This document shows positions 1-64,000 of a stretch of DNA of 64,000 nucleotides, piece by piece. The position numbers were made by a program, and so were the translations under genes. How positions within the stretch are numbered: the stretch's first letter is position 1; each line of letters starts with the position of its first letter. Under the pieces are notes generated by a model. That model saw only the letters and a program-made list of their open reading frames with translations, made no database searches and was not told the DNA's origin. Location of the stretch: assembly GCA_016930175.1 (NCBI GenBank), contig JAFGHJ010000003.1, positions 1 to 64,000 on the forward strand, in the 5' to 3' direction. The DNA comes from Caldifarciminota bacterium. GTDB taxonomy: Bacteria; Hydrothermota; UBA3072.

Positions 1-557
1 CCGTAAGCAAAACATTCTTCGAAAAGGATATAACTGCAGCCGGTACCTGCATCGATTACAGTTGTGTTATCTTCGCAAACGGTCCCCACAAAAGAGCAGC
101 GGATAATTTTTATATGGTCGGAGCCCGACAGAAATCCCCCTTCGTCGAAGTGAATGCCCTGGATATGGATATAACTTCCTGGTGTAATAAGTAATTCGTC
201 AGCAACCGTAACACCCCAATCGTTTTCGGCTTTTATGACTGTATACGCATTCGAAGTACCACTCGGAATACCTTCTCCGTAATGACTGAAAATTTCCTGG
301 TCATAAGTACGGTCGCCACCATGGAAAACCTGGTCATAAGTTCCGTTCCTTATTATAAGAGTATCTCCGCTATGCATAGATGGATAGGCGTGTTCGAAGG
401 TAGCCCAGGGCTCACCATAAGTCCCCGGGTTTGAGTCGAGTCCGCCTGTCGCGACATAATAAGTTTCCGGATAAACTGCGGAGGCAGTTAAAAACAATAT
501 AAGGAAATGCCATTTTTTTATAAGTGGTAATATTTTTAATAAAATTTGTTTTTTAAT
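1..557 (-). CDS. Secreted right-handed beta-helix protein, C-terminus cut by window edge
   Basis: An open frame runs from about 557 off the left edge (185 codons visible). It begins with a basic and hydrophobic signal peptide (KKWHFLILFLTASAVYP), followed by YYVATGGLDSNPGT and EPWATFEHA. That pattern opens many DUF1565 / pectate-lyase-like parallel beta-helix proteins; later repeats such as YIHIQGIHFDEGGF and HIKIIRCSF look like helix rungs. Probable role: secreted or surface polysaccharide-binding or -cleaving protein (inference). No ATG, GTG or TTG lies upstream of the signal peptide. The best start is ATT at 557-555, four bases after GGAAG. It lies 40 bases behind the methyltransferase gene and may be cotranscribed with it. 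Confidence 0.6.
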   Translation of the reverse strand, partial: MKKQILLKILPLIKKWHFLILFLTASAVYPETYYVATGGLDSNPGTYGEPWATFEHAYPSMHSGDTLIIRNGTYDQVFHGGDRTYDQEIFSHYGEGIPSGTSNAYTVIKAENDWGVTVADELLITPGSYIHIQGIHFDEGGFLSGSDHIKIIRCSFVGTVCEDNTTVIDAGTGCSYILFEECFAY

Positions 558-597
558 TTAACTTCCTTTAACGTTATTCTTTAAATTGCTTCGATAC

Positions 598-1491
598 CTA
601 ATTTTTTTCTTTCTTCTTACCCGTCTCTTTTGCTATCAGATCCGAAAGAATTCTTATGTGTTCGGGAGTTGTTCCGCAGCAGCCTCCTATAATGCTGGCT
701 CCGGCTTTATAACATTCAAGGGTCTCTGTTGCGTAGAGTTTTGGCTTCATATAGAAAACCTTTCCCCCCTCCAGTTTCGGCTTACCCGCGTTTGGCTGTG
801 CTGCTATCGGTAAAGTTGTTGATTCTTTCATGATAGAAACAATTTCAGCCATTTCCTTAGGGGCGAGATTACCGCAGTTTGTGCCAACGGCGTCGGCTCC
901 TCCCTCAGTTAACCTTATAGCGCATTCTTCCGCGGAGTTACCCATCATTGTCCTTCCCCCGTTTTTTACTGTCTGGAAAGACATAGAGGCAATAACAGGA
1001 ATCCCGGAAACGTCCCTGCAGGCCCTAACTGCAGAAAGCGCTTCCCGAAGGTCGAATATTGTTTCAATTATAAAACCATCAACTCCTGCCTCTGAAAGGA
1101 TAGAAGCCTGTTCCTTAAAAGTATTATATAAATCTTCTTCTTTGCAGGTTCCGTATGGTTCAAGCATTTGTGCTGTGGAACCTATATCCCCCAGTACGTA
1201 TCCTTCTTCCCCGGCGGCGTCTTTTGCCGATTTTACACCGGAACGATTAACTTCCTCAACATCTATTTTTAGATTATGTGTTTCGATATAAAGGCGAGTC
1301 ATAGAAAAAGTATTGGCGATTACGGCATTACTTCCGGCGTTGAAGTAATCCCGGTGAATTTCTTCCACTATCTCAGGGTTTGTTAAATTACTGTTGCATC
1401 TGCCGAGAGCTCCGCGTCTTTCCAATTCGGTCCCCATCGCTCCGTCTAATATTATGACTTTGTTACGGTTTAAAAAACTACGAAAATCCAA
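598..1491 (-). CDS. Homocysteine S-methyltransferase family protein (BHMT / MetH N-terminal type)
   Basis: The 297-residue protein matches the single-domain homocysteine S-methyltransferase fold. It opens with ILDGAMGTELERRG, has the GTNCGN zinc-ligand motif near residue 205, and ends with GGCCGTTPEHI, which supplies the other two cysteine zinc ligands. The family moves a methyl group from a donor such as betaine or S-methylmethionine, or from methyl-cobalamin in MetH, to homocysteine to make methionine. There are no B12 or folate domains, so this is a stand-alone enzyme or a split MetH module; the donor cannot be read from sequence. The start is TTG at 1491, six bases after GAGG, with a promoter at 1515-1543. 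Confidence 0.88.
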   Translation of the reverse strand: MDFRSFLNRNKVIILDGAMGTELERRGALGRCNSNLTNPEIVEEIHRDYFNAGSNAVIANTFSMTRLYIETHNLKIDVEEVNRSGVKSAKDAAGEEGYVLGDIGSTAQMLEPYGTCKEEDLYNTFKEQASILSEAGVDGFIIETIFDLREALSAVRACRDVSGIPVIASMSFQTVKNGGRTMMGNSAEECAIRLTEGGADAVGTNCGNLAPKEMAEIVSIMKESTTLPIAAQPNAGKPKLEGGKVFYMKPKLYATETLECYKAGASIIGGCCGTTPEHIRILSDLIAKETGKKKEKN

Positions 1492-1514
1492 AGTTACCTC
1501 TCTATTTAAAATAA

Positions 1515-1543
1515 AGAATAAGCACTTTAGCTGTACCTGTCAA
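1515..1543 (-). promoter_or_regulatory. Promoter of the homocysteine methyltransferase gene
   Basis: On the minus strand TTGACA (1543-1538) is followed after 17 bases by TATTCT (1520-1515), 24 bases upstream of the TTG start. Confidence 0.65.
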
Positions 1544-1574
1544 GGATTTGAAAAAACCTATACCCGCCAATTTT

Positions 1575-1600
1575 TACCACATAGCGCACAGAGAACACAA
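1575..1600 (+). repeat. CACAGAG-type intergenic repeat copy
   Basis: Reads TACCACATAGCGCACAGAGA and continues with ACACAA. It is a degenerate member of the CACAGAG word family found in many gaps of this window. Confidence 0.55.
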
Positions 1601-1742
1601 ACTCCATTCTGCATCCCTTTTATTTTATGATTTTAGGAAAATATAGAGAAATAAAGAGGATTCTTTTATGAACAGCAAAATCTGCAATACGCAAGGATTT
1701 GAATTATGAAAAATCGGGGTATTTATATAGAGTAATTTGTTT

Positions 1743-2513
1743 TTATATCTTTAATGGTTTTATACAAACAAAAATATGAGAGGGATATTCTCCTCCTTCC
1801 AATATATGCTTATCGTAAAAATGCTCTTCTTTTGTTTCTTTAACTTCGAATCCCTCTCCTTTTAGGAGAGAAAACCATGTTTTTTTATCGAAGAGCCCCA
1901 ATGTATGAATATCGATATGGGTTTCCAATTTTCCTTTCTTTCGAATTAAATATATTATTGTTGCCTCGTAAATCGAATCGTTTTTCGGGGAAATATAGTT
2001 GTTTTCAAAAACCGTGATCTCGATATCGCCTTTTTTACCTGTATAAACAAAATTGTTTTCTTTAAAAGTTTCCTTAGGATGAGCAACAATGAGAAGGACT
2101 CCCCCGGGATTTAAATTTTTGTTCGCATTTCTGATTACCTTTTTTAAATCCTCTTTTGTTTTCATATAATCGATTGAATCCGGTATTGCTACCGCATCGA
2201 ATTTCTTTCCCAGTTCGATTGTTCTCATATCTCCGTATATATATATTATTTCAGGATTAAGCTCTTTCGCGAGTGAAAGCATATCTTGGCTTATATCCAC
2301 GCCTGTTACCTCAAAGTGTTTTTTAAATGTGTAATCGTTCATGCCCGCGCCGCAGGCTAAATGAAGCAATGTTTTTGTTTCTGTTTCAGCATTTTCTTTA
2401 ATGGTTTTACTGTATAATTCTGTCTCTTGTGCTATTTCTTTCGGAGAAGAAACAATCATGTCAACCCATGCCAGTTCAGTATATGCTTTCCATTCACTTT
2501 TATTCAAACTCAA
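1743..2513 (-). CDS. Class I SAM-dependent methyltransferase
   Basis: The 256-residue protein has the Rossmann SAM-binding order. Motif I is LLHLACGAGMNDYTF near residue 68, with aspartate in VTGVDIS (motif II), followed by IYGDMRTIE and FDAVAIPDSIDYM (motifs III-IV). The acceptor substrate cannot be told. It is the last gene after the histidine kinase and response regulator, 15 bases behind the latter, so it is probably part of the same transcript. This could be a coincidental small-molecule methyltransferase or an effector of the two-component pair; I favour neither. The start ATG has an AGGAGG-like site (AAAAGGAGGGC) just upstream. Confidence 0.8.
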   Translation of the reverse strand: MSLNKSEWKAYTELAWVDMIVSSPKEIAQETELYSKTIKENAETETKTLLHLACGAGMNDYTFKKHFEVTGVDISQDMLSLAKELNPEIIYIYGDMRTIELGKKFDAVAIPDSIDYMKTKEDLKKVIRNANKNLNPGGVLLIVAHPKETFKENNFVYTGKKGDIEITVFENNYISPKNDSIYEATIIYLIRKKGKLETHIDIHTLGLFDKKTWFSLLKGEGFEVKETKEEHFYDKHILEGGEYPSHIFVCIKPLKI

Positions 2514-2528
2514 GGGCCCTCCTTTTAA

Positions 2529-3632
2529 TCAAATCAATTCTATTATATTTGGCAAAACTAAATTAACGAGAAGACCAAGCTTTAGCTCCCGACTGTCCAC
2601 AAGTATCGCCCAGCGGTACTCCTTAAAAGCCATGATTATTAGAGTTTTGTTATCTTCAAGGTCCATAATATAATGTTTGTTTATAGAAGGTAATTTCATT
2701 TCATTTAGATATTCATTTAATTTTTGAGTCATTTCATTGAAAACTTTACCGATTTTGGAAGAACTGTTATAGGATACAAGCGTTTTGTTTCCGTTAATTG
2801 TAAAGATATTTGCGGCTAACAACCCTTTTCCCAATTCCTTTTTTAGAATTTTATTCGCTCTGTCGAGTTTTTCCAATGCAAGATTTTCTTTTTCTATTTC
2901 GTCATCAAATTTTTTAGTTTTTGAACCTTTTTCCGCTTCTTTTGCCTTTTTTTCATCTAAACGCTTCATTCCTTCAAGCAACACATATTCAAGAGAAACA
3001 TCCGAAATAGTAACCCTCTCATGCTCTCTTTCTCTTATGACAATATCGACATTTCCGTAAGAGAGCATCTCAAAGACCGCTTCTATACCTTCAAGATTGT
3101 CAACTTCGGCGTCTATCAAATTGCCTTCTCTGAACCATATTCTACCGTTTTTATTTGGTTTTTCGCTTTTGACTACAACGGAAGCGTTTTTCTTTTCCAT
3201 GCTTATAAGCTCTAAAACTGTTGCAAGAGACATCTTTTTTATGCTGGTTAAATCATCTTTTGAGAGCTTCAAACCTTTTTCTACTTCTTTTATCATTTCT
3301 TTTAAGTCTATTGGTTTATCGAAGAACTTAATGGCTCCTGTGTCCATCGCGCGGTATTTTAGATTCGGTGTTCCGTAAGCTGTGATGAAAATAATTGGAA
3401 TTGCGGGGAATTTTTTATCAACAAGAGAAACAAGTTCAATACCGCTCATACCAGGCATTTTCTGATCGGTTATAAGTAAGGATACGTCGTTTTCACCGAG
3501 AGATTTCCATGCATCTTCTGCGTTTGTGTGTGTAATCACTTTTATATTTTTAATTGAGTACTCCAGACCTGCCTTCATGTTTTTAAGGAAGGAAACATCG
3601 TCATCTACCAGCATTACAGTACGTTCATTCAT
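2529..3632 (-). CDS. Response regulator: receiver + DUF4388 (PATAN) + roadblock-like domain
   Basis: Residues 1-120 form a CheY receiver with the acidic cluster DDD at 10-12, phospho-acceptor D56 (TDQKMPG) and the KP pair in FFDKPID. Residues about 130-215 (SLATVLELISMEKKNASVVV, GRIWFREGNLIDAEV) match DUF4388/PATAN, a domain linked to gliding and GTPase signalling in Myxococcus-like bacteria. A charged coiled linker (about 215-270) follows. The last 95 residues look like a roadblock/LC7 domain, which in bacteria often regulates MglA-type GTPases. It has no DNA-binding domain, so output is probably through protein contacts. It lies six bases behind the kinase gene, its likely partner. Confidence 0.82.
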   Translation of the reverse strand: MNERTVMLVDDDVSFLKNMKAGLEYSIKNIKVITHTNAEDAWKSLGENDVSLLITDQKMPGMSGIELVSLVDKKFPAIPIIFITAYGTPNLKYRAMDTGAIKFFDKPIDLKEMIKEVEKGLKLSKDDLTSIKKMSLATVLELISMEKKNASVVVKSEKPNKNGRIWFREGNLIDAEVDNLEGIEAVFEMLSYGNVDIVIREREHERVTISDVSLEYVLLEGMKRLDEKKAKEAEKGSKTKKFDDEIEKENLALEKLDRANKILKKELGKGLLAANIFTINGNKTLVSYNSSSKIGKVFNEMTQKLNEYLNEMKLPSINKHYIMDLEDNKTLIIMAFKEYRWAILVDSRELKLGLLVNLVLPNIIELI

Positions 3633-3638
3633 AGAAAA

Positions 3639-4988
3639 TTATTTCCTGAAAGTTATTTTCACTGTTGTGCCTTTTCCCTCTTTTGTACTAAAGGTAAAAT
3701 CGCCGCCCTGCGTTTTTATTATTTTGCTGGCATGATAGAGTCCCAATCCGGCTCTATTCCTTTTGGTTGTAAAGAACGGTTCAGCCACCTTTGGTAAATC
3801 GTTTTCAGATATTCCTCTGCCTGTATCGGTAATTTCGATTGTTGCTTCATGCTCGTCTACCGAATATTTAAACATCAGTTTTTTTTTCTGAGAATCTTCC
3901 ATTGCTTCCAGGGAATTATCTATAATCTTCGTTAAAGCTACTACAATCGAAAGTTTATCTCCTTTCATAGTAAATTCCCTTTTTTCGCATTTGAATTTGC
4001 AATCAACACCTTTATCTTTACAATATTTATTGAATTTATCTTTGCTGTCTAAGATTAGATCGGTAAGATTCAATTCGAAAGAACCGATACCCTCATATCT
4101 TGAAAATTCCCTTAAGGTAAAAAGCAGGGATTCCATACGTTTTATTTCTACAAGAGAGCTCTTCAAATATTCCTTTCTTTCTTCGTCATCGATATCATCA
4201 TACATATGTTCAAAAACCTGCAGAGAACATTTAATAGCGTTTACGGCATTACCGACATCATGCCTGATATGAGAAATTATGCCTCCTATAGATGTGAATC
4301 TCCTTATTTCCGCGATATTCCTTTCCAGCTGCTCTATCTTTGTTACGTCTTCCATTATAAAAAGATACTCGCCCTTCTTTATTTTTACCGCAGATACAAG
4401 AAAGGGTCTGTCCCACTCCCTCCTTATAGTTTGAAGTTTTTCCTTTCTGACTGAAGCTATTATTTCCGGGAGAATGCAGCTTTTGCAAGCTTCCTCTTTC
4501 CCAAAAACAGCTTTATAACATTTTTTCCCTATCAAATCTTTAGGATGATTACCGCTCAACAAAGCGGCAGCATTATTCAGCTTTACCAGATTGTAATCTT
4601 CATCCACTACATATACCATCTCACTTAGAGCATCTATTGTTTTATACCAGGATTCTATAACGCCGCTGAGAGGCTTTTTTTGTGAACAAAGTTCGACAAG
4701 AAAAATATTTTCCGAAGAGGTCGAAATTTTTACAGGATTGATTTTAATTGTTATCTTTTCTGTTCGCCCTTCACGCTCAACCTCGACTTGCCTTTCGATT
4801 TTTTTCCGGATATTTTTAAATTCTGTATCATTTGGAATAATCGAACTAAGAGTGTAGCCGCAATCCTTGAAAGACTTATTATTATAAAGAAGCTTAACGG
4901 AGTTATCTAAAATTAAAAAGGGACAACCCAAACAATCCATTATCCTTTTAAGCTCTTTTTTCCCTAACTCGAGTATAATGTCTTTCAT
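3639..4988 (-). CDS. PAS-domain sensor histidine kinase, soluble
   Basis: The 449-residue kinase has no membrane segment. Two PAS-like domains (about 1-105 and 115-225) precede the catalytic core. The H-box is IRHDVGNAVNA with H243. The N-box is IIDNSLEAM, the G1 box TDTGRGIS, the F-box EPFFTTK and the G2 box GLGLYHASKI. The second PAS carries C-x10-C-x2-C (KKC...EACKSC), a possible redox, haem or metal ligand set. Partner is the DUF4388 response regulator directly downstream. The promoter -10 ends six bases before the ATG, so the mRNA is probably leaderless; no Shine-Dalgarno is present. Confidence 0.87.
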   Translation of the reverse strand: MKDIILELGKKELKRIMDCLGCPFLILDNSVKLLYNNKSFKDCGYTLSSIIPNDTEFKNIRKKIERQVEVEREGRTEKITIKINPVKISTSSENIFLVELCSQKKPLSGVIESWYKTIDALSEMVYVVDEDYNLVKLNNAAALLSGNHPKDLIGKKCYKAVFGKEEACKSCILPEIIASVRKEKLQTIRREWDRPFLVSAVKIKKGEYLFIMEDVTKIEQLERNIAEIRRFTSIGGIISHIRHDVGNAVNAIKCSLQVFEHMYDDIDDEERKEYLKSSLVEIKRMESLLFTLREFSRYEGIGSFELNLTDLILDSKDKFNKYCKDKGVDCKFKCEKREFTMKGDKLSIVVALTKIIDNSLEAMEDSQKKKLMFKYSVDEHEATIEITDTGRGISENDLPKVAEPFFTTKRNRAGLGLYHASKIIKTQGGDFTFSTKEGKGTTVKITFRK

Positions 4989-4994
4989 ACTTTA

Positions 4995-5022
4995 AGTATA
5001 ATCCCAAAAAAATAAAATTCAA
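4995..5022 (-). promoter_or_regulatory. Promoter of the histidine kinase operon (leaderless type)
   Basis: On the minus strand TTGAAT (5022-5017), a 16-base spacer, then TATACT (5000-4995). Only six bases separate the -10 from the ATG at 4988, so transcription should start at the A of the start codon. Confidence 0.6.
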
Positions 5023-5090
5023 GGTAAAAAATAATATAATTTTACATAATTTGTCTATTATATTTTACAAGAACAAAAAATACAAGAAGT

Positions 5091-5120
5091 AACCAAGAAA
5101 CACACTAAATACACGGAATT
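5091..5120 (+). repeat. Word-like intergenic repeat (CACACTAAATACACGGAA type)
   Basis: AACCAAGAAACACACTAAAT and then ACACGGAATT belongs to the same class as the copy at 37581-37608, which lies in opposite orientation. Confidence 0.45.
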
Positions 5121-5189
5121 TTTATTTTTCAATCTAAGGGTAATGAGTTAAGAGCTTAATTCTGTTTTATAAAAAATTTTAAGGGGTTC

Positions 5190-5218
5190 TTGACAAAGCG
5201 AGTAGAAACAAATATTCT
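5190..5218 (+). promoter_or_regulatory. Promoter of the envelope protein gene at 5238
   Basis: TTGACA (5190-5195), 17 bases, TATTCT (5213-5218). This falls inside the first codons of a longer open frame and shows that the gene starts later, at 5238. Confidence 0.6.
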
Positions 5219-5237
5219 TAATAAAAAAGGAGGGAAT

Positions 5238-6137
5238 ATGAAAATCAAATTATATAATGTTAAAATTTTGACTCTTCGCTTTTTGTTTTTTTTCTCTGTT
5301 TTTATCCTTTTTGTTCCAACGAAAGCTCTGGCAGAAAATAGGGAGAGCGTTCAAATCAGCTTCAGTACCGGAAGAAAATATCTTTTGAATAGAGAAAATT
5401 CATGGTATAAGTTTAAACTCGGATATGAAAAGGGGTTTTTGGGTTTTATTGATCACACAATACAATTCGGAACCAACGGTACTAAGTTTAACTACATTAA
5501 TGAAGGCGGACAGAATGTTCTCTTTCCGTTCAGCAGAATGACAGCTGATTTAAAGATGAACGAAAGACACAACCTTACTTTTTTAATACAACCCTTCGAG
5601 GTATTTACTTCTTCTCTTCCTGAGAGAGATGTTATTGTAGAAGATGTAACTTTTCCCGAAGGAACGCCAATGGATTTAAAATACGGTTTTACGTTTTACA
5701 GGCTAAGTTATCTTTATGATTTTCAAAGAGAAAGCAATAAAGAGTTTTCTATAGGATTATCCTTTCAGATACGAAATGCTTCCATAGTTTTTGCTTCTGC
5801 CGACGGGGAACTGATTAGTATAAATAATAATATAGGTCCGGTGCCAATATTAAAATTCAGATGGCAAAAACCCTTGGGAGAAAGCGCTTGGTTAGGTTCG
5901 GAAATAGATGGTTTTTATGCCTCAGGACGTTATATAACGGGGTCAGAGAACGATTTTGAGGGTGCCATTATAGATGCTTCTTTAAGATTAGGTTTCGAAT
6001 TGACAGATTATTTAAACACTTTTCTGAATTTGAGATACCTCGGCGGAGGTGCTAGCGGAACAGAAGAGGACGAGAATAAATACACTGATAACTGGCTTAA
6101 AACTTTTTCAGTTTCATTAGGTTTTTATTTACAGTAA
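5238..6137 (+). CDS. Predicted outer-membrane/periplasmic beta-rich protein
   Basis: The 299-residue protein has a signal peptide (MKIKLYNVKILTLRFLFFFS..., cleavage probably after KALA near residue 31). The rest alternates polar and hydrophobic residues in beta-strand style, with aromatic girdle-like stretches (YGFTFYRLSYLYDFQRE; SLRLGFELTDYLNTFLNLRYLGG) and ends in FSVSLGFYLQ, an outer-membrane barrel-like C-terminus. No family recognised. I take ATG 5238 because AAGGAGG stands four bases upstream and a promoter overlaps the longer TTG alternative at 5190. Confidence 0.7.
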   Translation: MKIKLYNVKILTLRFLFFFSVFILFVPTKALAENRESVQISFSTGRKYLLNRENSWYKFKLGYEKGFLGFIDHTIQFGTNGTKFNYINEGGQNVLFPFSRMTADLKMNERHNLTFLIQPFEVFTSSLPERDVIVEDVTFPEGTPMDLKYGFTFYRLSYLYDFQRESNKEFSIGLSFQIRNASIVFASADGELISINNNIGPVPILKFRWQKPLGESAWLGSEIDGFYASGRYITGSENDFEGAIIDASLRLGFELTDYLNTFLNLRYLGGGASGTEEDENKYTDNWLKTFSVSLGFYLQ

Positions 6138-6150
6138 AAACAACGATTCA

Positions 6151-6312
6151 GCCACTAAGACACCAAGACTCGAAGAAAATTCGCTATCCGCTTTCGGCTA
6201 ACGGTAAAAAATAAAAATATTCGTGTTATTTGTTATTCATCTTTTTGGGGGATGGGATGGGTTTTAAAAAACGTAAAGAATTTTGTTTTTTCTCTGTGCC
6301 TCTGTGTGAGAA
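6151..6312 (+). repeat. Cluster of word-like intergenic repeats
   Basis: Holds GCCACTAAGACACCAAGACT at 6151, an inverted ACACGAATA-type copy at 6211-6239 (TATTCGTGTTATTTGTTATT), and an inverted CACAGAG-type copy at 6290-6312 (TTCTCTGTGCCTCTGTGTGA). No gene lies in 6138-6412. Confidence 0.55.
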
Positions 6313-6338
6313 TTATTTGGGGGAGTTAGGTTTGCCGC

Positions 6339-6366
6339 TTGAAATTTTAAAAAAATAACATATACT
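6339..6366 (+). promoter_or_regulatory. Promoter of the sialate O-acetylesterase gene
   Basis: TTGAAA (6339-6344), 16-base spacer, TATACT (6361-6366). The ATG at 6413 is preceded by GGGGGG at 6401-6406. Confidence 0.55.
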
Positions 6367-6412
6367 GATAACTGTAAAACGTTAACAATCAAAATTATAT
6401 GGGGGGATAAAA

Positions 6413-8443
6413 ATGGAAAAAGTTTTATTATTGATTTCTTTTTTACTGGTAGGGATAACCGCTTTTGAATCGAAAGCACTTGAACTGCCTTCTATTTTCG
6501 GTAATAGCATGGTAATGCAGCAGAAGACAGAATGTCCTATTTGGGGTAAAGCTTCTTCAGGCGAAGATATAGAGATAACTTCATCATGGGGAGAAAAAAC
6601 AATTGCGAAGGCGAAAGCTAATGGTAAATGGGAAGCAAAACTCAAAACGCCTGAAGCAGGAGGTCCTTACAAATTAACAATAAAAGGTAAAGATTCTGTA
6701 ATAACATTTGAAAATGTGCTGGTGGGGGAAGTATGGGTATGCTCGGGGCAATCTAATATGGAAATGCCTCTTATGGGCTGGCCTCCGCGAGATACGATAA
6801 AAAATTCCGCAAAAGAAATAAAAAACGCCAATTATTCTGAAATCCGTTTATTTACAGTAGCAAAGGGAGTTTCCGCAGAACCGAGGGAAGGCTGTAAGGG
6901 TTTCTGGACTGAATGTAATCCGGAAACGGCAAAAAATTTCAGCGCAACGGCTTATTTTTTCGGGAAGGAAATACATAAGGAACTCGAAATTCCAGTCGGG
7001 CTCATTAACACAAGCTGGGGAGGAACGCCCGCAGAATCGTGGACTTCTCCTAAGTATCTGAGTAAAGTGGAGGGGTTTTCGGATTTTGTAGCGAATATAG
7101 ACAAGCTCTCATTGCAGGAAGATGAATACAACAAATGGCTCGGTTCTCATCCTGTAATTGAATCGACAAATGAAGACGAACGCGGAGGTAAGGGAGTTTC
7201 CTTTAATGATACAATCTGCTCTTTTCCGGATTTTGACGACTCGTCCTGGAAAGAGATGACGCTTCCCACTCTGTGGGAAAGTGTTGAACTGGGCGTTTTC
7301 GACGGGGTGGTATGGTTCAGAAAAGCAATGAATATACCCGAGTCATGGATAGGAAAAGATTTGATGCTGGAACTTGGTCCTATCGACGATATAGACATAA
7401 CCTTCTTTAACGGCGAGAGAGTTGGAGGTTATGAGGGTATGGGTTTCTGGACGGTCGAGCGTAAATATAAGATTCCTTCAAAGTTAGTTAAAAAAGGTAA
7501 AAATGTAATAGCGGTGAGAGTTGTCGATTTACAGGGCGGTGGCGGCATTTACGGTGAGAAAGCACAAATGAAGATTTATCCGACAAAGGGAAAAGACGTA
7601 GAGCCTTTAAATCTTTCGGGATTGTGGAAGTATCTTCCGGTTGCACAGTACAGGGAGGGGGACTTTTATGTATTCGGTGTAGAAGAAAACGATTTTTATA
7701 CGACAAAACCAGCTTTCAAAGGAATCGATCAGTATACGCCTACTGTTTTATACAACGCTATGATTGCGCCCATCGTACCTTATGGGATTAAAGGAACAAT
7801 CTACTATCAGGGAGAGTCGAATGTGGGAAGACACGAACAGTACAAACATCTTTTTCCGGCTATGATAGAGAGCTGGAGAGCCGCCTGGGGACTGGGTAAA
7901 TTTCCGTTTTACTTCGTACAAATAGCTCCTTATATGTACGATGACCCGGAGGATCCGGTTTCAGCAAAACTCCGTGAAGCACAGATGGAGACAATGCTGT
8001 CCGTACCCAATACGGGAATGGCTGTGACAATGGATATAGGAGAAGTTGATAATATCCACCCGCCGAATAAACAGGAGGTTGGGAAGAGACTTTCGCTATG
8101 GGCTCTTACTAAAGATTACGGTAAAGAAGATATTGTATATTCGGGTCCGATTTTCAAAGAAATGGTTAAAAAAGGCAGTAGAATAACATTATACTTTGAC
8201 CACATTGGAAGCGGACTTGTGGCAAAAGGAGATACGCTTACGGGATTTCAAGTTGCCGGAGATGATAAGGTATTTGTAGACGCGGAAGCTTATATAAATG
8301 GAAATACAGTGGTGGTTTACAGTAAAGAAGCCTATGACCCGATTGCGGTCAGGTACGCTTTTACGAATGGCTCCGAGGCGAGCCTCTTCAACAGGGAAGG
8401 ACTCCCCGCATCTTCATTCAGGACCGATGATTGGGAGGAGTGA
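6413..8443 (+). CDS. Secreted sialate O-acetylesterase (SGNH/SASA hydrolase)
   Basis: The 676-residue protein has an N-terminal signal peptide (MEKVLLLISFLLVGITAF). A small beta-sandwich (to about 95) leads into the SGNH hydrolase domain with VGEVWVCSGQSNMEMP (catalytic serine about 114). A galactose-binding-like jelly roll is inserted (DFDDSSWKEMTLP ... KKGKNVIAVRV, about 265-395). The C-terminal hydrolase half holds GTIYYQGESNVG and VDNIHPPNKQEVG, which supplies the catalytic histidine. The family removes O-acetyl groups from sialic acids or related glycans in the periplasm or outside the cell. Its end overlaps the convergent lspA-like gene by 26 bases. Confidence 0.9.
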   Translation: MEKVLLLISFLLVGITAFESKALELPSIFGNSMVMQQKTECPIWGKASSGEDIEITSSWGEKTIAKAKANGKWEAKLKTPEAGGPYKLTIKGKDSVITFENVLVGEVWVCSGQSNMEMPLMGWPPRDTIKNSAKEIKNANYSEIRLFTVAKGVSAEPREGCKGFWTECNPETAKNFSATAYFFGKEIHKELEIPVGLINTSWGGTPAESWTSPKYLSKVEGFSDFVANIDKLSLQEDEYNKWLGSHPVIESTNEDERGGKGVSFNDTICSFPDFDDSSWKEMTLPTLWESVELGVFDGVVWFRKAMNIPESWIGKDLMLELGPIDDIDITFFNGERVGGYEGMGFWTVERKYKIPSKLVKKGKNVIAVRVVDLQGGGGIYGEKAQMKIYPTKGKDVEPLNLSGLWKYLPVAQYREGDFYVFGVEENDFYTTKPAFKGIDQYTPTVLYNAMIAPIVPYGIKGTIYYQGESNVGRHEQYKHLFPAMIESWRAAWGLGKFPFYFVQIAPYMYDDPEDPVSAKLREAQMETMLSVPNTGMAVTMDIGEVDNIHPPNKQEVGKRLSLWALTKDYGKEDIVYSGPIFKEMVKKGSRITLYFDHIGSGLVAKGDTLTGFQVAGDDKVFVDAEAYINGNTVVVYSKEAYDPIAVRYAFTNGSEASLFNREGLPASSFRTDDWEE

Positions 8444-9020
8444 GGGGGATTTGATTATTGTTATTTGTCCGCTGAAACAGATGAAGTCCGAGAGCTATCT
8501 TTATTGAGCGAGTACGAGACCATCTCTTATATTTTTCCCAGGTAATTTCAGGATGGAGGATGAGGCCAACGGGTAGTAGAAAAAAAGAAGCAAAGGTACA
8601 ATAATCAGCTATATTGGCCACACCCGGACCAAACCAAACAATCCAGTCCCTTGCATATCCCAGAAAAATATGGTCAGGGAGATTCCCTAAAAGAGAAGCA
8701 GTTAATAGAATGAAAAAGAACCGCAGTGATAATGTTAGATATTGATGTAGCTTTGAATAATAGACGAAGGAAATTACCAACATAAAAACTGAGATAAACA
8801 TACTAGAAAGATTAAAATAATTCCAGTTGCTCAATAGGCCAAATAATCCGCCATAATTTGTTCTGTAAGTAAGTCCCAATACTCCTTTTATAACCCAGAA
8901 TGTCTTTTCCGAGTCAAAATACAATTGAGCGTTACGTCTTGTAATCACATCTATAACAGCAATAAATACGATCCAGAATATTGTTAAATAGTGCTTATTT
9001 ATTTTTATTAATCTCTTCAC
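8418..9020 (-). CDS. lspA: Signal peptidase II-like protein (divergent LspA)
   Basis: The 200-residue membrane protein has four likely transmembrane segments. Three LspA blocks are recognisable: LTYRTNYGGLFGLL (usually N-x-G-A-A/AFG), LLGNLPDHI with the first catalytic aspartate (usually GNLxDR), and VANIADYCT with the second (usually NxADxxI). LspA cleaves signal peptides of prolipoproteins, which fits the many lipobox proteins here. It is more divergent than a typical LspA (DH instead of DR) and has a long basic tail from about residue 160, so a second, specialised copy is possible. It overlaps the upstream sugar kinase by 26 bases. Confidence 0.72.
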   Translation of the reverse strand: MKRLIKINKHYLTIFWIVFIAVIDVITRRNAQLYFDSEKTFWVIKGVLGLTYRTNYGGLFGLLSNWNYFNLSSMFISVFMLVISFVYYSKLHQYLTLSLRFFFILLTASLLGNLPDHIFLGYARDWIVWFGPGVANIADYCTFASFFLLPVGLILHPEITWEKYKRWSRTRSIKIALGLHLFQRTNNNNQIPLTPPNHRS

Positions 9021-9915
9021 TATAGTTTTCCATAAACTTAATTATACCGTCCAATCCCGGTGCGTTTAGAGTATGCGGAAACGTGAGACATACACAAGCG
9101 GAAACCGCTGAGGCAAATTCTACTGTTGACCTGTCATCCCACGATTTCATTAAACCGTAAATAACACCAGAACGAAACGAATCACCTGCTCCTGTCGTAT
9201 CTACCGGTTCAATTTTGTAAGGTTTAAATCTATTTATATTTTCTTCTTTGCGTCCGTACCATAGTTCATCGCTTCCAAAAGTAAATATGACAAGTCCCCT
9301 ACAATATGTCTGGTAATTTTTAAAAACATCCCTCATATTCTTACCCTTATAAGCCTGATCTCGGAGTTCATGAGAAAGAATAACCGCTTCTGCGTTTTGG
9401 GCGATATAATCATCATATTTACAATCTAAAGTAACATAAGGTTTTTGATTTTCCACACATAGCTCCGCTGCGAGCAAAGACTCGTCTTTAAAATAAGGGT
9501 CGAGAGAAACAAACGTCGCATTTTGAATATCTGTTTCCCGCGGCGGATTCCACTGTTTCTCTCCTCTGTGAAAACTTGCATAATTACCGAATACTGTACG
9601 TGAGTTTTTGTCAGTAATAACAATCTCTTCTGTACCGTAATTTTGCCTTGTTTTTAAACGTGTAATATCTATATTGAAAGGTTTTAAAATATTCCGTATC
9701 TTGTCGGCATTTTTTTCGCTCAACCAGTTTCCGTCGAGTTTTGTTTTTATCCCCAGTTTTGATAACATAATCGCAGAATTAGCCGCTTCGCCTCCTATAG
9801 AAGATACCGATTTATTTATTTCCGCATATTCATTTGGGCGTGGAAAAACAAAATCATCGTTTAATACATAAACGGTGCTCATAGAAATCATGCCGTAGAG
9901 ATAAACTTTATCCAC
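8995..9915 (-). CDS. PfkB-family carbohydrate kinase
   Basis: The 306-residue protein shows ribokinase/PfkB features: IGGEAANSAIMLSKLG near residue 40 for sugar binding and DTTGAGDSFRSGVIYGLM near 240, which carries the anion hole and the catalytic aspartate. It phosphorylates a sugar or nucleoside using ATP; the substrate cannot be assigned. A Shine-Dalgarno (AAAAGGAGA) precedes the start. It is followed by and overlaps the lspA-like gene, and sits 15 bases behind the GNAT gene, so the three are probably one transcript. Confidence 0.87.
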   Translation of the reverse strand: MDKVYLYGMISMSTVYVLNDDFVFPRPNEYAEINKSVSSIGGEAANSAIMLSKLGIKTKLDGNWLSEKNADKIRNILKPFNIDITRLKTRQNYGTEEIVITDKNSRTVFGNYASFHRGEKQWNPPRETDIQNATFVSLDPYFKDESLLAAELCVENQKPYVTLDCKYDDYIAQNAEAVILSHELRDQAYKGKNMRDVFKNYQTYCRGLVIFTFGSDELWYGRKEENINRFKPYKIEPVDTTGAGDSFRSGVIYGLMKSWDDRSTVEFASAVSACVCLTFPHTLNAPGLDGIIKFMENYSEEINKNK

Positions 9916-9930
9916 AGGGAAATTCTCCTT

Positions 9931-10425
9931 TTAAAATATTATCTGCATTAAGTGGACATCCAATACCTTGCCGAATTTACAGCCCACCTCTTTCATTGTC
10001 CCTATGTGTTTAAATCCGCTTTTCTTAAATAGATTCATACTTGTTTCATTTTCCGAGGAGATTTTCGCAATAGCGGTATGAAGGCCGTTTTCAGGTCCTT
10101 TTTTTAATAATTCTTCGATTAATTTTTCACCTATCCCCTTACCTCTAGAACTTCCCTTAATGTAGATGGCAATATCTGCGGTATCCCCGTATGCGCATCT
10201 ATCGGACCAGGGACTTAAGGAAGCCCAACCGATTACAGCATCGTTCTCCACGGCAACGATAACGGTATATTTACCGGTGTGTTTTTCAAACCAATTTTCC
10301 TGTTCATCATTTGATTGGGGCTCAACATGAAATGTCGCAGTGGTGTTCAAAACCACATCATTATATATTTCGGTAATTGCAGGTAGATCTTTTTTTGTAG
10401 CAGTCCTTATCTTAAGCATATGCAA
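9931..10425 (-). CDS. GNAT N-acetyltransferase (Pat/MnaT type)
   Basis: The 164-residue protein follows the phosphinothricin/methionine-sulfoximine acetyltransferase pattern. It has IRTATKKDLPAITEIYNDVV at the start, IGWASLSPWSDR in the middle, and the acetyl-CoA loop SSRGKGIGEKLIEEL near residue 93. Such enzymes acetylate amino-acid-like amines. The TTG start at 10425 is six bases before an ATG at 10419; neither has a clear ribosome site, so the choice is open. Confidence 0.85.
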   Translation of the reverse strand: MHMLKIRTATKKDLPAITEIYNDVVLNTTATFHVEPQSNDEQENWFEKHTGKYTVIVAVENDAVIGWASLSPWSDRCAYGDTADIAIYIKGSSRGKGIGEKLIEELLKKGPENGLHTAIAKISSENETSMNLFKKSGFKHIGTMKEVGCKFGKVLDVHLMQIIF

Positions 10426-10505
10426 TGGACTTGTTTTGCTGCAGAAGGTAAGCAGATTCGTGACAGTATATGACTTTCCCTATAGTGTGAGGCATCAAAG
10501 TCTTG

Positions 10506-11081
10506 TTATTTCTTCTTGTGAGTTATTTCCAGGCTTACTATACACCTTGTAAGAGGAGCTCTTCTTAAAACCACAAAATCATTATTTTTGATTCTCAAGT
10601 AATGAATGAATCCGACATGATGTATCCGTAGATCTAATGTAATCGTACAAATAGGCAGATGGGAAGTATAAATAACCTCATCAGGTTCTTTATTAATGGT
10701 TCCTTTGGAGATTTCGACCGCACCGTTTTTTAAATCCAGTATATGTTTTACAAAATATATAAATAAAAGGAAAGCGATTAAGGTAAATAAAATAGAGGAA
10801 AATATAACCAGAAGATCGATTTCTTCGGAAACGACTATACTGTCTTTCAGAAAAAAAAATATAGCCGCAATTATAATTAGGAGCAAAATACAGTTGCGAA
10901 CTAATTTTAATCGTTCAATCAAAGTCAATCTTTCGCCAGTATAAGGTTCAGGAGAACCCCTGAAATCAAAATCGGTATCTGCCGTGATTCCTTCGACCTT
11001 TTTATCTTTTTTTATCATACTGCTTTTTTTACGAGTTACCTTTTTTTTGTTCTTTTTGGTTTTTTTTATCTTTTTTTCCAT
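10506..11081 (-). CDS. Unknown membrane protein with lysine-rich N-terminus
   Basis: This 191-residue protein is not recognised. The first 30 residues are almost all lysine, serine and threonine (KKIKKTKKNKKKVTRKK), a cytosolic tail. Two transmembrane helices follow (CILLLIIIAAIFFFL and LLVIFSSILFTLIAFLLFIYFV), then a C-terminal beta-rich domain of about 75 residues. Its start overlaps the end of the DUF3999 gene by 16 bases, so it belongs to the DUF2339/DUF3999 operon and probably works with that pair at the inner membrane (inference). Confidence 0.7.
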   Translation of the reverse strand: MEKKIKKTKKNKKKVTRKKSSMIKKDKKVEGITADTDFDFRGSPEPYTGERLTLIERLKLVRNCILLLIIIAAIFFFLKDSIVVSEEIDLLVIFSSILFTLIAFLLFIYFVKHILDLKNGAVEISKGTINKEPDEVIYTSHLPICTITLDLRIHHVGFIHYLRIKNNDFVVLRRAPLTRCIVSLEITHKKK

Positions 11082-12337
11082 CTTAGTTTTTTTTCTCTTT
11101 CCCTTTTTTCCTTTATACTCTTTAATGATTTAACTATTAAGAAACCAAGTGTTATAACTACAAAAGCTACCATCGGCCAGATTAAAAGCTTTTCGTCTTC
11201 TTTGATTACTTCTTTAATCCTGCTGAAATCCTCGTTAACTTGCTCTTTTCCCAAATCTGCCATTATAACCTTTTCGGATTCCATAAAGGGAAGCAATCTT
11301 TCGAATTCATAAATAGGTCTTCTAACGCCGGAATTTCCGTAGAATAGGTAGTATTTTTTATCCTTCTTTACCGGAAAATAAATGATTTGCTGATATCCTT
11401 TGATGGATATATTATCAATTTTAAGAGGAGGATCATCCTGGTTATAAATAAACAGCTTTAAATATCTATCTCGGGAATCAGACAAACTTATAATATTATT
11501 TCTGTTTTTCTTATTAAACATATATATAACCGTTGAGTTAAGGCGCCGCCAGTTTTCGGCATCTTCCGAGCCAAAAACCCAGACACTTCTGTAGTATCCG
11601 CCGGAAGTAAATTCGAGGTTTAATTCTTTCTTTGGAATATTTTTATAAACAACATCCAGAAGGACTTCTGTTCTTTCTTTCTCGTAATTTTCATCTCTTG
11701 AAACTATTAGAAACGGTATTTCGTCGAGTTTAGCCTCAACAACCTTTTCATAGTACACCCAGCAACCATCAATTCTGAGAGGTCCTTCTTTGTCGTTCCA
11801 GATAACAATCTTCAAATATCTTCTTTTTGTATCCGGAAAATTAATTTCGGTCAATGAAGTTCTGTAATCTTCCGTATAAAAACTGAAAATATTTGCGTCA
11901 TCTCTAATCTTTAACCAATTTATGCCATTATCACTCCCCCAGATTTCAACTTTTCTCCTGAAATTTTTGTTTGGTGTTACTATATGCAGTTTGTTTATAA
12001 TTTGATTATCTTCTCCAATGTCCAGGTAAAATTCGGTGTATTTATCCGGAACATTAGAAAGATTGTACATCTTAGGTTCAAAACAGACTGTTTCTTTTTT
12101 GCTCTCAAGCTTTTCTATTTTATAGGGGATTTCTTCGCCTTTATCACTAACGACTCTTATGTCAGAGAGATCCTGTTTAGAATGATTGTAGACCTCAGCA
12201 TCGACTTTAACACTCGCCACACCGTCAAAACCGCTTATCGTAATCCGTTTTTTATACTCCCAATCACTGAAGGAAAAATCTGCTTTTACAGTAATGGTTA
12301 TGAAAACAAATAATAAAATGTATTTTTTATTTATCAT
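11066..12337 (-). CDS. DUF3999-like periplasmic protein anchored by a C-terminal helix
   Basis: The 423-residue protein has a signal peptide (MINKKYILLFVFITITVKA) and two related beta-rich halves. Each holds a discoidin-like block: FRRKVEIWGSDNGINWLKI...RYLKIVIWND and YRSVWVFGSEDAENWRRL...RYLKLFIYNQ. A transmembrane helix near 385-405 (MVAFVVITLGFLIV) and a basic cytosolic tail follow. The layout and pairing match DUF3999, whose function is not known; carbohydrate binding is a guess from the discoidin-like look. It overlaps the DUF2339 gene by 11 bases. Confidence 0.72.
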   Translation of the reverse strand: MINKKYILLFVFITITVKADFSFSDWEYKKRITISGFDGVASVKVDAEVYNHSKQDLSDIRVVSDKGEEIPYKIEKLESKKETVCFEPKMYNLSNVPDKYTEFYLDIGEDNQIINKLHIVTPNKNFRRKVEIWGSDNGINWLKIRDDANIFSFYTEDYRTSLTEINFPDTKRRYLKIVIWNDKEGPLRIDGCWVYYEKVVEAKLDEIPFLIVSRDENYEKERTEVLLDVVYKNIPKKELNLEFTSGGYYRSVWVFGSEDAENWRRLNSTVIYMFNKKNRNNIISLSDSRDRYLKLFIYNQDDPPLKIDNISIKGYQQIIYFPVKKDKKYYLFYGNSGVRRPIYEFERLLPFMESEKVIMADLGKEQVNEDFSRIKEVIKEDEKLLIWPMVAFVVITLGFLIVKSLKSIKEKREREKKLRWKKR

Positions 12338-14117
12338 AATTTTTACTGCCCATCTTCTTTTGATAAATAAATGAAATAGTAAGTAGTATTATACCAAGGG
12401 CGACAAAGGATAGCACACGGAATGTTATTTCGAGATAAGAAAAATCATAAAAAAAGACTTTTAGAATTGTTAGAGAAGCCATCAAAAATCCGGCAACCCT
12501 CGCAGGAGAGCTATCTTTCGCTATACCTGCAATAAATAAGGCAAGCGCATATATACCCCAGAAAATCGTAATCGCAAGAGATTTCATTGCGTCAAGGTGA
12601 TTAAATTTATCAAAGAATTTATCCGTCCCCGTAAGAGTAAAGGTGAATACAAGAAGCATACCCAAAATTTTCAAAAAATCCACCAGACCCTTATTCTCGT
12701 CTTCTTCCTGTCCGGATAGCAGATTGGCGCAGAGAAAAACGGATGCTATTGTAATTATTGAGTTGAATAAGAAAGGAAAAGTTTCGAGGATAAAATAATC
12801 GACAAAAAACATTTTAAAGACCGCGATTCCCAGAAGTACAAGAGATAGACTTTTGAGAATCTTTTCCTTTCTGCCAAGAGAAAGAATAACAGCCCCTTCA
12901 ATAGCCCAGGCGCAAGTCGACCAGTTTGTTTTAAGGAAGACAGGAATGGCGATTGTGAGAAAGAAAACCGATAAGCTCATAAAAGACCACGCGCGGTCCA
13001 GCGATTTTTTTCTTTCTGCTGAAGTCCCATTATAGTAATAGAAAACAGAAAGACCTAAGGATAAAGTGCCCGCAAGATAAGGATTGGTATCATAAGTTAC
13101 AAACCATAGAACAAAATAATAAAGAAAAGGATTAAGAAAGAGTATAACGTATGATTCCGCATTTTCTTTTCCTTTGATATAAAAGAAAAGAGCAAAAAAT
13201 ACCGTAGAAAATGTCAAAAACACCCAGGGGTAACCACTTTCAGATGAATATTTAATTGTAGTAAGAAGCATCATTGCCGTCAAAGAAAATGTAAGGATAT
13301 TCAGCCATTTCCATTCCTTAAGTTTCGTTACCGTGAGAATCCACCCGTTTATTAGCGAGAGGTACAAGAAAAGTATAGTAAGCGCCAGTGGCGTAATCTC
13401 ACCCCCCCTGAAAACAAAGGGAGTAAGAAATGCGCCTGTAACGGCAACAAAGGAAATGACGCTGGAATCATACCTGAGCGACAATAAGACACCCAAAACT
13501 GTAACAAGCACCATAAGAAGAAAAGCTATAGCAGGAGGAAATAATTCGTAAAAAGCGGATCCGGCATAAAACGAAAAGTAAAGGATTACGATCCCGCAGC
13601 TTGAAATACCTAAAGCATAAGGTCCATATCCTTTCATCAATCTTTCTCCCAAATAGAGTAAACCGGTACCTATTAGAAGACCTATAGCAATTCTACCCCA
13701 GAGCCCGATGTAAGGGAAAGAATATTTAATGAAAAGCCCTACTCCGATTATAAGGGCAACGATACCGATTTTGTGCAAAACATTAATCCAGAGTCTTTCC
13801 TGGTCAGCCGGAGTAGCAGCTGTGTCTTTTATTTTGGTTGTCTCTTTGGTTTTAGATGGACCTGTGGTTTTTTCATAAACGTAAGGCTTTTTCTCCTGCC
13901 CAACTTTTTCGGCTTCCTCCGGAATTAGATAAGCGACTTCTTCCTTTTCTTGAGGGGTTTTTGGTTTTTTTTCTTCTTTACCGTTTTCGAAGAACTCTTC
14001 AGTTCTTTCTTTAGACTCTTTTTCCTCTTTAAGGAGTTTTTCGATTGAGCTTAGTCTGTGGTCAAGACGTTTTAGCCTCTTTAATATTTCTTCTACGGAA
14101 TCATCTTTATGATTCAT
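12327..14117 (-). CDS. DUF2339 polytopic membrane protein
   Basis: The 596-residue protein starts with a coiled-coil (about 1-40: SVEEILKRLKRLDHRLSSIEKLLKEEKE) and a charged linker to about 105. At least 15 hydrophobic segments then run to the end. This N-terminal coil plus many-helix organisation is typical of DUF2339, a widespread integral membrane family of unknown function. Pairing with a DUF3999 protein is a known arrangement. It is first in the three-gene operon, with a promoter at 14142-14170. Confidence 0.82.
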   Translation of the reverse strand: MNHKDDSVEEILKRLKRLDHRLSSIEKLLKEEKESKERTEEFFENGKEEKKPKTPQEKEEVAYLIPEEAEKVGQEKKPYVYEKTTGPSKTKETTKIKDTAATPADQERLWINVLHKIGIVALIIGVGLFIKYSFPYIGLWGRIAIGLLIGTGLLYLGERLMKGYGPYALGISSCGIVILYFSFYAGSAFYELFPPAIAFLLMVLVTVLGVLLSLRYDSSVISFVAVTGAFLTPFVFRGGEITPLALTILFLYLSLINGWILTVTKLKEWKWLNILTFSLTAMMLLTTIKYSSESGYPWVFLTFSTVFFALFFYIKGKENAESYVILFLNPFLYYFVLWFVTYDTNPYLAGTLSLGLSVFYYYNGTSAERKKSLDRAWSFMSLSVFFLTIAIPVFLKTNWSTCAWAIEGAVILSLGRKEKILKSLSLVLLGIAVFKMFFVDYFILETFPFLFNSIITIASVFLCANLLSGQEEDENKGLVDFLKILGMLLVFTFTLTGTDKFFDKFNHLDAMKSLAITIFWGIYALALFIAGIAKDSSPARVAGFLMASLTILKVFFYDFSYLEITFRVLSFVALGIILLTISFIYQKKMGSKNYDK

Positions 14118-14141
14118 TATACCCCCCGTTTTAGTATATAT

Positions 14142-14170
14142 ATCATAAGGAATTTTAAATCATAAGTCAA
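14142..14170 (-). promoter_or_regulatory. Promoter of the DUF2339 operon
   Basis: On the minus strand TTGACT (14170-14165), 17 bases, TATGAT (14147-14142). A perfect inverted repeat abuts the -35 at 14171-14189. Confidence 0.55.
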
Positions 14171-14189
14171 GGGTGTTATTTTAACACCC
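14171..14189. promoter_or_regulatory. Perfect inverted repeat next to the DUF2339 promoter
   Basis: GGGTGTTA, three bases, TAACACCC. It directly touches the -35 box, so it may be a regulator site; it could also be a weak hairpin. Confidence 0.4.
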
Positions 14190-14202
14190 ACCTCCCAAAT
14201 TT

Positions 14203-14403
14203 TTACCAAAGAGAGCACAGAGGAAAAAAGAAAGCACAGAGAAACAACAGATAATATTTATTTTGTTTATCACCCGGCCCAAAAACAAGGAGGAAAAACA
14301 AATTACACGAATAACACAAACAGTTTTTTGTTTTTTAACTCGATACACGAAACCCTAAACTCGAAACACTTATTCGCATGAAGTTGCACAGAGCCCGCAG
14401 AGA
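14203..14403 (+). repeat. Composite of intergenic repeat families
   Basis: The 14118-14545 gap has no gene. It holds CACAGAG-type words (14203-14250), a block (14245-14323) that recurs at 26171-26249 with about nine tenths of bases alike, an ACACGAATA-type word, an ordered AAACCCTAAACTCGAAACAC run, and another GCACAGAGCCCGCAGAG word at the end. Confidence 0.65.
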
Positions 14404-14460
14404 TTTTTATTTGTCGTTTTACTAAACTAAATCAAAAACACCAAGTCACAAAAAATACCC

Positions 14461-14488
14461 TTGACAAATTCCGGGAGATGATTATAAT
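14461..14488 (+). promoter_or_regulatory. Consensus promoter of the lipoprotein gene at 14546
   Basis: TTGACA (14461-14466), 16 bases, TATAAT (14483-14488): both hexamers match the sigma70 consensus fully. Confidence 0.75.
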
Positions 14489-14545
14489 GCTTTATATAAC
14501 AAAGTACTTTGTATATTAAAAACCAATGATTAAGGGGGAAGAAAA

Positions 14546-15160
14546 ATGAAAGTATTAAGAAGGAAGTTTAATAGTTGTAGGGTTGAGACCTTTGTTTTTG
14601 CGATTCTTTTATTTGCAATGTTTTTCGGGTGTGCGGTGCCCTTTGAAACGGCGCAAACTTTAGAAAGTGGCCAGGGAGAGCTTTTGCTTGGGTACAGCTC
14701 GATAGCGAATCTTACTTTCAAGGGTAGATTTGGAATTACGGGTAATACCGACTTGGGTTTTGGTATAGATCTGCCGTTAGTTAATACGTATTTATCCGCA
14801 AAGCAAAAACTCTTTTCTTCCGGAGGCAATCCGAGTTTTGATTTTTTTCTCTCGGGAGCGTACGGGCTTGTCTCGGATACAGACATACCCTATTATCATT
14901 GTACTTTACTGGCAGGGATTAGTGATAAGAGCGGGGAATGCGTGACTTTTGGTTTGGGAATATTGCAGGATCCTCGTTATACGTTTAACCTTTTTGGATC
15001 TCCTCTTTATTCTCGAGAAACTTACTGTCATGCTCTTTTTGGTGTGAGCAGGGATAAGGTCGTGACTCAATTTCAGATTATTTACGACCCGCATGACACG
15101 CGAGAAAAATTTAAGATAAGTGTTGGTTTAGGCATTAGAAGTATACAATTTCTGGAATAG
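14546..15160 (+). CDS. Predicted lipoprotein with barrel-like sequence
   Basis: The 204-residue protein has a long signal sequence ending in a lipobox (FAMFFGC, cysteine at 29), so it should be lipid-anchored after LspA cleavage. The mature part is beta-rich with alternating pattern (GELLLGYSSIANLTFKGRFGI; TDLGFGIDLPLVNTYLSAKQKLF; FKISVGLGIRSIQFLE), as in small outer-membrane barrels. No family recognised. It has a consensus promoter and an AAGGGGGAAG ribosome site, and appears to be a single-gene unit. Confidence 0.72.
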   Translation: MKVLRRKFNSCRVETFVFAILLFAMFFGCAVPFETAQTLESGQGELLLGYSSIANLTFKGRFGITGNTDLGFGIDLPLVNTYLSAKQKLFSSGGNPSFDFFLSGAYGLVSDTDIPYYHCTLLAGISDKSGECVTFGLGILQDPRYTFNLFGSPLYSRETYCHALFGVSRDKVVTQFQIIYDPHDTREKFKISVGLGIRSIQFLE

Positions 15161-15355
15161 TGGAATAGTGATAGGAGGGAAACTCAAACATTTTAATCCG
15201 CTGTTTCTTTGGTTCCGGTTTATACTAATTTAGCGCTGGCTTAATATAATTATAATAGTTCGTCGCATATTCGCAAAAATCTTCAAATTAGAGCTTGCAT
15301 TTTTATCGTAACTGGTTTATTTATAAAGCATAAAAATAAAAGGAGCTGTTTCTAA

Positions 15356-16147
15356 ATGAGTAAAAGACAGAAAAAATATCTTTTTATATGCGATTTCGAT
15401 AAAACTTTAAGTTTCGATGATTCCGGTGTTATTTTAAGTGAGAAGATAGGAATCGATGAAGACGCTTTCGAGCAGAAACTTGTTAAAGTAAGGACAAGGA
15501 ATATCGTTCAACTTGGTGGAGAACTCGCCCAACTAATCGTCACCGACCCTGATTATAAAGGGAAAGTCTCAAAGAAGCTCTTTAAAGAAGTCGCTAAAGA
15601 TATTAAACTAAAAAAGGATGTCTCCAAATTAATGAAAGTCCTGGATAAGGGTATCGGTGAAAACAAATTCTACTGTTATGTTATATCCGCTTGTCCTGTT
15701 GAGATTATAAAAACTGCTTTAAAAGGTATACTTCCTCCCGAGAATATAATCGGAACTACTTTTATATACGATGATAAGGGTGTGGTTCAAAGTATAGAAA
15801 GAACGGGTGCGGGGCAGGGTAAGGTAACAAATGTGGATCTTTTAAGAGAAAAAAATAAGGTTCCGCGTGACAGGATAATATATGTGGGAGATGGTTCCTC
15901 CGATTTACATGTTATGCTGCACGTTAATGCATACGGTGGATATCCGATAGCCGTTTCGTCTTCGCCGTACCTGGGGCATATTTCAAAAAGGACAGTACTC
16001 TCCGACAGCGCGCTTAGCATTTTAACTCCCATTCTGGAAGATATATTGGGTTATAAAGAGACACAGATAAAGAAATTCTTTATTGATATAGGACACACTA
16101 TTTCAGAATGGAGCAGGGTAAAAACGGACTGGATAGCGCTGGAGTAA
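15356..16147 (+). CDS. HAD-superfamily phosphatase
   Basis: The 263-residue protein has the four HAD motifs: CDFDKTLS (nucleophile D13 and acid D15), VISACP with the motif II serine, a lysine before the last motif, and YVGDGSSDLHVM for magnesium. The layout resembles phosphoserine phosphatase-like or PHOSPHO-type enzymes; the substrate is unknown. AAGGAGC lies upstream. Its stop is seven bases from the stop of the convergent diguanylate cyclase gene. Confidence 0.83.
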   Translation: MSKRQKKYLFICDFDKTLSFDDSGVILSEKIGIDEDAFEQKLVKVRTRNIVQLGGELAQLIVTDPDYKGKVSKKLFKEVAKDIKLKKDVSKLMKVLDKGIGENKFYCYVISACPVEIIKTALKGILPPENIIGTTFIYDDKGVVQSIERTGAGQGKVTNVDLLREKNKVPRDRIIYVGDGSSDLHVMLHVNAYGGYPIAVSSSPYLGHISKRTVLSDSALSILTPILEDILGYKETQIKKFFIDIGHTISEWSRVKTDWIALE

Positions 16148-16154
16148 TAATACT

Positions 16155-17024
16155 CTAATCTGTAGAAACCTTAACAATATTTTTACCGGCTCTTTTTGCC
16201 TCATAAAGAGCTTTATCGGCAGCATGTATAAGTTCGGTTGAAGAACTTCCGTCCTTAGGATAATCTGCAATTCCTATACTAACCGTAATGTTTTTAGTAG
16301 GCTGACTTTTTTCCTCTCCTACAAATTTCTTTTCTAAAATTTTACTGCGAAGCTTCTCTGCGACCTCTTTTGCTTCTTCTTCGCCTGTCTCCGGTAGCAA
16401 AACAACGAATTCTTCACCGCCGTAACGATATAATTTATCTGTAAATCTTATATTGTAGGAAATTGTCCGAACCAGCCTTATAAGTAATTCGTCTCCTTTT
16501 TGATGTCCGTGAAAGTCATTGTATTCTTTAAACCAATCGATATCTAGCATTAAAACAGATAATTTTTTATTATATCGTTCGGCTCGTTCAATCTCTTCTT
16601 TAAGGTCTTCCTTTAGCTTTCTTCGGTTATAAGCTCCCGTTAGATCGTCGGTTATGGCAGCCGTGATATCTTCAAAAATTTCCAGAACATATTTTTTCCC
16701 TCTTAATTCAATTGCTTTATGTTTTATTTTCACTATTTTGCCGTTAAAAACTCCATCTGATTCAACCGTAATAATTTCTCCCAGAGGAATTTCTTTGTTT
16801 ACAGGACAAAGAGGACATTGAATATTGTCATCATGATACACTTCAAAACATTTCTCGCCGACTGCGTTTCTCCCCACTTTATTCTTAAGAGCTTCATTCA
16901 TATAAAGTATATTTAGCTCAGTATCAACTATATCTATCGGAATAGGAAGAACTTCTAATATTTTCTTAAAATCTTCCAGATCGAACTTCTTAAACTTCGA
17001 ACTTTCCAGATCGCCTAATAAAAT
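16155..17024 (-). CDS. PAS-GGDEF diguanylate cyclase with an ATT start
   Basis: From ATG 16901 the protein would have 248 residues and begin in the middle of a PAS domain. The frame stays open 41 codons further up and completes that domain (LEVLPIPIDIVDTELNILYMNEAL). The PAS carries C-x10-C-x2-C (EKC...IQCPLC). The GGDEF domain has DDLTGAYNRRKL and RYGGEEFVVLLPETG, an active GGEEF signature for making cyclic di-GMP. No ATG, GTG or TTG exists in the extension. AGGGAGG six bases before ATT at 17024-17022 marks the likely start, giving 289 residues. CTG codons at positions 6 and 16 are alternatives. Confidence 0.82.
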   Translation of the reverse strand: MLLGDLESSKFKKFDLEDFKKILEVLPIPIDIVDTELNILYMNEALKNKVGRNAVGEKCFEVYHDDNIQCPLCPVNKEIPLGEIITVESDGVFNGKIVKIKHKAIELRGKKYVLEIFEDITAAITDDLTGAYNRRKLKEDLKEEIERAERYNKKLSVLMLDIDWFKEYNDFHGHQKGDELLIRLVRTISYNIRFTDKLYRYGGEEFVVLLPETGEEEAKEVAEKLRSKILEKKFVGEEKSQPTKNITVSIGIADYPKDGSSSTELIHAADKALYEAKRAGKNIVKVSTD

Positions 17025-17115
17025 TCTTAACCTCCCTGTTAAATTACATTATTATTAAAAATACAAAGATATTCCTGATAAGTCAATAGTGAAAAAATCG
17101 TACTCTAAAGAGAAT

Positions 17116-17220
17116 AGGACGCAGATAAACGCAGATTTTTAGGATTTTTTTGTTTGTTGTTTTTTTCTAACTTCTAATTTCCAACTACTAACTTCTTTAT
17201 TAACCAAAAAGGACGCAGAG
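17116..17220 (+). repeat. GACGCAGAT-type intergenic repeat
   Basis: AGGACGCAGATAAACGCAGA at 17116, followed by a T-rich run and GGACGCAGAG at 17211. The remainder of 17025-17324 is AT-rich with no recognised signal. Confidence 0.6.
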
Positions 17221-17324
17221 AAAAAAATTAGCACATGTTTTTTCTGCTCACCTGGTTGAAATAAATAAGAAAATCATTAGTATAAAAATAAGTATATAAA
17301 AAATCCTATAAAAGGAAGCTTAAA

Positions 17325-18170
17325 TTGGGAAAGTTAAAGAAAATTATTATTCTTTTATTAACTTTATTTCTTATAGGAACAAAAGGAGCGGAATTATACG
17401 CAAGTAATAATAAGACGGGTAGTCTTAAATCCGAATTTACGCTACATCCAGTTGACGCCTTTACAGCCTACACATTAAAAAGAGGTGAGTGGATTTACAA
17501 CCACGCTCTTACTCCCTATCCCAGCTGGTTCTGGTGGGGAATTACTGATAATATTACAACCGAGCTGGATACAGAATGCTGGCTTGGGGGAGTCGTGAGT
17601 TTAAACTTCAGATTTAAACTCTTAAATCAGAGAAACTTTATCCCAACTATCGCATTTGAAACCATGTATCAGTACCTATCAAAAGAAATCGATCAACTCG
17701 ACACTTATGATTCTTTATCGGTAAAGAGAAAAGGACATTTATGGTATGATAGACTTAATTTAAGCTGGGAGGTAAAGAAAAATATTTATTTGCACATTTC
17801 AGGAGGGGCAACATACTTGGAGTCTTTAACAATAGATAATGCCGATACTGTTAATTATGAAGGAGAAACATACAATAATCGAGTTACTCCCGATATTTCC
17901 GCAGGTATCGATTTTCGGGCGTATGAGTGGTTATCTCTGCATGCCGTAGCTTCCTATGGAACTACTTTTATTTATCTCGATAACGTTCCGAGAAAGCAGC
18001 AGTTTAATATAGGCGCAAGGTTTGCTCCTTTTTACGGGCATAAAAACGGTATATTAAGAAATTTCAGGCTCGAGTTAGCAATTTTAACATTTCGATTCAA
18101 AGAGGTAGACCATCTCGTAAGTGGTCCCCTTGGATTCATTTACTGGCAATGGGGGGGGAAAGAAGAATAA
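17325..18170 (+). CDS. Predicted outer-membrane protein
   Basis: The 281-residue protein starts at TTG, six bases after AAGGAAG, and has a signal peptide (KKIIILLLTLFLIGTKGAELYA). The rest is beta-rich with many aromatics (PSWFWWGITDNITTELDTECWLGG; YDRLNLSWEVKKNIYLHISGGATYL), typical of an outer-membrane barrel. It resembles no family I can name. It lies about 50 bases before the small-protein/nucleotidyltransferase pair, which has its own promoter. Confidence 0.68.
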   Translation: MGKLKKIIILLLTLFLIGTKGAELYASNNKTGSLKSEFTLHPVDAFTAYTLKRGEWIYNHALTPYPSWFWWGITDNITTELDTECWLGGVVSLNFRFKLLNQRNFIPTIAFETMYQYLSKEIDQLDTYDSLSVKRKGHLWYDRLNLSWEVKKNIYLHISGGATYLESLTIDNADTVNYEGETYNNRVTPDISAGIDFRAYEWLSLHAVASYGTTFIYLDNVPRKQQFNIGARFAPFYGHKNGILRNFRLELAILTFRFKEVDHLVSGPLGFIYWQWGGKEE

Positions 18171-18178
18171 TGTAATCA

Positions 18179-18206
18179 TTGACAAAGTTTTTATTCAATT
18201 TATAAT
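18179..18206 (+). promoter_or_regulatory. Consensus promoter of the small-protein/nucleotidyltransferase pair
   Basis: TTGACA (18179-18184), 16 bases, TATAAT (18201-18206), directly ahead of the ATG at 18224. Confidence 0.75.
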
Positions 18207-18223
18207 TAAGAAGGGAATATCAA

Positions 18224-18421
18224 ATGATAAAAAATCCGAGAATACTTAAAGAATTTGAAAAGAAGATTAAGAGAAAAAGTAAAGTTGATATCAATAAGAA
18301 TTTTGATATCTTTGAAGGTCTTTATAAGGAAGCTTTAGAGCTGGGAGTACTTCCCAGAAGAAATCCTCTTTCCGATAAAGAAACTGTTAAAAAAATAGCC
18401 AGAATTATAAATAGTGTTTAA
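18224..18421 (+). CDS. Small helical protein, first gene of a toxin-antitoxin-like pair
   Basis: The 65-residue protein is charged and predicted helical (NPRILKEFEKKIKRKSKVDINKN; LYKEALELGVLPRRNPLSDKETVKKIARIINS). No family recognised. It precedes and overlaps (GTGTTTAA, eight bases) a minimal nucleotidyltransferase gene, under one consensus promoter. By position and size it could be the partner or antitoxin of that enzyme (inference). AAGGGA lies upstream of the ATG. Confidence 0.65.
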   Translation: MIKNPRILKEFEKKIKRKSKVDINKNFDIFEGLYKEALELGVLPRRNPLSDKETVKKIARIINSV

Positions 18422-18968
18422 AGAACTACTTTCTAAAATTTCAAAAGAACTGGCAGAAAGAAGAATACCATATATGGTAATAGGGGGACAAGCCGTTTTA
18501 CTTTATGGTGAACCAAGACTAACCAAGGATATCGATATAACCCTGGGTGTGCCCCCCGAAAAGTTCTCAGAAATTGAAAGTCTTAGTAAGAAATTAAATT
18601 TAAGAATTCTTGTAGAAAAACCAAAAGAGTTTGTAAAAAAAACAATGGTGCTGCCGGTTGAAGAAGAAAAAACCGGAATTAGCATAGACTTCATATTTTC
18701 TTTTTCCAAATATGAAAAACAGGCTATAAAAAGAGCTAATCCTATTAGAATGATGAATACAGATGTAAAATTTGCATCTCTTGAAGATGTAGTCATTCAC
18801 AAAATAATAGCAGGAAGAACCAGAGATCTGGAAGATGTAGAAACAATCCTTTTGAAAAATCCAGAATATGACGAGAAGTACATTAAAAAGTGGCTAGAAA
18901 AGTTTGACAATTCTCTGAGAAAAAATTTTAGTAAGACTTTCTCGAAAATAAGTAAAAGTTCTCGTTAA
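18414..18968 (+). CDS. Nucleotidyltransferase-fold protein (MNT/AbiEii-like)
   Basis: The 184-residue protein has the minimal polymerase-beta-fold signature: VIGGQAVLLYGEPRLTKDIDI near residues 22-42, i.e. GG-x-A followed by D-x-D, and a third acidic residue likely in SIDFIF. A helical C-terminal part follows (LEDVVIHKIIAGRTRDLEDVETIL), as in the AbiEii/DUF6036-like families. Such enzymes transfer nucleotides to RNA or protein and often act in toxin-antitoxin systems. The start is GTG at 18414, overlapping the small gene. Role as a toxin is inference. Confidence 0.75.
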   Translation: MFKELLSKISKELAERRIPYMVIGGQAVLLYGEPRLTKDIDITLGVPPEKFSEIESLSKKLNLRILVEKPKEFVKKTMVLPVEEEKTGISIDFIFSFSKYEKQAIKRANPIRMMNTDVKFASLEDVVIHKIIAGRTRDLEDVETILLKNPEYDEKYIKKWLEKFDNSLRKNFSKTFSKISKSSR

Positions 18969-18999
18969 TAAAAGCTAATGAATTTTCTGCAATATTGTA

Positions 19000-19027
19000 T
19001 TGATTTTTATATTTGTTTGACTATAAT
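19000..19027 (+). promoter_or_regulatory. Promoter of the YVTN-repeat lipoprotein gene
   Basis: TTGATT (19000-19005), 16 bases, TATAAT (19022-19027); the ATG lies 24 bases after the -10. Confidence 0.65.
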
Positions 19028-19050
19028 TAAGCTAATGGGGGAAGGATAGT

Positions 19051-19911
19051 ATGCAAAAAGAATTGAAAAAGTTTTTCCGTATTATAGTATTTTTACTGTT
19101 GTTGTTTGACTGTAAGAGCATAACAGGTCCTACTACACCCGAGGTTATTTTTGTCAGTACCGGAGATGGTCCTTCGGATGTGTGCGTTAATCCAACCACA
19201 AACAAGATATATGTGGCGAATGCTGAAAGCGATAACGTTTCCGTAATCGACGGATCAGTGGATTCGGTGATAGCAACTGTTGAGGTTGGGTTTTGGCCCA
19301 TGAGAGTTGCAGTAAACCCCCAGACGAATCGTATATATGTGGCGAATAGTCTTAGTGATAATGTAACGGTGATAGATGGAGAGACGAATGATACAACTAC
19401 TGTTGCCGCTGGAGAAATGCCTAGTCTGATCTGCGCTAATCCCAACACAAATAAGATATATGTAGCGAATCATGGTAGTGTTTTAGTTAGTAGTAATGTA
19501 ACGGTTATAGATGGAGAAACTAATGATACAGCCACTGTTGCCGTTGGAGATGGACCTGATGCGATATGCGTCAATACCAACACGAACAGGATATATGTGG
19601 CGAATTTTAATAGTCGCAATGTAACAGTGATAGATGGAGAGACGAATGATACGGCTATCGTTGCCGCTGGCGATACTCCTTATGTGATGTGCGTGGATAC
19701 AACCACGAACAAGATTTATGTGGTGGATCATGGTGGTGGCAGTGGAAGTAGTGGCAGTGTAATGGTGATAGATGGGGAGACGAATAATACAACCACTGTT
19801 GCCATTGGGAATAATCCTTTGGCAATCTCTGTCAATCCGACAACAAACAAGGTTTATGTTGTAAATCATAATAGTGACGATGTGGTTGTTCTGTATTACC
19901 CGGAAGAGTGA
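19051..19911 (+). CDS. YVTN beta-propeller repeat lipoprotein
   Basis: The 286-residue protein has a signal sequence ending LLLLFDC, a lipobox variant with aspartate before the cysteine. Six YVTN-type propeller blades of about 40-45 residues follow, each with NPxTNKIYVAN and NVTVIDGETNDT elements. The DNA repeats are nearly identical in four blades (around 19366, 19492, 19614 and 19752), so the array has probably grown by recent duplication. Aspartate after or before the lipid cysteine often signals inner-membrane retention in E. coli; that rule may not hold here. Function is unknown, probably binding on the cell surface or in the periplasm. Confidence 0.82.
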   Translation: MQKELKKFFRIIVFLLLLFDCKSITGPTTPEVIFVSTGDGPSDVCVNPTTNKIYVANAESDNVSVIDGSVDSVIATVEVGFWPMRVAVNPQTNRIYVANSLSDNVTVIDGETNDTTTVAAGEMPSLICANPNTNKIYVANHGSVLVSSNVTVIDGETNDTATVAVGDGPDAICVNTNTNRIYVANFNSRNVTVIDGETNDTAIVAAGDTPYVMCVDTTTNKIYVVDHGGGSGSSGSVMVIDGETNNTTTVAIGNNPLAISVNPTTNKVYVVNHNSDDVVVLYYPEE

Positions 19912-20004
19912 ATTTGAGGTTTTAGGTATTAGATTTAGTTGGTGCGTTAGTGCGTATATGCGTAGATGAGTTAGCCGCCCTTCCCATAAAAATATTTAAT
20001 TTTT

Positions 20005-20150
20005 TAACACTCTAACTCTCTAACGCTCTAACCCTCTAACGATTTTGTGTTTCGTGGCAATATTTAGGATTTTGGATGTGGAGATTGGGATTTATAAACA
20101 ATAAAACAAATTTTGGGGTTGTGGTAGGGCTTTGTGTCTTCGTGGCAAAA
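20005..20150 (+). repeat. Word-like intergenic repeats in front of addA
   Basis: Contains a nine-base-period run (CTAACTCTCTAACGCTCTAA, 20005-20040) and two inverted CACGAAG-type words (TTGTGTTTCGTGGCAA at 20045; TTTGTGTCTTCGTGGCAAAA at 20131). No gene in 19912-20193. Confidence 0.55.
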
Positions 20151-20157
20151 TAAACTC

Positions 20158-20185
20158 TTGACTTTTTTTCTCTGAATTTTATCCT
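20158..20185 (+). promoter_or_regulatory. Promoter of addAB (leaderless type)
   Basis: TTGACT (20158-20163), 16 bases, TATCCT (20180-20185). The ATG is at 20194, eight bases past the -10, and no Shine-Dalgarno precedes it. Confidence 0.55.
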
Positions 20186-20193
20186 TAAATCAA

Positions 20194-23100
20194 ATGAGTG
20201 AAAACAATAGATTGATACGTCTCCTTTCTTCCGCGGGGGGAGGTAAAACATACCGCCTGTCTACACGCTACAAAGAATTACTTAAAGGAGACAATCAAAA
20301 TCTTAAAAAGACTCTCGCAATAACGTTCACCAATAAAGCCGCGACCGAAATGAAAGAACGTATTCTCGGACTGCTGAAAGAAGAAGTCCTAAAAGAAGGA
20401 AATAAACACTCCCGTGAATTAATCGATTTCATTCTCGATAACTACAGCGATTTTTCTGTCAGGACCATCGACTCTTTTGTTAATTCACTCGTCAAAGCAT
20501 TTTCGATAGAACTGGGTATTGCTCCCGAAGCTGAAATCATTATTGATTCCAATTACTATAAAGATTTTGCAACATCACTTGTGATTCGGTCGGTAGAACA
20601 GGATAAAAACCTCCGCAGGAAACTTAGCGACTTTATAATAAACAGAATAGAAACAGGGGACAAAATAAGCTGGGACTTTCATGGACTTTTAAGAAAAGGA
20701 ATGGACAAAATCGAAAAATATGAGGGGAATGGAAATATTTCTTTTGAAAAACCTCCGGAAGACCTTGCCAAACTTGATAAGGATATCTCAATTTGTTTTA
20801 ATAAATCTATTAGCCTCGCGGAAGAAATCCTCGAATATTCCGAACATTACAGCGGTATTGACATCCGGTTTTTGAGAACGCTCGAAAAAGGAGCCGGCAA
20901 CAGAGACATAAACAAGATACTGGAAAGTTCCTTCATAAAAAAAGAACCTGAAGAAGCCCTGACAAACAGTTTTAAAGACGATCCTGAGGACTTCGCCAGG
21001 CTCTTTAAAGAATTAAAAAAATACGTATTTAATTATTACAAGCAGAGACTCTTAAGAGAACATAATTACCAGATAGATATTTACGAGATATACAGAGAAA
21101 TCTTAAAAATTATTAAAGAAAAACAGAGGGTCAGATTCATAGAAGACATAAATAAAGAACTAAAAGTCCTGTTCGATGAGTTCAGCATACCTTTCGTGTT
21201 TTACCGAATAGGAGAAAAATTCATTCATTATCTCGTAGACGAATTTCAGGATACGAGTAGAGACCAGTGGCAGAATCTCGTTCCCTTAATAGATAACGCT
21301 CTCTCGGAAGGAGGTTCTTTCTTTTACGTCGGCGACCCCAAACAGGCGATTTACCAGTGGAGAGGCGGAGATGTAGAGCTTTTCGATACGCCTTCTAACC
21401 TTTTCGCGTCTGTCGGAGAAGCTGAGAAAAAATCTAATTATATAGATAAAAATTACAGAAGCGCGAGAGCGATAGTCGATTTTGTGGGAGAAGTATTTTC
21501 AGAATTGCCCGAAGAAATCAAATGCAAAATGGGGCAAAAGAGTAATTTCTATACCGATACGGTTAAACAGAGAATACCTGATTTTAAAGCAGGCGAAGAT
21601 TTTGAAGGGCTTGTATCCATTAAAAAAATTAAACCGAAAAGTAAAAATATAGAAGATATTTTCTCATCTATAAATACCCAATTAGAAGAAACAATAAAAG
21701 AAATTTTAGACCGCGGCTACAGCCACGGGGATATAGCAATTCTCGTGCGTCGTAATAACGATGCGAAAGAAATAACGGAGCACCTGTGCGGAAAAGGATA
21801 CCCTGTTGTCTCAAGTGAAACACTATATCTCTCAGGCAATCCCGTTATAAAAGGTTTGCTTTCGGCTTTAGGGTTCCTCAAACACCCCACAGATAACGCG
21901 TCTTTCCTGGGGTTGCTTACAAGTCCCTTCTTCTGCAGAAAAACCGGTCTGGATGAAAATGTGATAATTAATTTCGCGGAAGACTGTTCGAGCGAGATTT
22001 CCTATTACATACAATTTGAAGAAAAATTCCCGGGCCTGTGGCAAAGTTATATTGAACCGTTTTTTTCTTGCGTTGGATTTCTCCCGGTTTACGACCTTGT
22101 AAGCGATTTAATACGTACGTTCAAAATTCCTGAAAATTGTGAGGGTTGTGAGAGCTTCCTCGAGGCTTTTCTCGAGTTTATTCATACATTAGAAGAACAA
22201 TCCATAACATCAATCGAAGGTATGCTTGGTGAGTGGCAGAAAAAATGTACCTACGAAAATCCGCCGTCAATCTTACTGCCGGAATCAACCGAAGCCATCA
22301 AGATAATGACGATTCATTCCGCGAAAGGTCTAGAATTCCCGGTTGTAATTATCCCCTTTATTTACATTCCGTTCGATCAAGACAAAAATGAAGTCGTTGT
22401 AGAGTACAAGGGAATAAAGAGAATAATTAAGGTAAAAAAAGATATTCTTCCTCTAAATGACGCTCCTCTAAGGGAAGAAATCGAATCGAAACTTATAGAG
22501 AAAGAACAGAATGAAACTTTCGAGGAAATAAATAACTTTTACGTCGCCTTAACGAGAGCCAAATATGAACTGCGTATCTTCACATGCGATGAAAAACCGC
22601 AGAGTTATTCAGATCTCTGGAAAAAGGTTCTAGAACCTTTTTCTAGTGAGGACGCAGTTACCAGAGGCAAAAAAGTACAAAAACCTACTCGTGAAGAAGG
22701 AAAGGATGAAATCCCTTTAAAATATTTGAAGATGGATATGGAAGGTAAAGAGAGTGTTGAGAAAGCATCATCGAGACTCCTGTTTAGAAAAAACGATATG
22801 TACGTTTTGATGAATGAGAAAATTTCTTCGTCCCAAAAAACAGGAGATATTCTTCATAAAATTCTGTATTATATAGAGGATGTAAATTCCCTCGGAAAAC
22901 TCGATTCGATAATCAATCAATCGATAAACGAATTCGCGTATCCCGGAGAACGGAAAGTTCTAAAAGAAAAAACAAAACCGGTGATTGAGGAAGTGTTTAA
23001 AAAGGAAGAAATAAAAGAGTGGTTTTCACCGGGTGTAGAAGTATGGAGAGAACAGGAAATAGTTTCAGGAGACGGCAATTTATACAGACTCGATAGAGTT

Positions 23101-23277
23101 GTTTTTGGAGCGGACGCAGTCCATATCATAGATTTTAAATCGGGAGAGGAACCCCTTTCAAAATGGAAGAAGCAGCTTAAGAAATATAAAGAAGTTATGA
23201 GCTCGTATTTCCCGGACAAAACAATAAAGACATATATAGTGGACCTTAATTCTGCGGAGGTAATCGAAATTGAGTAA
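20194..23277 (+). CDS. addA: AddA-like helicase-nuclease subunit (UvrD family + PD-(D/E)XK)
   Basis: The 1027-residue protein has Walker A SSAGGGKTYRL at about 12-22, motif Ia TFTNKAATEMKERI, Walker B LVDEFQDTS, motif III YVGDPKQAIYQWRGGD, motif V MTIHSAKGLEFPVVI and motif VI FYVALTRAK. The C-terminal RecB-family nuclease has GDILHKILYY and YRLDRVVFGADAVHIIDFKSG. AddAB processes double-strand DNA ends for RecA recombination. It is somewhat shorter than AddA of Firmicutes. The stop overlaps the addB start by eight bases. Confidence 0.88.
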   Translation: MSENNRLIRLLSSAGGGKTYRLSTRYKELLKGDNQNLKKTLAITFTNKAATEMKERILGLLKEEVLKEGNKHSRELIDFILDNYSDFSVRTIDSFVNSLVKAFSIELGIAPEAEIIIDSNYYKDFATSLVIRSVEQDKNLRRKLSDFIINRIETGDKISWDFHGLLRKGMDKIEKYEGNGNISFEKPPEDLAKLDKDISICFNKSISLAEEILEYSEHYSGIDIRFLRTLEKGAGNRDINKILESSFIKKEPEEALTNSFKDDPEDFARLFKELKKYVFNYYKQRLLREHNYQIDIYEIYREILKIIKEKQRVRFIEDINKELKVLFDEFSIPFVFYRIGEKFIHYLVDEFQDTSRDQWQNLVPLIDNALSEGGSFFYVGDPKQAIYQWRGGDVELFDTPSNLFASVGEAEKKSNYIDKNYRSARAIVDFVGEVFSELPEEIKCKMGQKSNFYTDTVKQRIPDFKAGEDFEGLVSIKKIKPKSKNIEDIFSSINTQLEETIKEILDRGYSHGDIAILVRRNNDAKEITEHLCGKGYPVVSSETLYLSGNPVIKGLLSALGFLKHPTDNASFLGLLTSPFFCRKTGLDENVIINFAEDCSSEISYYIQFEEKFPGLWQSYIEPFFSCVGFLPVYDLVSDLIRTFKIPENCEGCESFLEAFLEFIHTLEEQSITSIEGMLGEWQKKCTYENPPSILLPESTEAIKIMTIHSAKGLEFPVVIIPFIYIPFDQDKNEVVVEYKGIKRIIKVKKDILPLNDAPLREEIESKLIEKEQNETFEEINNFYVALTRAKYELRIFTCDEKPQSYSDLWKKVLEPFSSEDAVTRGKKVQKPTREEGKDEIPLKYLKMDMEGKESVEKASSRLLFRKNDMYVLMNEKISSSQKTGDILHKILYYIEDVNSLGKLDSIINQSINEFAYPGERKVLKEKTKPVIEEVFKKEEIKEWFSPGVEVWREQEIVSGDGNLYRLDRVVFGADAVHIIDFKSGEEPLSKWKKQLKKYKEVMSSYFPDKTIKTYIVDLNSAEVIEIE

Positions 23278-26095
23278 ACTGCTGAAAGTCCCATTTTCCG
23301 ACAACTTCGTTGAATATTTGACCGATTATCTTATTCGTAATCACGATACGTCCGACCTTTCCTCTGTGGCGGTTGTTTTCCCCGGCATAAGGCCTTCGCA
23401 TTTCCTGCTGGATTCCTTAAAGAAAAAGCTCCCGAAAGTTTTTATACCTCCTGCTCGTTTTTCGATAGAGACCTGGATGCAGTATCTTTTCGGAACGATC
23501 CGCGAACAAAAAATTCCCGAAGGCGATTTTGACCTTCTATATTTAATGTACAGGGCAATAGCGGAAAGCGGAATTAATGAAAAAAGCCCCCTTAAGAAAA
23601 TAACCGAGTCTATCAATACCTATATCCACTGGGGAAGCCGTATTCTCGGAGCGATGGAAGAGTTCGAAATACAATACGAAAAACAGGAGAATATCGAAGA
23701 ACTCACCGATTATGATGAGAATTTTCTCGAATGGGTCAGAGATTTCTGGAAAAACTTCGTTTCTATTAGAGAAAAATTTTATTATCTGTTGAAAAGTAAT
23801 AATCTGACTTACAGGGGAGAAGTTTACCGCTTTACATCCGAAAACATCGAAGAGGTCGCAGACCTCATTCAATTTAAAAAAATTATTTTCGCCGGATTCT
23901 ATGCGCTTAACAAATCCGAAAAACGCGTGATGAAATATTTCTTTGCTCAAGGAAAAGCCGATATAATAATCCAATCCGATGATATTAAAGGGGCAGTCCC
24001 TACGACCTCGCCCTACTACTTCCATAAAAAATGGGAAGGGGACTGGGGAGTAACTTTTAGCGATATCGATAGTAAGAATATCCCGAAAAAAACTCAGCTC
24101 GAAATACATCAATGTTTCGACACTCATTCCGAAATTTTAACCGCTGAAGAGATTCTCTCTACTTTCAGGGAAAAGAATAAAAATACCGCGATTATCCTGC
24201 CGGATTCGAGTTCACTCATTCCTCTTATATCCGAAATAGTCCAGACAAACGAAAACGACTTTAATATAACGATGGGATATCCTTTAAAAAGAACTGCTCT
24301 CTTTAACCTTGTTAAATACGTTTTCTCCCTGCAGAAAACAAAAAAAACTGATAAGAAGGGAAACCTCTACTATCTTAAGGATTATTTAAATTTAATTCAG
24401 CATCCCTGGATAAAAACAATTAAGACCTCTGAAGGAGAAGAACCATTCAGTACACTGGTTAACCGCCTGGAAGAAATACTTATCTCAAAGAATAGAGAAA
24501 GTTCCCGAAACTTTTTTTCGCTCGCAGAAATAAAAAAACTTATCGAACGAGAAGAATTTTTACCTGAGATGCTCGATTTACTCGAAAGAGTGCACTCTTT
24601 ATCTATAGAATCACTCGAAGAAATTAAATCATTAAAAGAAGGCGCCGAGAAACTTTTCGATATTTTATCCTTTCTCTACGAAAATTCAAATATAAGAAAA
24701 CATCCTTTGAATAACCGGTTTATCGGAACGGTGTTCGAAAAACTCGAAGAACTGAAAAAATCTCTCTTCTCGGATGTTAAATTTGGGGACAGTCTGGATA
24801 TTATCACCTTGTTGGAAAATTACTTATTATCTGTAAGAATCCCCTTTGTCGGAGAACCTCTTAAAGGGATTCAGATAATGGGAATGCTCGAGAGCAGAAA
24901 TTTGAATTTCGAACAGGTAATACTGCTCGACGTTAACGAAAGCATCATGCCCGGTTTGTACAAATTCGATCCTCTTCTTCCCCACGGCTTACGTAAACTG
25001 CGGGGATTACCCGGATACGAAGAAGAAGAATCTATATACGCCCATAACTTTTTCAGACTGATTAATGGCGCAGATACAGTTCACCTGATATATAAAGAAG
25101 GGAAACTGAAAGACGTGGATAAAAATATTAAATCGAGATTCATCGAGAAAATCATCTGGGAAGGTCAAAAGACCGATACGAATACAATACATGACAACAG
25201 AATCTTTAAACCTTCGGTAGAAGTTTTAGAAAAAAGTGAAATTGAAAAAAGCTCAAAAGTCCTGGAGAGATTGAAGGATACGGAGTATTCACCTACAAAA
25301 ATAGATACCTATGTCCGCTGCCCCTTACAATTTTATTACAGGTATGTTCTCGGACTTGAAGAATACATGGATATCGAAGAAGAAATAGAGCGAAGCACAA
25401 TAGGAAAATTAATTCACGATTTCTTAAAAGATTATTACACTCAATTTATCGGCAAAAAAATCACAATCGACAAAACTGACTTCTCCGAAAAGCTCAAAAA
25501 ATATCTTGAAAAACATTTACACGAAGGAGGAGAACAAATTCTCCTGCGGGAAATAATTGATAATACCTTGAAGCGATTTATTGAATATGAAAGCGAACGC
25601 TCGGTTGAAGAAAATATCATAATCAGAGATCTTGAAGCCTCACTCAATAGTGCCTTTACAGTAAAAGGACTAAAAAAGGGCCCTGCCCTCTTTAAGCTTA
25701 AAGGAAGGGTAGATAGAGCGGAAGAAATAGGGGGCGTTTTTCATGTAATAGACTATAAAACCGGAACGATTAATATGCCGTCGAAAAGACTGGACGGCGG
25801 ATTCGAACTTGACAGGGATGTAATAAAGAAAAAGGTCAGGACCTTGCAGTTACCAATGTATGTTTATCTTTATTCAAAAGCAAATAAAATCCCACTCGAA
25901 AAAGTCAGGGCGGGAATTTTCAACATAAGAAAACCGCGGGAAGAAAATATTCTTAAAGTCGAAAATATCGATTTCTTCCTTGAGGCACTAAGCTTTATAT
26001 TAAATGAAATTGTAAACCCGGATATTCCTTTTGCACCCGATGCAGGTGATTACTGCCGCTTCTGCCCGTTTAGTTTGATGTGTAGTGAGGGGTAA
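23270..26095 (+). CDS. addB: AddB-like nuclease subunit with iron-sulfur nuclease domain
   Basis: The 941-residue protein has an N-terminal inactivated helicase part; the Walker A region (VAVVFPGIRPSHFLLDSL) lacks GKT. The C-terminal PD-(D/E)XK nuclease has STIGKLIHDFL, KGRVDRAEEIGGVFHVIDYKTG and LQLPMYVYLY. Four cysteines fit the AddB 4Fe-4S staple: C684 (YVRCPLQFYYRY) and the terminal C-x2-C-x5-C (YCRFCPFSLMC). The start is TTG, coupled to addA. Together they form a two-nuclease AddAB complex. Confidence 0.86.
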   Translation: MSKLLKVPFSDNFVEYLTDYLIRNHDTSDLSSVAVVFPGIRPSHFLLDSLKKKLPKVFIPPARFSIETWMQYLFGTIREQKIPEGDFDLLYLMYRAIAESGINEKSPLKKITESINTYIHWGSRILGAMEEFEIQYEKQENIEELTDYDENFLEWVRDFWKNFVSIREKFYYLLKSNNLTYRGEVYRFTSENIEEVADLIQFKKIIFAGFYALNKSEKRVMKYFFAQGKADIIIQSDDIKGAVPTTSPYYFHKKWEGDWGVTFSDIDSKNIPKKTQLEIHQCFDTHSEILTAEEILSTFREKNKNTAIILPDSSSLIPLISEIVQTNENDFNITMGYPLKRTALFNLVKYVFSLQKTKKTDKKGNLYYLKDYLNLIQHPWIKTIKTSEGEEPFSTLVNRLEEILISKNRESSRNFFSLAEIKKLIEREEFLPEMLDLLERVHSLSIESLEEIKSLKEGAEKLFDILSFLYENSNIRKHPLNNRFIGTVFEKLEELKKSLFSDVKFGDSLDIITLLENYLLSVRIPFVGEPLKGIQIMGMLESRNLNFEQVILLDVNESIMPGLYKFDPLLPHGLRKLRGLPGYEEEESIYAHNFFRLINGADTVHLIYKEGKLKDVDKNIKSRFIEKIIWEGQKTDTNTIHDNRIFKPSVEVLEKSEIEKSSKVLERLKDTEYSPTKIDTYVRCPLQFYYRYVLGLEEYMDIEEEIERSTIGKLIHDFLKDYYTQFIGKKITIDKTDFSEKLKKYLEKHLHEGGEQILLREIIDNTLKRFIEYESERSVEENIIIRDLEASLNSAFTVKGLKKGPALFKLKGRVDRAEEIGGVFHVIDYKTGTINMPSKRLDGGFELDRDVIKKKVRTLQLPMYVYLYSKANKIPLEKVRAGIFNIRKPREENILKVENIDFFLEALSFILNEIVNPDIPFAPDAGDYCRFCPFSLMCSEG

Positions 26096-26111
26096 CCCCA
26101 CCTACCGCCGA

Positions 26112-26498
26112 AAGAATTTACCACAGAGTTCACAGAGAAAATAAAGAACACACAGAGATCGCAGAGAAAACAACAAATAATATTTATTTTGTTTACCACC
26201 CAACCCAAAAACAAGGAGAAACAACAAATTACACGAATAGCACGAATGGTTTTATTTTTACTAAATCCTAAATTCCAAATCCTAAAATATGGACGCAGAT
26301 GAACGCAGATTGTCAGGATTTTTTTTGTTTTTTTATTGCTGTCAGCCGTAAGCGGTAAGCCGAGAGTGGAGTTTGTCCACAGAGACACGGAGAGCACAGA
26401 GAAAACAACTAAAATTTTGTTTGTTTAAAACACACCCCATCCCTAAAAATTTGAACCACAGAGCACACAGAGGAAAAACAAACACACAGAGAAAACAG
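26112..26498 (+). repeat. Dense array of intergenic repeat families
   Basis: The gap 26096-26558 has no gene. It holds CACAGAG-type words at 26119-26168, 26374-26410 and 26454-26498, the composite block 26171-26249 shared with 14245-14323, an AAATCCTAAATTCCAAATCC run (26264), and a GGACGCAGAT-type copy at 26290-26325. Confidence 0.7.
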
Positions 26499-26558
26499 AA
26501 AATGAACTTTTTTGGGTTTTGTGTATCTAATTAAGAAAAACCTTAAAAAGGGGGCCTT

Positions 26559-27104
26559 ATGAAGAAATATGTATTGATTATGCTGTGTGCTTTACTGTTA
26601 ACAATTGGATGTAAACTACATGAACCAGAGATTAATGGTATTAGTATTGACAAAATTAGAGAGGCAAAAGATATTGCATTACAAAAAGATAGTGGAGTTC
26701 ATATTGCTTCGGCTTTCGGTGCAAGAAAGAATGGCGAATTTATGACAGATCCGGATATGACAGAAGTATTCAAATTTATTGCAACAGCGTATGATCCTTA
26801 TGGCCCTACTGATAGTATCTGGGAATTAGTTTGTGTAGATGATGAATGGAACATAATTACGGATTCTTTGCAGGGTATGTTCGAGGGAATTGTTGTTTCC
26901 GTTGATCTTGTGAATATCGAAATGGATGTTTGTGATGCGTGGGATCTGCTTACAGAAGAACACGGTGTAGATTCATTTCATAATTGGTCGCTTTTTCAAC
27001 CATTACATCCGGATTTTGAACATCCATTTTTTTTCTTTGCGACTGATACTGGATCTTTTATCGTCAATACTATTACATCTGAAATCGAATTCGATCCACG
27101 TTAG
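26559..27104 (+). CDS. Predicted lipoprotein of unknown function
   Basis: The 181-residue protein has a clear lipobox (ALLLTIGC, cysteine at 18). The mature part is acidic and mixed alpha/beta, with IREAKDIALQKDSGVHIASAFG and IWELVCVDDEWNIITDS. No family recognised. AAAAAGGGGG precedes the ATG. It sits alone between the repeat array and the convergent P-type ATPase. Confidence 0.7.
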   Translation: MKKYVLIMLCALLLTIGCKLHEPEINGISIDKIREAKDIALQKDSGVHIASAFGARKNGEFMTDPDMTEVFKFIATAYDPYGPTDSIWELVCVDDEWNIITDSLQGMFEGIVVSVDLVNIEMDVCDAWDLLTEEHGVDSFHNWSLFQPLHPDFEHPFFFFATDTGSFIVNTITSEIEFDPR

Positions 27105-27173
27105 AAAAGAAATGGGTGCCTGGGTCAAATCTCGACTCTTGACAATATTTTTAAGAAGTTCGAATAAAACAAC

Positions 27174-27210
27174 AAAAAAATCCTGACAATCTGCGTTTAT
27201 CTGCGTCCCA
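27174..27210 (-). repeat. Inverted GACGCAGAT-type repeat
   Basis: TCCTGACAATCTGCGTTTAT followed by CTGCGTCCC is the reverse complement of the copies at 26290 and 56203. Confidence 0.65.
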
Positions 27211-27234
27211 TTATTTAGGGGTGTTGGTAGAATT

Positions 27235-29922
27235 TTAACTGCCGATTAGCTCGGGAGTTTTTTGTTTGTTTTCCCTGAACCTGAGGAATATTTTTTCTAT
27301 TTCGTTGAATAAAAGAGGGATCAATCCTAATAAAATAACAGTAACCCAACCGCTGAAATCAAGCATCTGTAACTTAAACGCGTTTCTCATTGCGGGTGTT
27401 CCTATTATAATCGATTGCATAAATAATCCGAGCATAATCGCACCAATCAGATATTTGTTTGAAAAAACTCCAATCTGAAAGATAGACTTTATACTATTCC
27501 TAAAAGCCAACGAATAAAATAATTGACATGAAATTATAGCCATAAAAGCCATTGTTCTGGCGTATCGCAAGATATGTTCCGGAACCGAATCATCGAAGGG
27601 GCTATATCCGTGTTTATAAAACCCGTACCAGAAGGCGAACATTGTCAATAAACCTATCAATATTCCTCCGGCTAAAACACGTACACCCGCGCCTCGCGCG
27701 AAAAAGCTTTCTTCAGGGGAACGCGGTTTTCTTTTCATTACATCCGTATCACCGGGATCCATACCGAGGGCTACGGCGGGAAGAGAATCCGTTAAAAGGT
27801 TAATCCATAATATCTGAGTCGCAATTAATGGAGCAGGGAGACCGATAAGAATTGAAACAAACATAGAAATTACTTCTCCCAGATTGCACGTAAGTAGAAA
27901 AAGAACAGATTTCTTAATATTGTTATAAATATTTCTTCCATGTTCGATTGCGGAAATAATCGTAGAAAAATTATCGTCCGTAAGAATCATATCCGAAGCG
28001 CTTTTTGCGACATCGGTGCCCGTTATCCCCATTGCAACGCCGATATCGGCAGTATTTAAAGAGGGCGCGTCATTCACTCCGTCACCCGTCATCGAGACAA
28101 TATTTCCTCGTGCTTTAAGAGCATGAACTATTTTGACTTTATGCTGCGGTGAAACACGCGCGAATACCCGATAATTATTAATATTGCTTGCAAATTCTTC
28201 GTCTGTATATTTATCTATATCTTCTCCTGCGGTTACCTGTTTTTCGCTTTCGGCTATATCGAGAGCCTTCGCAATCGCAAAAGCCGTATTCTTATGATCA
28301 CCTGTAATCATTACAGTTGTAATGCCTGCTTTTTTTGCTTTTTTAATAGATAGCTTAACTTCTTCTCTCGGAGGGTCTATCATCCCGACAAGCCCTAATA
28401 AAATTAAATCTTTTTCCATCTCGCCCGGTTCGATGACAGAATCTACGGGTTTATAAGCTGCTGCCAGTGTGCGTAGCGCTTCGGCAGACATGTTTTTCTC
28501 GGCTGCTGAGTATTGCTTTTTGTGTTTTTCAGATATTGGAACTACTTTTCCGTTTTCTAAAACACGGGTACATATACCCATCAGACTTTCAAGCGCGCCT
28601 TTTGTATAAACAGTTAACTTTCCGCTGTCTTTATTTTTGCAGAGTGTTGACATTACCTTCCGGTTTGAATCAAATGACAATTCTCCTATGCGTTTATTCT
28701 TTTTATTTAAACTTTTTCGGTCGAGACCGAGGTTGTCTCCAAAAATAAGCAGAGCGATTTCCGTTGGGTCGCCCGTTCCCTCGCCTTCTCTGTAAGTGGC
28801 ATCCGAACAAAGTATCATCGCTTTCGCCAGTAACCTGGCGGCTTCGGTTACTCTTTTTTTACTATCCCGTTTAACAGAAACTTCACCCTCCCCTGTATTA
28901 AAATATTTTGTAACAGTCATTTTATTTTGAGTAAGCGTTCCGGTTTTATCCGTACAAACGATATTAACAGAACCGAGAGTTTCGACGGCCGGCAATCTTT
29001 TAACGATTGCGTTTCTTTTGGACATATTGGTTATGCCGATGGAAAGGACTACGGCGACTATAGCTACAAGTCCTTCAGGTATTGAGGCAACAGCGAGAGA
29101 AACAGACATTAAAAACATTTCAGACCAATTTCTTCCCTGAAGTAAAGCAATGACAAAAATTAAAGCACAGATACCGACAGCGAGTTTGCCAAGTGTTTTT
29201 CCGAGTTCACTGAGCCTTATTTCGAGCGGAGTCGGCGGTTCTTCGGTCTCTATAACCTCGGCGATTTTCCCGACTTCGGTATCCATGCCGGTTTTAACAG
29301 CTACCCCCTCACCTCTACCATAAGTAACCAGCGTGGACATAAAAGCGGAGTTCACCCTGTCACCTAAAGGTATTTGAGGATTGTTGAGGATAAGCTCCGC
29401 GTCCTTGCCTGATGGAATAGACTCACCTGTTAATGTGGATTCCTCGATTTTAAGATTTACAGATTCTATCAAACGGAGGTCGGCAACAACGAATCTTCCC
29501 GCGTCCAGAATAAGAATATCACCGGGAACCACTTTCTGAGACTCGATTTCTTTTACTTCTCCGTCTCTTTTAACAAGAGCTCTGGGTGACGCCAATTCAC
29601 GAAGGGCTTCGATTGCTTTTCCTGCTTTTACCTGTTGAGCGACTCCGAGTACGGAGTTTATGATAATCACCAGCAGAATGATTATTGTATCGATATATTC
29701 CTCCATAAAAAGAGTAATCACCGACGCTCCCAATAATACATAGATAAGAGTATCCCTCAGTTGTTCTATAAATAATTGCGGAATCGTTTTACCCCTTTTC
29801 TCCTGGAGCTCGTTCGTTCCGTATCTTTTTAGCCTTTTTTCCGCTTCTTCGTCGGAAAGACCAACCGCAGGATCGACATTAAAACCTTTGAGAGTTTCTT
29901 CTACAGACTTTAAGAACCACAT
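27235..29922 (-). CDS. P-type Ca2+-transporting ATPase (P2A-like)
   Basis: The 895-residue pump has the cation ATPase N-terminal domain (VEETLKGFNVDPAVGLSDEEAEKRLKRYG), the actuator motif TGES, the phosphorylation site DKTGTLTQ with D325, the hinge TGDGVNDAPS, and ten or so transmembrane helices. The M4 motif SIPEGLVA and M6 NLLTDSLPAVALG fit SERCA/PMR1-type calcium pumps. It exports Ca2+ (or Mn2+) from the cytosol. Its promoter -10 (29936-29931) ends eight bases before the ATG and no ribosome site is seen. Confidence 0.88.
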   Translation of the reverse strand: MWFLKSVEETLKGFNVDPAVGLSDEEAEKRLKRYGTNELQEKRGKTIPQLFIEQLRDTLIYVLLGASVITLFMEEYIDTIIILLVIIINSVLGVAQQVKAGKAIEALRELASPRALVKRDGEVKEIESQKVVPGDILILDAGRFVVADLRLIESVNLKIEESTLTGESIPSGKDAELILNNPQIPLGDRVNSAFMSTLVTYGRGEGVAVKTGMDTEVGKIAEVIETEEPPTPLEIRLSELGKTLGKLAVGICALIFVIALLQGRNWSEMFLMSVSLAVASIPEGLVAIVAVVLSIGITNMSKRNAIVKRLPAVETLGSVNIVCTDKTGTLTQNKMTVTKYFNTGEGEVSVKRDSKKRVTEAARLLAKAMILCSDATYREGEGTGDPTEIALLIFGDNLGLDRKSLNKKNKRIGELSFDSNRKVMSTLCKNKDSGKLTVYTKGALESLMGICTRVLENGKVVPISEKHKKQYSAAEKNMSAEALRTLAAAYKPVDSVIEPGEMEKDLILLGLVGMIDPPREEVKLSIKKAKKAGITTVMITGDHKNTAFAIAKALDIAESEKQVTAGEDIDKYTDEEFASNINNYRVFARVSPQHKVKIVHALKARGNIVSMTGDGVNDAPSLNTADIGVAMGITGTDVAKSASDMILTDDNFSTIISAIEHGRNIYNNIKKSVLFLLTCNLGEVISMFVSILIGLPAPLIATQILWINLLTDSLPAVALGMDPGDTDVMKRKPRSPEESFFARGAGVRVLAGGILIGLLTMFAFWYGFYKHGYSPFDDSVPEHILRYARTMAFMAIISCQLFYSLAFRNSIKSIFQIGVFSNKYLIGAIMLGLFMQSIIIGTPAMRNAFKLQMLDFSGWVTVILLGLIPLLFNEIEKIFLRFRENKQKTPELIGS

Positions 29923-29930
29923 ACAAATGC

Positions 29931-29959
29931 ACTTTAATTCTATTAAACAAAAAAGTCAA
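29931..29959 (-). promoter_or_regulatory. Promoter of the Ca2+ ATPase gene (near-leaderless)
   Basis: On the minus strand TTGACT (29959-29954), 17 bases, TAAAGT (29936-29931). The -10 is weak. Confidence 0.4.
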
Positions 29960-30084
29960 GTAAGTATTCTTAAGTGGTACAATTAAACTGTTTGTATGGG
30001 TATCAACAGGATTGTACCCTGAGGATAATTAAAGTCAGAGGTCGAGTTTTCAGGGTCGAAATAAAAAATTTAGAATCTTCCTTC

Positions 30085-30105
30085 CTTAGTGTCTTTGTGG
30101 CTAAT
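30085..30105 (-). repeat. Inverted CACGAAG-type word repeat
   Basis: CCTTAGTGTCTTTGTGGCTA. The rest of 29923-30148 shows no gene, apart from the ATPase promoter. Confidence 0.45.
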
Positions 30106-30176
30106 ACAATCTTGACTTAAAAAAATATTATATTACTTTTAATTTTAAATGAAGATCGTCTATATTACGGAAGTAA

Positions 30177-30226
30177 GGTTTGCCGAAAACGGCAAGATAC
30201 GTAAAAAACTCTAAGGTGATAGAGTT
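30177..30226 (+). other. Two-hairpin leader before the GGDEF gene
   Basis: A short stem GCC-GAAAA-GGC region (30182-30193) is followed by a perfect seven-base stem, AACTCTA-AGGTGA-TAGAGTT (30207-30226), ending just before the ATG at 30233. A 21-codon open frame (30149-30214, MKIVYITEVRFAENGKIRKKL) overlaps it. Could be a regulatory RNA leader; no known riboswitch class is matched. Confidence 0.35.
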
Positions 30227-30232
30227 AGAAAC

Positions 30233-31117
30233 ATGCGTTGGCAAAGCATAAAAATAGAGTCGGCACTAATGAACTCGAGTGCACAGGTTAAATGGCTATG
30301 GACCCTCCTGACCTTAATTCTGGTCGCAAGTCTCGTGTCGCTTGAACTATTCACAAATCCAGAGATTTCAATAGCGCTTCTCTACTTGATTCCTGTCGCG
30401 ATATCGGCATGGTTTGTCGGGAAAGCCTTTAGTATTGCTGTTTCCGCTTTTATCGTTGCCATGTGGACTTTTGCCGAAATTTACAAAGGTAAAGTTTACT
30501 CGTCTGTTTCACTTCACTACTACTACGCAGCCGTCAGGCTGTTTTTTTTCGTTGTCGTGACGACACTACTGGCAAGATTGAAGACTGCTCTGAGTACCGA
30601 GCGGGTGATGTCAAGACTCGACTTTCTTACCGACGTCATGAATTCGCGCTCCTTTTACGAATTGGCTGCTGTGGAACTTGAACGGTGCAGAAGATATGGA
30701 CGGGTTTTCTCGGTTGCATATATGGATATGGATAATTTAAAGGCTATTAACGACAAATTCGGACACTCCAAAGGAGATGATGTCCTTCGAGCTATAGCCA
30801 GCACCATCAAAGAAAATCTTCGAAAAAACGATTTAGTGGCACGTATGGGAGGAGATGAGTTTGTTATTCTGTTCCCGGAAACAGAGTATAAGGCCGCTGA
30901 CAAAGCTGTTAAAAAAATACAAGATACTCTTAAGCGTAAAAAAAGTCTCGAGGAATTCTCTATCTCATTCAGTATTGGCATTTTAACTTGCGAGTCCTGT
31001 CCTGACAGCATAGATGAGATGATAGAGTTAGTCGATTCTCTGATGTATTCGATAAAAAATCACAAAAAAGATGGAATTGCGCACTCTATTTATAAGCAAA
31101 AGGCTAAGTCTTTATAA
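30233..31117 (+). CDS. Membrane-anchored GGDEF diguanylate cyclase
   Basis: The 294-residue protein has four hydrophobic segments in the first 130 residues (LWTLLTLILVASLVSLELF; ISIALLYLIPVAISAWFVG; AFSIAVSAFIVAMWTFAEI; LFFFVVVTTLLARL), a membrane sensor of unknown type. A GGDEF domain follows with FLTDVMNSRSFYEL and ARMGGDEFVILFPETE. The intact GGDEF indicates cyclic di-GMP synthesis. No I-site RxxD is obvious. It has a possible structured leader and is a single-gene unit. Confidence 0.84.
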   Translation: MRWQSIKIESALMNSSAQVKWLWTLLTLILVASLVSLELFTNPEISIALLYLIPVAISAWFVGKAFSIAVSAFIVAMWTFAEIYKGKVYSSVSLHYYYAAVRLFFFVVVTTLLARLKTALSTERVMSRLDFLTDVMNSRSFYELAAVELERCRRYGRVFSVAYMDMDNLKAINDKFGHSKGDDVLRAIASTIKENLRKNDLVARMGGDEFVILFPETEYKAADKAVKKIQDTLKRKKSLEEFSISFSIGILTCESCPDSIDEMIELVDSLMYSIKNHKKDGIAHSIYKQKAKSL

Positions 31118-31138
31118 TTTGAAGAGACAACATAGTCT

Positions 31139-31211
31139 CAAGTCCTCAGTTAACAGTCATCAGTTAAAAAGAACAACAAAAAATCCTCTTAATCCTTTTT
31201 AATCTGCGTCC
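31139..31211 (-). repeat. Word-like repeats before the GH3 gene
   Basis: TCCTCAGTTAACAGTCATCA at 31143 and an inverted GACGCAGAT-type copy (TCCTTTTTAATCTGCGTCC) at 31193-31211. Confidence 0.5.
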
Positions 31212-31221
31212 AATTCCAATC

Positions 31222-31250
31222 TTGACAATCGTTCCTTTTTTTTATATCAT
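31222..31250 (+). promoter_or_regulatory. Promoter of the GH3 glycosidase gene
   Basis: TTGACA (31222-31227), 17 bases, TATCAT (31245-31250); GGAGG at 31276-31280 precedes the ATG at 31285. Confidence 0.65.
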
Positions 31251-31284
31251 CTAATAGAATCAGATACAAAAAACGGAGGATGTA

Positions 31285-34077
31285 ATGAATAAAAAGACTG
31301 AAAAATACTTTATTAGAATAGCTTTAATTTTACTTTTCATACCATTACTTTTAGCTTCTCAAACTAATGAAATTAAAATCGATGCCGGAACAAACCAATT
31401 TGTAAACTGGGAAAAGACAAGAACAATTCAACTTAAGGGAAATGTTTCCCCAGAGAGTATCGCTGTCTTATGGACGTGTCCCGCGAATCCTAAAGTTCGT
31501 TTTTACAATGCTGCGGAGTCTACGACTAAAGTTACGTTTCCCCGCCCTGGTTATTATTTGTTGAAATTAACTGCCTCCGGAACCGGCAATAAAAAAATAA
31601 GCGATACTGTAATGATAAATGTGTTCAAACCGAACTCCTATGCTGAAAGGCTTGCAGACCTTGTTAATTTGATGACGGTCGAGGAAAAAATTGGTCAACT
31701 GGTTAACCGTTCAGGAGCTATTCCTCGCCTTGGTGTCGCAGAGTATAATTATTGGAATGAAGCTTTGCATGGAATATTAGATGTAGGAACAACCTCTTTT
31801 CCTCAAGTAGTCGCTTTAGGTTCAACCTGGGACCCTGATCTTGTACGTAGAGTGGCGACGGCTATCTCTGATGAAGCACGTGTTAAAAACAAAATTGCAG
31901 GGAAAGGACTTTCGTACTGGAGCCCGACAGTCAATATCGCACGTGATCCGCGCTGGGGAAGAAATGAAGAATCCTACAGTGAGGACCCTTATTTGCTTTC
32001 GCGAATGGGTGTCGCGTTTGTAACAGGTATGCAGGGAAATCATCCTTTTTACCTTAAAACCGTCTCGACCCCGAAACATTTTATTGCCAATAACGAAGAA
32101 ATACGCCGCCACTCGGGTTCGTCCGATGTGGATATGCGCAGTTTATGGGAATATTATATGCCGGCTTTCAAGCAGGCCGTTGTCGAGGGTAAGGCTTTTT
32201 CTATTATGTGCGCTTATAACGAATTAAATCAAGAGCCATGCTGCGGCAATTGTTATTTGCTTACCGACATTCTTCGAGGTAAATGGGGATTCGAAGGTTA
32301 TGTTGTATCCGACTGCGGAGCCATTTATGATATGATTTCCGGACATCATCTTTATAAAACGGGAGCCGAAGCGGCAGCGCGCGGCATTCTCGCGGGATGT
32401 GACCTAAATTGCGGTGATTGTTATAGCAGTCATTTACACGAAGCTCTTGAGCAGGGATTAATTAATGAAAAAGACCTCGACCGCGCGCTTAAAAGGGTTA
32501 TTTCTGCGCGATTTCGTTTAGGCGAGTTTGACCCTCCCGGAATGGTTCCATACAGCGCGATACCGGAAGAAAAACTGGACTGTCAGGCACATCGTGATCT
32601 GGCTCTCGAGGCTGCCCAGAAATCGATAGTTTTATTAAAAAATGAAGGTATTTTACCGCTGGATAAAAATAAAATAAAATCTATCGCGGTAATCGGACCA
32701 AACGCGGAAGAGTGCCAGTTGGGTATATACAGCGGCTGGCCCAGAATCCGAATCAGTCCGCTCGAAGGTATAAAAAATAAAGCATCGAGTTATGGGATTA
32801 AAGTCAACTACGTAGAAGGGTGCGGAGTTGGCGGCGGACTTTTAAAACCAATCGAAACAAAATATTTTGCAAAAATTGATGATTCCGGTCAAAAAGGAAT
32901 GATCGGGCAATATTTCAATAACATGGACTTAGAAAGCTTACCTGTTTTAACTCGTTTAGATTCCATTATAAATTTTCGCTGGGGCGAAAATTCTCCGGCT
33001 CCCGAGGTGCCCAAAGATCAGTTCTCGGTTCGCTGGACAGGGAAAATAATACCCCCGGAAACCCGTGTGTTTTCTCTGGGAACGAGAACAGATGATGGAT
33101 CGCGACTTTATTTAGACAACAAATTATTATTTGAAGATTGGACCGACCATGGTGAGAAGCCCAACAAAGTTAACATAGAATTAAAAGCCGGAAAAGAATA
33201 TAAAATCGTATTCGAATATTATGATAATGGTCTAGGCGCAACGGCACGATTGGTGTGGGATCTCGGTCAGCAGGATTTTGATGCGGCAAAAGAACTCGCG
33301 AAAGAAAACGATGTGGTAATCCTCGTTCTCGGAACACATCCACTTATTTCTCAAGAAGAAAATGATCGCATGGATATTACATTACCTGAAGTGCAAAGAG
33401 AGCTGGTTCGAGAAATTACGCAGGTAAATTCCAATATTATCATTGTTCTCATTAACGGCGGACCCGTGGCTCTTTCGGGAACGGAAAAAGACGCCTCTGC
33501 AATCGTCGAAGCATGGTATAACGGACAGGCGAGCGGAACGGCAATCGCCGATGTGCTCTTCGGCGATGTTAATCCTGGCGGCAAACTCCCGGAAACATTC
33601 TACGCGTCGACAGAACAGCTTCCTTCCTTTGCCGATTATGACATTATCAATCATGGCAGAACCTATATGTATTTTGAAAAACCCGTTTTGTACCCATTTG
33701 GTCACGGGCTTTCTTATACGACATTCAAATACAGTAATTTGAAATTAAGTGCCGGCAAAATTGGTAAGAACGGTTCGATTAAAATCCAGTGTACCGTACA
33801 AAATACCGGCAGCTACAAAGGCGACGAAGTCGTTCAGGTTTACGTTCGTGATATAAGAGCTTCAGTAAAGGTGCCAATCCGCCAGCTAAAACGGTTCGGG
33901 CGTATTACTCTTAAACCGGGTGAACAAAAAACCGTTTCGTTTAATCTCCCGGCGTCCGAATTGTCGTTTTACGATATTAAATCGAATGACTTTATTGTAG
34001 AACCGGGTGAATTTGAGATTCAAGTTGGCAGCTCCTCAGAGGATATCCGACTTAGAAAGACGTTTTTCGTGGAATAG
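31285..34077 (+). CDS. Secreted GH3 glycosidase with PKD-like and PA14 domains
   Basis: The 930-residue protein has a signal peptide (ALILLFIPLLLASQ), a PKD-like domain (about 30-115), the GH3 catalytic barrel (NEALHGI; LSYWSPTVNIARDPRWGRNEE; STPKHFIANN) and nucleophile D343 in GYVVSDCGAI. In the second GH3 domain a PA14 module is inserted (GQKGMIGQYFNNMDLES ... FEYYDNGLGATARLVWD, about 530-670). A fibronectin-III-like tail follows (DEVVQVYVRD...VPIRQLKRFGRI). The WNEALHG motif is frequent in beta-xylosidase/glucosidase types; exact sugar is not decidable. It acts in the periplasm or on the surface. Confidence 0.92.
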   Translation: MNKKTEKYFIRIALILLFIPLLLASQTNEIKIDAGTNQFVNWEKTRTIQLKGNVSPESIAVLWTCPANPKVRFYNAAESTTKVTFPRPGYYLLKLTASGTGNKKISDTVMINVFKPNSYAERLADLVNLMTVEEKIGQLVNRSGAIPRLGVAEYNYWNEALHGILDVGTTSFPQVVALGSTWDPDLVRRVATAISDEARVKNKIAGKGLSYWSPTVNIARDPRWGRNEESYSEDPYLLSRMGVAFVTGMQGNHPFYLKTVSTPKHFIANNEEIRRHSGSSDVDMRSLWEYYMPAFKQAVVEGKAFSIMCAYNELNQEPCCGNCYLLTDILRGKWGFEGYVVSDCGAIYDMISGHHLYKTGAEAAARGILAGCDLNCGDCYSSHLHEALEQGLINEKDLDRALKRVISARFRLGEFDPPGMVPYSAIPEEKLDCQAHRDLALEAAQKSIVLLKNEGILPLDKNKIKSIAVIGPNAEECQLGIYSGWPRIRISPLEGIKNKASSYGIKVNYVEGCGVGGGLLKPIETKYFAKIDDSGQKGMIGQYFNNMDLESLPVLTRLDSIINFRWGENSPAPEVPKDQFSVRWTGKIIPPETRVFSLGTRTDDGSRLYLDNKLLFEDWTDHGEKPNKVNIELKAGKEYKIVFEYYDNGLGATARLVWDLGQQDFDAAKELAKENDVVILVLGTHPLISQEENDRMDITLPEVQRELVREITQVNSNIIIVLINGGPVALSGTEKDASAIVEAWYNGQASGTAIADVLFGDVNPGGKLPETFYASTEQLPSFADYDIINHGRTYMYFEKPVLYPFGHGLSYTTFKYSNLKLSAGKIGKNGSIKIQCTVQNTGSYKGDEVVQVYVRDIRASVKVPIRQLKRFGRITLKPGEQKTVSFNLPASELSFYDIKSNDFIVEPGEFEIQVGSSSEDIRLRKTFFVE

Positions 34078-34276
34078 CTATTATTGATTTTATTGATTTG
34101 AAACCAGAAGGACTAGGTCTTCTTTGAAAGAGCCTCTTAATCCTGCTTGGTTGATTTTTGGAATCAGTTAAGTGGGTCGAGAGTATTGTTTAATGAGTAA
34201 AGAAATATAAATATAAAATCATTTTAAATCTGTGCGAATCTTTGTCTGATTTTAGGTTATTTTGACAGTAGGGAAA

Positions 34277-34399
34277 TCAAATTTTTTTCTTATACTCTCC
34301 TATTTTGATTAATATGTCTCTTAAGTGTATATCCGCATAAAATTTCCAGATAATATCGTCTATGATTTTTCTGCAGAATCTTAAAAATTTATAAAACAT
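34277..34399 (-). CDS. 40-residue basic small protein coupled to the upstream lipoprotein gene
   Basis: ATG at 34399 overlaps the TGA of the 172-residue gene (TGATG), a classic coupling signal, and the frame runs to TGA at 34279-34277. The product (MFYKFLRFCRKIIDDIIWKF..., ending EYKKKI) is rich in isoleucine, lysine, phenylalanine and tyrosine and should form one or two amphipathic helices. It has no recognised family. The remaining part of this gap, 34078-34276, shows nothing. Confidence 0.5.
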   Translation of the reverse strand: MFYKFLRFCRKIIDDIIWKFYADIHLRDILIKIGEYKKKI

Positions 34400-34917
34400 C
34401 AATCCCGCCTTAAAGTATCTAAAATTTCCGGAACCAGAATTTCACGCTTCCACACATACCTTCTATCAGAATTTTTATCCATCACCGTTATGGATACTTC
34501 GTTGCTCCCGGTAGAAATACTTTCCCTAAAAGTTCCGAAAAAAGCATCTTTAGACGAAACAGTCTTAGAGTAGTCCTTTGTCTTAATATCTTCTGTGATA
34601 CTTTTATTTAAAGTTGTTTCGCCTTCATAAAGGACATTAAAATTCAATCTAAACGAAGCTTTATAGAGAGAATCTGCTTTTATGAAAGTTATTCCCGAAT
34701 ATGGAATATTGTAATATATTTTAATATAAGGGAAGGACTCTTCATTATATACTATCTGGTAGACGACGCTGAAGGATTTTACGAAGCTCGGCCTGGCCAT
34801 ATCCTCCATCACCGGCGACATCCCCTGTCCCGGGCCCACCATCATAGCAGGGCACCCTAATGCACCGCCCAGCAGTATTAGTTTAATAATCTCTAAGAGA
34901 AGTATATTTTTGCGCAT
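34399..34917 (-). CDS. Predicted lipoprotein resembling the N-terminal part of GWxTD-domain proteins
   Basis: The 172-residue protein has a lipobox ending LLGGALGC (cysteine at 22). The mature part has beta-rich FPYIKIYYNIPYSGITFIKADSLYKASFRLNFNVL and VSSKDAFFGTFRESISTGSNEVSITVMDKNSDRRYVWKREI. That pattern is like the beta-sandwich in front of GWxTD domains of FCB-type bacteria, but the GWxTD part itself is absent. Function unknown. It is coupled to the 40-residue gene. Confidence 0.62.
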   Translation of the reverse strand: MRKNILLLEIIKLILLGGALGCPAMMVGPGQGMSPVMEDMARPSFVKSFSVVYQIVYNEESFPYIKIYYNIPYSGITFIKADSLYKASFRLNFNVLYEGETTLNKSITEDIKTKDYSKTVSSKDAFFGTFRESISTGSNEVSITVMDKNSDRRYVWKREILVPEILDTLRRD

Positions 34918-35004
34918 ATTTATTTATTCTATAGACCCATCCGCGTCAAATTTTGTTCCAATTTAGCAAAAAAACACCGAAAAACCTTAAAAGGCAATCA
35001 GGTA

Positions 35005-35020
35005 ACTTATAATTATAAGT
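35005..35020. other. 16-base perfect palindrome
   Basis: ACTTATAATTATAAGT lies in the gap between the divergent lipoprotein gene and corA's end. It may be a protein-binding site or chance in AT-rich DNA. Confidence 0.25.
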
Positions 35021-35072
35021 ATCTGTAAATCAAAGTCTTAAACAAAAAAGCGAAAAATCTTTTCTTATGTCC

Positions 35073-35100
35073 TTGACTTTTTATTAATTGATGTTATATT
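35073..35100 (+). promoter_or_regulatory. Orphan promoter upstream of a hairpin
   Basis: TTGACT (35073-35078), 16 bases, TATATT (35095-35100), the same form as gene promoters here, but no plus-strand gene follows before 36368. Confidence 0.5.
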
Positions 35101-35113
35101 ACGATTATATAAT

Positions 35114-35141
35114 AAAGGTTCTTTCGTTTGAAAGAACCTTT
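35114..35141. terminator. Perfect 12-base-pair hairpin, terminator of corA and/or end of a small RNA
   Basis: AAAGGTTCTTTC, loop GTTT, GAAAGAACCTTT. It lies 24 bases past the corA stop on the minus strand, with only short T runs after the stem in either direction. Confidence 0.6.
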
Positions 35142-35164
35142 ATTTATTTGAGGTCTTTTAAAAG

Positions 35165-36229
35165 TTACAACCATTTTTTCCGTTTAAAATAAAATAACAT
35201 TGATACTCCTAGAGTAATAATGACTCCCCAGACAGAAAAATAGCCCCAGCGCCAATTAAGTTCAGGCATGAATTTAAAATTCATACCGTAGATACCTGCG
35301 ATAAAAGTTAAAGGAATGAAAATCGAAGCGAACATAGTAAGAACTTTCATAATCTCATTCATTTTGTTACTCAGACTCGAAAGAAAGGTGTCATGTAATC
35401 CTGAAAGCATGTCACGAAAATTTTCGACAGTATCGATAACCTGAATTGTATGGTCGTATACGTTTCTAAAATAAATAATTACGTTTGCTGAAATAAGTGA
35501 AGTTTTTTCTCTGGCGAGAGAATTCACCAACTCCCGTAGCGGCCAGACGGATCTGCGAATCAATATCATATCTTTTTTTGATTTATGAATATTGTGTAAG
35601 GATTCCGGTTCTGTGCGCTCGACAATGTCTTCTTCTAATTCTTCGATTCGGTCTCCCATTTTTTCAAGCACGGAAAAATAGTTGTCCACCACTGCATCTA
35701 TTAAGCTGTAGAGAAGATAATCGCTTCCCATCTTTCTAATCCTGCCTTTTCCCTTCTCGATCCTATCTCGAACAGGGTCAAAAACATCTCCTTCTTTTTC
35801 CTGGAAAGAAATAACAAAATTCTTACCCAGCACCAGACTCACCTGTTCAACTTCGATTTCCTCGCCTCTTTCATCGAAATAAAGCATTTTTAACACAACG
35901 AATATATAATCTCCGAAATCTTCCACTTTCGGACGCTGTGTTGTATTTCCTATGTCTTCCATAACGAGAGGATGAAGGTCGAAGCATTTTCCTAACTTTT
36001 CAATAATATCGGTATTGTGAATACCATCAACATTTATCCATGTAATCGAATCCTTTTCTTTAAAGGGAAAACATTCTTCTTCTTTTACTCCCTCTCTTTT
36101 AGTAAATTCGTTTTTATTATAATCGATTACCGAAATCTTAACCTCGGCAGTTTTTTCTTCCCCAATATAAACCACGGTTCCGGGACTAAGGCCCTTGTGT
36201 TTAGAAGTTTCTTTGAAAGATTTTGGCAT
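35165..36229 (-). CDS. corA: CorA-family Mg2+/Co2+ transporter
   Basis: The 354-residue protein has a large cytosolic domain (ITWINVDGIHNTDIIEKLGKCFDLHPLVMEDI) and two C-terminal transmembrane helices. The signature YGMNF (IAGIYGMNFKFMPELNWRWGY) sits at the pore mouth and the protein ends with a basic KRKKWL. It forms pentamers that import Mg2+ by channel action. AAGGAGGATGAC stands before the ATG. Transcription probably stops at the hairpin 35114-35141. Confidence 0.93.
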   Translation of the reverse strand: MPKSFKETSKHKGLSPGTVVYIGEEKTAEVKISVIDYNKNEFTKREGVKEEECFPFKEKDSITWINVDGIHNTDIIEKLGKCFDLHPLVMEDIGNTTQRPKVEDFGDYIFVVLKMLYFDERGEEIEVEQVSLVLGKNFVISFQEKEGDVFDPVRDRIEKGKGRIRKMGSDYLLYSLIDAVVDNYFSVLEKMGDRIEELEEDIVERTEPESLHNIHKSKKDMILIRRSVWPLRELVNSLAREKTSLISANVIIYFRNVYDHTIQVIDTVENFRDMLSGLHDTFLSSLSNKMNEIMKVLTMFASIFIPLTFIAGIYGMNFKFMPELNWRWGYFSVWGVIITLGVSMLFYFKRKKWL

Positions 36230-36318
36230 GTCATCCTCCTTAATCTTAATTTATAATTTATAATAAAATTTTCTAAAGTAAAGAGCATAAGAATCGAATT
36301 GTAATCAAAAAAAGTACG

Positions 36319-36346
36319 TTGACATGTCAGAAAAAGACCGTATAAT
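36319..36346 (+). promoter_or_regulatory. Consensus promoter of the gene at 36368
   Basis: TTGACA (36319-36324), 16 bases, TATAAT (36341-36346); AAGGAAAGGG lies between it and the ATG. Confidence 0.75.
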
Positions 36347-36367
36347 ATTATAATAAGGAAAGGGAAA

Positions 36368-36925
36368 ATGGAAGTAAAGGGAAGCGCAATTATTGTTCTG
36401 CCTAAATTCATAAAAAGTAATTTTGGCACAAAGAACCTTAATATATGGCTTGACTCCCTCTCAGAAGAAGCAAAGAAAGTATATAAAAGCAAAATCCTCA
36501 TTAGTTCGTGGTTTCCTTTAAAAACAGTATTTGTCGAGCCCACAAGAAAAATGTGCGACATGTTCTACAGAAAAAATCTAAAGGGCGCTTGGGAAGTAGG
36601 GCGCTTCAGTGCCGAATATTCTCTTAAAGAATTTTATAAAGCATACGTAAGAGTTGCGACACCACAGTCTTTAACAAAACGCGCATCACAAATTTTCGGG
36701 GCTTATTACAAACCGAGTTCTATGAGAGTAATTGAAATAAGTGAAAAGAAGATACTTTTAAAAATAACCGAATTTCCCGAAATGGATGAAATTGTTGAAA
36801 ATAGGATTTTAGGCTGGGTAGAAAAAGCATTGGAAATCTGCGATTGCAAAAATATCAAGCTGGAAGTCGTTAAATCTTTAATTCGCGGCGATCCTGCAAG
36901 TGAAATCGATATAACCTGGGACTGA
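36368..36925 (+). CDS. Unknown soluble protein, DUF2378/TIGR02265-like layout
   Basis: The 185-residue protein lacks a signal peptide or membrane helix. It begins VKGSAIIVLPKFIKSNFGTKNLNIWLDSLSEEAKKVY and continues with ISSWFPLKTVFVEP, a pattern similar to the myxobacterial TIGR02265/DUF2378 and haem-NO-binding-like families of small alpha/beta proteins. The second half has ITEFPEMDEIVENRILGWVEKALEICDCKNIKLEV. The similarity is by eye only. A strong promoter suggests steady expression. Confidence 0.6.
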   Translation: MEVKGSAIIVLPKFIKSNFGTKNLNIWLDSLSEEAKKVYKSKILISSWFPLKTVFVEPTRKMCDMFYRKNLKGAWEVGRFSAEYSLKEFYKAYVRVATPQSLTKRASQIFGAYYKPSSMRVIEISEKKILLKITEFPEMDEIVENRILGWVEKALEICDCKNIKLEVVKSLIRGDPASEIDITWD

Positions 36926-37024
36926 CAGGGAGTTAGGTATTAGTTAAAACAAAAATAGGAATTTAGGGAACCAAATCAAAAAAATCTTATCTAAAAGAAA
37001 AAAGAAGGAGATAATGATTGTATT

Positions 37025-37426
37025 ATGAAATGGAATTGTAAATGTTTAGTTATAATCTTTATGTCAATGTCGTGCAGTATCTTTGATGCTGGCGACTCCT
37101 TAAAGGGAAGCGCTTCCTTAAGTTCTATTACTGTTATGTTTAATGAAGTGGAGGGGATTTTTTATCCTCCTTTCTCGCCCGATATTACGGAGTATTCTGT
37201 TAGCTTATCCACGTTTCCACGTAGCATCTCTCTCGTGGCTACCTCCGAGAATGGTTTGGCAACGATTCAAGTAAATGGAGAGTTGGTCGAATCGGGTGAA
37301 GAAATCCAGGTTCAAACGTCTCCGCCGAATTTTGTCGTAGAAATAATAGTCGTCTCGGAGAACGGTAAGAATTCCAAGACATATGAACTGAACATATCAG
37401 CTGGTCCCTTGCCTTTGGGCGAATAG
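37025..37426 (+). CDS. Lipoprotein with cadherin-like beta-sandwich domain
   Basis: The 133-residue protein has a short lipobox signal (VIIFMSMSC, cysteine near 17). One domain of about 90 residues (IFYPPFSPDITEYSVSLSTFPRSISLVATSENGLATIQVNGELVESGEEIQV...VVSENGKNSKTYELNISAG, seen in parts) matches the cadherin-like beta-sandwich family, PF12733, common in surface proteins. The only good ribosome site (AAGGAG) serves a four-codon frame ATG-ATT-GTA-TTA-TGA at 37014-37028, whose stop overlaps this start (ATGA), so translation may be coupled through it. Confidence 0.72.
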   Translation: MKWNCKCLVIIFMSMSCSIFDAGDSLKGSASLSSITVMFNEVEGIFYPPFSPDITEYSVSLSTFPRSISLVATSENGLATIQVNGELVESGEEIQVQTSPPNFVVEIIVVSENGKNSKTYELNISAGPLPLGE

Positions 37427-37490
37427 ACTTTTTGCGGTAGATTAAAATTAGGGGTCAAGGTTTCCAGGATTCCGGATTTCAAGTAAAAGA

Positions 37491-37652
37491 ACAAACAAAT
37501 AAAATATTTGTGCTATTCGTGTAATTTGTTGTTCCTCTTTGGTGAGTTGAGGGGGGGTCTCAAAAAACACAATAAAAAATTTAGTGTGTTTAGTGTATTT
37601 CGTGGTTAAATAAATTTGTTTTTTGTTTGTGTTTTAGTGCCTTCGTGGCTAT
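37491..37652 (-). repeat. Inverted word-like repeats downstream of mfd
   Basis: An inverted ACACGAATA-type copy (GTGCTATTCGTGTAATTTGT, 37510), then GTGTGTTTAGTGTATTTCGT (37584) and GTGCCTTCGTGGCTATTTG (37637), the last reaching the mfd stop codon. Confidence 0.6.
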
Positions 37653-40582
37653 TTGTTAAAGGTTTCCAGGAATTCAAAAACAGAATCGCGTGGTACCAAA
37701 ACAGTCAGGGTTTTATCCTTATAAGAAAATTTAATTCCATCTATGGTTGAGATGAGTTTTTCTATTTGAGATTTACTCAAAGTTTTTTTAGTTTCGCAAG
37801 AGAAGTATTTAATTCCTTCTTCTATTTTTGTTATTTCGGAAGCCTCCGCAAGGATTTTAATCCTTGCCCATTTTAATATTCGGATAACATTGGGAGGTGT
37901 TTCCCCGAATCTGTCTTTTATTTCGTTCTCTAATTTTTCAACTTCCGGCAAATTCTCGACGGAAGAAATTCTTCGGTATAGTTCTATTCTATCATCTTCT
38001 TCCGGAATGTAGCTCTTTGGAATATAAAAAGAACCCTGCAAAAAAACCTCTACTTCGGGTTTTTCTATTATTGTCTCGCCTTTGGCTTTTTTAATTGCTT
38101 CGTTTAATATTTTTAGATATAATTTGTAACCGATTGTCGCAATATGACCATGTTGCTCCTTGCCTAGAATTTCGCCGGCACCTCTTATTTCCAAATCCTT
38201 AAGTGAAATTTTAAAACCGGAACCTAACTGGGAGTATGTTTTAATTGTCGATATTCTCTCTCTTGCTTTACCTTTCAGCTCTCCCGAAATAATGAGATAG
38301 CAGAAACCCTGCCTTAAGGAACGTCCGACCCTTCCCCTTAACTGGTGTAAGTCAGCCAGGCCGAAATTTTCAGCCTTATCTATTATTATAGTATTGACGT
38401 TAGGTAAATCGAGCCCTGATTCTATAATAGCTGTGGAGAGCAAGAGGTCATATTTGTGATTAAGGAAATCCGTCATTCTTTTCTCAAGGATTTCTGTTGA
38501 TAACTGTCCGTGCCCCACAATTATTCTAACCTCAGGAATGATTTTTTCTAACTTCTTTCTTACCGATTCGATGCTGGATACTCTGTTGTGCACAAAGAAA
38601 ACCTGTCCGCCTCTTTCCGTTTCTCTTAAGATAGCGTCTTTAATTTTTCTCTCATCCCAATGAATTACGTTGGTTACAACGTCTCTTCTTCCATGGGGTG
38701 GAGTTTGTATTACTGAAAGGTCTCTTATCCCGAGTAGTGAGAATTGCAGCGTGCGGGGTATTGGGGTCGCGCTCATTGAAAGGACATCGATATTAGTACG
38801 CAACTCTTTTAATTTCTCCTTCTGTCTGACTCCGAAACGCTGCTCTTCGTCGATTATCAGCACCCCCAGGTCTTTAAAATCAATTCTTTTATTTAGAAGC
38901 ATATGAGTGCCTATAATTATATCGCATTTCCCGGCTCTGATTTTCTCCAGTATTTCTTTCTCTTTCTTTTTTGTGAATCTTGAGAGCAGTTCAATATTTA
39001 TCGGGAATTTTTTTAGCCTTTCTTTAAATGTCCGGTAATGTTGTTCTGCTAGCAGAGTCGTTGGTGTTATAATTGCCGACTGTTTCGATTCTATTGCAGC
39101 CTTAAATGCCGTACGAAGGGCAACCTCGGTTTTTCCAAATCCGACTTCTCCGCAAAGGAGTCTATCCATCGGTTTTGTCTTTTCCATATCGGTATAAACT
39201 TTATTTATAGCTTCTTCCTGGTCATTTGTTTCTTGAAAGGGAAATGACAGTTCGAGTTCACTTATAAGAGAATTAACCTTAGCATATGAATACCCTTTAG
39301 CAACTGTTCTTTTTGCGTAAAGCAGGAGAAGTTCCTCTGCATACTTCTCCAGTTCTTTCTTGACCTTTCTTTTTTTTGTTTCCCATTTGTTTTTTGAAAG
39401 TTCCGAAAGTTCCGGTTCTTTTTCTCCTCCTGAGATATATTGTGTTAAAAGACCGGATTTTTCTACCGGAACAAGTATCCTGCTTTTATTTTTATATTCT
39501 AGTACGAGACATTCCCTCTTTCTTCTGTCGATATCTACTATTTCAAGACCTTCAAAGCGGCCTATTCCAAAGTCTTCGTGTACAATATAATTTCCCCGAA
39601 TAAATTCCCTTTCAGCCTCAACTGGAATTTCTTCTTTTTTTGTTTTGTGTTTTGCCCGCAACGCTCCGAAAATATCGGATTCCGTAAATAAGGCTAATTT
39701 TATTTTATCTATAATAAAACCTTTTGATAGATAAGTATCTAAATACTCGATTTGCGGAAAATCATTGTCGAATAAGTCGCGAAGACGATGTATTTCACCG
39801 GGAGTACCCGCGGCAATGAAAATACGATAATTTTTTAGTTTTCCTAGTTCCTGTTTGAAGTAATCGAGATTCCTGTGAAAGGAAATTGCCGGGGTGCATG
39901 GTATAGAGTACCCTGTGGGATTTAGCTTTACGTCTACTTTAAAATCTTTTGTTTCCGGACCTATTTTGAAAAATTCTCCGAGTATTTCTTCGAGAGGTTT
40001 ACTCTCTTCTTTTTTAATAAGGAGAGTTGTGTTTTTTGTTTTTGCTGTAGATAATTGATTGCTGGGATTGAAAAATCTAAGGGAGGCTATTTTTTCATCT
40101 TCCAATTCTATTCTGAGGGGGTTTTTATGATTTAAAGCCCATACGTCAACTATTCCTCCTCGATTAACGTATTCCCCTTCTTCATAAACACGGTTTCTTC
40201 GTACTAATCCTCCGCTATCGAGATAAAGCAGCAGTTTTTCTAAGGAAATGTTATTACCCAGTGTAAGGTTTACGGATTCTTGTTCGGGTATTTCCATCGC
40301 AAGGTTTCCTTCTTCAATGATTAAAAGGTCGAAGTCTTTTGAGGCAATTATTGCACCGATACGGTTTAGATTCTCCTCAGTTAAAAGGAGAACTTTGTCA
40401 AAAAAGAATTCTGCGTCCTGAGTAACTTTTAAGGGGTCTTCTTCCGTTAGTAGAACAAGAGGTGCCTTATCTTTAAAGCCATAAGCTAAAAGTAATTCTC
40501 CGGGATAACTTGGAGGGTTAAGAACCCTCTTTTTGTTTATTTCTTTTTTTAGGAAATCATATAAACTTTGTTTAAACTTCAC
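37649..40582 (-). CDS. mfd: Transcription-repair coupling factor Mfd
   Basis: The 977-residue protein has the UvrB-like N-terminal domain, the RNA-polymerase interaction (CarD/RID) domain (GNYIVHEDFGIGRFEGLEIVDI), and SF2 helicase motifs: GEVGFGKTEVALR, IIGTHMLL, IIDEEQRFGVRQKE, SATPIPRTL, and the RecG-like TRG region (LDLPNVNTIIIDKAENFGLADLHQLRGRVGRSLRQG). A C-terminal domain closes it. It is shorter than E. coli Mfd (1148), mainly at the N-terminus. The start is GTG overlapping the rnfA stop (GTGA), making it the last gene of the Rnf operon. Confidence 0.93.
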   Translation of the reverse strand: MKFKQSLYDFLKKEINKKRVLNPPSYPGELLLAYGFKDKAPLVLLTEEDPLKVTQDAEFFFDKVLLLTEENLNRIGAIIASKDFDLLIIEEGNLAMEIPEQESVNLTLGNNISLEKLLLYLDSGGLVRRNRVYEEGEYVNRGGIVDVWALNHKNPLRIELEDEKIASLRFFNPSNQLSTAKTKNTTLLIKKEESKPLEEILGEFFKIGPETKDFKVDVKLNPTGYSIPCTPAISFHRNLDYFKQELGKLKNYRIFIAAGTPGEIHRLRDLFDNDFPQIEYLDTYLSKGFIIDKIKLALFTESDIFGALRAKHKTKKEEIPVEAEREFIRGNYIVHEDFGIGRFEGLEIVDIDRRKRECLVLEYKNKSRILVPVEKSGLLTQYISGGEKEPELSELSKNKWETKKRKVKKELEKYAEELLLLYAKRTVAKGYSYAKVNSLISELELSFPFQETNDQEEAINKVYTDMEKTKPMDRLLCGEVGFGKTEVALRTAFKAAIESKQSAIITPTTLLAEQHYRTFKERLKKFPINIELLSRFTKKKEKEILEKIRAGKCDIIIGTHMLLNKRIDFKDLGVLIIDEEQRFGVRQKEKLKELRTNIDVLSMSATPIPRTLQFSLLGIRDLSVIQTPPHGRRDVVTNVIHWDERKIKDAILRETERGGQVFFVHNRVSSIESVRKKLEKIIPEVRIIVGHGQLSTEILEKRMTDFLNHKYDLLLSTAIIESGLDLPNVNTIIIDKAENFGLADLHQLRGRVGRSLRQGFCYLIISGELKGKARERISTIKTYSQLGSGFKISLKDLEIRGAGEILGKEQHGHIATIGYKLYLKILNEAIKKAKGETIIEKPEVEVFLQGSFYIPKSYIPEEDDRIELYRRISSVENLPEVEKLENEIKDRFGETPPNVIRILKWARIKILAEASEITKIEEGIKYFSCETKKTLSKSQIEKLISTIDGIKFSYKDKTLTVLVPRDSVFEFLETFNK

Positions 40583-41166
40583 AGAGAAAGGCCCAGAAAG
40601 CCCGAGAAGCCGAGAAATGCGAGTCCCATAAGAGCGGCAATTACGAAAGATATTGGGAGTCCCTTGAGAGGTTCAGGTATGGGAGCGTTTTCCAATCTTT
40701 CGCGAATTGAACTTATAAGAACTATTGCGAGTAGGAAGCCTAAGCCGCTGCTGATTGCGAAGACGATTCCTGAAATGAGATTGAAATTATTGTCAATATT
40801 TAGAAATGCGACTCCCAGGATTGCGCAGTTGGTTGTTATAAGAGGTAGGAATATTCCAAGAGCGGAATAAAGTGCCGGTAATTGTTTTTTAAAGAACAGC
40901 TCAAGGAATTGGACGAGAGAGGCAATGACAAGGATGAATACAACCGTTCGAAGATAAATAAGGTTCAGCGGTATAAGAATAAATTGATATAAGAACCATG
41001 TTATTACTGTTGCAAGCGTCATTACGAATATAACGCTTATACCCATCGAAGCGGCTGTTTCCATTCTTCTTGAAACACCGAAGAAAGGGCATAAACCTAA
41101 GAATTTCATTAATATTATATTATTTACCAGGAAAGCAGACAGGAATATCAAAAATACGTTATCCAT
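40579..41166 (-). CDS. rnfA: Rnf complex subunit RnfA
   Basis: The 195-residue membrane protein has six helices and RnfA features: LVNNIILMKFLGLCPFFGVS with the conserved cysteine that binds iron in the membrane, and TTNCAILGVAFLN with the second cysteine. RnfA and RnfE together hold the intramembrane [2Fe-2S] cluster in the electron path from ferredoxin to NAD. It starts with TAATG overlap to rnfE. Confidence 0.93.
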   Translation of the reverse strand: MDNVFLIFLSAFLVNNIILMKFLGLCPFFGVSRRMETAASMGISVIFVMTLATVITWFLYQFILIPLNLIYLRTVVFILVIASLVQFLELFFKKQLPALYSALGIFLPLITTNCAILGVAFLNIDNNFNLISGIVFAISSGLGFLLAIVLISSIRERLENAPIPEPLKGLPISFVIAALMGLAFLGFSGFLGLSL

Positions 41167-41774
41167 TATTTTTTCCTCCAGTAGTTGAATAGACCCATAA
41201 GCAGAGCGATAGTAAGAAAGCCTCCCGGCGGAAGAATTAGCAGGATAATTGATGACTCCGTAAAAGAGGCGCCGAGAATTTTAAAACCGTCGAATATCCC
41301 GGGTATACTCATCCAGATACCCTGTCCTAAGATTTCTCTGATGGTTCCCATTATAAAGAGTACCAGGGTAAATCCGATTCCGGCTCCGAGTCCGTCCATA
41401 AATGACAAATGTACCGGATTTTTGAAAGCGAATCCTTCCGCTCTTCCGAGTATACCGCAGTTTACAACGATTAGAGGAACGAATACACCCAGCTGAACAG
41501 AAAGCGGAGGAAGGTAAGCTTTTAAAGCATAATCTATTATAGTTACAAACGACGCAATTATAATAATGAATATAGGAATTCTTAAATTGGCAGGGATAAT
41601 TTTTCTTAAAGAGGAAACGAATAAATTAGAGAGTACAAAAACGAAGGTTGCAGCGATACCCATTCCGATTCCGTTGTATGCCGATGTCGTTACGGCAAGC
41701 GTAGGGCAGAGACCGATTGCCAGAACCAGGATTAAATTGTTTTTAACTATTCCGTCTATAAGGGTACGTTTTAT
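41166..41774 (-). CDS. rnfE: Rnf complex subunit RnfE, ATA start
   Basis: From the first ATG (41663) the protein would miss the conserved N-terminus. In frame upstream is KRTLIDGIVKNNLILVLAIGLCPTLAVTTSAYNGIGMG, the standard RnfE beginning with its cluster cysteine. The second cysteine is in VVNCGILGRAEGFA. The upstream frame has no ATG, GTG or TTG; GGGAG followed six bases later by ATA (41774-41772) is the best start, giving 202 residues. ATA overlaps the rnfG stop as ATAA. RnfE pairs with RnfA in the inner membrane. Confidence 0.9.
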   Translation of the reverse strand: MKRTLIDGIVKNNLILVLAIGLCPTLAVTTSAYNGIGMGIAATFVFVLSNLFVSSLRKIIPANLRIPIFIIIIASFVTIIDYALKAYLPPLSVQLGVFVPLIVVNCGILGRAEGFAFKNPVHLSFMDGLGAGIGFTLVLFIMGTIREILGQGIWMSIPGIFDGFKILGASFTESSIILLILPPGGFLTIALLMGLFNYWRKK

Positions 41775-42715
41775 TTCTCTCTCCCTTCGATATATTTTTT
41801 ATATACCGTTTTTATTTCTTTTCGGACTTTTTCCGCAATAACTTCAAAATCGGAGGAAAATTTCAATTTGTCGATGTTCTTTATTAGAACATCTTTGAAT
41901 ACTTTTTCTAAGTATTCTTTCATTGCTTTACTCTCTTTGGTAATTTCCTCTTTATCGGTTTCTGAATTTTCTATGAAAATCGATATGTCTTTAATTACTT
42001 TGTTTTCGATTTGAGTAAAGAGTCTAAAAGCAAAAGCAGAATCCGTGATAGTCGAAAGATAGACAAAATTATTGGAGATCTGCCAAAGCTGGTTAGGCAT
42101 TATTTCTGCAAGTGCGGAATCGGTTATTTGTTCTAAAGAATCAAGGAAGTTTTTTGAAAATTCTCTAAAAGCATAGCCGGGTAGGAGTTTACTGTATCGT
42201 ATTAGTCCTTCCCTTACTGCGTCGGTTGCAGCTCTGGACGAGATGGTTGCGGAGGTTATAGCGTCTATTTTTCCCTGTTGTTTATCTTTCGTAAGAAAGA
42301 TTTCATCTGCCGAGAGATTGTTGAATTGGTCTAAGAAGGGCTCTTCGGCAATTTTCATTCCAAGACCCGGTGTTTCCGAGAGTTCCTCTTTTGGTATTTT
42401 AACTCGTATTATCCTTCCTGTCGAGTCGACTCCTATAATCGGTCTGATTATACCGGAATATCCTTTTTTCTCGGATCTGAAAACAATGCCTATATACTTA
42501 TCTCCTTGTAAAACTTTCCATAAGGTATCAGCTTTTATTTCTTCGAAGCGGACCGATGGATCGGCGAATACTTCACTTAATGATTTCTTTAATGATTCTT
42601 CTCTGTATTTTGAAATTATTGGAGCTGTTTGTTTATATACGAAGGAAAGAAGAAATGCCGATGTTATACCCACTAAAAACAAGACAGATACTTCCTTTAC
42701 TTTTTTCAACATCAT
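41771..42715 (-). CDS. rnfG: Rnf complex subunit RnfG with long C-terminal extension
   Basis: The 314-residue protein has an N-terminal membrane anchor (VSVLFLVGITSAFLLSFVY), the FMN-binding domain (GYSGIIRPIIGVDSTGRI; LSETPGLGMKI) and the covalent flavin threonine motif as ITSATISSRAA, where the usual glycine of SGAT is serine. Typical RnfG has about 200 residues. Here about 130 further residues follow (from ALAEIMPNQLWQIS to the end), charged and helical, unlike anything I know in RnfG. Two ATG codons start it; GGGAGG fits the second. Confidence 0.88.
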   Translation of the reverse strand: MMLKKVKEVSVLFLVGITSAFLLSFVYKQTAPIISKYREESLKKSLSEVFADPSVRFEEIKADTLWKVLQGDKYIGIVFRSEKKGYSGIIRPIIGVDSTGRIIRVKIPKEELSETPGLGMKIAEEPFLDQFNNLSADEIFLTKDKQQGKIDAITSATISSRAATDAVREGLIRYSKLLPGYAFREFSKNFLDSLEQITDSALAEIMPNQLWQISNNFVYLSTITDSAFAFRLFTQIENKVIKDISIFIENSETDKEEITKESKAMKEYLEKVFKDVLIKNIDKLKFSSDFEVIAEKVRKEIKTVYKKYIEGREK

Positions 42716-43698
42716 TACCTCCCAAATATCTTTTTCTCGGATATTCTATCGAGAAGAGGTACGAACATATTCATGATTAAAATCGAATAAGAAACGCCTT
42801 CGGGATATCCTCCCCATACTCTTATTAATACACAAATAATTCCGCCGGCTACCCCGAATATCCATCTTCCTTTTACCGTTACAGGTGAGGTTACCATGTC
42901 GGTAGCCATAAAAAGCCCTCCGAGCATTACCCCTCCTGATAATATATGAAATAGCGGAATTACAGGCGTTTTTCCTAAATAGTATAGTATCCCTGAAAAA
43001 ACAAAAACCGAGCCTATGTAACCAAGCGAGATTTTCCAATCTGCGTATTTTTTAAAGAAAAGGTAAAAAGCGCCGATTAAAAGAAGAAGTGCCGAGGTTT
43101 CGCCTATGCAACCTCCTACTTTGCCTATGAATAAAGCTTTTAACATATAAGTTGAGTTGAGCGATTGTGCGATTGATTCGGTAGGATTTACCTTGAGCAA
43201 CGTCAGAGGTGTTGCCTGAGCTATTCCATCGATAGCCTGTGTAGGCAGTCCCGATAATGTGCCCGAGGCGGGCGGCGCCCAGTTTCCAGCCATTAAGCTT
43301 GGCCAGGAGGCAGTGAGAAACGCTCTTCCGGCGAGTGCGGGATTGAAGATATTGTAGCCTATTCCTCCGAATATTTGTTTTACAACAAATATAGCGAAAG
43401 CAGAACCGGCTACAGGGAGCCACCACGGGGATTCAGGTGATATATTGAAAGCCAGTAAAATTCCGGTGATTACGGCACTGCCGTCCGAAATGCGTATTTC
43501 TCTTTTCGTAAGTTTCTGGAAAACATATTCGCTTCCCATTGCTGATAGTATAGAAAGCAGGGTTAGAAGTATTACTCTTTCTCCAAATATGTGGACTGCA
43601 TATATGAAAGCCGGCATTAGTGCCGCGACCACGCTCCACATTATTTTGGGTGTGCTGACTTTTGAGGTTATATGAGGAGCCGGACTTATACGCAGCAT
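42715..43698 (-). CDS. rnfD: Rnf complex subunit RnfD
   Basis: The 327-residue membrane protein has nine or so helices, SPAPHITSKVSTPKIMWSVVAALMP at the start, FNPALAGRAFL, and the flavin-binding threonine in IAQATPLTLL (the SGATPL-type site). It carries covalently bound FMN and riboflavin and is part of the ion-translocating core. It overlaps rnfC (TAATG) and rnfG (TAATG). Confidence 0.93.
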   Translation of the reverse strand: MLRISPAPHITSKVSTPKIMWSVVAALMPAFIYAVHIFGERVILLTLLSILSAMGSEYVFQKLTKREIRISDGSAVITGILLAFNISPESPWWLPVAGSAFAIFVVKQIFGGIGYNIFNPALAGRAFLTASWPSLMAGNWAPPASGTLSGLPTQAIDGIAQATPLTLLKVNPTESIAQSLNSTYMLKALFIGKVGGCIGETSALLLLIGAFYLFFKKYADWKISLGYIGSVFVFSGILYYLGKTPVIPLFHILSGGVMLGGLFMATDMVTSPVTVKGRWIFGVAGGIICVLIRVWGGYPEGVSYSILIMNMFVPLLDRISEKKIFGR

Positions 43699-45011
43699 TA
43701 ATTAACCTTTTTTGTTATTCTGCTCTTGGCTATTTTAAACTGCTGTGTAAGAGGTATATTCGCAGGACAGGCATAGGAACAGCTCCCGCATTCCATGCAG
43801 GATAAAACTCCCATTTCTTTCGCTTTTTCTAATCTATTCATTTCGATGTGTTTGTACATCTCCGTGGGAAGTAAGTTCATGGGGCAGCAATCGACGCAAG
43901 CTGCGCATCTTATACAGGGAGAAGGTTCTTTTTTGAGTGTTTCTGTTTCATTCTGAACGACTATGCCGGAGGTTCCTTTTACAACACAGGATGAGATTTG
44001 AGATTGAGCAATACCCATAAGAGGACCTCCGTTTATGATTTTAGAAATTTTACCAATAGGACCTTCCGTGAGTTTAATTAAGTATTCGAAAGGGGTTCCG
44101 ATGGGGACAAGAAAATTCGATTGATGTCTGACATTTCCCGTTACGGTAACGACTCTTTCAAAAAGAGGTTTGCCAAGATAAACTGCCTCATATATTGCAA
44201 AGGCTGTTCCTACATTCTGAACATAAGCGTTTACATCGAAAGGTAACCCCCCTTCCGGAACCTTTCTTCCGGTTATAGCATCTATTAGTTGTTTTTCAGA
44301 CCCTTGAGGGTATTTGGTTTTGAGCAAAGCGAAATTAGCCCATGGAAATAGTGAAGAAGTGCTTTTCATAACTTCAAATGCGTCGAGTTTATTTGCTTCG
44401 ATTGCAATCCAAACGTTTTCCGGGTTTATTATTCTCCTTACAATATCAACTCCTTTCATAACTTCTTCGCATTTTTCCATCATTAACCTGTAATCTGAAG
44501 TGAGAAAAGGTTCACACTCGACACCGTTTATTATCAAATCTTTTATTTTTTTACTTGAAGGGACCTGTAATTTAAAATAAGTAGGGAAAGCAGCTCCGCC
44601 CATACCTACAATTCCATTATCTTTGATAATATTTATGAGTTTTTGTTTGGGAATGTTCGATATTTTAGCCCTTTCTTTTTCTTTGAAGGGTGTGGAATTT
44701 TCTTTGTTTACTTGTATTCTTATCGCTTCTTTCATACCTCCCAGGGGATGGGGATACATTACCGTGCCCATATAAGTTCCGTTTACGGGAGAATGAAGTC
44801 CGACCGATAATTTTCCGGCTGCTTTTGCGACTTTCTGTCCTATTTCAACTTCTGCGCCCTTTTCAAGTACTGGTTTTGAAGGGATTCCCGTATGTTGGGA
44901 AAGATATAGATATATAAAATCGGGCGGTTCTATTATTTTTATTTTGGAGTCTTTTGAAAATTCCTTGCAGCAGGTAGGGTGTATTCCGCCTTTAAACGTT
45001 AGGAGACTCAA
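43698..45011 (-). CDS. rnfC: Rnf complex subunit RnfC
   Basis: The 437-residue protein has TFKGGIHPTCCKEFSKDSKI at the start, the Rossmann-like NADH/FMN domain (VGMGGAAFPTYFKL; IINGVECEPFLTSDYRLM), and two 4Fe-4S clusters near the end (CIRCAACVDCCP and CMECGSCSYACP). It is the NADH-side subunit on the cytosolic face. It is of usual length without the alanine-rich tail of E. coli RsxC. The start is TTG; it overlaps the ftsX end by 20 bases. Confidence 0.93.
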   Translation of the reverse strand: MSLLTFKGGIHPTCCKEFSKDSKIKIIEPPDFIYLYLSQHTGIPSKPVLEKGAEVEIGQKVAKAAGKLSVGLHSPVNGTYMGTVMYPHPLGGMKEAIRIQVNKENSTPFKEKERAKISNIPKQKLINIIKDNGIVGMGGAAFPTYFKLQVPSSKKIKDLIINGVECEPFLTSDYRLMMEKCEEVMKGVDIVRRIINPENVWIAIEANKLDAFEVMKSTSSLFPWANFALLKTKYPQGSEKQLIDAITGRKVPEGGLPFDVNAYVQNVGTAFAIYEAVYLGKPLFERVVTVTGNVRHQSNFLVPIGTPFEYLIKLTEGPIGKISKIINGGPLMGIAQSQISSCVVKGTSGIVVQNETETLKKEPSPCIRCAACVDCCPMNLLPTEMYKHIEMNRLEKAKEMGVLSCMECGSCSYACPANIPLTQQFKIAKSRITKKVN

Positions 45012-45867
45012 ATTTCATTTCCTTTGAAGTTGTTTTTACTGCTAGTTTACTGCCGATCATTCCCAGAATTAATCCAAAAACTATAGTACCTATTATTATA
45101 AAATCATGAGGAAAATAAAATTTAACGAAAAATTTTGAAGACACTTGATAAATTAAATATAAAAGTCCCCCGCTCATAGCTGCGGCAACACCACCTTCTA
45201 TTGCGCCCGCGAGGATAAATTGTGCATGTATAGTTTTTTCTGTGGCTCCGACGAGTTTCATTACTTCTATAGTTCTCTTTCGGGCGAGAACTGTGAGACG
45301 TATAGTGTTTGAAACAACAAAAACCGAAGCAAAACCAATTACTATTCCCAGTAGGATGTCAAAAAGGAATAAAATTTTTACCACTTTATCCAATCTGTTA
45401 ATCCAGCTTTCTCCGTATTCCACGGCGATAAATTCATCGAAAATTTTTATTTTCTCAGACACTTCTTTTACTTTTTCAGGTGAAGTAAATCCGTCTTTTA
45501 ATTTTATACTGAACGATGCGGGTAGAGGGTTCGTTTTTACCGCTTCAATTAAACTCGGAGCATCCTGTATCTCTTCCTGAAATTTTTTTAACGCTTCTTC
45601 TTTGCTAACGTATTCCACGCTTTCTACTCCCACCATGGACATAAGTTTTTCGGAAAGTTCTTCTACTTGCTTTTGGGGTAAGCTTTCTCTTAAGAATGCG
45701 TTTATTTCGACTTTCTCCCTGGCTAGGTTTATTACACCGAAGAGATTAAAAGTTCCCCAGAGGAAAGCCCCAAGCAGGAAAAGAGAAAAAAACATTATGC
45801 CTATGGCAATGAAAGTCATAACGCCATTTCTCCTGAGTCCGATTAAAGCTTCTCTTAGCGAAAACAT
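44992..45867 (-). CDS. ftsX: Cell-division ABC permease FtsX
   Basis: The 291-residue protein has an N-terminal helix (VMTFIAIGIMFFSLFLLGAFL), a periplasmic loop of about 120 residues (VEINAFLRESLPQKQVEELSEKL, the extracellular domain that activates peptidoglycan hydrolases) and three further helices. TIEVMKLVGATEKTIHAQFILAGAIEGG is the FtsX family signature before the third helix. It works with FtsE, one base upstream. Confidence 0.9.
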   Translation of the reverse strand: MFSLREALIGLRRNGVMTFIAIGIMFFSLFLLGAFLWGTFNLFGVINLAREKVEINAFLRESLPQKQVEELSEKLMSMVGVESVEYVSKEEALKKFQEEIQDAPSLIEAVKTNPLPASFSIKLKDGFTSPEKVKEVSEKIKIFDEFIAVEYGESWINRLDKVVKILFLFDILLGIVIGFASVFVVSNTIRLTVLARKRTIEVMKLVGATEKTIHAQFILAGAIEGGVAAAMSGGLLYLIYQVSSKFFVKFYFPHDFIIIGTIVFGLILGMIGSKLAVKTTSKEMKFESPNV

Positions 45868-45868
45868 A

Positions 45869-46525
45869 TTATTTTGTTGTTATTTGCCCCTGTTCAAGGT
45901 TTATGAATCTGCCGCCCATTCTTTTTGCAAGTTCTACACCATGTGTAGCCATTAAAACAGCGGTCCCTGCGGTGTTTACTTCCTGGAGTATTTTTATTAT
46001 TTCCTCGGAACCTTCCGGGTCTATATTGCCGGTCGGTTCATCGGCAAGAAGAATAAAGGGTTCTCTCACCAGAGCTCTTGCAATTGCTGTTTTTTGTTGT
46101 TCTCCGCCTGAAAGTGTGTATGGGAAATCATTTCTCTTGTGAGATAGTCCTACAAGAGTGAGCGCTTTCATAACTTTTTCTCTCATTTTTCTGCCCGATT
46201 GACCCGTGACTTCAAGCGCGAATGCGACATTCTCGTAAACTGTTTTATCCTTTAATAATTTAAAATCCTGGAAAATAATACCTATTCTTCTTCGCAGGAA
46301 AGGAATTTCTTCTTCTTTTATGGTCGACGACAGAAATCCCGCTACGGCTACTTCGCCTTCGTCCGGGAAAATGTCCATGTATATAAGGCGCAGAAGAGTG
46401 GTTTTCCCTGAGCCGGTTTGTCCCGTAAGAAATAGGAAATCACCTTTTGCTATTGAGATATCAATGTTTTTAAGGGCATACCAGCCTTTCTTGAATCTTT
46501 TGCTAACGTTTCTTATTTCGATCAT
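45869..46525 (-). CDS. ftsE: Cell-division ABC ATPase FtsE
   Basis: The 218-residue ABC ATPase has Walker A LTGQTGSGKTTLLRL, Q-loop IIFQDFKLLKDKTVYENVAFAL, signature TLSGGEQQKTAIARAL and Walker B ILLADEPTGNID. The Q-loop text and the size are typical for FtsE. It heads the eight-gene operon and drives FtsX-mediated activation of cell-wall hydrolases. Confidence 0.92.
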   Translation of the reverse strand: MIEIRNVSKRFKKGWYALKNIDISIAKGDFLFLTGQTGSGKTTLLRLIYMDIFPDEGEVAVAGFLSSTIKEEEIPFLRRRIGIIFQDFKLLKDKTVYENVAFALEVTGQSGRKMREKVMKALTLVGLSHKRNDFPYTLSGGEQQKTAIARALVREPFILLADEPTGNIDPEGSEEIIKILQEVNTAGTAVLMATHGVELAKRMGGRFINLEQGQITTK

Positions 46526-46545
46526 ATCTTCTTGTTGCTTGTAAA

Positions 46546-46571
46546 ATTATATGAACTGATTGTTTTGTCAA
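46546..46571 (-). promoter_or_regulatory. Possible promoter of the ftsEX-rnf-mfd operon
   Basis: On the minus strand TTGACA (46571-46566) and TATAAT (46551-46546) are both consensus but only 14 bases apart; with 16 bases the -10 would be TAATTT. Confidence 0.45.
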
Positions 46572-46605
46572 GGTGCGTTTTTCCCGCCCCCCCGCCCCCT
46601 TTTTT

Positions 46606-46633
46606 TACCACAGAGTACACAGAGAACATAAAG
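46606..46633 (+). repeat. CACAGAG-type intergenic repeat
   Basis: TACCACAGAGTACACAGAGA then ACATAAAG, one of the cleanest copies of this family; preceded by a C-rich run. Confidence 0.65.
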
Positions 46634-46674
46634 ATTTTAATTTTGTTTTTTACTTGAGTCCTCGAACCCTTTTC

Positions 46675-48948
46675 TTATAAAATACTTTCCAGCTCTATTA
46701 GCTTTACTTCGTCGTCCTTTCCGAGTGTTTCTTTTATCTCTTCTTTTGCGGAGATATAAATTATCTGCCAGCCGGATTTTGAAATATCTTTTAACATCCT
46801 GATCAAGACCTTTAAACGGTTATGGCTTGCTTTTACAAATGGGTCATCAAGAATAAAGAACCCTTTTTCTCCCCCCAGTATTTTTTCTCCGAGAGCAAGT
46901 CTTATCGAAAGATACAACTGATCGTACGTGCCGCCTGAAAGCTGCCAGGGGTAAAGAATGGCTTCATCTTTTCTTACAACCATAATCTTTTCTTCTTTTT
47001 CTTCGAATATAACACTCGTATAAAGTCCTCCGGTAATTTTAGAAAAATATTCAGACACAGCGCTTTCCTCGCCGAATTGCTCCCTTATTTTTGTCTTTTC
47101 CTCTTCCGCTATCTCCTCGAGTATTCCGAGAGAAACAATCGCGTCTTCCTTCGCGAATTCTTTTCCTTCGATAAAAGTCCTGACTTTTGTTTCGATATTA
47201 TTCAGGTCTCTTACTCCATGACAGCGGAGATCTTTTTCTTCCAGGATATTATTCGCCTTTTTCTCTATTTCTTTAAATCTCTCACTCAATATGTTTAATT
47301 TGCCTTCGGACTCGCCGAGCTTTTCCCTGGCTGATGAGATTTCTTTGCTCAAAACAGCATAATCTTTCTCATTGAACTCAACGTCTTTTGCCTTTTCAGC
47401 AAAGGCTTTTAAATCCCTGATTTTCTCTGTTCTGTCTCCGGTCCCAAGGATTTCCTCTAACACTCTTTCTTCTTTTTCGACCTCTCTTCCTAGTCTTTCT
47501 TTTTTTTCTAAATTCTCGCTGAATTCCTTTAAACTCTCAACGAAGGTATCGGATTTGATTTTCCGAATAAAGTCGTTATTGTTTTCTGTTTTTTCGTTAA
47601 GTTCGGGAATTGTTTTTTCTTTTAGCTCCGCTATTCTGTTTTTTAAGGTTCCCAACTCCACTTTTTTCATGTTAATTTCTCCTTCTTTCTCCCCGAACTT
47701 CAAAGAAAACATTTCAACTTCACCTAAGAAATCTTCGATTGTTTCTCCCTTTATTCCCAGTCCTGTTAGATCTATTCTCAACGCCTCTAAATGTTTTTCA
47801 AATAGGGCTTTACTCTTTTTACTCTTTAAAAGCAGGCCCATAAAAACAAAGAAACACACTCCGAAAACACCTGCTAAAATTGTGAATACAAGAGTTTGAT
47901 TAAGTATCAAACCCAGAATTGAAATAGCGAGCAAAATCGAAACCACAAAGAAACTTTGCTGGTTTACCAGAGTAAAAGTTCTTTCTGAAGATGTTTCTAT
48001 TTTTCTGTTTTTTAAGTCTGCTAGCCTGGATCTTAAAATGTCTATCTTTTCTTTTTTGTTCTTTTTTATTCTAAATTCATTTTCCTTTTCCTTTAGATCA
48101 TCTTCAATGGTTTTTATTCTCGTTTCGCTTTCTTTTAATGCTTTATTTATTTCTATAAATTTTATTCCTATCCTTTTGATTTCCCTTTCGGCGTCTCTCC
48201 ATTTGATGAAATCCTCCTCGGAAAATGCAGATAAATCTTCGAGATCTTTTTTGCAGCTGTCTATTTTACTGAGTGCGGTTGCGGCTCTTTCGTAGGCAAG
48301 TCTTTTTCTCGCCTCTTCAAACTTGCTCCGAAGAATTTCCTTTGTTTTTATTTCATCAAATAGGCGAATCCATTCTCGCTCAAGTTTCTCAAGTCCTTCT
48401 TCTTCTATTTCTCTTTTAAGAGATTTTATGTCTTCCAGAAGTGTGAAAGAATCTTCGATTCTTGTTTTAAGATGACCGTCTTCTTTTCTGTTAGAAAAAT
48501 CTCCGCCGGGAGTCAGCTCGGAAAATTCTAAAATCTTTTCTCTTAATTTATTTATTCTGTTAGTCTGAAGACCGGTCAGCCGGTTTGTAACTTCTGTGTA
48601 GAACGAAGCTTCGGATTCTATTGAAAGGTCGCTATTTCTTATTACAAATATATTTCGGCACTCCCCGGCAGTAACAGGAAAAATATCATCAAGATGAATT
48701 TTTCTCCCGAGTTTTTTTTCTTCTTCTTCGGTCTTTATTATGATATACCCGTCAACTTCCTGGTTTACCCTGTTGATATTCTTAAAATCCTTTACGTTTT
48801 TTCCCAATAAAAGTTTTATTAACGCTTCTAAAGTGAGTGTTTTACCCGTCTCGTTAGCGCCGTAGATTAAGTTGAAATCAGAGAGGGCTGTTTTTCCTCT
48901 GTCGGGAAGCGGCCCGTAATGGGTTATCCAAAATTCTTTTATTCTCAT
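46675..48948 (-). CDS. YhaN/SbcC-like AAA ATPase with central membrane segments
   Basis: The 757-residue protein is an SMC/Rad50-type ATPase: N-terminal DFNLIYGANETGKTLTLEAL (Walker A), long coiled coils, and C-terminal signature QLSGGTYDQLYLSIRLALGE with Walker B FFILDDPFVKAS. In the middle (about 328-375) are two hydrophobic stretches (FFVVSILLAISILGLIL; LVFTILAGVFGVCFFVFMGLLL), a feature of YhaN rather than SbcC. It should form a DNA-end-processing complex with the adjacent YhaO-like phosphoesterase, its start overlapping that gene's stop (ATGA). Confidence 0.82.
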   Translation of the reverse strand: MRIKEFWITHYGPLPDRGKTALSDFNLIYGANETGKTLTLEALIKLLLGKNVKDFKNINRVNQEVDGYIIIKTEEEEKKLGRKIHLDDIFPVTAGECRNIFVIRNSDLSIESEASFYTEVTNRLTGLQTNRINKLREKILEFSELTPGGDFSNRKEDGHLKTRIEDSFTLLEDIKSLKREIEEEGLEKLEREWIRLFDEIKTKEILRSKFEEARKRLAYERAATALSKIDSCKKDLEDLSAFSEEDFIKWRDAEREIKRIGIKFIEINKALKESETRIKTIEDDLKEKENEFRIKKNKKEKIDILRSRLADLKNRKIETSSERTFTLVNQQSFFVVSILLAISILGLILNQTLVFTILAGVFGVCFFVFMGLLLKSKKSKALFEKHLEALRIDLTGLGIKGETIEDFLGEVEMFSLKFGEKEGEINMKKVELGTLKNRIAELKEKTIPELNEKTENNNDFIRKIKSDTFVESLKEFSENLEKKERLGREVEKEERVLEEILGTGDRTEKIRDLKAFAEKAKDVEFNEKDYAVLSKEISSAREKLGESEGKLNILSERFKEIEKKANNILEEKDLRCHGVRDLNNIETKVRTFIEGKEFAKEDAIVSLGILEEIAEEEKTKIREQFGEESAVSEYFSKITGGLYTSVIFEEKEEKIMVVRKDEAILYPWQLSGGTYDQLYLSIRLALGEKILGGEKGFFILDDPFVKASHNRLKVLIRMLKDISKSGWQIIYISAKEEIKETLGKDDEVKLIELESIL

Positions 48949-49985
48949 TCTTCGCTCTCGAGTAAACTTTTAATAACAAGTTTTTTTATTTTTTGCTTTC
49001 TGGAAGGATTTAACTTTTCGAGTTTGCTATTGAAAGCTTTAAATAGTTCATCTTCTGTTAATTGTTTTATACCTCTTACTCTATTTTCGATTTCAAGATT
49101 TGCATGTTTATCTTCCAATTCTTTAATTTTCTTATGGAAATCTTCTTCGTTTTCTTCCGTATAGCCCGTTAGAGAAACCAGAAATTTGGCTTCTTTTGGC
49201 GATTTTCTTATTTTCTTCTTAATCTTCGCGACCGGAGAAGAAGTGTCTTCAGGGTAAATCGAAAGTGTAAGTTTCTTGTAGTAAGGAGTATTTACCTTAT
49301 ACTGAGAGGGAGGATTGCCTGCTTCGAAAAGATTAACTGATCTTCTGCCCGTTTCTTTTCTCGTTATCGAGATTGGGGAGCCCGGATATACGAAAAATCC
49401 TCCGGAGTCTAATTCATATACCTGAAAATTAGTATGAAAATGGCCGGCAAGAACATATTGTAAATTAAGGTTGTCAAAAAAGGAGAGCCGTACGCTCATA
49501 TAACTGATTTCTTCTTCTCCAAAGTCAGAGCCGGAGAATGAATGGTCGAGAAGTTCGCCGTGAAAGAGCAACAAATTGACTTTATCGTTGGTAGTAAGCT
49601 CCTTGATTTTTCTTAAATTATTTCTTACCTCTCCGCTTGTAATATTCCTGAAAGGAAAGCCGAAAAATCGTAACTTTTCGTATTCCAGCGGTTCGGTAAG
49701 GTTCCTTATTATTTTTACTTTTTCTCCGAGAAAAGCCTCAGAGCCGAAAGCCTTTTCGTCATGATTGCCCGCTATAATAATAAATTCATAATCCGCGTCA
49801 TTTAGTAAGGGTCTTATTTCGGGGTATAATTTTACAAAACTGCTTTTTTCATCAAACAAATCTCCTGAAATAACAAAAAAGCCAATTTTTTCTTTTGAGC
49901 CGATTTTAATTAGTGATTCGAAAGCTCTCCAGGAATCGTCTTTGTATTCTTTTATATGTATATCAGAAGTATGAAGTATTTTCAT
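48945..49985 (-). CDS. YhaO/SbcD-like metallophosphoesterase
   Basis: The 346-residue protein has the calcineurin-like metal motifs: TSDIHIKE, VISGDLFDE, IIAGNHDEK, LLFHGEL and LAGHFHTNFQ. This is the Mre11/SbcD set. The C-terminal part contains a capping domain and a lysine-rich end (RKQKIKKLVIKSLL). With the downstream YhaN-like ATPase it should act as a DNA double-strand-break nuclease. Confidence 0.86.
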   Translation of the reverse strand: MKILHTSDIHIKEYKDDSWRAFESLIKIGSKEKIGFFVISGDLFDEKSSFVKLYPEIRPLLNDADYEFIIIAGNHDEKAFGSEAFLGEKVKIIRNLTEPLEYEKLRFFGFPFRNITSGEVRNNLRKIKELTTNDKVNLLLFHGELLDHSFSGSDFGEEEISYMSVRLSFFDNLNLQYVLAGHFHTNFQVYELDSGGFFVYPGSPISITRKETGRRSVNLFEAGNPPSQYKVNTPYYKKLTLSIYPEDTSSPVAKIKKKIRKSPKEAKFLVSLTGYTEENEEDFHKKIKELEDKHANLEIENRVRGIKQLTEDELFKAFNSKLEKLNPSRKQKIKKLVIKSLLESEE

Positions 49986-49986
49986 T

Positions 49987-51165
49987 TTACCAGAGTTTTT
50001 TAAGTTGAATGCCTTTATAATAATGACTTAAAATTTTTTGATAGCTATATCTTTCTTTAGCCATTTCCATAGCGCCGTACTGACACATGCCGACACCGTG
50101 TCCGTAGCCTTTTCCGGAAACAATAATCTGATTGCTCTTTACCTTTATCTGGAAAATCAGGGATTTCAGAGAGCCCCTGTCATCGCTAAAAAGCCTTCTA
50201 ATCTGGTCCTTTTCAAGATAAAATTTTCCGATATCTGTGTTTATTTCAATAGTTCTTACTCTGTTCGTTCTCGTTCTCTTTGTTATTCTGATCCATTCAA
50301 TTCTGTTAGGCGTTTTCCCGAAAAAGTCTTTTATTTGTTTCTTTATAACCTCAAAAAATTCTCTCTTATCATAGATTCTTTCCCAGCGGTAGTGAGGGGA
50401 AAACCTGCAGAAATCTTTTCTGTCCCATCCGGCGTCTCGAACCGAGCGGAGATAGGGTATTCTCTCTCCAATCCATATGTTTTCGTTGTTCTCGGTAATT
50501 CCGCCGCACGTAGAAGAATATTTGGCATCTATTATTTTTCCGTCGTAAATCGCAACAATTCCACGGGTGGATTCAACAGCTTTGTAAATTATTTTATCCG
50601 TTTTGCTCACTCCCCCGTAAACCTGATCCCATATCGTGGTACTTATATCAAAGGGTTCATTAGGCTTTATGTGTGCCATAACAAAGGACCGAGCGGCGAC
50701 CGCCTGAGCTTTTAACGCTTCTATCTGGCTCTCCGGCAGGTTGCCCATCTCAAAAGGTATAACTCCTTTCAAATAATCTTCGATTTTAACGTGATTTACC
50801 ACTAAAACGTCGCCGAACCTTGATACTACTATTGTTCCCGGATAGATTTCTCCATCTATTTTTATAAATCTTTTTGTGGATTCTAAAGAGATTGGAAGTT
50901 CGGGGTCTTTTATGTTTCCTTCGGGTGTAATTATTTTTAGAGCGGGGTCGAAATACAGGGATACCCGCCCGGATACAGTGCCGTTCTTATCGCCTGTTTT
51001 AATTTTAATTTTTGAGTCGGATGTAAATTCGATACTCCCGGGATTTTTTTTCAATAATATCCTTACCGTAGGTTCTTCCTGGTATCTTCTTGTCGGCGTG
51101 ACCATAGGGACGCAGGAAGATATAAACAGCAAAACAACTAAAAGGATATTAACTTTTGATTTCAT
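49987..51165 (-). CDS. SpoIID/LytB-domain lipoprotein
   Basis: The 392-residue protein has a lipobox (VVLLFISSC, cysteine at 18). Its SpoIID/LytB domain shows VKIEDYLKGVIPFEMGNLPESQIEALKAQAVAARSF, YSSTCGGITENNENIW and the terminal GKGYGHGVGMCQYGAMEMA. SpoIID is a lytic transglycosylase acting on denuded glycan strands; outside spore formers these proteins remodel peptidoglycan. It probably acts at the cell wall from a lipid anchor. Confidence 0.88.
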   Translation of the reverse strand: MKSKVNILLVVLLFISSCVPMVTPTRRYQEEPTVRILLKKNPGSIEFTSDSKIKIKTGDKNGTVSGRVSLYFDPALKIITPEGNIKDPELPISLESTKRFIKIDGEIYPGTIVVSRFGDVLVVNHVKIEDYLKGVIPFEMGNLPESQIEALKAQAVAARSFVMAHIKPNEPFDISTTIWDQVYGGVSKTDKIIYKAVESTRGIVAIYDGKIIDAKYSSTCGGITENNENIWIGERIPYLRSVRDAGWDRKDFCRFSPHYRWERIYDKREFFEVIKKQIKDFFGKTPNRIEWIRITKRTRTNRVRTIEINTDIGKFYLEKDQIRRLFSDDRGSLKSLIFQIKVKSNQIIVSGKGYGHGVGMCQYGAMEMAKERYSYQKILSHYYKGIQLKKLW

Positions 51166-51616
51166 TTATTACCTTTTCTATTTCTTTATAATGCGTTCCT
51201 CTCCAGAAAACCCTGCCGCATTCCGGGCATCTCTTAAAATCATTATGGATTTCAAAGACGTAAGGAGGGACGTCTTCTTTTATAGTTTCCTTTTTTACGT
51301 CTTTTGTTTCTGTATTGCAAACAGGACAGCGGGAAAACGGCGATTCGATATCCACTAAGTTTGCTATTTGCTTCAGCTGATCCATTATATGCTCGGATTC
51401 TATTAATATTACATCATTATACTTATCGGCCAGAATTTTAGAACGTGTTAAAATCCTGCGCCCTTCCTTTCTGCTGTGGTGAATTATTGTCTTACCGTTT
51501 GTGTTTCTATAATACATAGTATCTAATCCCAACAGTCTCATCCATTTCGCAAGCCGTCCCAGCATGAAATCACATATGAACCTGGGACTTTTTCTAATAG
51601 AACCCTCCCGTTTCAC
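51149..51616 (-). CDS. Mut7-C RNase-domain protein with zinc ribbon
   Basis: The protein (155 residues from GTG 51616) has the Mut7-C pattern: FICDFMLGRLAKWMRLLGLDT, GRRILTRSK and DVILIESEH in a PIN-like fold, then a zinc ribbon formed by CPVC and CPEC. Family members are thought to be nucleases. The GTG has no ribosome site, whereas GGGAGGG is followed four bases later by ATT (51598-51596), which overlaps the TAG of the upstream DUF5362 gene. An ATT start would give 149 residues. Confidence 0.83.
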   Translation of the reverse strand: MKREGSIRKSPRFICDFMLGRLAKWMRLLGLDTMYYRNTNGKTIIHHSRKEGRRILTRSKILADKYNDVILIESEHIMDQLKQIANLVDIESPFSRCPVCNTETKDVKKETIKEDVPPYVFEIHNDFKRCPECGRVFWRGTHYKEIEKVINEIKS

Positions 51617-51962
51617 CTAAGATACCGCCAACCATAGCTATTCCGAATATTATAAACCATATAACGCTTAAAGCCGTTGATATTATAGTGAATATTCCGG
51701 TAAGAATAAAAAAGGTCTTAAGAGAGTTAAACGTATCCCCCAGAGATTCTACTTTTCCATCGGCAACTTCTCTGCAGTTCTTTGAAGCCTTCAAGAGAAT
51801 GATGCCGAGCCAGATGGGCATCCATGCTATTATAATTCCGAATATCGACAATGCATAAAGTGCTCCGATTGCGATAGAAAATATTGCCAGAAACTTTATC
51901 CATCCATTCATATCCTTAGAGCTCGTAATAACTTTTTCTTCGGTGACACTATCCAATTCCAT
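51594..51962 (-). CDS. DUF5362-family small membrane protein
   Basis: The 122-residue protein has MNGWIKFLAIFSIAIGALYALSIFGIIIAWMPIWLGIILL, then a loop with a short helix and two further hydrophobic segments. This fits DUF5362, a small membrane family of unknown function. A second member is at 55740-56117. A good ribosome site (AAAAGGAGGT) precedes the ATG, and it is first in the operon leading to the YhaN-like gene. Confidence 0.78.
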   Translation of the reverse strand: MELDSVTEEKVITSSKDMNGWIKFLAIFSIAIGALYALSIFGIIIAWMPIWLGIILLKASKNCREVADGKVESLGDTFNSLKTFFILTGIFTIISTALSVIWFIIFGIAMVGGILGETGGFY

Positions 51963-51979
51963 AAGACCTCCTTTTCGAT

Positions 51980-52008
51980 ATAATAGGAAAACTTGTAGAG
52001 GAAGTCAA
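51980..52008 (-). promoter_or_regulatory. Promoter of the DUF5362-to-yhaN-like operon
   Basis: On the minus strand TTGACT (52008-52003), 17 bases, TATTAT (51985-51980). Confidence 0.6.
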
Positions 52009-52020
52009 GTATTTTTTTTA

Positions 52021-52436
52021 TGCCACGAAGGCACGAAGACACAAAGATAATAGGACGCAGATGAACGCAGATTTTCAGGATTTATTATTTTGTTGCCTAG
52101 CCCCCAACTCACCCCTAGAAAACTAATGTCTACACAAAGAACTCAAAGACATAGAGAATTTCAAATCTGTTTTTTACCCACCAACACACCCACGCACAAA
52201 CGCACTAACTAAAAAATAACCACAGAGGACGTAGAGAAAAAAAACACACCGAGATCACAGAGCCCGCACCCCACTCAAGTAATTAGACGCAGATACGAAT
52301 AGGATAAATAGGATTTGTTATTTAGGTTTTATAGCTAACAGCGAAAGGCCAAAGGCTAATAGCTAAGTTCAAGAACAAATAACACGGATTACAAAAATCA
52401 TTCAGTTCTTAGTGCCTTGGTGTCTTAGTGGAGAAT
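52021..52436 (+). repeat. Dense array of intergenic repeat families
   Basis: No gene lies in 51963-52438. The array starts with TGCCACGAAGGCACGAAGAC (52021) and GGACGCAGATGAACGCAGAT (52053). It continues with CACAAAGAACTCAAAGACA words (52133), CACAGAG-type words (52219-52268), a TAGACGCAGATACGAATAGG copy (52284), a GCTAACAGCGAAAGGCCAAA run (52334), and GTGCCTTGGTGTCTTAGTGG (52412). Confidence 0.7.
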
Positions 52437-52438
52437 CT

Positions 52439-54535
52439 TTATTGTTTTTTTACTCTCAGAAAACTGGCATTTATTGCCACAATTACCGTACTCATAGACA
52501 TTAATATCGCACCTACAGCAGGCGAAATAACAATTCCAATCTTATATAAAACTCCCGCGGCAAGAGGTATGGCGATTACGTTGTACCCTGTCGCCCAGAA
52601 AAGATTCTGAACCATTTTTCTATATGTTGCTTTACCGAAAAGTATTAAAGATACAACATCTTTAGGGTTGCTGTTAACGAGAATTATATCCGCCGTTTCG
52701 GCTGCAACGTCCGTTCCTGAACCGATTGCGATTCCGACATCAGCCTGGGCAAGAGCCGGTGCGTCGTTTATTCCGTCTCCGGTCATGGCGACCACTTCTC
52801 CCTTATACTGAAGTTCTTTGATTTTTTCCTGTTTCTCATGCGGCAAAACTTCGGCAAAGAAGCCGTCCAGTTCAAGCTCATCTGCCACTTCTTTTGCTAC
52901 CTCTTTGTTGTCTCCGGTAAGCAACACGCATTTAATCCCTTCTTTTTTTAGTCTCTTTATAGCTTCGTAAGAGTCCTCTCTAATTTTATCAGATAACACT
53001 ATTAAACCTACCGGCTTATTATTGATCAAAACAAATACCAGCGTGCCGCTTAACTTTTTCCCGGCTTCTTCGGGAATTCTAATATTATTCTTATCGAGAT
53101 AGCCTTTGCTTACCAGCCGAACTTTTTTGCTACCAACTTTACCTTTTACTCCTTCTCCTTTTATAACTTTAAAGTTTTCGCTTTTCAGCGGACTGCCCCC
53201 TAACTCTTTTGCTTTGGCTAAAATTCCCTTTGCTATAGAATGCTCGGAATTTACCTCGAGAGAAGCTGCTATTTTTATTATAGCTTTTTCGTCATATTCA
53301 GAATCAAAAGTTTTAATAGCACTTACGCCGAATTTACCTTCGGTTAAAGTGCCGGTTTTGTCGAAAACAAGAGTAGTTATTTTTCTCGAGTTTTCAAATG
53401 CGGTTCTGTTTCTGATTAGAAGACCGTTCTTTGCCGATAAAGATGTAGAAACCGCTCCAACAAGAGGTATGGCAAGACCGAGAGCATGAGGGCATGTTAT
53501 TATCATAACGGTCGCCATTCTCTCGATTGCAAATGCCACCTCCGGTGTTTTAAAAAGCCAAACAACTAAAGTTATAATACCTACGCTTATTGCAATAATC
53601 GTAAGCCACATGGCGGCTCTGTCTGCCAGTCTCTGCGTCTTTGATTTTGCACCTTGAGCCTGTTTAACCAGATTAACCACTTTGTTCAAATAGGAATTCT
53701 CTCCTGTTCCTACCACTTTTGCCTTAATAGGCGAATCCCCGTTGACCGAACCTCCAATTATTTTATCACCTTTTTCTTTTTTAACGGGCTTTGATTCGCC
53801 GGTGAGCATCGACTCGTCTATATAACTTTTTCCTTCGGTGACCACTGCATCCGCAGGCACTTTTTCTCCGGCTTTAATTAAAATGATATCCTCTTTCTCG
53901 AGCTCTGATATTTTTACGTCGGATACGATGTCTCCTTTTACTAAATGCGCTGTATCGGGCAACAAATGCGCCAGTTTTTCCAGCGCTCTTGAAGCACCAA
54001 GGACAGATTTCATCTCTATCCAGTGACCGAGCAGCATAATATCGATAAGTGTCGCGAGTTCCCAGAAGAAATATTTTCCCTTTAGCCCGAACACAACCGC
54101 AGCACTGTAAACATAGGCTACAAAAATAGCCAGAGCGATAAGGGTCATCATACCGGGCTGTTTTTGTTTTAACTCGTCAAAAAGACCTTTAAGAAAAGGC
54201 CAACCGCCATATGCGAAAACAAAACTCGACAAAACAAACATCAAATATTTATCGCCCGAGAAGACAAGCGTATAATTTAAAAAGTCCTGAATTAAAGGTG
54301 ATAGGAGTAATATAGGGATCGTGACAATTATAGAAACAAAAAACCTCTTTTTAAAATCCTGAACCATATGCTTATGATGTTCGGTGTGGTCGTGATGCCC
54401 GTGTTTCATTTCTTCATGGCCGCAATGCTCGCAAGGTTTCTCTTCTGAAACTTCCTCAAGCGGGACATCGCACATTGTGCACTTCCCAGGTTTATCAAAT
54501 TCCATACCGCAATGCGAACATTTATATCTTGACAT
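52439..54535 (-). CDS. copB: Copper-transporting P1B-type ATPase (CopB class)
   Basis: The 698-residue pump starts with a zinc-ribbon-like heavy-metal domain (YKCSHCGMEFDKPGKCTMC) and a second Cys pair (CEHCGHEEMKHGHHDHTEHHKHM) rich in histidine. The membrane motif is CPH (C348 in TCPHALGLAIPL), typical of P1B-3 Cu+/Cu2+/Ag+ exporters. TGES, DKTGTLTEG (D392), TGDN and GDGINDAPALAQADVGIAIGSGTDVA are present. It should protect against copper. It lies eight bases behind the aldo/keto reductase gene. Confidence 0.9.
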   Translation of the reverse strand: MSRYKCSHCGMEFDKPGKCTMCDVPLEEVSEEKPCEHCGHEEMKHGHHDHTEHHKHMVQDFKKRFFVSIIVTIPILLLSPLIQDFLNYTLVFSGDKYLMFVLSSFVFAYGGWPFLKGLFDELKQKQPGMMTLIALAIFVAYVYSAAVVFGLKGKYFFWELATLIDIMLLGHWIEMKSVLGASRALEKLAHLLPDTAHLVKGDIVSDVKISELEKEDIILIKAGEKVPADAVVTEGKSYIDESMLTGESKPVKKEKGDKIIGGSVNGDSPIKAKVVGTGENSYLNKVVNLVKQAQGAKSKTQRLADRAAMWLTIIAISVGIITLVVWLFKTPEVAFAIERMATVMIITCPHALGLAIPLVGAVSTSLSAKNGLLIRNRTAFENSRKITTLVFDKTGTLTEGKFGVSAIKTFDSEYDEKAIIKIAASLEVNSEHSIAKGILAKAKELGGSPLKSENFKVIKGEGVKGKVGSKKVRLVSKGYLDKNNIRIPEEAGKKLSGTLVFVLINNKPVGLIVLSDKIREDSYEAIKRLKKEGIKCVLLTGDNKEVAKEVADELELDGFFAEVLPHEKQEKIKELQYKGEVVAMTGDGINDAPALAQADVGIAIGSGTDVAAETADIILVNSNPKDVVSLILFGKATYRKMVQNLFWATGYNVIAIPLAAGVLYKIGIVISPAVGAILMSMSTVIVAINASFLRVKKQ

Positions 54536-54543
54536 AATTTAGC

Positions 54544-55386
54544 TCACCTGAGTTTCTCGTCCAGTTTTTTCATATCTTCTTCGGAAAGTTTCCATCCGAG
54601 AGCGCCAAGGTTTTCTTTTAGATGCTTGAAATTTGTTGACTTCGGTATAGTAATTATATTTTTTTTATTAATTAGCCAGTTTATCGCAATCTGACTAAGA
54701 GTTTTATCGTACTTCAGGGCGAGCTCTTCCAATAATTTATTTTTTTCTCGAAATAGGATTCCTTTAACGAGAGGTTTCCAGGCTGTAATTATAATCTCGT
54801 TTTCCTGACAAAAAGGAATTATTTCCGATTCGATATTTACGTTGTACATACCGCTGTGCCTCGTTAGAAGATTATATTCTATCTGGTTGTTTACGATTTT
54901 GTTTTCTGTGAAATCTTGCGCTTCTTTTAGTTGTTCTACAGAAAAATTACTTACACCAATAAATCTTATTTTTTTCTGCTTAACTAACAAGTCCATTGCC
55001 TGCATTGTTTCTTTTATTGATATTTTAGGGTTGGGTACATGAATTAAATACAAATCTATATAGTCTGTTTTTAGTCTTTTAAGACTGCCTTCGGCAGATT
55101 TTATAACATCTTTATATCGCAGGTGTTCCGGCAAAACTTTTGTGGTAATAAAAAGTGAATCCCTGTCAAAATCTTTTATTGCAAGCCCGACTAATTCTTC
55201 CGAATGTCCCGCCCCGTACATTTCCGCGGTGTCTATGTGAGTATACCCGAGCTCTATTGCGCCTCGAATGGCAGCTATTCCTTCGGCGTCGTAACTTGTA
55301 TCTCTACTCATTCTTCCGCCGATTTCCCAGGTTCCGAGACCCAATACCGGTATTTTTGTGTTCTTGGTTAAGTTCTTGTACTCCAT
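54544..55386 (-). CDS. Aldo/keto reductase
   Basis: The 280-residue protein has the AKR barrel with LGLGTWEIGG, the catalytic set D-Y-K-H in HIDTAEMYGAG, FITTKVLP and LYLIHVPNP, plus IGVSNFSVEQL. It binds NADPH and reduces aldehydes or ketones. The family is broad, so no substrate is given. It sits ahead of copB and 16 bases behind a small lipoprotein gene, probably cotranscribed. Confidence 0.9.
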   Translation of the reverse strand: MEYKNLTKNTKIPVLGLGTWEIGGRMSRDTSYDAEGIAAIRGAIELGYTHIDTAEMYGAGHSEELVGLAIKDFDRDSLFITTKVLPEHLRYKDVIKSAEGSLKRLKTDYIDLYLIHVPNPKISIKETMQAMDLLVKQKKIRFIGVSNFSVEQLKEAQDFTENKIVNNQIEYNLLTRHSGMYNVNIESEIIPFCQENEIIITAWKPLVKGILFREKNKLLEELALKYDKTLSQIAINWLINKKNIITIPKSTNFKHLKENLGALGWKLSEEDMKKLDEKLR

Positions 55387-55402
55387 TAATATTGTTAAGT
55401 TA

Positions 55403-55705
55403 TTATCTTCTTTTTCTCTTCCCTCCGCTGAACATACCGCCTATAGATATGTTAAGTCCGATTATAAATCCTAAATTGTAAGGCCAGCCGGTGTTGTTTA
55501 TTTCATACAAGCCGACATCGTTCGTAAAAAGACTGATAATAAAAGTTATTATAATTATCGCGCCGTGCCATACTCCATACAGGAATCCCGCTTTATTGCC
55601 GGGATTGATTTCCGGATCCCATTTTTCGTTCCCCGGAGCGCAGCTGATAAAAACTAACGCCAAAATTACGATTAACAAAAGCAGGTAATTTTTCTTTTTC
55701 GTCAT
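55403..55705 (-). CDS. Small conserved lipoprotein/membrane protein
   Basis: The 100-residue protein has a lipobox (ALVFISCAPG, cysteine at 22), then EKWDPEINPGNKAGFLYGVWHGAIIIITFIISLF, a transmembrane helix, and NTGWPYNLGFIIGLNISIGG. The WHG...ISLF...NTGWPYNLGF arrangement recurs in a widespread, unnamed bacterial family I recognise by pattern only. Function unknown; probably inner-membrane. Confidence 0.72.
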   Translation of the reverse strand: MTKKKNYLLLLIVILALVFISCAPGNEKWDPEINPGNKAGFLYGVWHGAIIIITFIISLFTNDVGLYEINNTGWPYNLGFIIGLNISIGGMFSGGKRKRR

Positions 55706-55739
55706 ATTTCCTCCTTCCTAATACAATAATTTATTTAAA

Positions 55740-56117
55740 TTAAAAATTCTTAAAAACTTCGAGGATGTGAGAAAACGAACTTGTGCCAAAAAGCGCAAAC
55801 ATACTGATTCCAAGTATAAATCCGCCGACTAACAAAACAGCAATTACCACCTGGATAATTAAGTATACTCTAAGAGGTTTTAGCATCTCTTTATCCATGA
55901 TTCCCAGTTTTCCGGTAGAGACCTTCATCGACCCGTTGGATGCGCGATTCAATAAGAGTCCTTCCCATACACTCAAGGCTCCGGGCAGCGCCCCTACAAT
56001 TGTTATTATAAGAAGAGCGCCCTGAACAATTTTAGCTATACCCAACAACTTTAACCAGCCCCCTATGTGACGAGCTTCTCTTATTATCCCCTCACTATCA
56101 ACTTTCTTTTGCGCCAT
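55740..56117 (-). CDS. DUF5362-family small membrane protein (second copy)
   Basis: The 125-residue protein opens with a hydrophilic stretch, then IGGWLKLLGIAKIVQGALLIITIVGALPGALSVWEGLLL and two more hydrophobic parts. It resembles the product of 51594-51962 in length and pattern (GW-I/L-KFL, S/G-KV, PLR/SLK). AGGGAGG precedes the ATG. Function unknown. Confidence 0.75.
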   Translation of the reverse strand: MAQKKVDSEGIIREARHIGGWLKLLGIAKIVQGALLIITIVGALPGALSVWEGLLLNRASNGSMKVSTGKLGIMDKEMLKPLRVYLIIQVVIAVLLVGGFILGISMFALFGTSSFSHILEVFKNF

Positions 56118-56142
56118 CTTACCTCCCTATTGAATCAATTAC

Positions 56143-56171
56143 AGAGTAAACAAAGAAAAAGAAATAGTCAA
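56143..56171 (-). promoter_or_regulatory. Promoter of the DUF5362 gene at 56117
   Basis: On the minus strand TTGACT (56171-56166), 17 bases, TACTCT (56148-56143). Confidence 0.55.
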
Positions 56172-56202
56172 GAGGAAAAAATTGACCCACAACCCAAGAA
56201 TG

Positions 56203-56236
56203 GGACGCAGATGAACGCAGATTGACAGGATTTATT
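56203..56236 (+). repeat. GACGCAGAT-type intergenic repeat
   Basis: GGGACGCAGATGAACGCAGA then TTGACAGGATTT, a near-complete copy of the family. Confidence 0.7.
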
Positions 56237-56294
56237 TTTGTTTTTTAAAAACCTGAGATCTGGTACGTATCTCTACTCACTACTTACTATTGGT

Positions 56295-56663
56295 CTACTT
56301 CTTGCTTTTGGCGAATAGCTTTTCCGTTCGCTTGTCGAACAGGACCCATATTGAGTAGATACCTACTGCGGTACCGATAGGAAAATTCAATAAAGCGAGG
56401 AAAGATAGGATAAGAACCAGAATTCTTGCCCACCCCTGATATTTTAAAAGTCCGATTCCTCCGGCAATTCCAGGAGCAGAACAAACTATCACAAACCATG
56501 GAATAACCATGCCGACTGTTTGAAGTATTCTTACTGCTTCTTTATCTATATCCGGTATTCTCGCAACCAGATTTAGTACCGAAAAGAAAATAAGGGCTAT
56601 TAAAATCCCAAGCACACTAAAGGCTATGTGAATTATACCTACTGCTTTTACATGACTTTCCAT
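56295..56663 (-). CDS. Small polytopic membrane protein
   Basis: The 122-residue protein has three or four hydrophobic segments (IIHIAFSVLGILIALIFFSVL; VGMVIPWFVIVCSAPGIAGGIGLL; ILVLILSFLALLNFPIGTAVGIYSIWVLF) and a basic tail. The pattern IGLLKYQGWARILVLILSFLALLNFPIGTAVGIY is shared with many small membrane proteins of unknown role. It lies downstream of the ABC transporter genes, 21 bases after the permease. Confidence 0.72.
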   Translation of the reverse strand: MESHVKAVGIIHIAFSVLGILIALIFFSVLNLVARIPDIDKEAVRILQTVGMVIPWFVIVCSAPGIAGGIGLLKYQGWARILVLILSFLALLNFPIGTAVGIYSIWVLFDKRTEKLFAKSKK

Positions 56664-56684
56664 TTACCCTCCTTTATTTTTATA

Positions 56685-57392
56685 CTATAATTCTGCTTTT
56701 TCTATAAAAAAGCAAGAGGCTAAAGTTAAAATTACGCTGAATAAAAATGTTGCCATCATTGTTGCTATATTAAGGCTGAAAGTTTCGACGTCCCCGGCTA
56801 AAGTAAAGCTCATAGAAACTTCCGGAAGGTATGAAAATATTTTTCTTCCAAAATGCAAATACCTGGAATATATCACGAGAAGCCCGATAAGACTCCCGGC
56901 AGTAATCCAGCCCTGTGCTCTGGAAAAAATTCTGCCGAAAAGATATGAAAACATGGCAAAGGGAACAATGAGAAGAATCCTGAACGCAGTCAAGAACCAT
57001 AATTTAGAAAAAGTTAACACATCCAAACTGAACTGGTTGGTGAACCCCGTCAGCATAATGTAAGGTACAAGAAATACGAGAAATACATACAAAAAGATTT
57101 CTACTGCCAGAACCCCAACCTTACTTAATACTATATTATAACCCCTTAACGGTAGAGACAGAAGAAGAAAGTTTGTGTTTGAGTCCCATTCGTTTTTCAA
57201 TATAAGAAAAGATCTGACCAGAGTCATGAGTGGAAATGCGGGGAGAGTAAAAAATATCACCATCATAGCCATGAAGCCTTCAGTAACTTTAGCTAAAGGC
57301 AGAAACAAAAAATTCACACCGAGTACAAATCCGCAAAAGCCAAGGATCCAGTTTTTTTCTCCAAGGAGTTCCTTCTTGAATAGTCTACCCAT
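56685..57392 (-). CDS. ABC-2-type transporter permease
   Basis: The 235-residue membrane protein has six hydrophobic segments and KNEWDSNTNFLLLSLPLRGYNIVLSK, typical of ABC-2 permeases. It is the membrane partner of the ATPase whose gene overlaps it by eight bases. Together with the GntR regulator this resembles the YtrA-regulated exporters of cell-envelope stress; substrate unknown. Confidence 0.82.
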   Translation of the reverse strand: MGRLFKKELLGEKNWILGFCGFVLGVNFLFLPLAKVTEGFMAMMVIFFTLPAFPLMTLVRSFLILKNEWDSNTNFLLLSLPLRGYNIVLSKVGVLAVEIFLYVFLVFLVPYIMLTGFTNQFSLDVLTFSKLWFLTAFRILLIVPFAMFSYLFGRIFSRAQGWITAGSLIGLLVIYSRYLHFGRKIFSYLPEVSMSFTLAGDVETFSLNIATMMATFLFSVILTLASCFFIEKAEL

Positions 57393-58074
57393 AAAGATCC
57401 TCCTTGAAAATCTGATCCATTGATTTGCCGTATTTCTCTCTTAACGCATCGGATTCACCATCGATAGCAACATTCCCATCTTTCATAAATATAGTCCGCT
57501 CGAAGAGCATCTCGGCATCAGTTACTATGTGTGTGGAAAATATAAATGTTTGTCCTTCTCTGTATGCTTTAAGAATTCCGGATGTAATGTTTGCTCTTGA
57601 AGCCGGGTCTATCCCGGATAGAGGTTCGTCAAGCAGAAATATCTTAGCGTCCCTGCTGAGAGTCAGGACTAATTTTAACTTTGCCCGCAGACCTTTGGAT
57701 AAATGCGCGACATATCGGTGAGTTGGGATATTAAAAAAATCGATGAGATTCTTTTCTTTTTCTTTGTTCCAGTCAGGAAAAAATCCCGAATACCATTTTA
57801 TCAAATCCTTCGCTTTCATCCAGTGGTAAGTGGAATCATATTCGGGATAAAATGCGGTTGTCGATTTTATTTCTACTCCGGGGTGTTTTCCATCTACTTC
57901 TATCTCTCCCGAAGTCGGCCGGCAGTACCCAAAAATAAGTTTGAGAAGAGTCGTTTTTCCGCTGCCGTTCGGACCAACGAGCCCAATAAATGAACCATCT
58001 TCGATATCCAGATTGATATTGTTAATAGCGTATATGTCGTTGTACCTCTTTACAAGGTTTTTAATTTTTATCAT
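57385..58074 (-). CDS. ABC transporter ATP-binding protein
   Basis: The 229-residue ATPase has Walker A GLVGPNGSGKTTLLKLI, a divergent signature HLSKGLRAKLKLVLTLSRD and Walker B IFLLDEPLSGIDP, with switch histidine in FSTHIV. The LSKGLRAKL signature (instead of LSGGQ) is characteristic of YtrB-like/ABC-2 exporters. It overlaps the GntR gene by 14 bases. Confidence 0.88.
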   Translation of the reverse strand: MIKIKNLVKRYNDIYAINNINLDIEDGSFIGLVGPNGSGKTTLLKLIFGYCRPTSGEIEVDGKHPGVEIKSTTAFYPEYDSTYHWMKAKDLIKWYSGFFPDWNKEKEKNLIDFFNIPTHRYVAHLSKGLRAKLKLVLTLSRDAKIFLLDEPLSGIDPASRANITSGILKAYREGQTFIFSTHIVTDAEMLFERTIFMKDGNVAIDGESDALREKYGKSMDQIFKEDLYG

Positions 58075-58408
58075 CTATCTTCCTCACTAATTTTTTTATT
58101 TCTTTTTTAGATAAACCCATCGAGGTTAGGCTTTCAACAAAACTATCTACAACTTCTTCAACCATCTTATCTTTCAGCTTATCGCGAGACTTTTTTTTCA
58201 CCCATGTGCCTTTTCCAACCCAGCTTTCCACAATACCTTCTCTTTCCATCTCCCTGTAAGCCCTTGCTACGGTATTGGGATTCACGCCTAATTCCTCTGC
58301 GAGAGCACGCACCGTGGGAACGTTTTCTACGATTTCTCCCCTGGAAATTCTTTCCTTAATTTCCTGAACTATTTGTCTCCATATAGGCTTGCTTTTATCT
58401 ATCTTCAT
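58061..58408 (-). CDS. GntR-family regulator, YtrA subfamily
   Basis: The 115-residue protein has a winged-helix domain (KPIWRQIVQEIKERISRG...VPTVRALAEELGVNPNTVARAYREMEREGIVESWVGKGTWV) and only a short helical tail, as in YtrA-type regulators. They repress adjacent ABC transporter operons and respond to cell-wall antibiotics or envelope stress in known cases. A perfect palindrome overlaps its own -10, which argues for autoregulation. Confidence 0.9.
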   Translation of the reverse strand: MKIDKSKPIWRQIVQEIKERISRGEIVENVPTVRALAEELGVNPNTVARAYREMEREGIVESWVGKGTWVKKKSRDKLKDKMVEEVVDSFVESLTSMGLSKKEIKKLVRKIDDKN

Positions 58409-58412
58409 ATTA

Positions 58413-58434
58413 TTGTATCAATAATATAATACAA
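58413..58434. promoter_or_regulatory. Operator-like palindrome of the GntR/ABC operon
   Basis: TTGTAT, ten bases, ATACAA. The -10 hexamer lies between the two half-sites, so a bound dimer would block the promoter. Confidence 0.55.
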
Positions 58435-58450
58435 TTTTAAAATTTGTCAA
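58423..58450 (-). promoter_or_regulatory. Promoter of the GntR/ABC operon
   Basis: On the minus strand TTGACA (58450-58445), 16 bases, TATATT (58428-58423). Confidence 0.7.
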
Positions 58451-58568
58451 GGGTTTTTTAGGTTACTTAAATTGTTAAACCGCGTCAGAGGTCGTGTGTC
58501 TTGCGTCGTGAGTAAAAAAAATAAAATCTTTGTGTTTTAATGATGTAAGATAGATAGAAATTTTGCTG

Positions 58569-58596
58569 TTGACAATTGGTAGCGTTTATTTAAAAT
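58569..58596 (+). promoter_or_regulatory. Promoter of the CPBP protease gene (leaderless type)
   Basis: TTGACA (58569-58574), 16 bases, TAAAAT (58591-58596). The ATG at 58605 is eight bases past the -10 and has no Shine-Dalgarno. Confidence 0.65.
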
Positions 58597-58604
58597 GTTT
58601 TTAA

Positions 58605-59450
58605 ATGAATAAGTTAAATCAGAATAAAAAAATAACAATTCGTAATCTATCGATTTTCGCGATTGTTGTGCTTTCGATCGGCTGGATCGGGCACGGGCTG
58701 GATGTGTTGATGAAAAATCCTTCTTCGGAAAGCCTGGGTATGCTTCTGTGGATTGTGACGCCACTTGGTGCGTGTATTTTACTTCGCGCGTTTGCCGGAG
58801 GCGGATGGAAGGATTTCGGAATTAGGCTGAATTTCAAAGATAATCTTCTTGGGTACTCTATAGCCGTTCTTGTTTTTCCTGTTGTTACGGCAATCATCTT
58901 GATAATAGGTAGGATTTCAGGCTTTATTCTCTTTTCCGGTTTTTCTGCCGGCGTTCTTGGCGTATTCTTGCGAATTTTTGCCTTGGCTCTTCTGCCCGGA
59001 TTTTTTAAAAATATTTTTGAAGAATTCGCCTGGCGGGGATATCTTACGCCTAAAGTTCATTCTCTTCGTTTGAATGATTACGCGGGGCACTTAATAGTCG
59101 GGTTAATCTGGGCGCTCTGGCATGTTCCGTATTATCTTTTCTTTCTTGACAGGGCTCTTCTTAAGAGCTACACAACTCTGGATCTGGCTATCTTCATTCC
59201 GCTGGCTCTCCTTGCCATTGTGTCTTATGCGCTGGTCTATGGTGAGATCAGGTTGTTGACCGATTCTCTCTGGCCTGTTTTACTGATGCATGCAATAGAA
59301 GATGCTCTTGTCAATCCGCTGCTTGTGGAGGGTTTTGTAAAGGTTAAGCCTGAAGCGGAATTCTTTTTTTCGCCGGGGGTTAGTGTCCTGGTTATTATCC
59401 TCTTCGCTGCAACAGGTATTTTTCTTCATAAATTGAGACATGGAAAATAA
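58605..59450 (+). CDS. CPBP-family intramembrane metalloprotease
   Basis: The 281-residue protein has about eight hydrophobic segments and the CPBP (Abi) motifs: FEEFAWRGYLTPKV (EExxxR), LIWALWHVPYYLFF (HxxxH/F) and LLMHAIEDAL (third histidine). Such proteases cleave within membranes; Rce1 prenyl-protease is a relative, and bacterial members have varied roles. Its last 11 bases overlap the start of the DUF885 gene, so the two are cotranscribed. Confidence 0.85.
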   Translation: MNKLNQNKKITIRNLSIFAIVVLSIGWIGHGLDVLMKNPSSESLGMLLWIVTPLGACILLRAFAGGGWKDFGIRLNFKDNLLGYSIAVLVFPVVTAIILIIGRISGFILFSGFSAGVLGVFLRIFALALLPGFFKNIFEEFAWRGYLTPKVHSLRLNDYAGHLIVGLIWALWHVPYYLFFLDRALLKSYTTLDLAIFIPLALLAIVSYALVYGEIRLLTDSLWPVLLMHAIEDALVNPLLVEGFVKVKPEAEFFFSPGVSVLVIILFAATGIFLHKLRHGK

Positions 59451-61155
59451 AAAATCAGACGAGAGTCAGAAGTTAAATAAAATTTTCGAAGAGTATTTCG
59501 AAGAATTGATTCGACTGTTCCCGATATACGCTTCTTACATTGGCGATAAACGCTATGATGATAAATTCGCCAATGATATCAGCGAAGAGCACAGAGATCA
59601 GCAGAAAAAGCTTTTCGATAAATACCTGAGTCAAATTTCAGGAATAAATCGGGATTTGCTATTTGGGCAGGATAGATTGAGTTATGATATCTTCAAGCGG
59701 GATATGGTTTTGGGGTTAGAGGGTTTTCAGTTTAATGATCACCTTATTCCCGTGAATCAGTTTCACGGTACGCCGACTTTTTTTGCGGAAATGGGTTCCG
59801 GTAATAGTCTACACCCGTTCAAAACAGTAAAAGATTATAATAATTTTTTGGAAAGGGTAAAAGGCTTCCAGGTTTGGGTAGATACGGCGATTGGTAATAT
59901 GAGGAAAGGGATTGGAATTGGCGTAGTGCAGCCCAGGGTTCTTATGGAAAAAACCCTTCCTCAGTTTGAGGCTCACCTTGTGAAAGATATCAAAGATAGT
60001 GTGTTTTATAATCCGATTAAGAAAATTCCGTCCGATTTCGCCGGGGAGGAGAAAACGCGTTTGGCAGAAGAATATTCGGAGGCGATTAAGAAACAGATTA
60101 TTCCGACGTATAAAAAACTCTACGACTTTATCAAAGACGAATATTTATCCGAATGTAGAGAATCAATAGGGTTGTCAGAACTGCCCGATGGTGAAAACTG
60201 GTATTCGTATGAAGTCAGAATAATAACCACGACTAATTTGACGCCGGATGAGATATTCGAGATCGGAAAGGATGAGATTAAAAGGATAAAGAAAGAGATA
60301 AATCGAATAAAAGAAAAGGTTGGCTTTAAAGGGGAAATGCAGGATTTCTTCGAGTATTTGAAGAAAGACGAGAATTTTTATTTTTCTGATAAAGAATCTT
60401 TATTAAATGGTTACGAAGATTTGAGAGAAAGTGTAGAATCAAAACTCCCGGAATTATTTAAGCTTATCCCCAAAGCCGGTTTCGAAATCAAGCCTGTGGA
60501 AAAATTCAGAGAGAAGTCAGCCGCAGGAGCTCAATACATGGGTCCCGCACCTGACGGTTCACGGCCCGGTGTTTTTTATGTTAATACTTATGATTTGAAA
60601 GCGCATCCTAAATATGGTATGACTACGCTTTTTTTGCATGAGGTTTCCCCCGGTCATCATTTCCAGATTTCTTTGCAGCAAGAGCAGGAGGATTTACCGA
60701 AATTCAGACGTTTCGGAGGTTATACGGGATACGTAGAGGGGTGGGCATTATACGCGGAAAGTCTGGGTAAGGAGATGGGGCTTTATAAGGATCCTTATCA
60801 ATATTATGGCCATTTGTCGGCAGAAATGTTTCGTGCAATACGGCTCGTAGTTGATGTTGCAATACATATGAAAAGATGGTCCAGAGAAAAAGCGCTAACT
60901 TTCTTTATGGAAAATCTGTGTGCTGCCCCGTCGGAAAGTGTTGCTGAAATAGAACGTTATATAGCCATACCGGGTCAGGCTTTATCCTATAAAATTGGTC
61001 AGCTGGAAATTTCTAAATTGCGTGCTAAGGCAGAGAAAGAATTAGGTTCGAAATTTGATATTAAAGCTTTACATGATGAAATCTTGAAAGACGGAGCTTT
61101 GCCATTGGATGTTTTGGAAGTTAAGATGGATGAATGGATAGGTGGCTTTTCGTAA
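59440..61155 (+). CDS. DUF885-family protein (M32/M3-like metallopeptidase fold)
   Basis: The 571-residue protein has LFPIYASYIGDKRYDDKFAND at the start and LFLHEVSPGHHFQISLQQEQ with the zinc motif HExxxGHH (H400, E401). YVEGWALYAESLGKEMG provides the downstream glutamate, and RLVVDVAIHMKRWSREKALTFFMEN follows. All are hallmarks of DUF885. The active-site pattern suggests a peptidase or carboxypeptidase, but few members have been tested. No signal peptide, so it is probably cytosolic. The start is in the CPBP end. Confidence 0.88.
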   Translation: MENKKSDESQKLNKIFEEYFEELIRLFPIYASYIGDKRYDDKFANDISEEHRDQQKKLFDKYLSQISGINRDLLFGQDRLSYDIFKRDMVLGLEGFQFNDHLIPVNQFHGTPTFFAEMGSGNSLHPFKTVKDYNNFLERVKGFQVWVDTAIGNMRKGIGIGVVQPRVLMEKTLPQFEAHLVKDIKDSVFYNPIKKIPSDFAGEEKTRLAEEYSEAIKKQIIPTYKKLYDFIKDEYLSECRESIGLSELPDGENWYSYEVRIITTTNLTPDEIFEIGKDEIKRIKKEINRIKEKVGFKGEMQDFFEYLKKDENFYFSDKESLLNGYEDLRESVESKLPELFKLIPKAGFEIKPVEKFREKSAAGAQYMGPAPDGSRPGVFYVNTYDLKAHPKYGMTTLFLHEVSPGHHFQISLQQEQEDLPKFRRFGGYTGYVEGWALYAESLGKEMGLYKDPYQYYGHLSAEMFRAIRLVVDVAIHMKRWSREKALTFFMENLCAAPSESVAEIERYIAIPGQALSYKIGQLEISKLRAKAEKELGSKFDIKALHDEILKDGALPLDVLEVKMDEWIGGFS

Positions 61156-61176
61156 ATGTTTCTTTTGTATATAAGT

Positions 61177-61953
61177 TCAGGTAAGTTTATATCCGTTTTT
61201 TTCTATGCGTGTAATTACTTTTTCGTATCTTGAACAGTAGAGATACCCCGTTAGTCTTACCTGTAAAATTGGAATTCTCTTAATCTGTTTTTTCCCTTTT
61301 TCGAATAAAGATTTTATATTATCCACTTTTTCTTTCACCCAATTGGAGAAATTTTTATCCATTGTTAAATCTTTTTTTATGTTAAATCGGGTTATTTCTT
61401 CCCGGGAAATATTGAAATAATGATTTTCCTTATCTATTGTAAAGTCCCGCAGTAAATGCGCCTGGTGAGAAGCATATGCGGACAAAGAGAATTTTTCTTT
61501 ATAGGGGAGGCTTGGGGCAAGAAAAAATAACAAGGCACGTGTATATGCATCGCCGATTTTCTTTGAGTAATCGTTTAGTTCCTCAAAATGAGGAATGCTT
61601 TTCTTTCTATTTATATCAAAGTTAAATACTTCAAACATTTTTTGGAGAACTGTCTTTAGCCTGAAATCGTTTTTAATATCATATTCGATTAAACCGGAAA
61701 TGGCTTTTTCGAAGTAGTTTTTCGTTTCAAATTTATTTCCATCATAGAGACAATTTATCATTTTGGATTGTTCTTGTAAAAAACTCTTTTGTTCTGATTT
61801 ATCTATCTTTATATTATCGATATAATCATCAATCCATCTGAGATATGCATAAAGGAAGTTAGCCAATCTGCCTCTTTCTCCTCTTATAAACAATTTTACT
61901 GCCAGATAGGCTTCAAAATTATTTTTCTTTAATGAATCTTTATCATAAAACAA
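61177..61953 (-). CDS. Divergent squalene/phytoene synthase-like protein
   Basis: The 258-residue helical protein has both aspartate-rich regions of the squalene/phytoene synthase family: YAYLRWIDDYIDN (D42, D43, D46) and SHQAHLLRDFTIDKENHYFNISREEITRFNI (usually QLTNILRD...ED...G..YLP). Members join prenyl diphosphates head-to-head. FLTNILRD is changed to AHLLRD and the usual YCYxVAG helix is absent, so activity and substrate are uncertain. The start is TTG, seven bases after AGGAGA. It is convergent with the DUF885 gene. Confidence 0.62.
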   Translation of the reverse strand: MFYDKDSLKKNNFEAYLAVKLFIRGERGRLANFLYAYLRWIDDYIDNIKIDKSEQKSFLQEQSKMINCLYDGNKFETKNYFEKAISGLIEYDIKNDFRLKTVLQKMFEVFNFDINRKKSIPHFEELNDYSKKIGDAYTRALLFFLAPSLPYKEKFSLSAYASHQAHLLRDFTIDKENHYFNISREEITRFNIKKDLTMDKNFSNWVKEKVDNIKSLFEKGKKQIKRIPILQVRLTGYLYCSRYEKVITRIEKNGYKLT

Positions 61954-62109
61954 AAATACTTCTCCTTGCTACTTTTTAGCTTCGCAAATATTTGAAGATT
62001 TACTTTAAAAAACCTTCTTTACTCTGAAAAATTTACTGGTTGAGGCTGATAAGTCAAGAGGAAGGAAAACCGGTTAATCACTTAAGGGATTCGATAATAT
62101 ATAATACCC

Positions 62110-62137
62110 TTGACAAAAGATTGAATACGCGTATAAA
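62110..62137 (+). promoter_or_regulatory. Promoter of the ferredoxin gene
   Basis: TTGACA (62110-62115), 16 bases, TATAAA (62132-62137), ahead of the ATG at 62169. Confidence 0.7.
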
Positions 62138-62168
62138 TTTTTCAAGCGATGTAGGAAAGGAGGATATG

Positions 62169-62447
62169 ATGCCGAAGGTTATTTATAATTATAATAAATG
62201 TACGGGTCTTGCCGATTGCGCTGATGCTTGTCCCGTAGAGATACTGGAAGGCAGCGAGAGCGGGAGATGGTGTAAGCCTGTTGACGACGAAGTTAAAAAT
62301 AAGGCTGCGCTCGATAAGTATTATAAAGAAGTAGACCCCAATGATTCATCAAAACTTGTTATAGAATTCGACTTGCCTGAGTGCATAGAGTGCCAGGCGT
62401 GCGTCGCTTCTTGTTCACAAGGCGCAATAGAGATAGAATCAGATTGA
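62169..62447 (+). CDS. 4Fe-4S ferredoxin-like protein
   Basis: The 92-residue protein has cysteine clusters CTGLADCADACPVEILE (C-x5-C-x3-CP) near the start and CIECQACVASCSQGAIEIESD (C-x2-C-x2-C-x3-C) near the end. The first has a two-residue insertion relative to C-x2-C-x2-C-x3-CP, so two clusters are likely but not certain. It may carry electrons to Rnf or other oxidoreductases. I use ATG 62169, five bases after GGAGG; a promoter at 62110-62137 excludes longer starts. Confidence 0.82.
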   Translation: MPKVIYNYNKCTGLADCADACPVEILEGSESGRWCKPVDDEVKNKAALDKYYKEVDPNDSSKLVIEFDLPECIECQACVASCSQGAIEIESD

Positions 62448-62588
62448 AGTTGGTTATTTGGTTAGTTGATTATTTAATTGATAAAATTAGTATATAGAGT
62501 AAAAAAAATAAATTTTAAGTGCCAAATTCCCGGGTTTTTACCCAAACTAAAAAACCCAAACGAAACATCCTTTTCAATCTACAATAAT

Positions 62589-64000
62589 TTGCGTCTTATT
62601 ATATTGTTTTTTCTTTTTGTTTTTTCCTGGTCTTGTTTAGCCGGAACAAGTGGTCAGATTGAAGGGAAGATAGTTGACGCAAAAACCGGTAAATCTTTAT
62701 CGTACGTAAATATAATAATCGTGGGAACCAGTTTGGGGGTAGATTGTGAAAGTGACGGTTACTACAATATAATTAATGTTCCTCCCGGGATATATGAAGT
62801 TCAGGCAAGAGGCATCGGTTACCTCCCTTTGACTGTTAAAGGCGTTGTTGTTGAGGCAGAGCATAGTACCAAACTGAACCTTAAATTGTTTTCTCCGAAG
62901 GATTTTAAAGGGAAATATGTGACCCGGGAGGCTGAGAAAGAAGTTATTAAAATGGATGGGTTTTCAAGAAGATATTACTCGAATATTGAAGAAATAAAAG
63001 AGATTCCTATGCTTTTCAGCCTTGAAGATTATCTTGATTTGTATGCCGGAACTACAGGATTAGGCTTGAGAGAAATAAAGGGTTCCCGTATTTCATTTGT
63101 TACTGATGGATTTTTTTTGTTAGATAATAGGCTTAACACTTCGGTTATGCTTCCGCCTCTATCTGCTGTCCGGGATGTGGATGTAATCAAGGGAGGTTTT
63201 GACGCCGAGTACGGGAATGTAAGTTCGTGTGTTGTTAACGTTATCGAGAAAGAAGGTGAACGTGATTCCTATCATGGTTCGGCTGATTTCTTGTATACTT
63301 TTCCTTACCTTCCGCATTATGGAAGTAGTATATTCAGCCCGGAGAACGTGCACATTCGTCCGTTTGTTGATACAGAGGATAGTTTGTGCTGGAAAGGTAC
63401 CTCAGTGCTGCCGGAAGAAGAAGCAGATGAATATAAACCTTTTGAAGGTTGGATTGGGTATGCTGAGACCCGAAAGGGAATAGGGGATACTCTCACTCCG
63501 GAAGAGTGGAGAGATCTATTCAGGTATGTATATAGAACCGAAGGAAGCGATAGCCTGGGTCAAATTCCCGGTAGTTATGGAGACAAATATGGGCATATGA
63601 TTGATTTTAGTTTTGGCGGACCTTTTCCCGGAATAAACATCGTTACTTTTCTTGTTTCGAGTGCGAGAAAAGTAGAACCTTTTTCTCTTCTGGTAACAAG
63701 AGAAAATTACATTGAGAATAAAACCGACTTGAAAACAACTTTTCGTCTTAAACCCGGAGTCAAACTTAACGTTAAAGGCTTATTCGAGACAATAGAAACT
63801 GTTACCAGTGGTTCAAGAGAAATATATTCGGACGGCAAAATTTGGGCGCGAAGCGGAGATATCCTTTATAATGTTGCGGGGAAAGATTTTATGTACTGGG
63901 TTGACGCGCTTAATCCTTATGATATAAAAAGATATGGGTGGGGGTTGGACTTTAGCTATAATCTTAGTCCAACTGCATACTATAATTTAAAGTTTTTTTT
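62589..64000 (+). CDS. TonB-dependent receptor-like protein with carboxypeptidase-regulatory domain, cut by window edge
   Basis: The frame is open for 470 codons to the right edge. It starts with a signal peptide (LRLIILFFLFVFSWSCLA), then a CarboxypepD_reg-like domain (GQIEGKIVDAKTGKSLSYVNIIIVGTSLGVDCESDGYYNIINVPPGIYEVQARGIGYLP in pieces), and a plug-like region (SLEDYLDLYAGTTGLGL; AVRDVDVIKGGFDAEYGNVSSCVVNV). Beta strands follow. This is the layout of FCB-type receptors for glycans or other large ligands. TTG at 62589 is the best start; no ribosome site is seen. Confidence 0.8.
   Translation, partial: MRLIILFFLFVFSWSCLAGTSGQIEGKIVDAKTGKSLSYVNIIIVGTSLGVDCESDGYYNIINVPPGIYEVQARGIGYLPLTVKGVVVEAEHSTKLNLKLFSPKDFKGKYVTREAEKEVIKMDGFSRRYYSNIEEIKEIPMLFSLEDYLDLYAGTTGLGLREIKGSRISFVTDGFFLLDNRLNTSVMLPPLSAVRDVDVIKGGFDAEYGNVSSCVVNVIEKEGERDSYHGSADFLYTFPYLPHYGSSIFSPENVHIRPFVDTEDSLCWKGTSVLPEEEADEYKPFEGWIGYAETRKGIGDTLTPEEWRDLFRYVYRTEGSDSLGQIPGSYGDKYGHMIDFSFGGPFPGINIVTFLVSSARKVEPFSLLVTRENYIENKTDLKTTFRLKPGVKLNVKGLFETIETVTSGSREIYSDGKIWARSGDILYNVAGKDFMYWVDALNPYDIKRYGWGLDFSYNLSPTAYYNLKFF

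Follow-up and report, generated by a model that had tools for sequence, protein, structure and literature searches.

An AUA codon overlapping the rnfG stop as the probable start of rnfE, and further apparent AUA starts, in a WOR-3 clade

Where translation of rnfE begins was the question raised by an rnf locus in the 64,000-nucleotide stretch of the genome of an uncultured WOR-3 bacterium (phylum Caldifarciminota in current NCBI naming) analysed here and referred to as the window, as the earliest canonical start codon of this ion-pump subunit gene is its 38th. The encoded protein matched NCBIfam model TIGR01948 with 236.4 bits (cut-off 213.4) over profile positions 3-195 of 196, beginning at residue 4, and the Rnf-Nqr family PF02508 at 1.2e-61; together with the gene order rnfC-D-G-E-A at the locus, this places it in RnfE. 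The frame ends with a stop at 41168-41166 and is closed upstream by an in-frame TAA (Table 1), and on the minus strand of the window codons 1-37 contain no ATG, GTG or TTG. A sequence-only reading of this DNA had proposed that rnfE starts at an ATA sharing a four-base overlap, ATAA, with the rnfG stop. The observations on which that proposal was built were all recovered: 37 extra codons devoid of a canonical start, GGGAG six bases ahead of the ATA, the overlap itself (read directly, with an offset of +1, in the window and in a second genome of the genus) and a conserved N-terminus preceding the first ATG, from within which the family model aligns. The junction reads ATCGAAGGGAGAGAGAAATAAAACGTACC on the minus strand.

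Table 1. Positions in the window of rnfE, its proposed start and the neighbouring rnf genes
Feature	Position	Strand	Basis
rnfE, 202 codons from the proposed AUA	41166..41774	minus	ORF reading and family models
ATA, proposed start codon of rnfE	41772..41774	minus	sequence and comparison with related genomes
rnfG stop TAA overlapping the rnfE start	41771..41773	minus	sequence, related junctions
GGGAG, Shine-Dalgarno-like, 6 bases 5' of ATA	41781..41785	minus	sequence; equal spacing in G001
TAA closing the rnfE frame upstream, in frame	41799..41801	minus	8 codons before ATA
ATG, codon 38, earliest canonical start of rnfE	41661..41663	minus	ORF reading; RnfE alignment
Cys23 codon of rnfE, 5' of the first ATG	41706..41708	minus	metal-centre ligand (RnfA/RnfE), invariant
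rnfG, upstream of rnfE	41771..42715	minus	ORF; family model 89 bits, cut-off 102
rnfA, downstream of rnfE	40579..41166	minus	ATG overlaps rnfE stop by one base (TAATG); model match above cut-off
rnfC	45011-43698	minus	named from order and sequence only
rnfD	43698-42715	minus	named from order and sequence only

RnfG itself is 314 residues long, and its model spans residues 11-171 only, so that about 140 residues at the C-terminus extend beyond it. Directly after rnfA lies a 977-residue ORF resembling mfd (37649-40582, minus strand), whose GTG start overlaps the rnfA stop; rnfB was not seen adjoining rnfA at this locus.

The codons ahead of the first ATG were compared between the genome of the window (G000) and a second one (G001), which together make up our sample of the genus; the genomes examined appear to be metagenome assemblies. 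In codons 2-37, pN was 0.13 and pS 0.73, as against 0.10 and 0.76 in the remaining gene, and 18 of the 27 codons of this stretch that encode an identical amino acid differ between the two genomes, which indicates that codons 2-37 are under purifying selection. The N-terminal part is likewise conserved among 110 related RnfE loci: Gly8, Asn13 and Cys23, all upstream of the first ATG, are invariant (110/110), as are Cys106 and Met38, the latter as an internal residue. In Clostridium tetanomorphum RnfE, Cys26 and Cys109, located in helices I and IV, are two of the four cysteines binding the metal site between RnfA and RnfE (PMC9588780); judged by motif position and spacing, Cys23 and Cys106 correspond to them. 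A protein initiated at Met38 would be without helix I and without the iron-cluster ligand Cys23. Production of RnfE solely from the ATG at codon 38, its earliest canonical start, or a gene that has decayed or been mis-sequenced, is the least probable of the alternatives, in view of the selection acting on codons 2-37, the invariant cysteine within them, the internal position of Met38 in all RnfE sequences and the G001 assembly.

G001 likewise has ATA as the homologous rnfE codon, preceded by GGGAG at equal distance and set in an identical ATAA overlap. Since this genome was assembled separately, a sequencing error at the ATA, which the sequence-only reading had advised checking, was excluded. 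The two RnfE proteins are about 80% identical and silent sites are near saturation, so that the survival of the ATA argues for its being kept. Each of the four other genera in the family has ATG as the homologous codon, and in three of these the junction is ATGA, the upstream frame ending in TGA; from this arrangement, one G-to-A change would have altered the stop (TGA to TAA) and the start (ATG to ATA) together. The earlier comparison to ATGA coupling is thus literally apt at this junction.

We propose that rnfE is very probably translated from the AUA at its first codon, by coupled restart with the ordinary initiator tRNA, the codon having arisen from AUG and been kept in the genus. The ATA, the overlap, their conservation and the absence of another canonical start can be read in the DNA itself; the restart step we infer from the overlap alone. 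Ribosomes terminating rnfG at UAA, with the GGGAG of the message near the 16S tail, would shift back by a single base and reinitiate at the overlapping AUA, which the initiator tRNA (anticodon CAU) would decode despite the third-position mismatch, stabilised by the Shine-Dalgarno helix and by the coupling. The first residue of RnfE would be formyl-methionine, and output would be expected to be lower than from AUG. The single G-to-A change, turning AUGA into AUAA, would have preserved both the stop and a usable start and then been retained in the genus. The geometry and the +1 offset equal those of the AUGA four-base overlaps of termination-coupled restart, and sister genera carry AUGA at this very junction; the coupling is here a prediction, and, unlike in AUGA overlaps, UAA or UAG takes the place of UGA, forcing AUA as the start.

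Other near-cognate codons in the frame, namely the ATA at 41795-41793 or ATC/CTG at codons 15-16, have only a very slim chance of being the start, as GGGAG is properly spaced in both genomes only at codon 1, which is also the one codon that matches the ATG of the sister genera in the alignment. A start codon would not be needed at all if a programmed -1 frameshift at the end of rnfG fused RnfG to RnfE. The rnfE frame is indeed at -1 relative to rnfG and open for eight codons before the ATA, and G001 has a true -1 slippery heptamer, G GGA AAA, ahead of the stop; the window, however, reads A GAG AAA TAA there, which is not slippery, so that the site is not conserved. Moreover, three sister genera start rnfE at an ATG within an ATGA junction, the soluble domain of RnfG is extracellular (PMC9588780) and would make a poor fusion partner, and an ATA is also seen in a cyclic-nucleotide-binding (CNMP) gene that has no coding frame upstream. 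The fusion, while the foremost of the alternatives, was rejected as highly improbable.

The occurrence of numerous AUA starts within one clade would also be expected if AUA were read as methionine in the lineage, or if a dedicated initiator tRNA served it. Internal ATA codons in G000 align with isoleucine in 70% of cases and with methionine in 1.7%, a fraction like that of ATT (1.3%), which indicates that AUA inside genes is isoleucine and led us to reject recoding. By an anticodon-loop pattern search, initiator-type tRNAs were found in all six family genomes and were only of the CAU type, though modifications are invisible in sequence; the two copies in G000, both at contig ends, are probably one gene. 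Either form of special decoding thus appears very unlikely, slightly more so than a start at another near-cognate codon. No change in IF3 offered a convincing explanation: the family proteins carry Trp at the position of E. coli Arg129 and Phe/Tyr at that of Arg99, but the same sites also vary among IF3 proteins with solved structures, so these differences are not persuasive. Avoidance of UGA as the force driving ATGA to ATAA was also excluded, as UGA terminates 128 of 388 sampled genes. RNA folding at the rnfG/rnfE junction gave nothing firm (z -2.0), and no relatives were found among viral contigs. In vitro, IF3 tolerates some non-Watson-Crick third-base pairs and excludes weak ones (PMC10158994), and either low output or a relaxed checkpoint would therefore be expected in this clade.

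To look for further ATA starts, we compared G000 and G001 reciprocally over the parts sampled, 1.11 of 2.34 Mb in the former and 1.17 of ~2.0 Mb in the latter, and obtained 424 coding-like ortholog pairs. Genes were selected if homology and a coding pattern continued far upstream of the first canonical start, to a point where a recognisable gene would be expected to begin; antisense hits and short upstream ones, also contained in the comparison list, were excluded by eye. This left rnfE, tyrS, pth, infC and the CNMP gene and, in G000 alone, a metY-like gene. For pth and infC, the copies in G001 were brought in through a search, so the sample is not unbiased, and genes with a canonical start shortly after an ATA could not be judged, which makes the number of ATA genes a minimum.

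The pth gene has ATA at the position of Pth Met1 in all six family genomes, in each case overlapping the upstream stop as ATAG or ATAA. This junction is ATAA in G019 and G030 (another family of the phylum) and ATGA in G009. The upstream gene, presumably rplY (L25) given this neighbourhood, encodes a C-terminal tail rich in Glu/Lys. At tyrS, where GGAGG precedes the ATA, five of six family genomes have ATA and the sixth an ATG one codon earlier; the junctions are ATAA or ATAG in G000, G003 and G005, and ATGA in G004. The infC start is ATT in this genus; it is ATA in the four other genera and in four more genomes belonging to the class. The CNMP gene, situated behind tRNA-Lys, has ATA in G001, G002 and G005 and ATG in G004; in G000 it has ATA or TTG. 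The statement in the sequence-only reading that ATA starts are very rare in bacteria therefore holds in general and fails for this clade, with at least four further genes showing an apparent ATA start.

A homologous ATA, with no ATG, GTG or TTG there, is found for rnfE in both genomes of the genus, and for pth in 6/6 and tyrS in 5/6 genomes of the family. With ATA at 44% of isoleucine usage, 13 ATA out of 13 would have p ~2e-5, a rough guide only, as the calculation assumes an independence that is untrue. A Shine-Dalgarno motif accompanied ATA in 8 of 149 cases, and other codons at comparable positions in 91 of 3394; this excess is only modest, and the count was not retained as stand-alone evidence, being weak by itself.

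In rnfE, pth and tyrS, ribosomes ending one base away would assist initiation at AUA; the CNMP gene, lacking an upstream coding frame, suggests that coupling is not required in every case. A broader and more tentative proposal, to which we give somewhat less than an even chance, is that this clade uses AUA regularly as a fourth start codon, in essential genes, that AUAA and AUAG are recurrent junctions swapping with AUGA by single base changes, and that start selection has been relaxed somehow, through IF3, initiator tRNA modification or the ribosome.

AUA starts are already documented for infC, ccpN and citZ. In Staphylococcus aureus, AUA or AUU starts have been described for ccpN (also in Bacillus subtilis), infC, citZ and cvfC1, and AUA starts with a strong Shine-Dalgarno sequence give about 10% of the AUG output, with ccpN reaching as much as 30% in rich medium (PMC13009471). 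The starts reported here are of the ccpN type, a conserved AUA behind a strong Shine-Dalgarno sequence with no canonical start at the site. They differ in that the S. aureus starts were mapped by ribosome profiling and ccpN is a repressor (PMC13009471), whereas the apparent starts of this clade, in a different phylum, were read from sequence and belong to genes for peptidyl-tRNA hydrolase, tyrosyl-tRNA synthetase and a subunit of an ion pump, several of them in stop/start overlaps. The Streptomyces sigR gene has a GTC start repressed by IF3 (PMC5472188), similarly an odd start codon on one important gene; the codon differs, and IF3 regulation is shown for sigR only.

The infC gene of E. coli starts with AUU, through which IF3 regulates its own synthesis, and infC likewise begins with ATT in this genus, its relatives having ATA. 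To our knowledge, rnfE, pth and tyrS are not targets of such IF3-type control. A literature search, with many journals outside its coverage, found no report of pth, tyrS or rnfE beginning at AUA, nor of ATAA/ATAG overlaps as a class or AUA starts in WOR-3. What seems to be new is a clade that apparently uses AUA repeatedly, often in stop/start overlaps.

Gene finders limited to ATG, GTG and TTG would truncate or miss proteins of this clade and, as related genomes have ATA at several other genes, probably mis-start all of them. With canonical starts only, in most family genomes Pth would be without its GLGNP/RHN region and TyrS without ~20-180 N-terminal residues. If these starts are real, the clade offers natural material for studying how bacteria can live with AUA as the start of essential genes, and the ATGA/ATAA toggle is a way for a start codon to change while the stop stays.

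The metY-like gene (L158, minus strand, ~13685-12378, G000 contig C16) reads AGGGAGGaaaATAAAACAAAAAAG, compared with GAGGAAAATG in its G001 homologue; its ATA is out of frame near an A run, so that the cause must be an indel, slippage or the use of a different start. The pth of G008 (L252) has GAGGAGGaaaaATC at the start position and a GTG only at codon 7, and possibly starts at ATC. A GGDEF-type protein of 289 codons (17024-16155, minus strand) is without a canonical start for 41 codons and may start at an ATT located 7 bases past GGGAG. Finally, a minus-strand ORF of ~104 codons in L146 (G000 contig C4; reverse-complement 2580-2916), HEPN-like by eye, reads GGAGGtttaaaATAAAT and has no canonical start for 44 codons.
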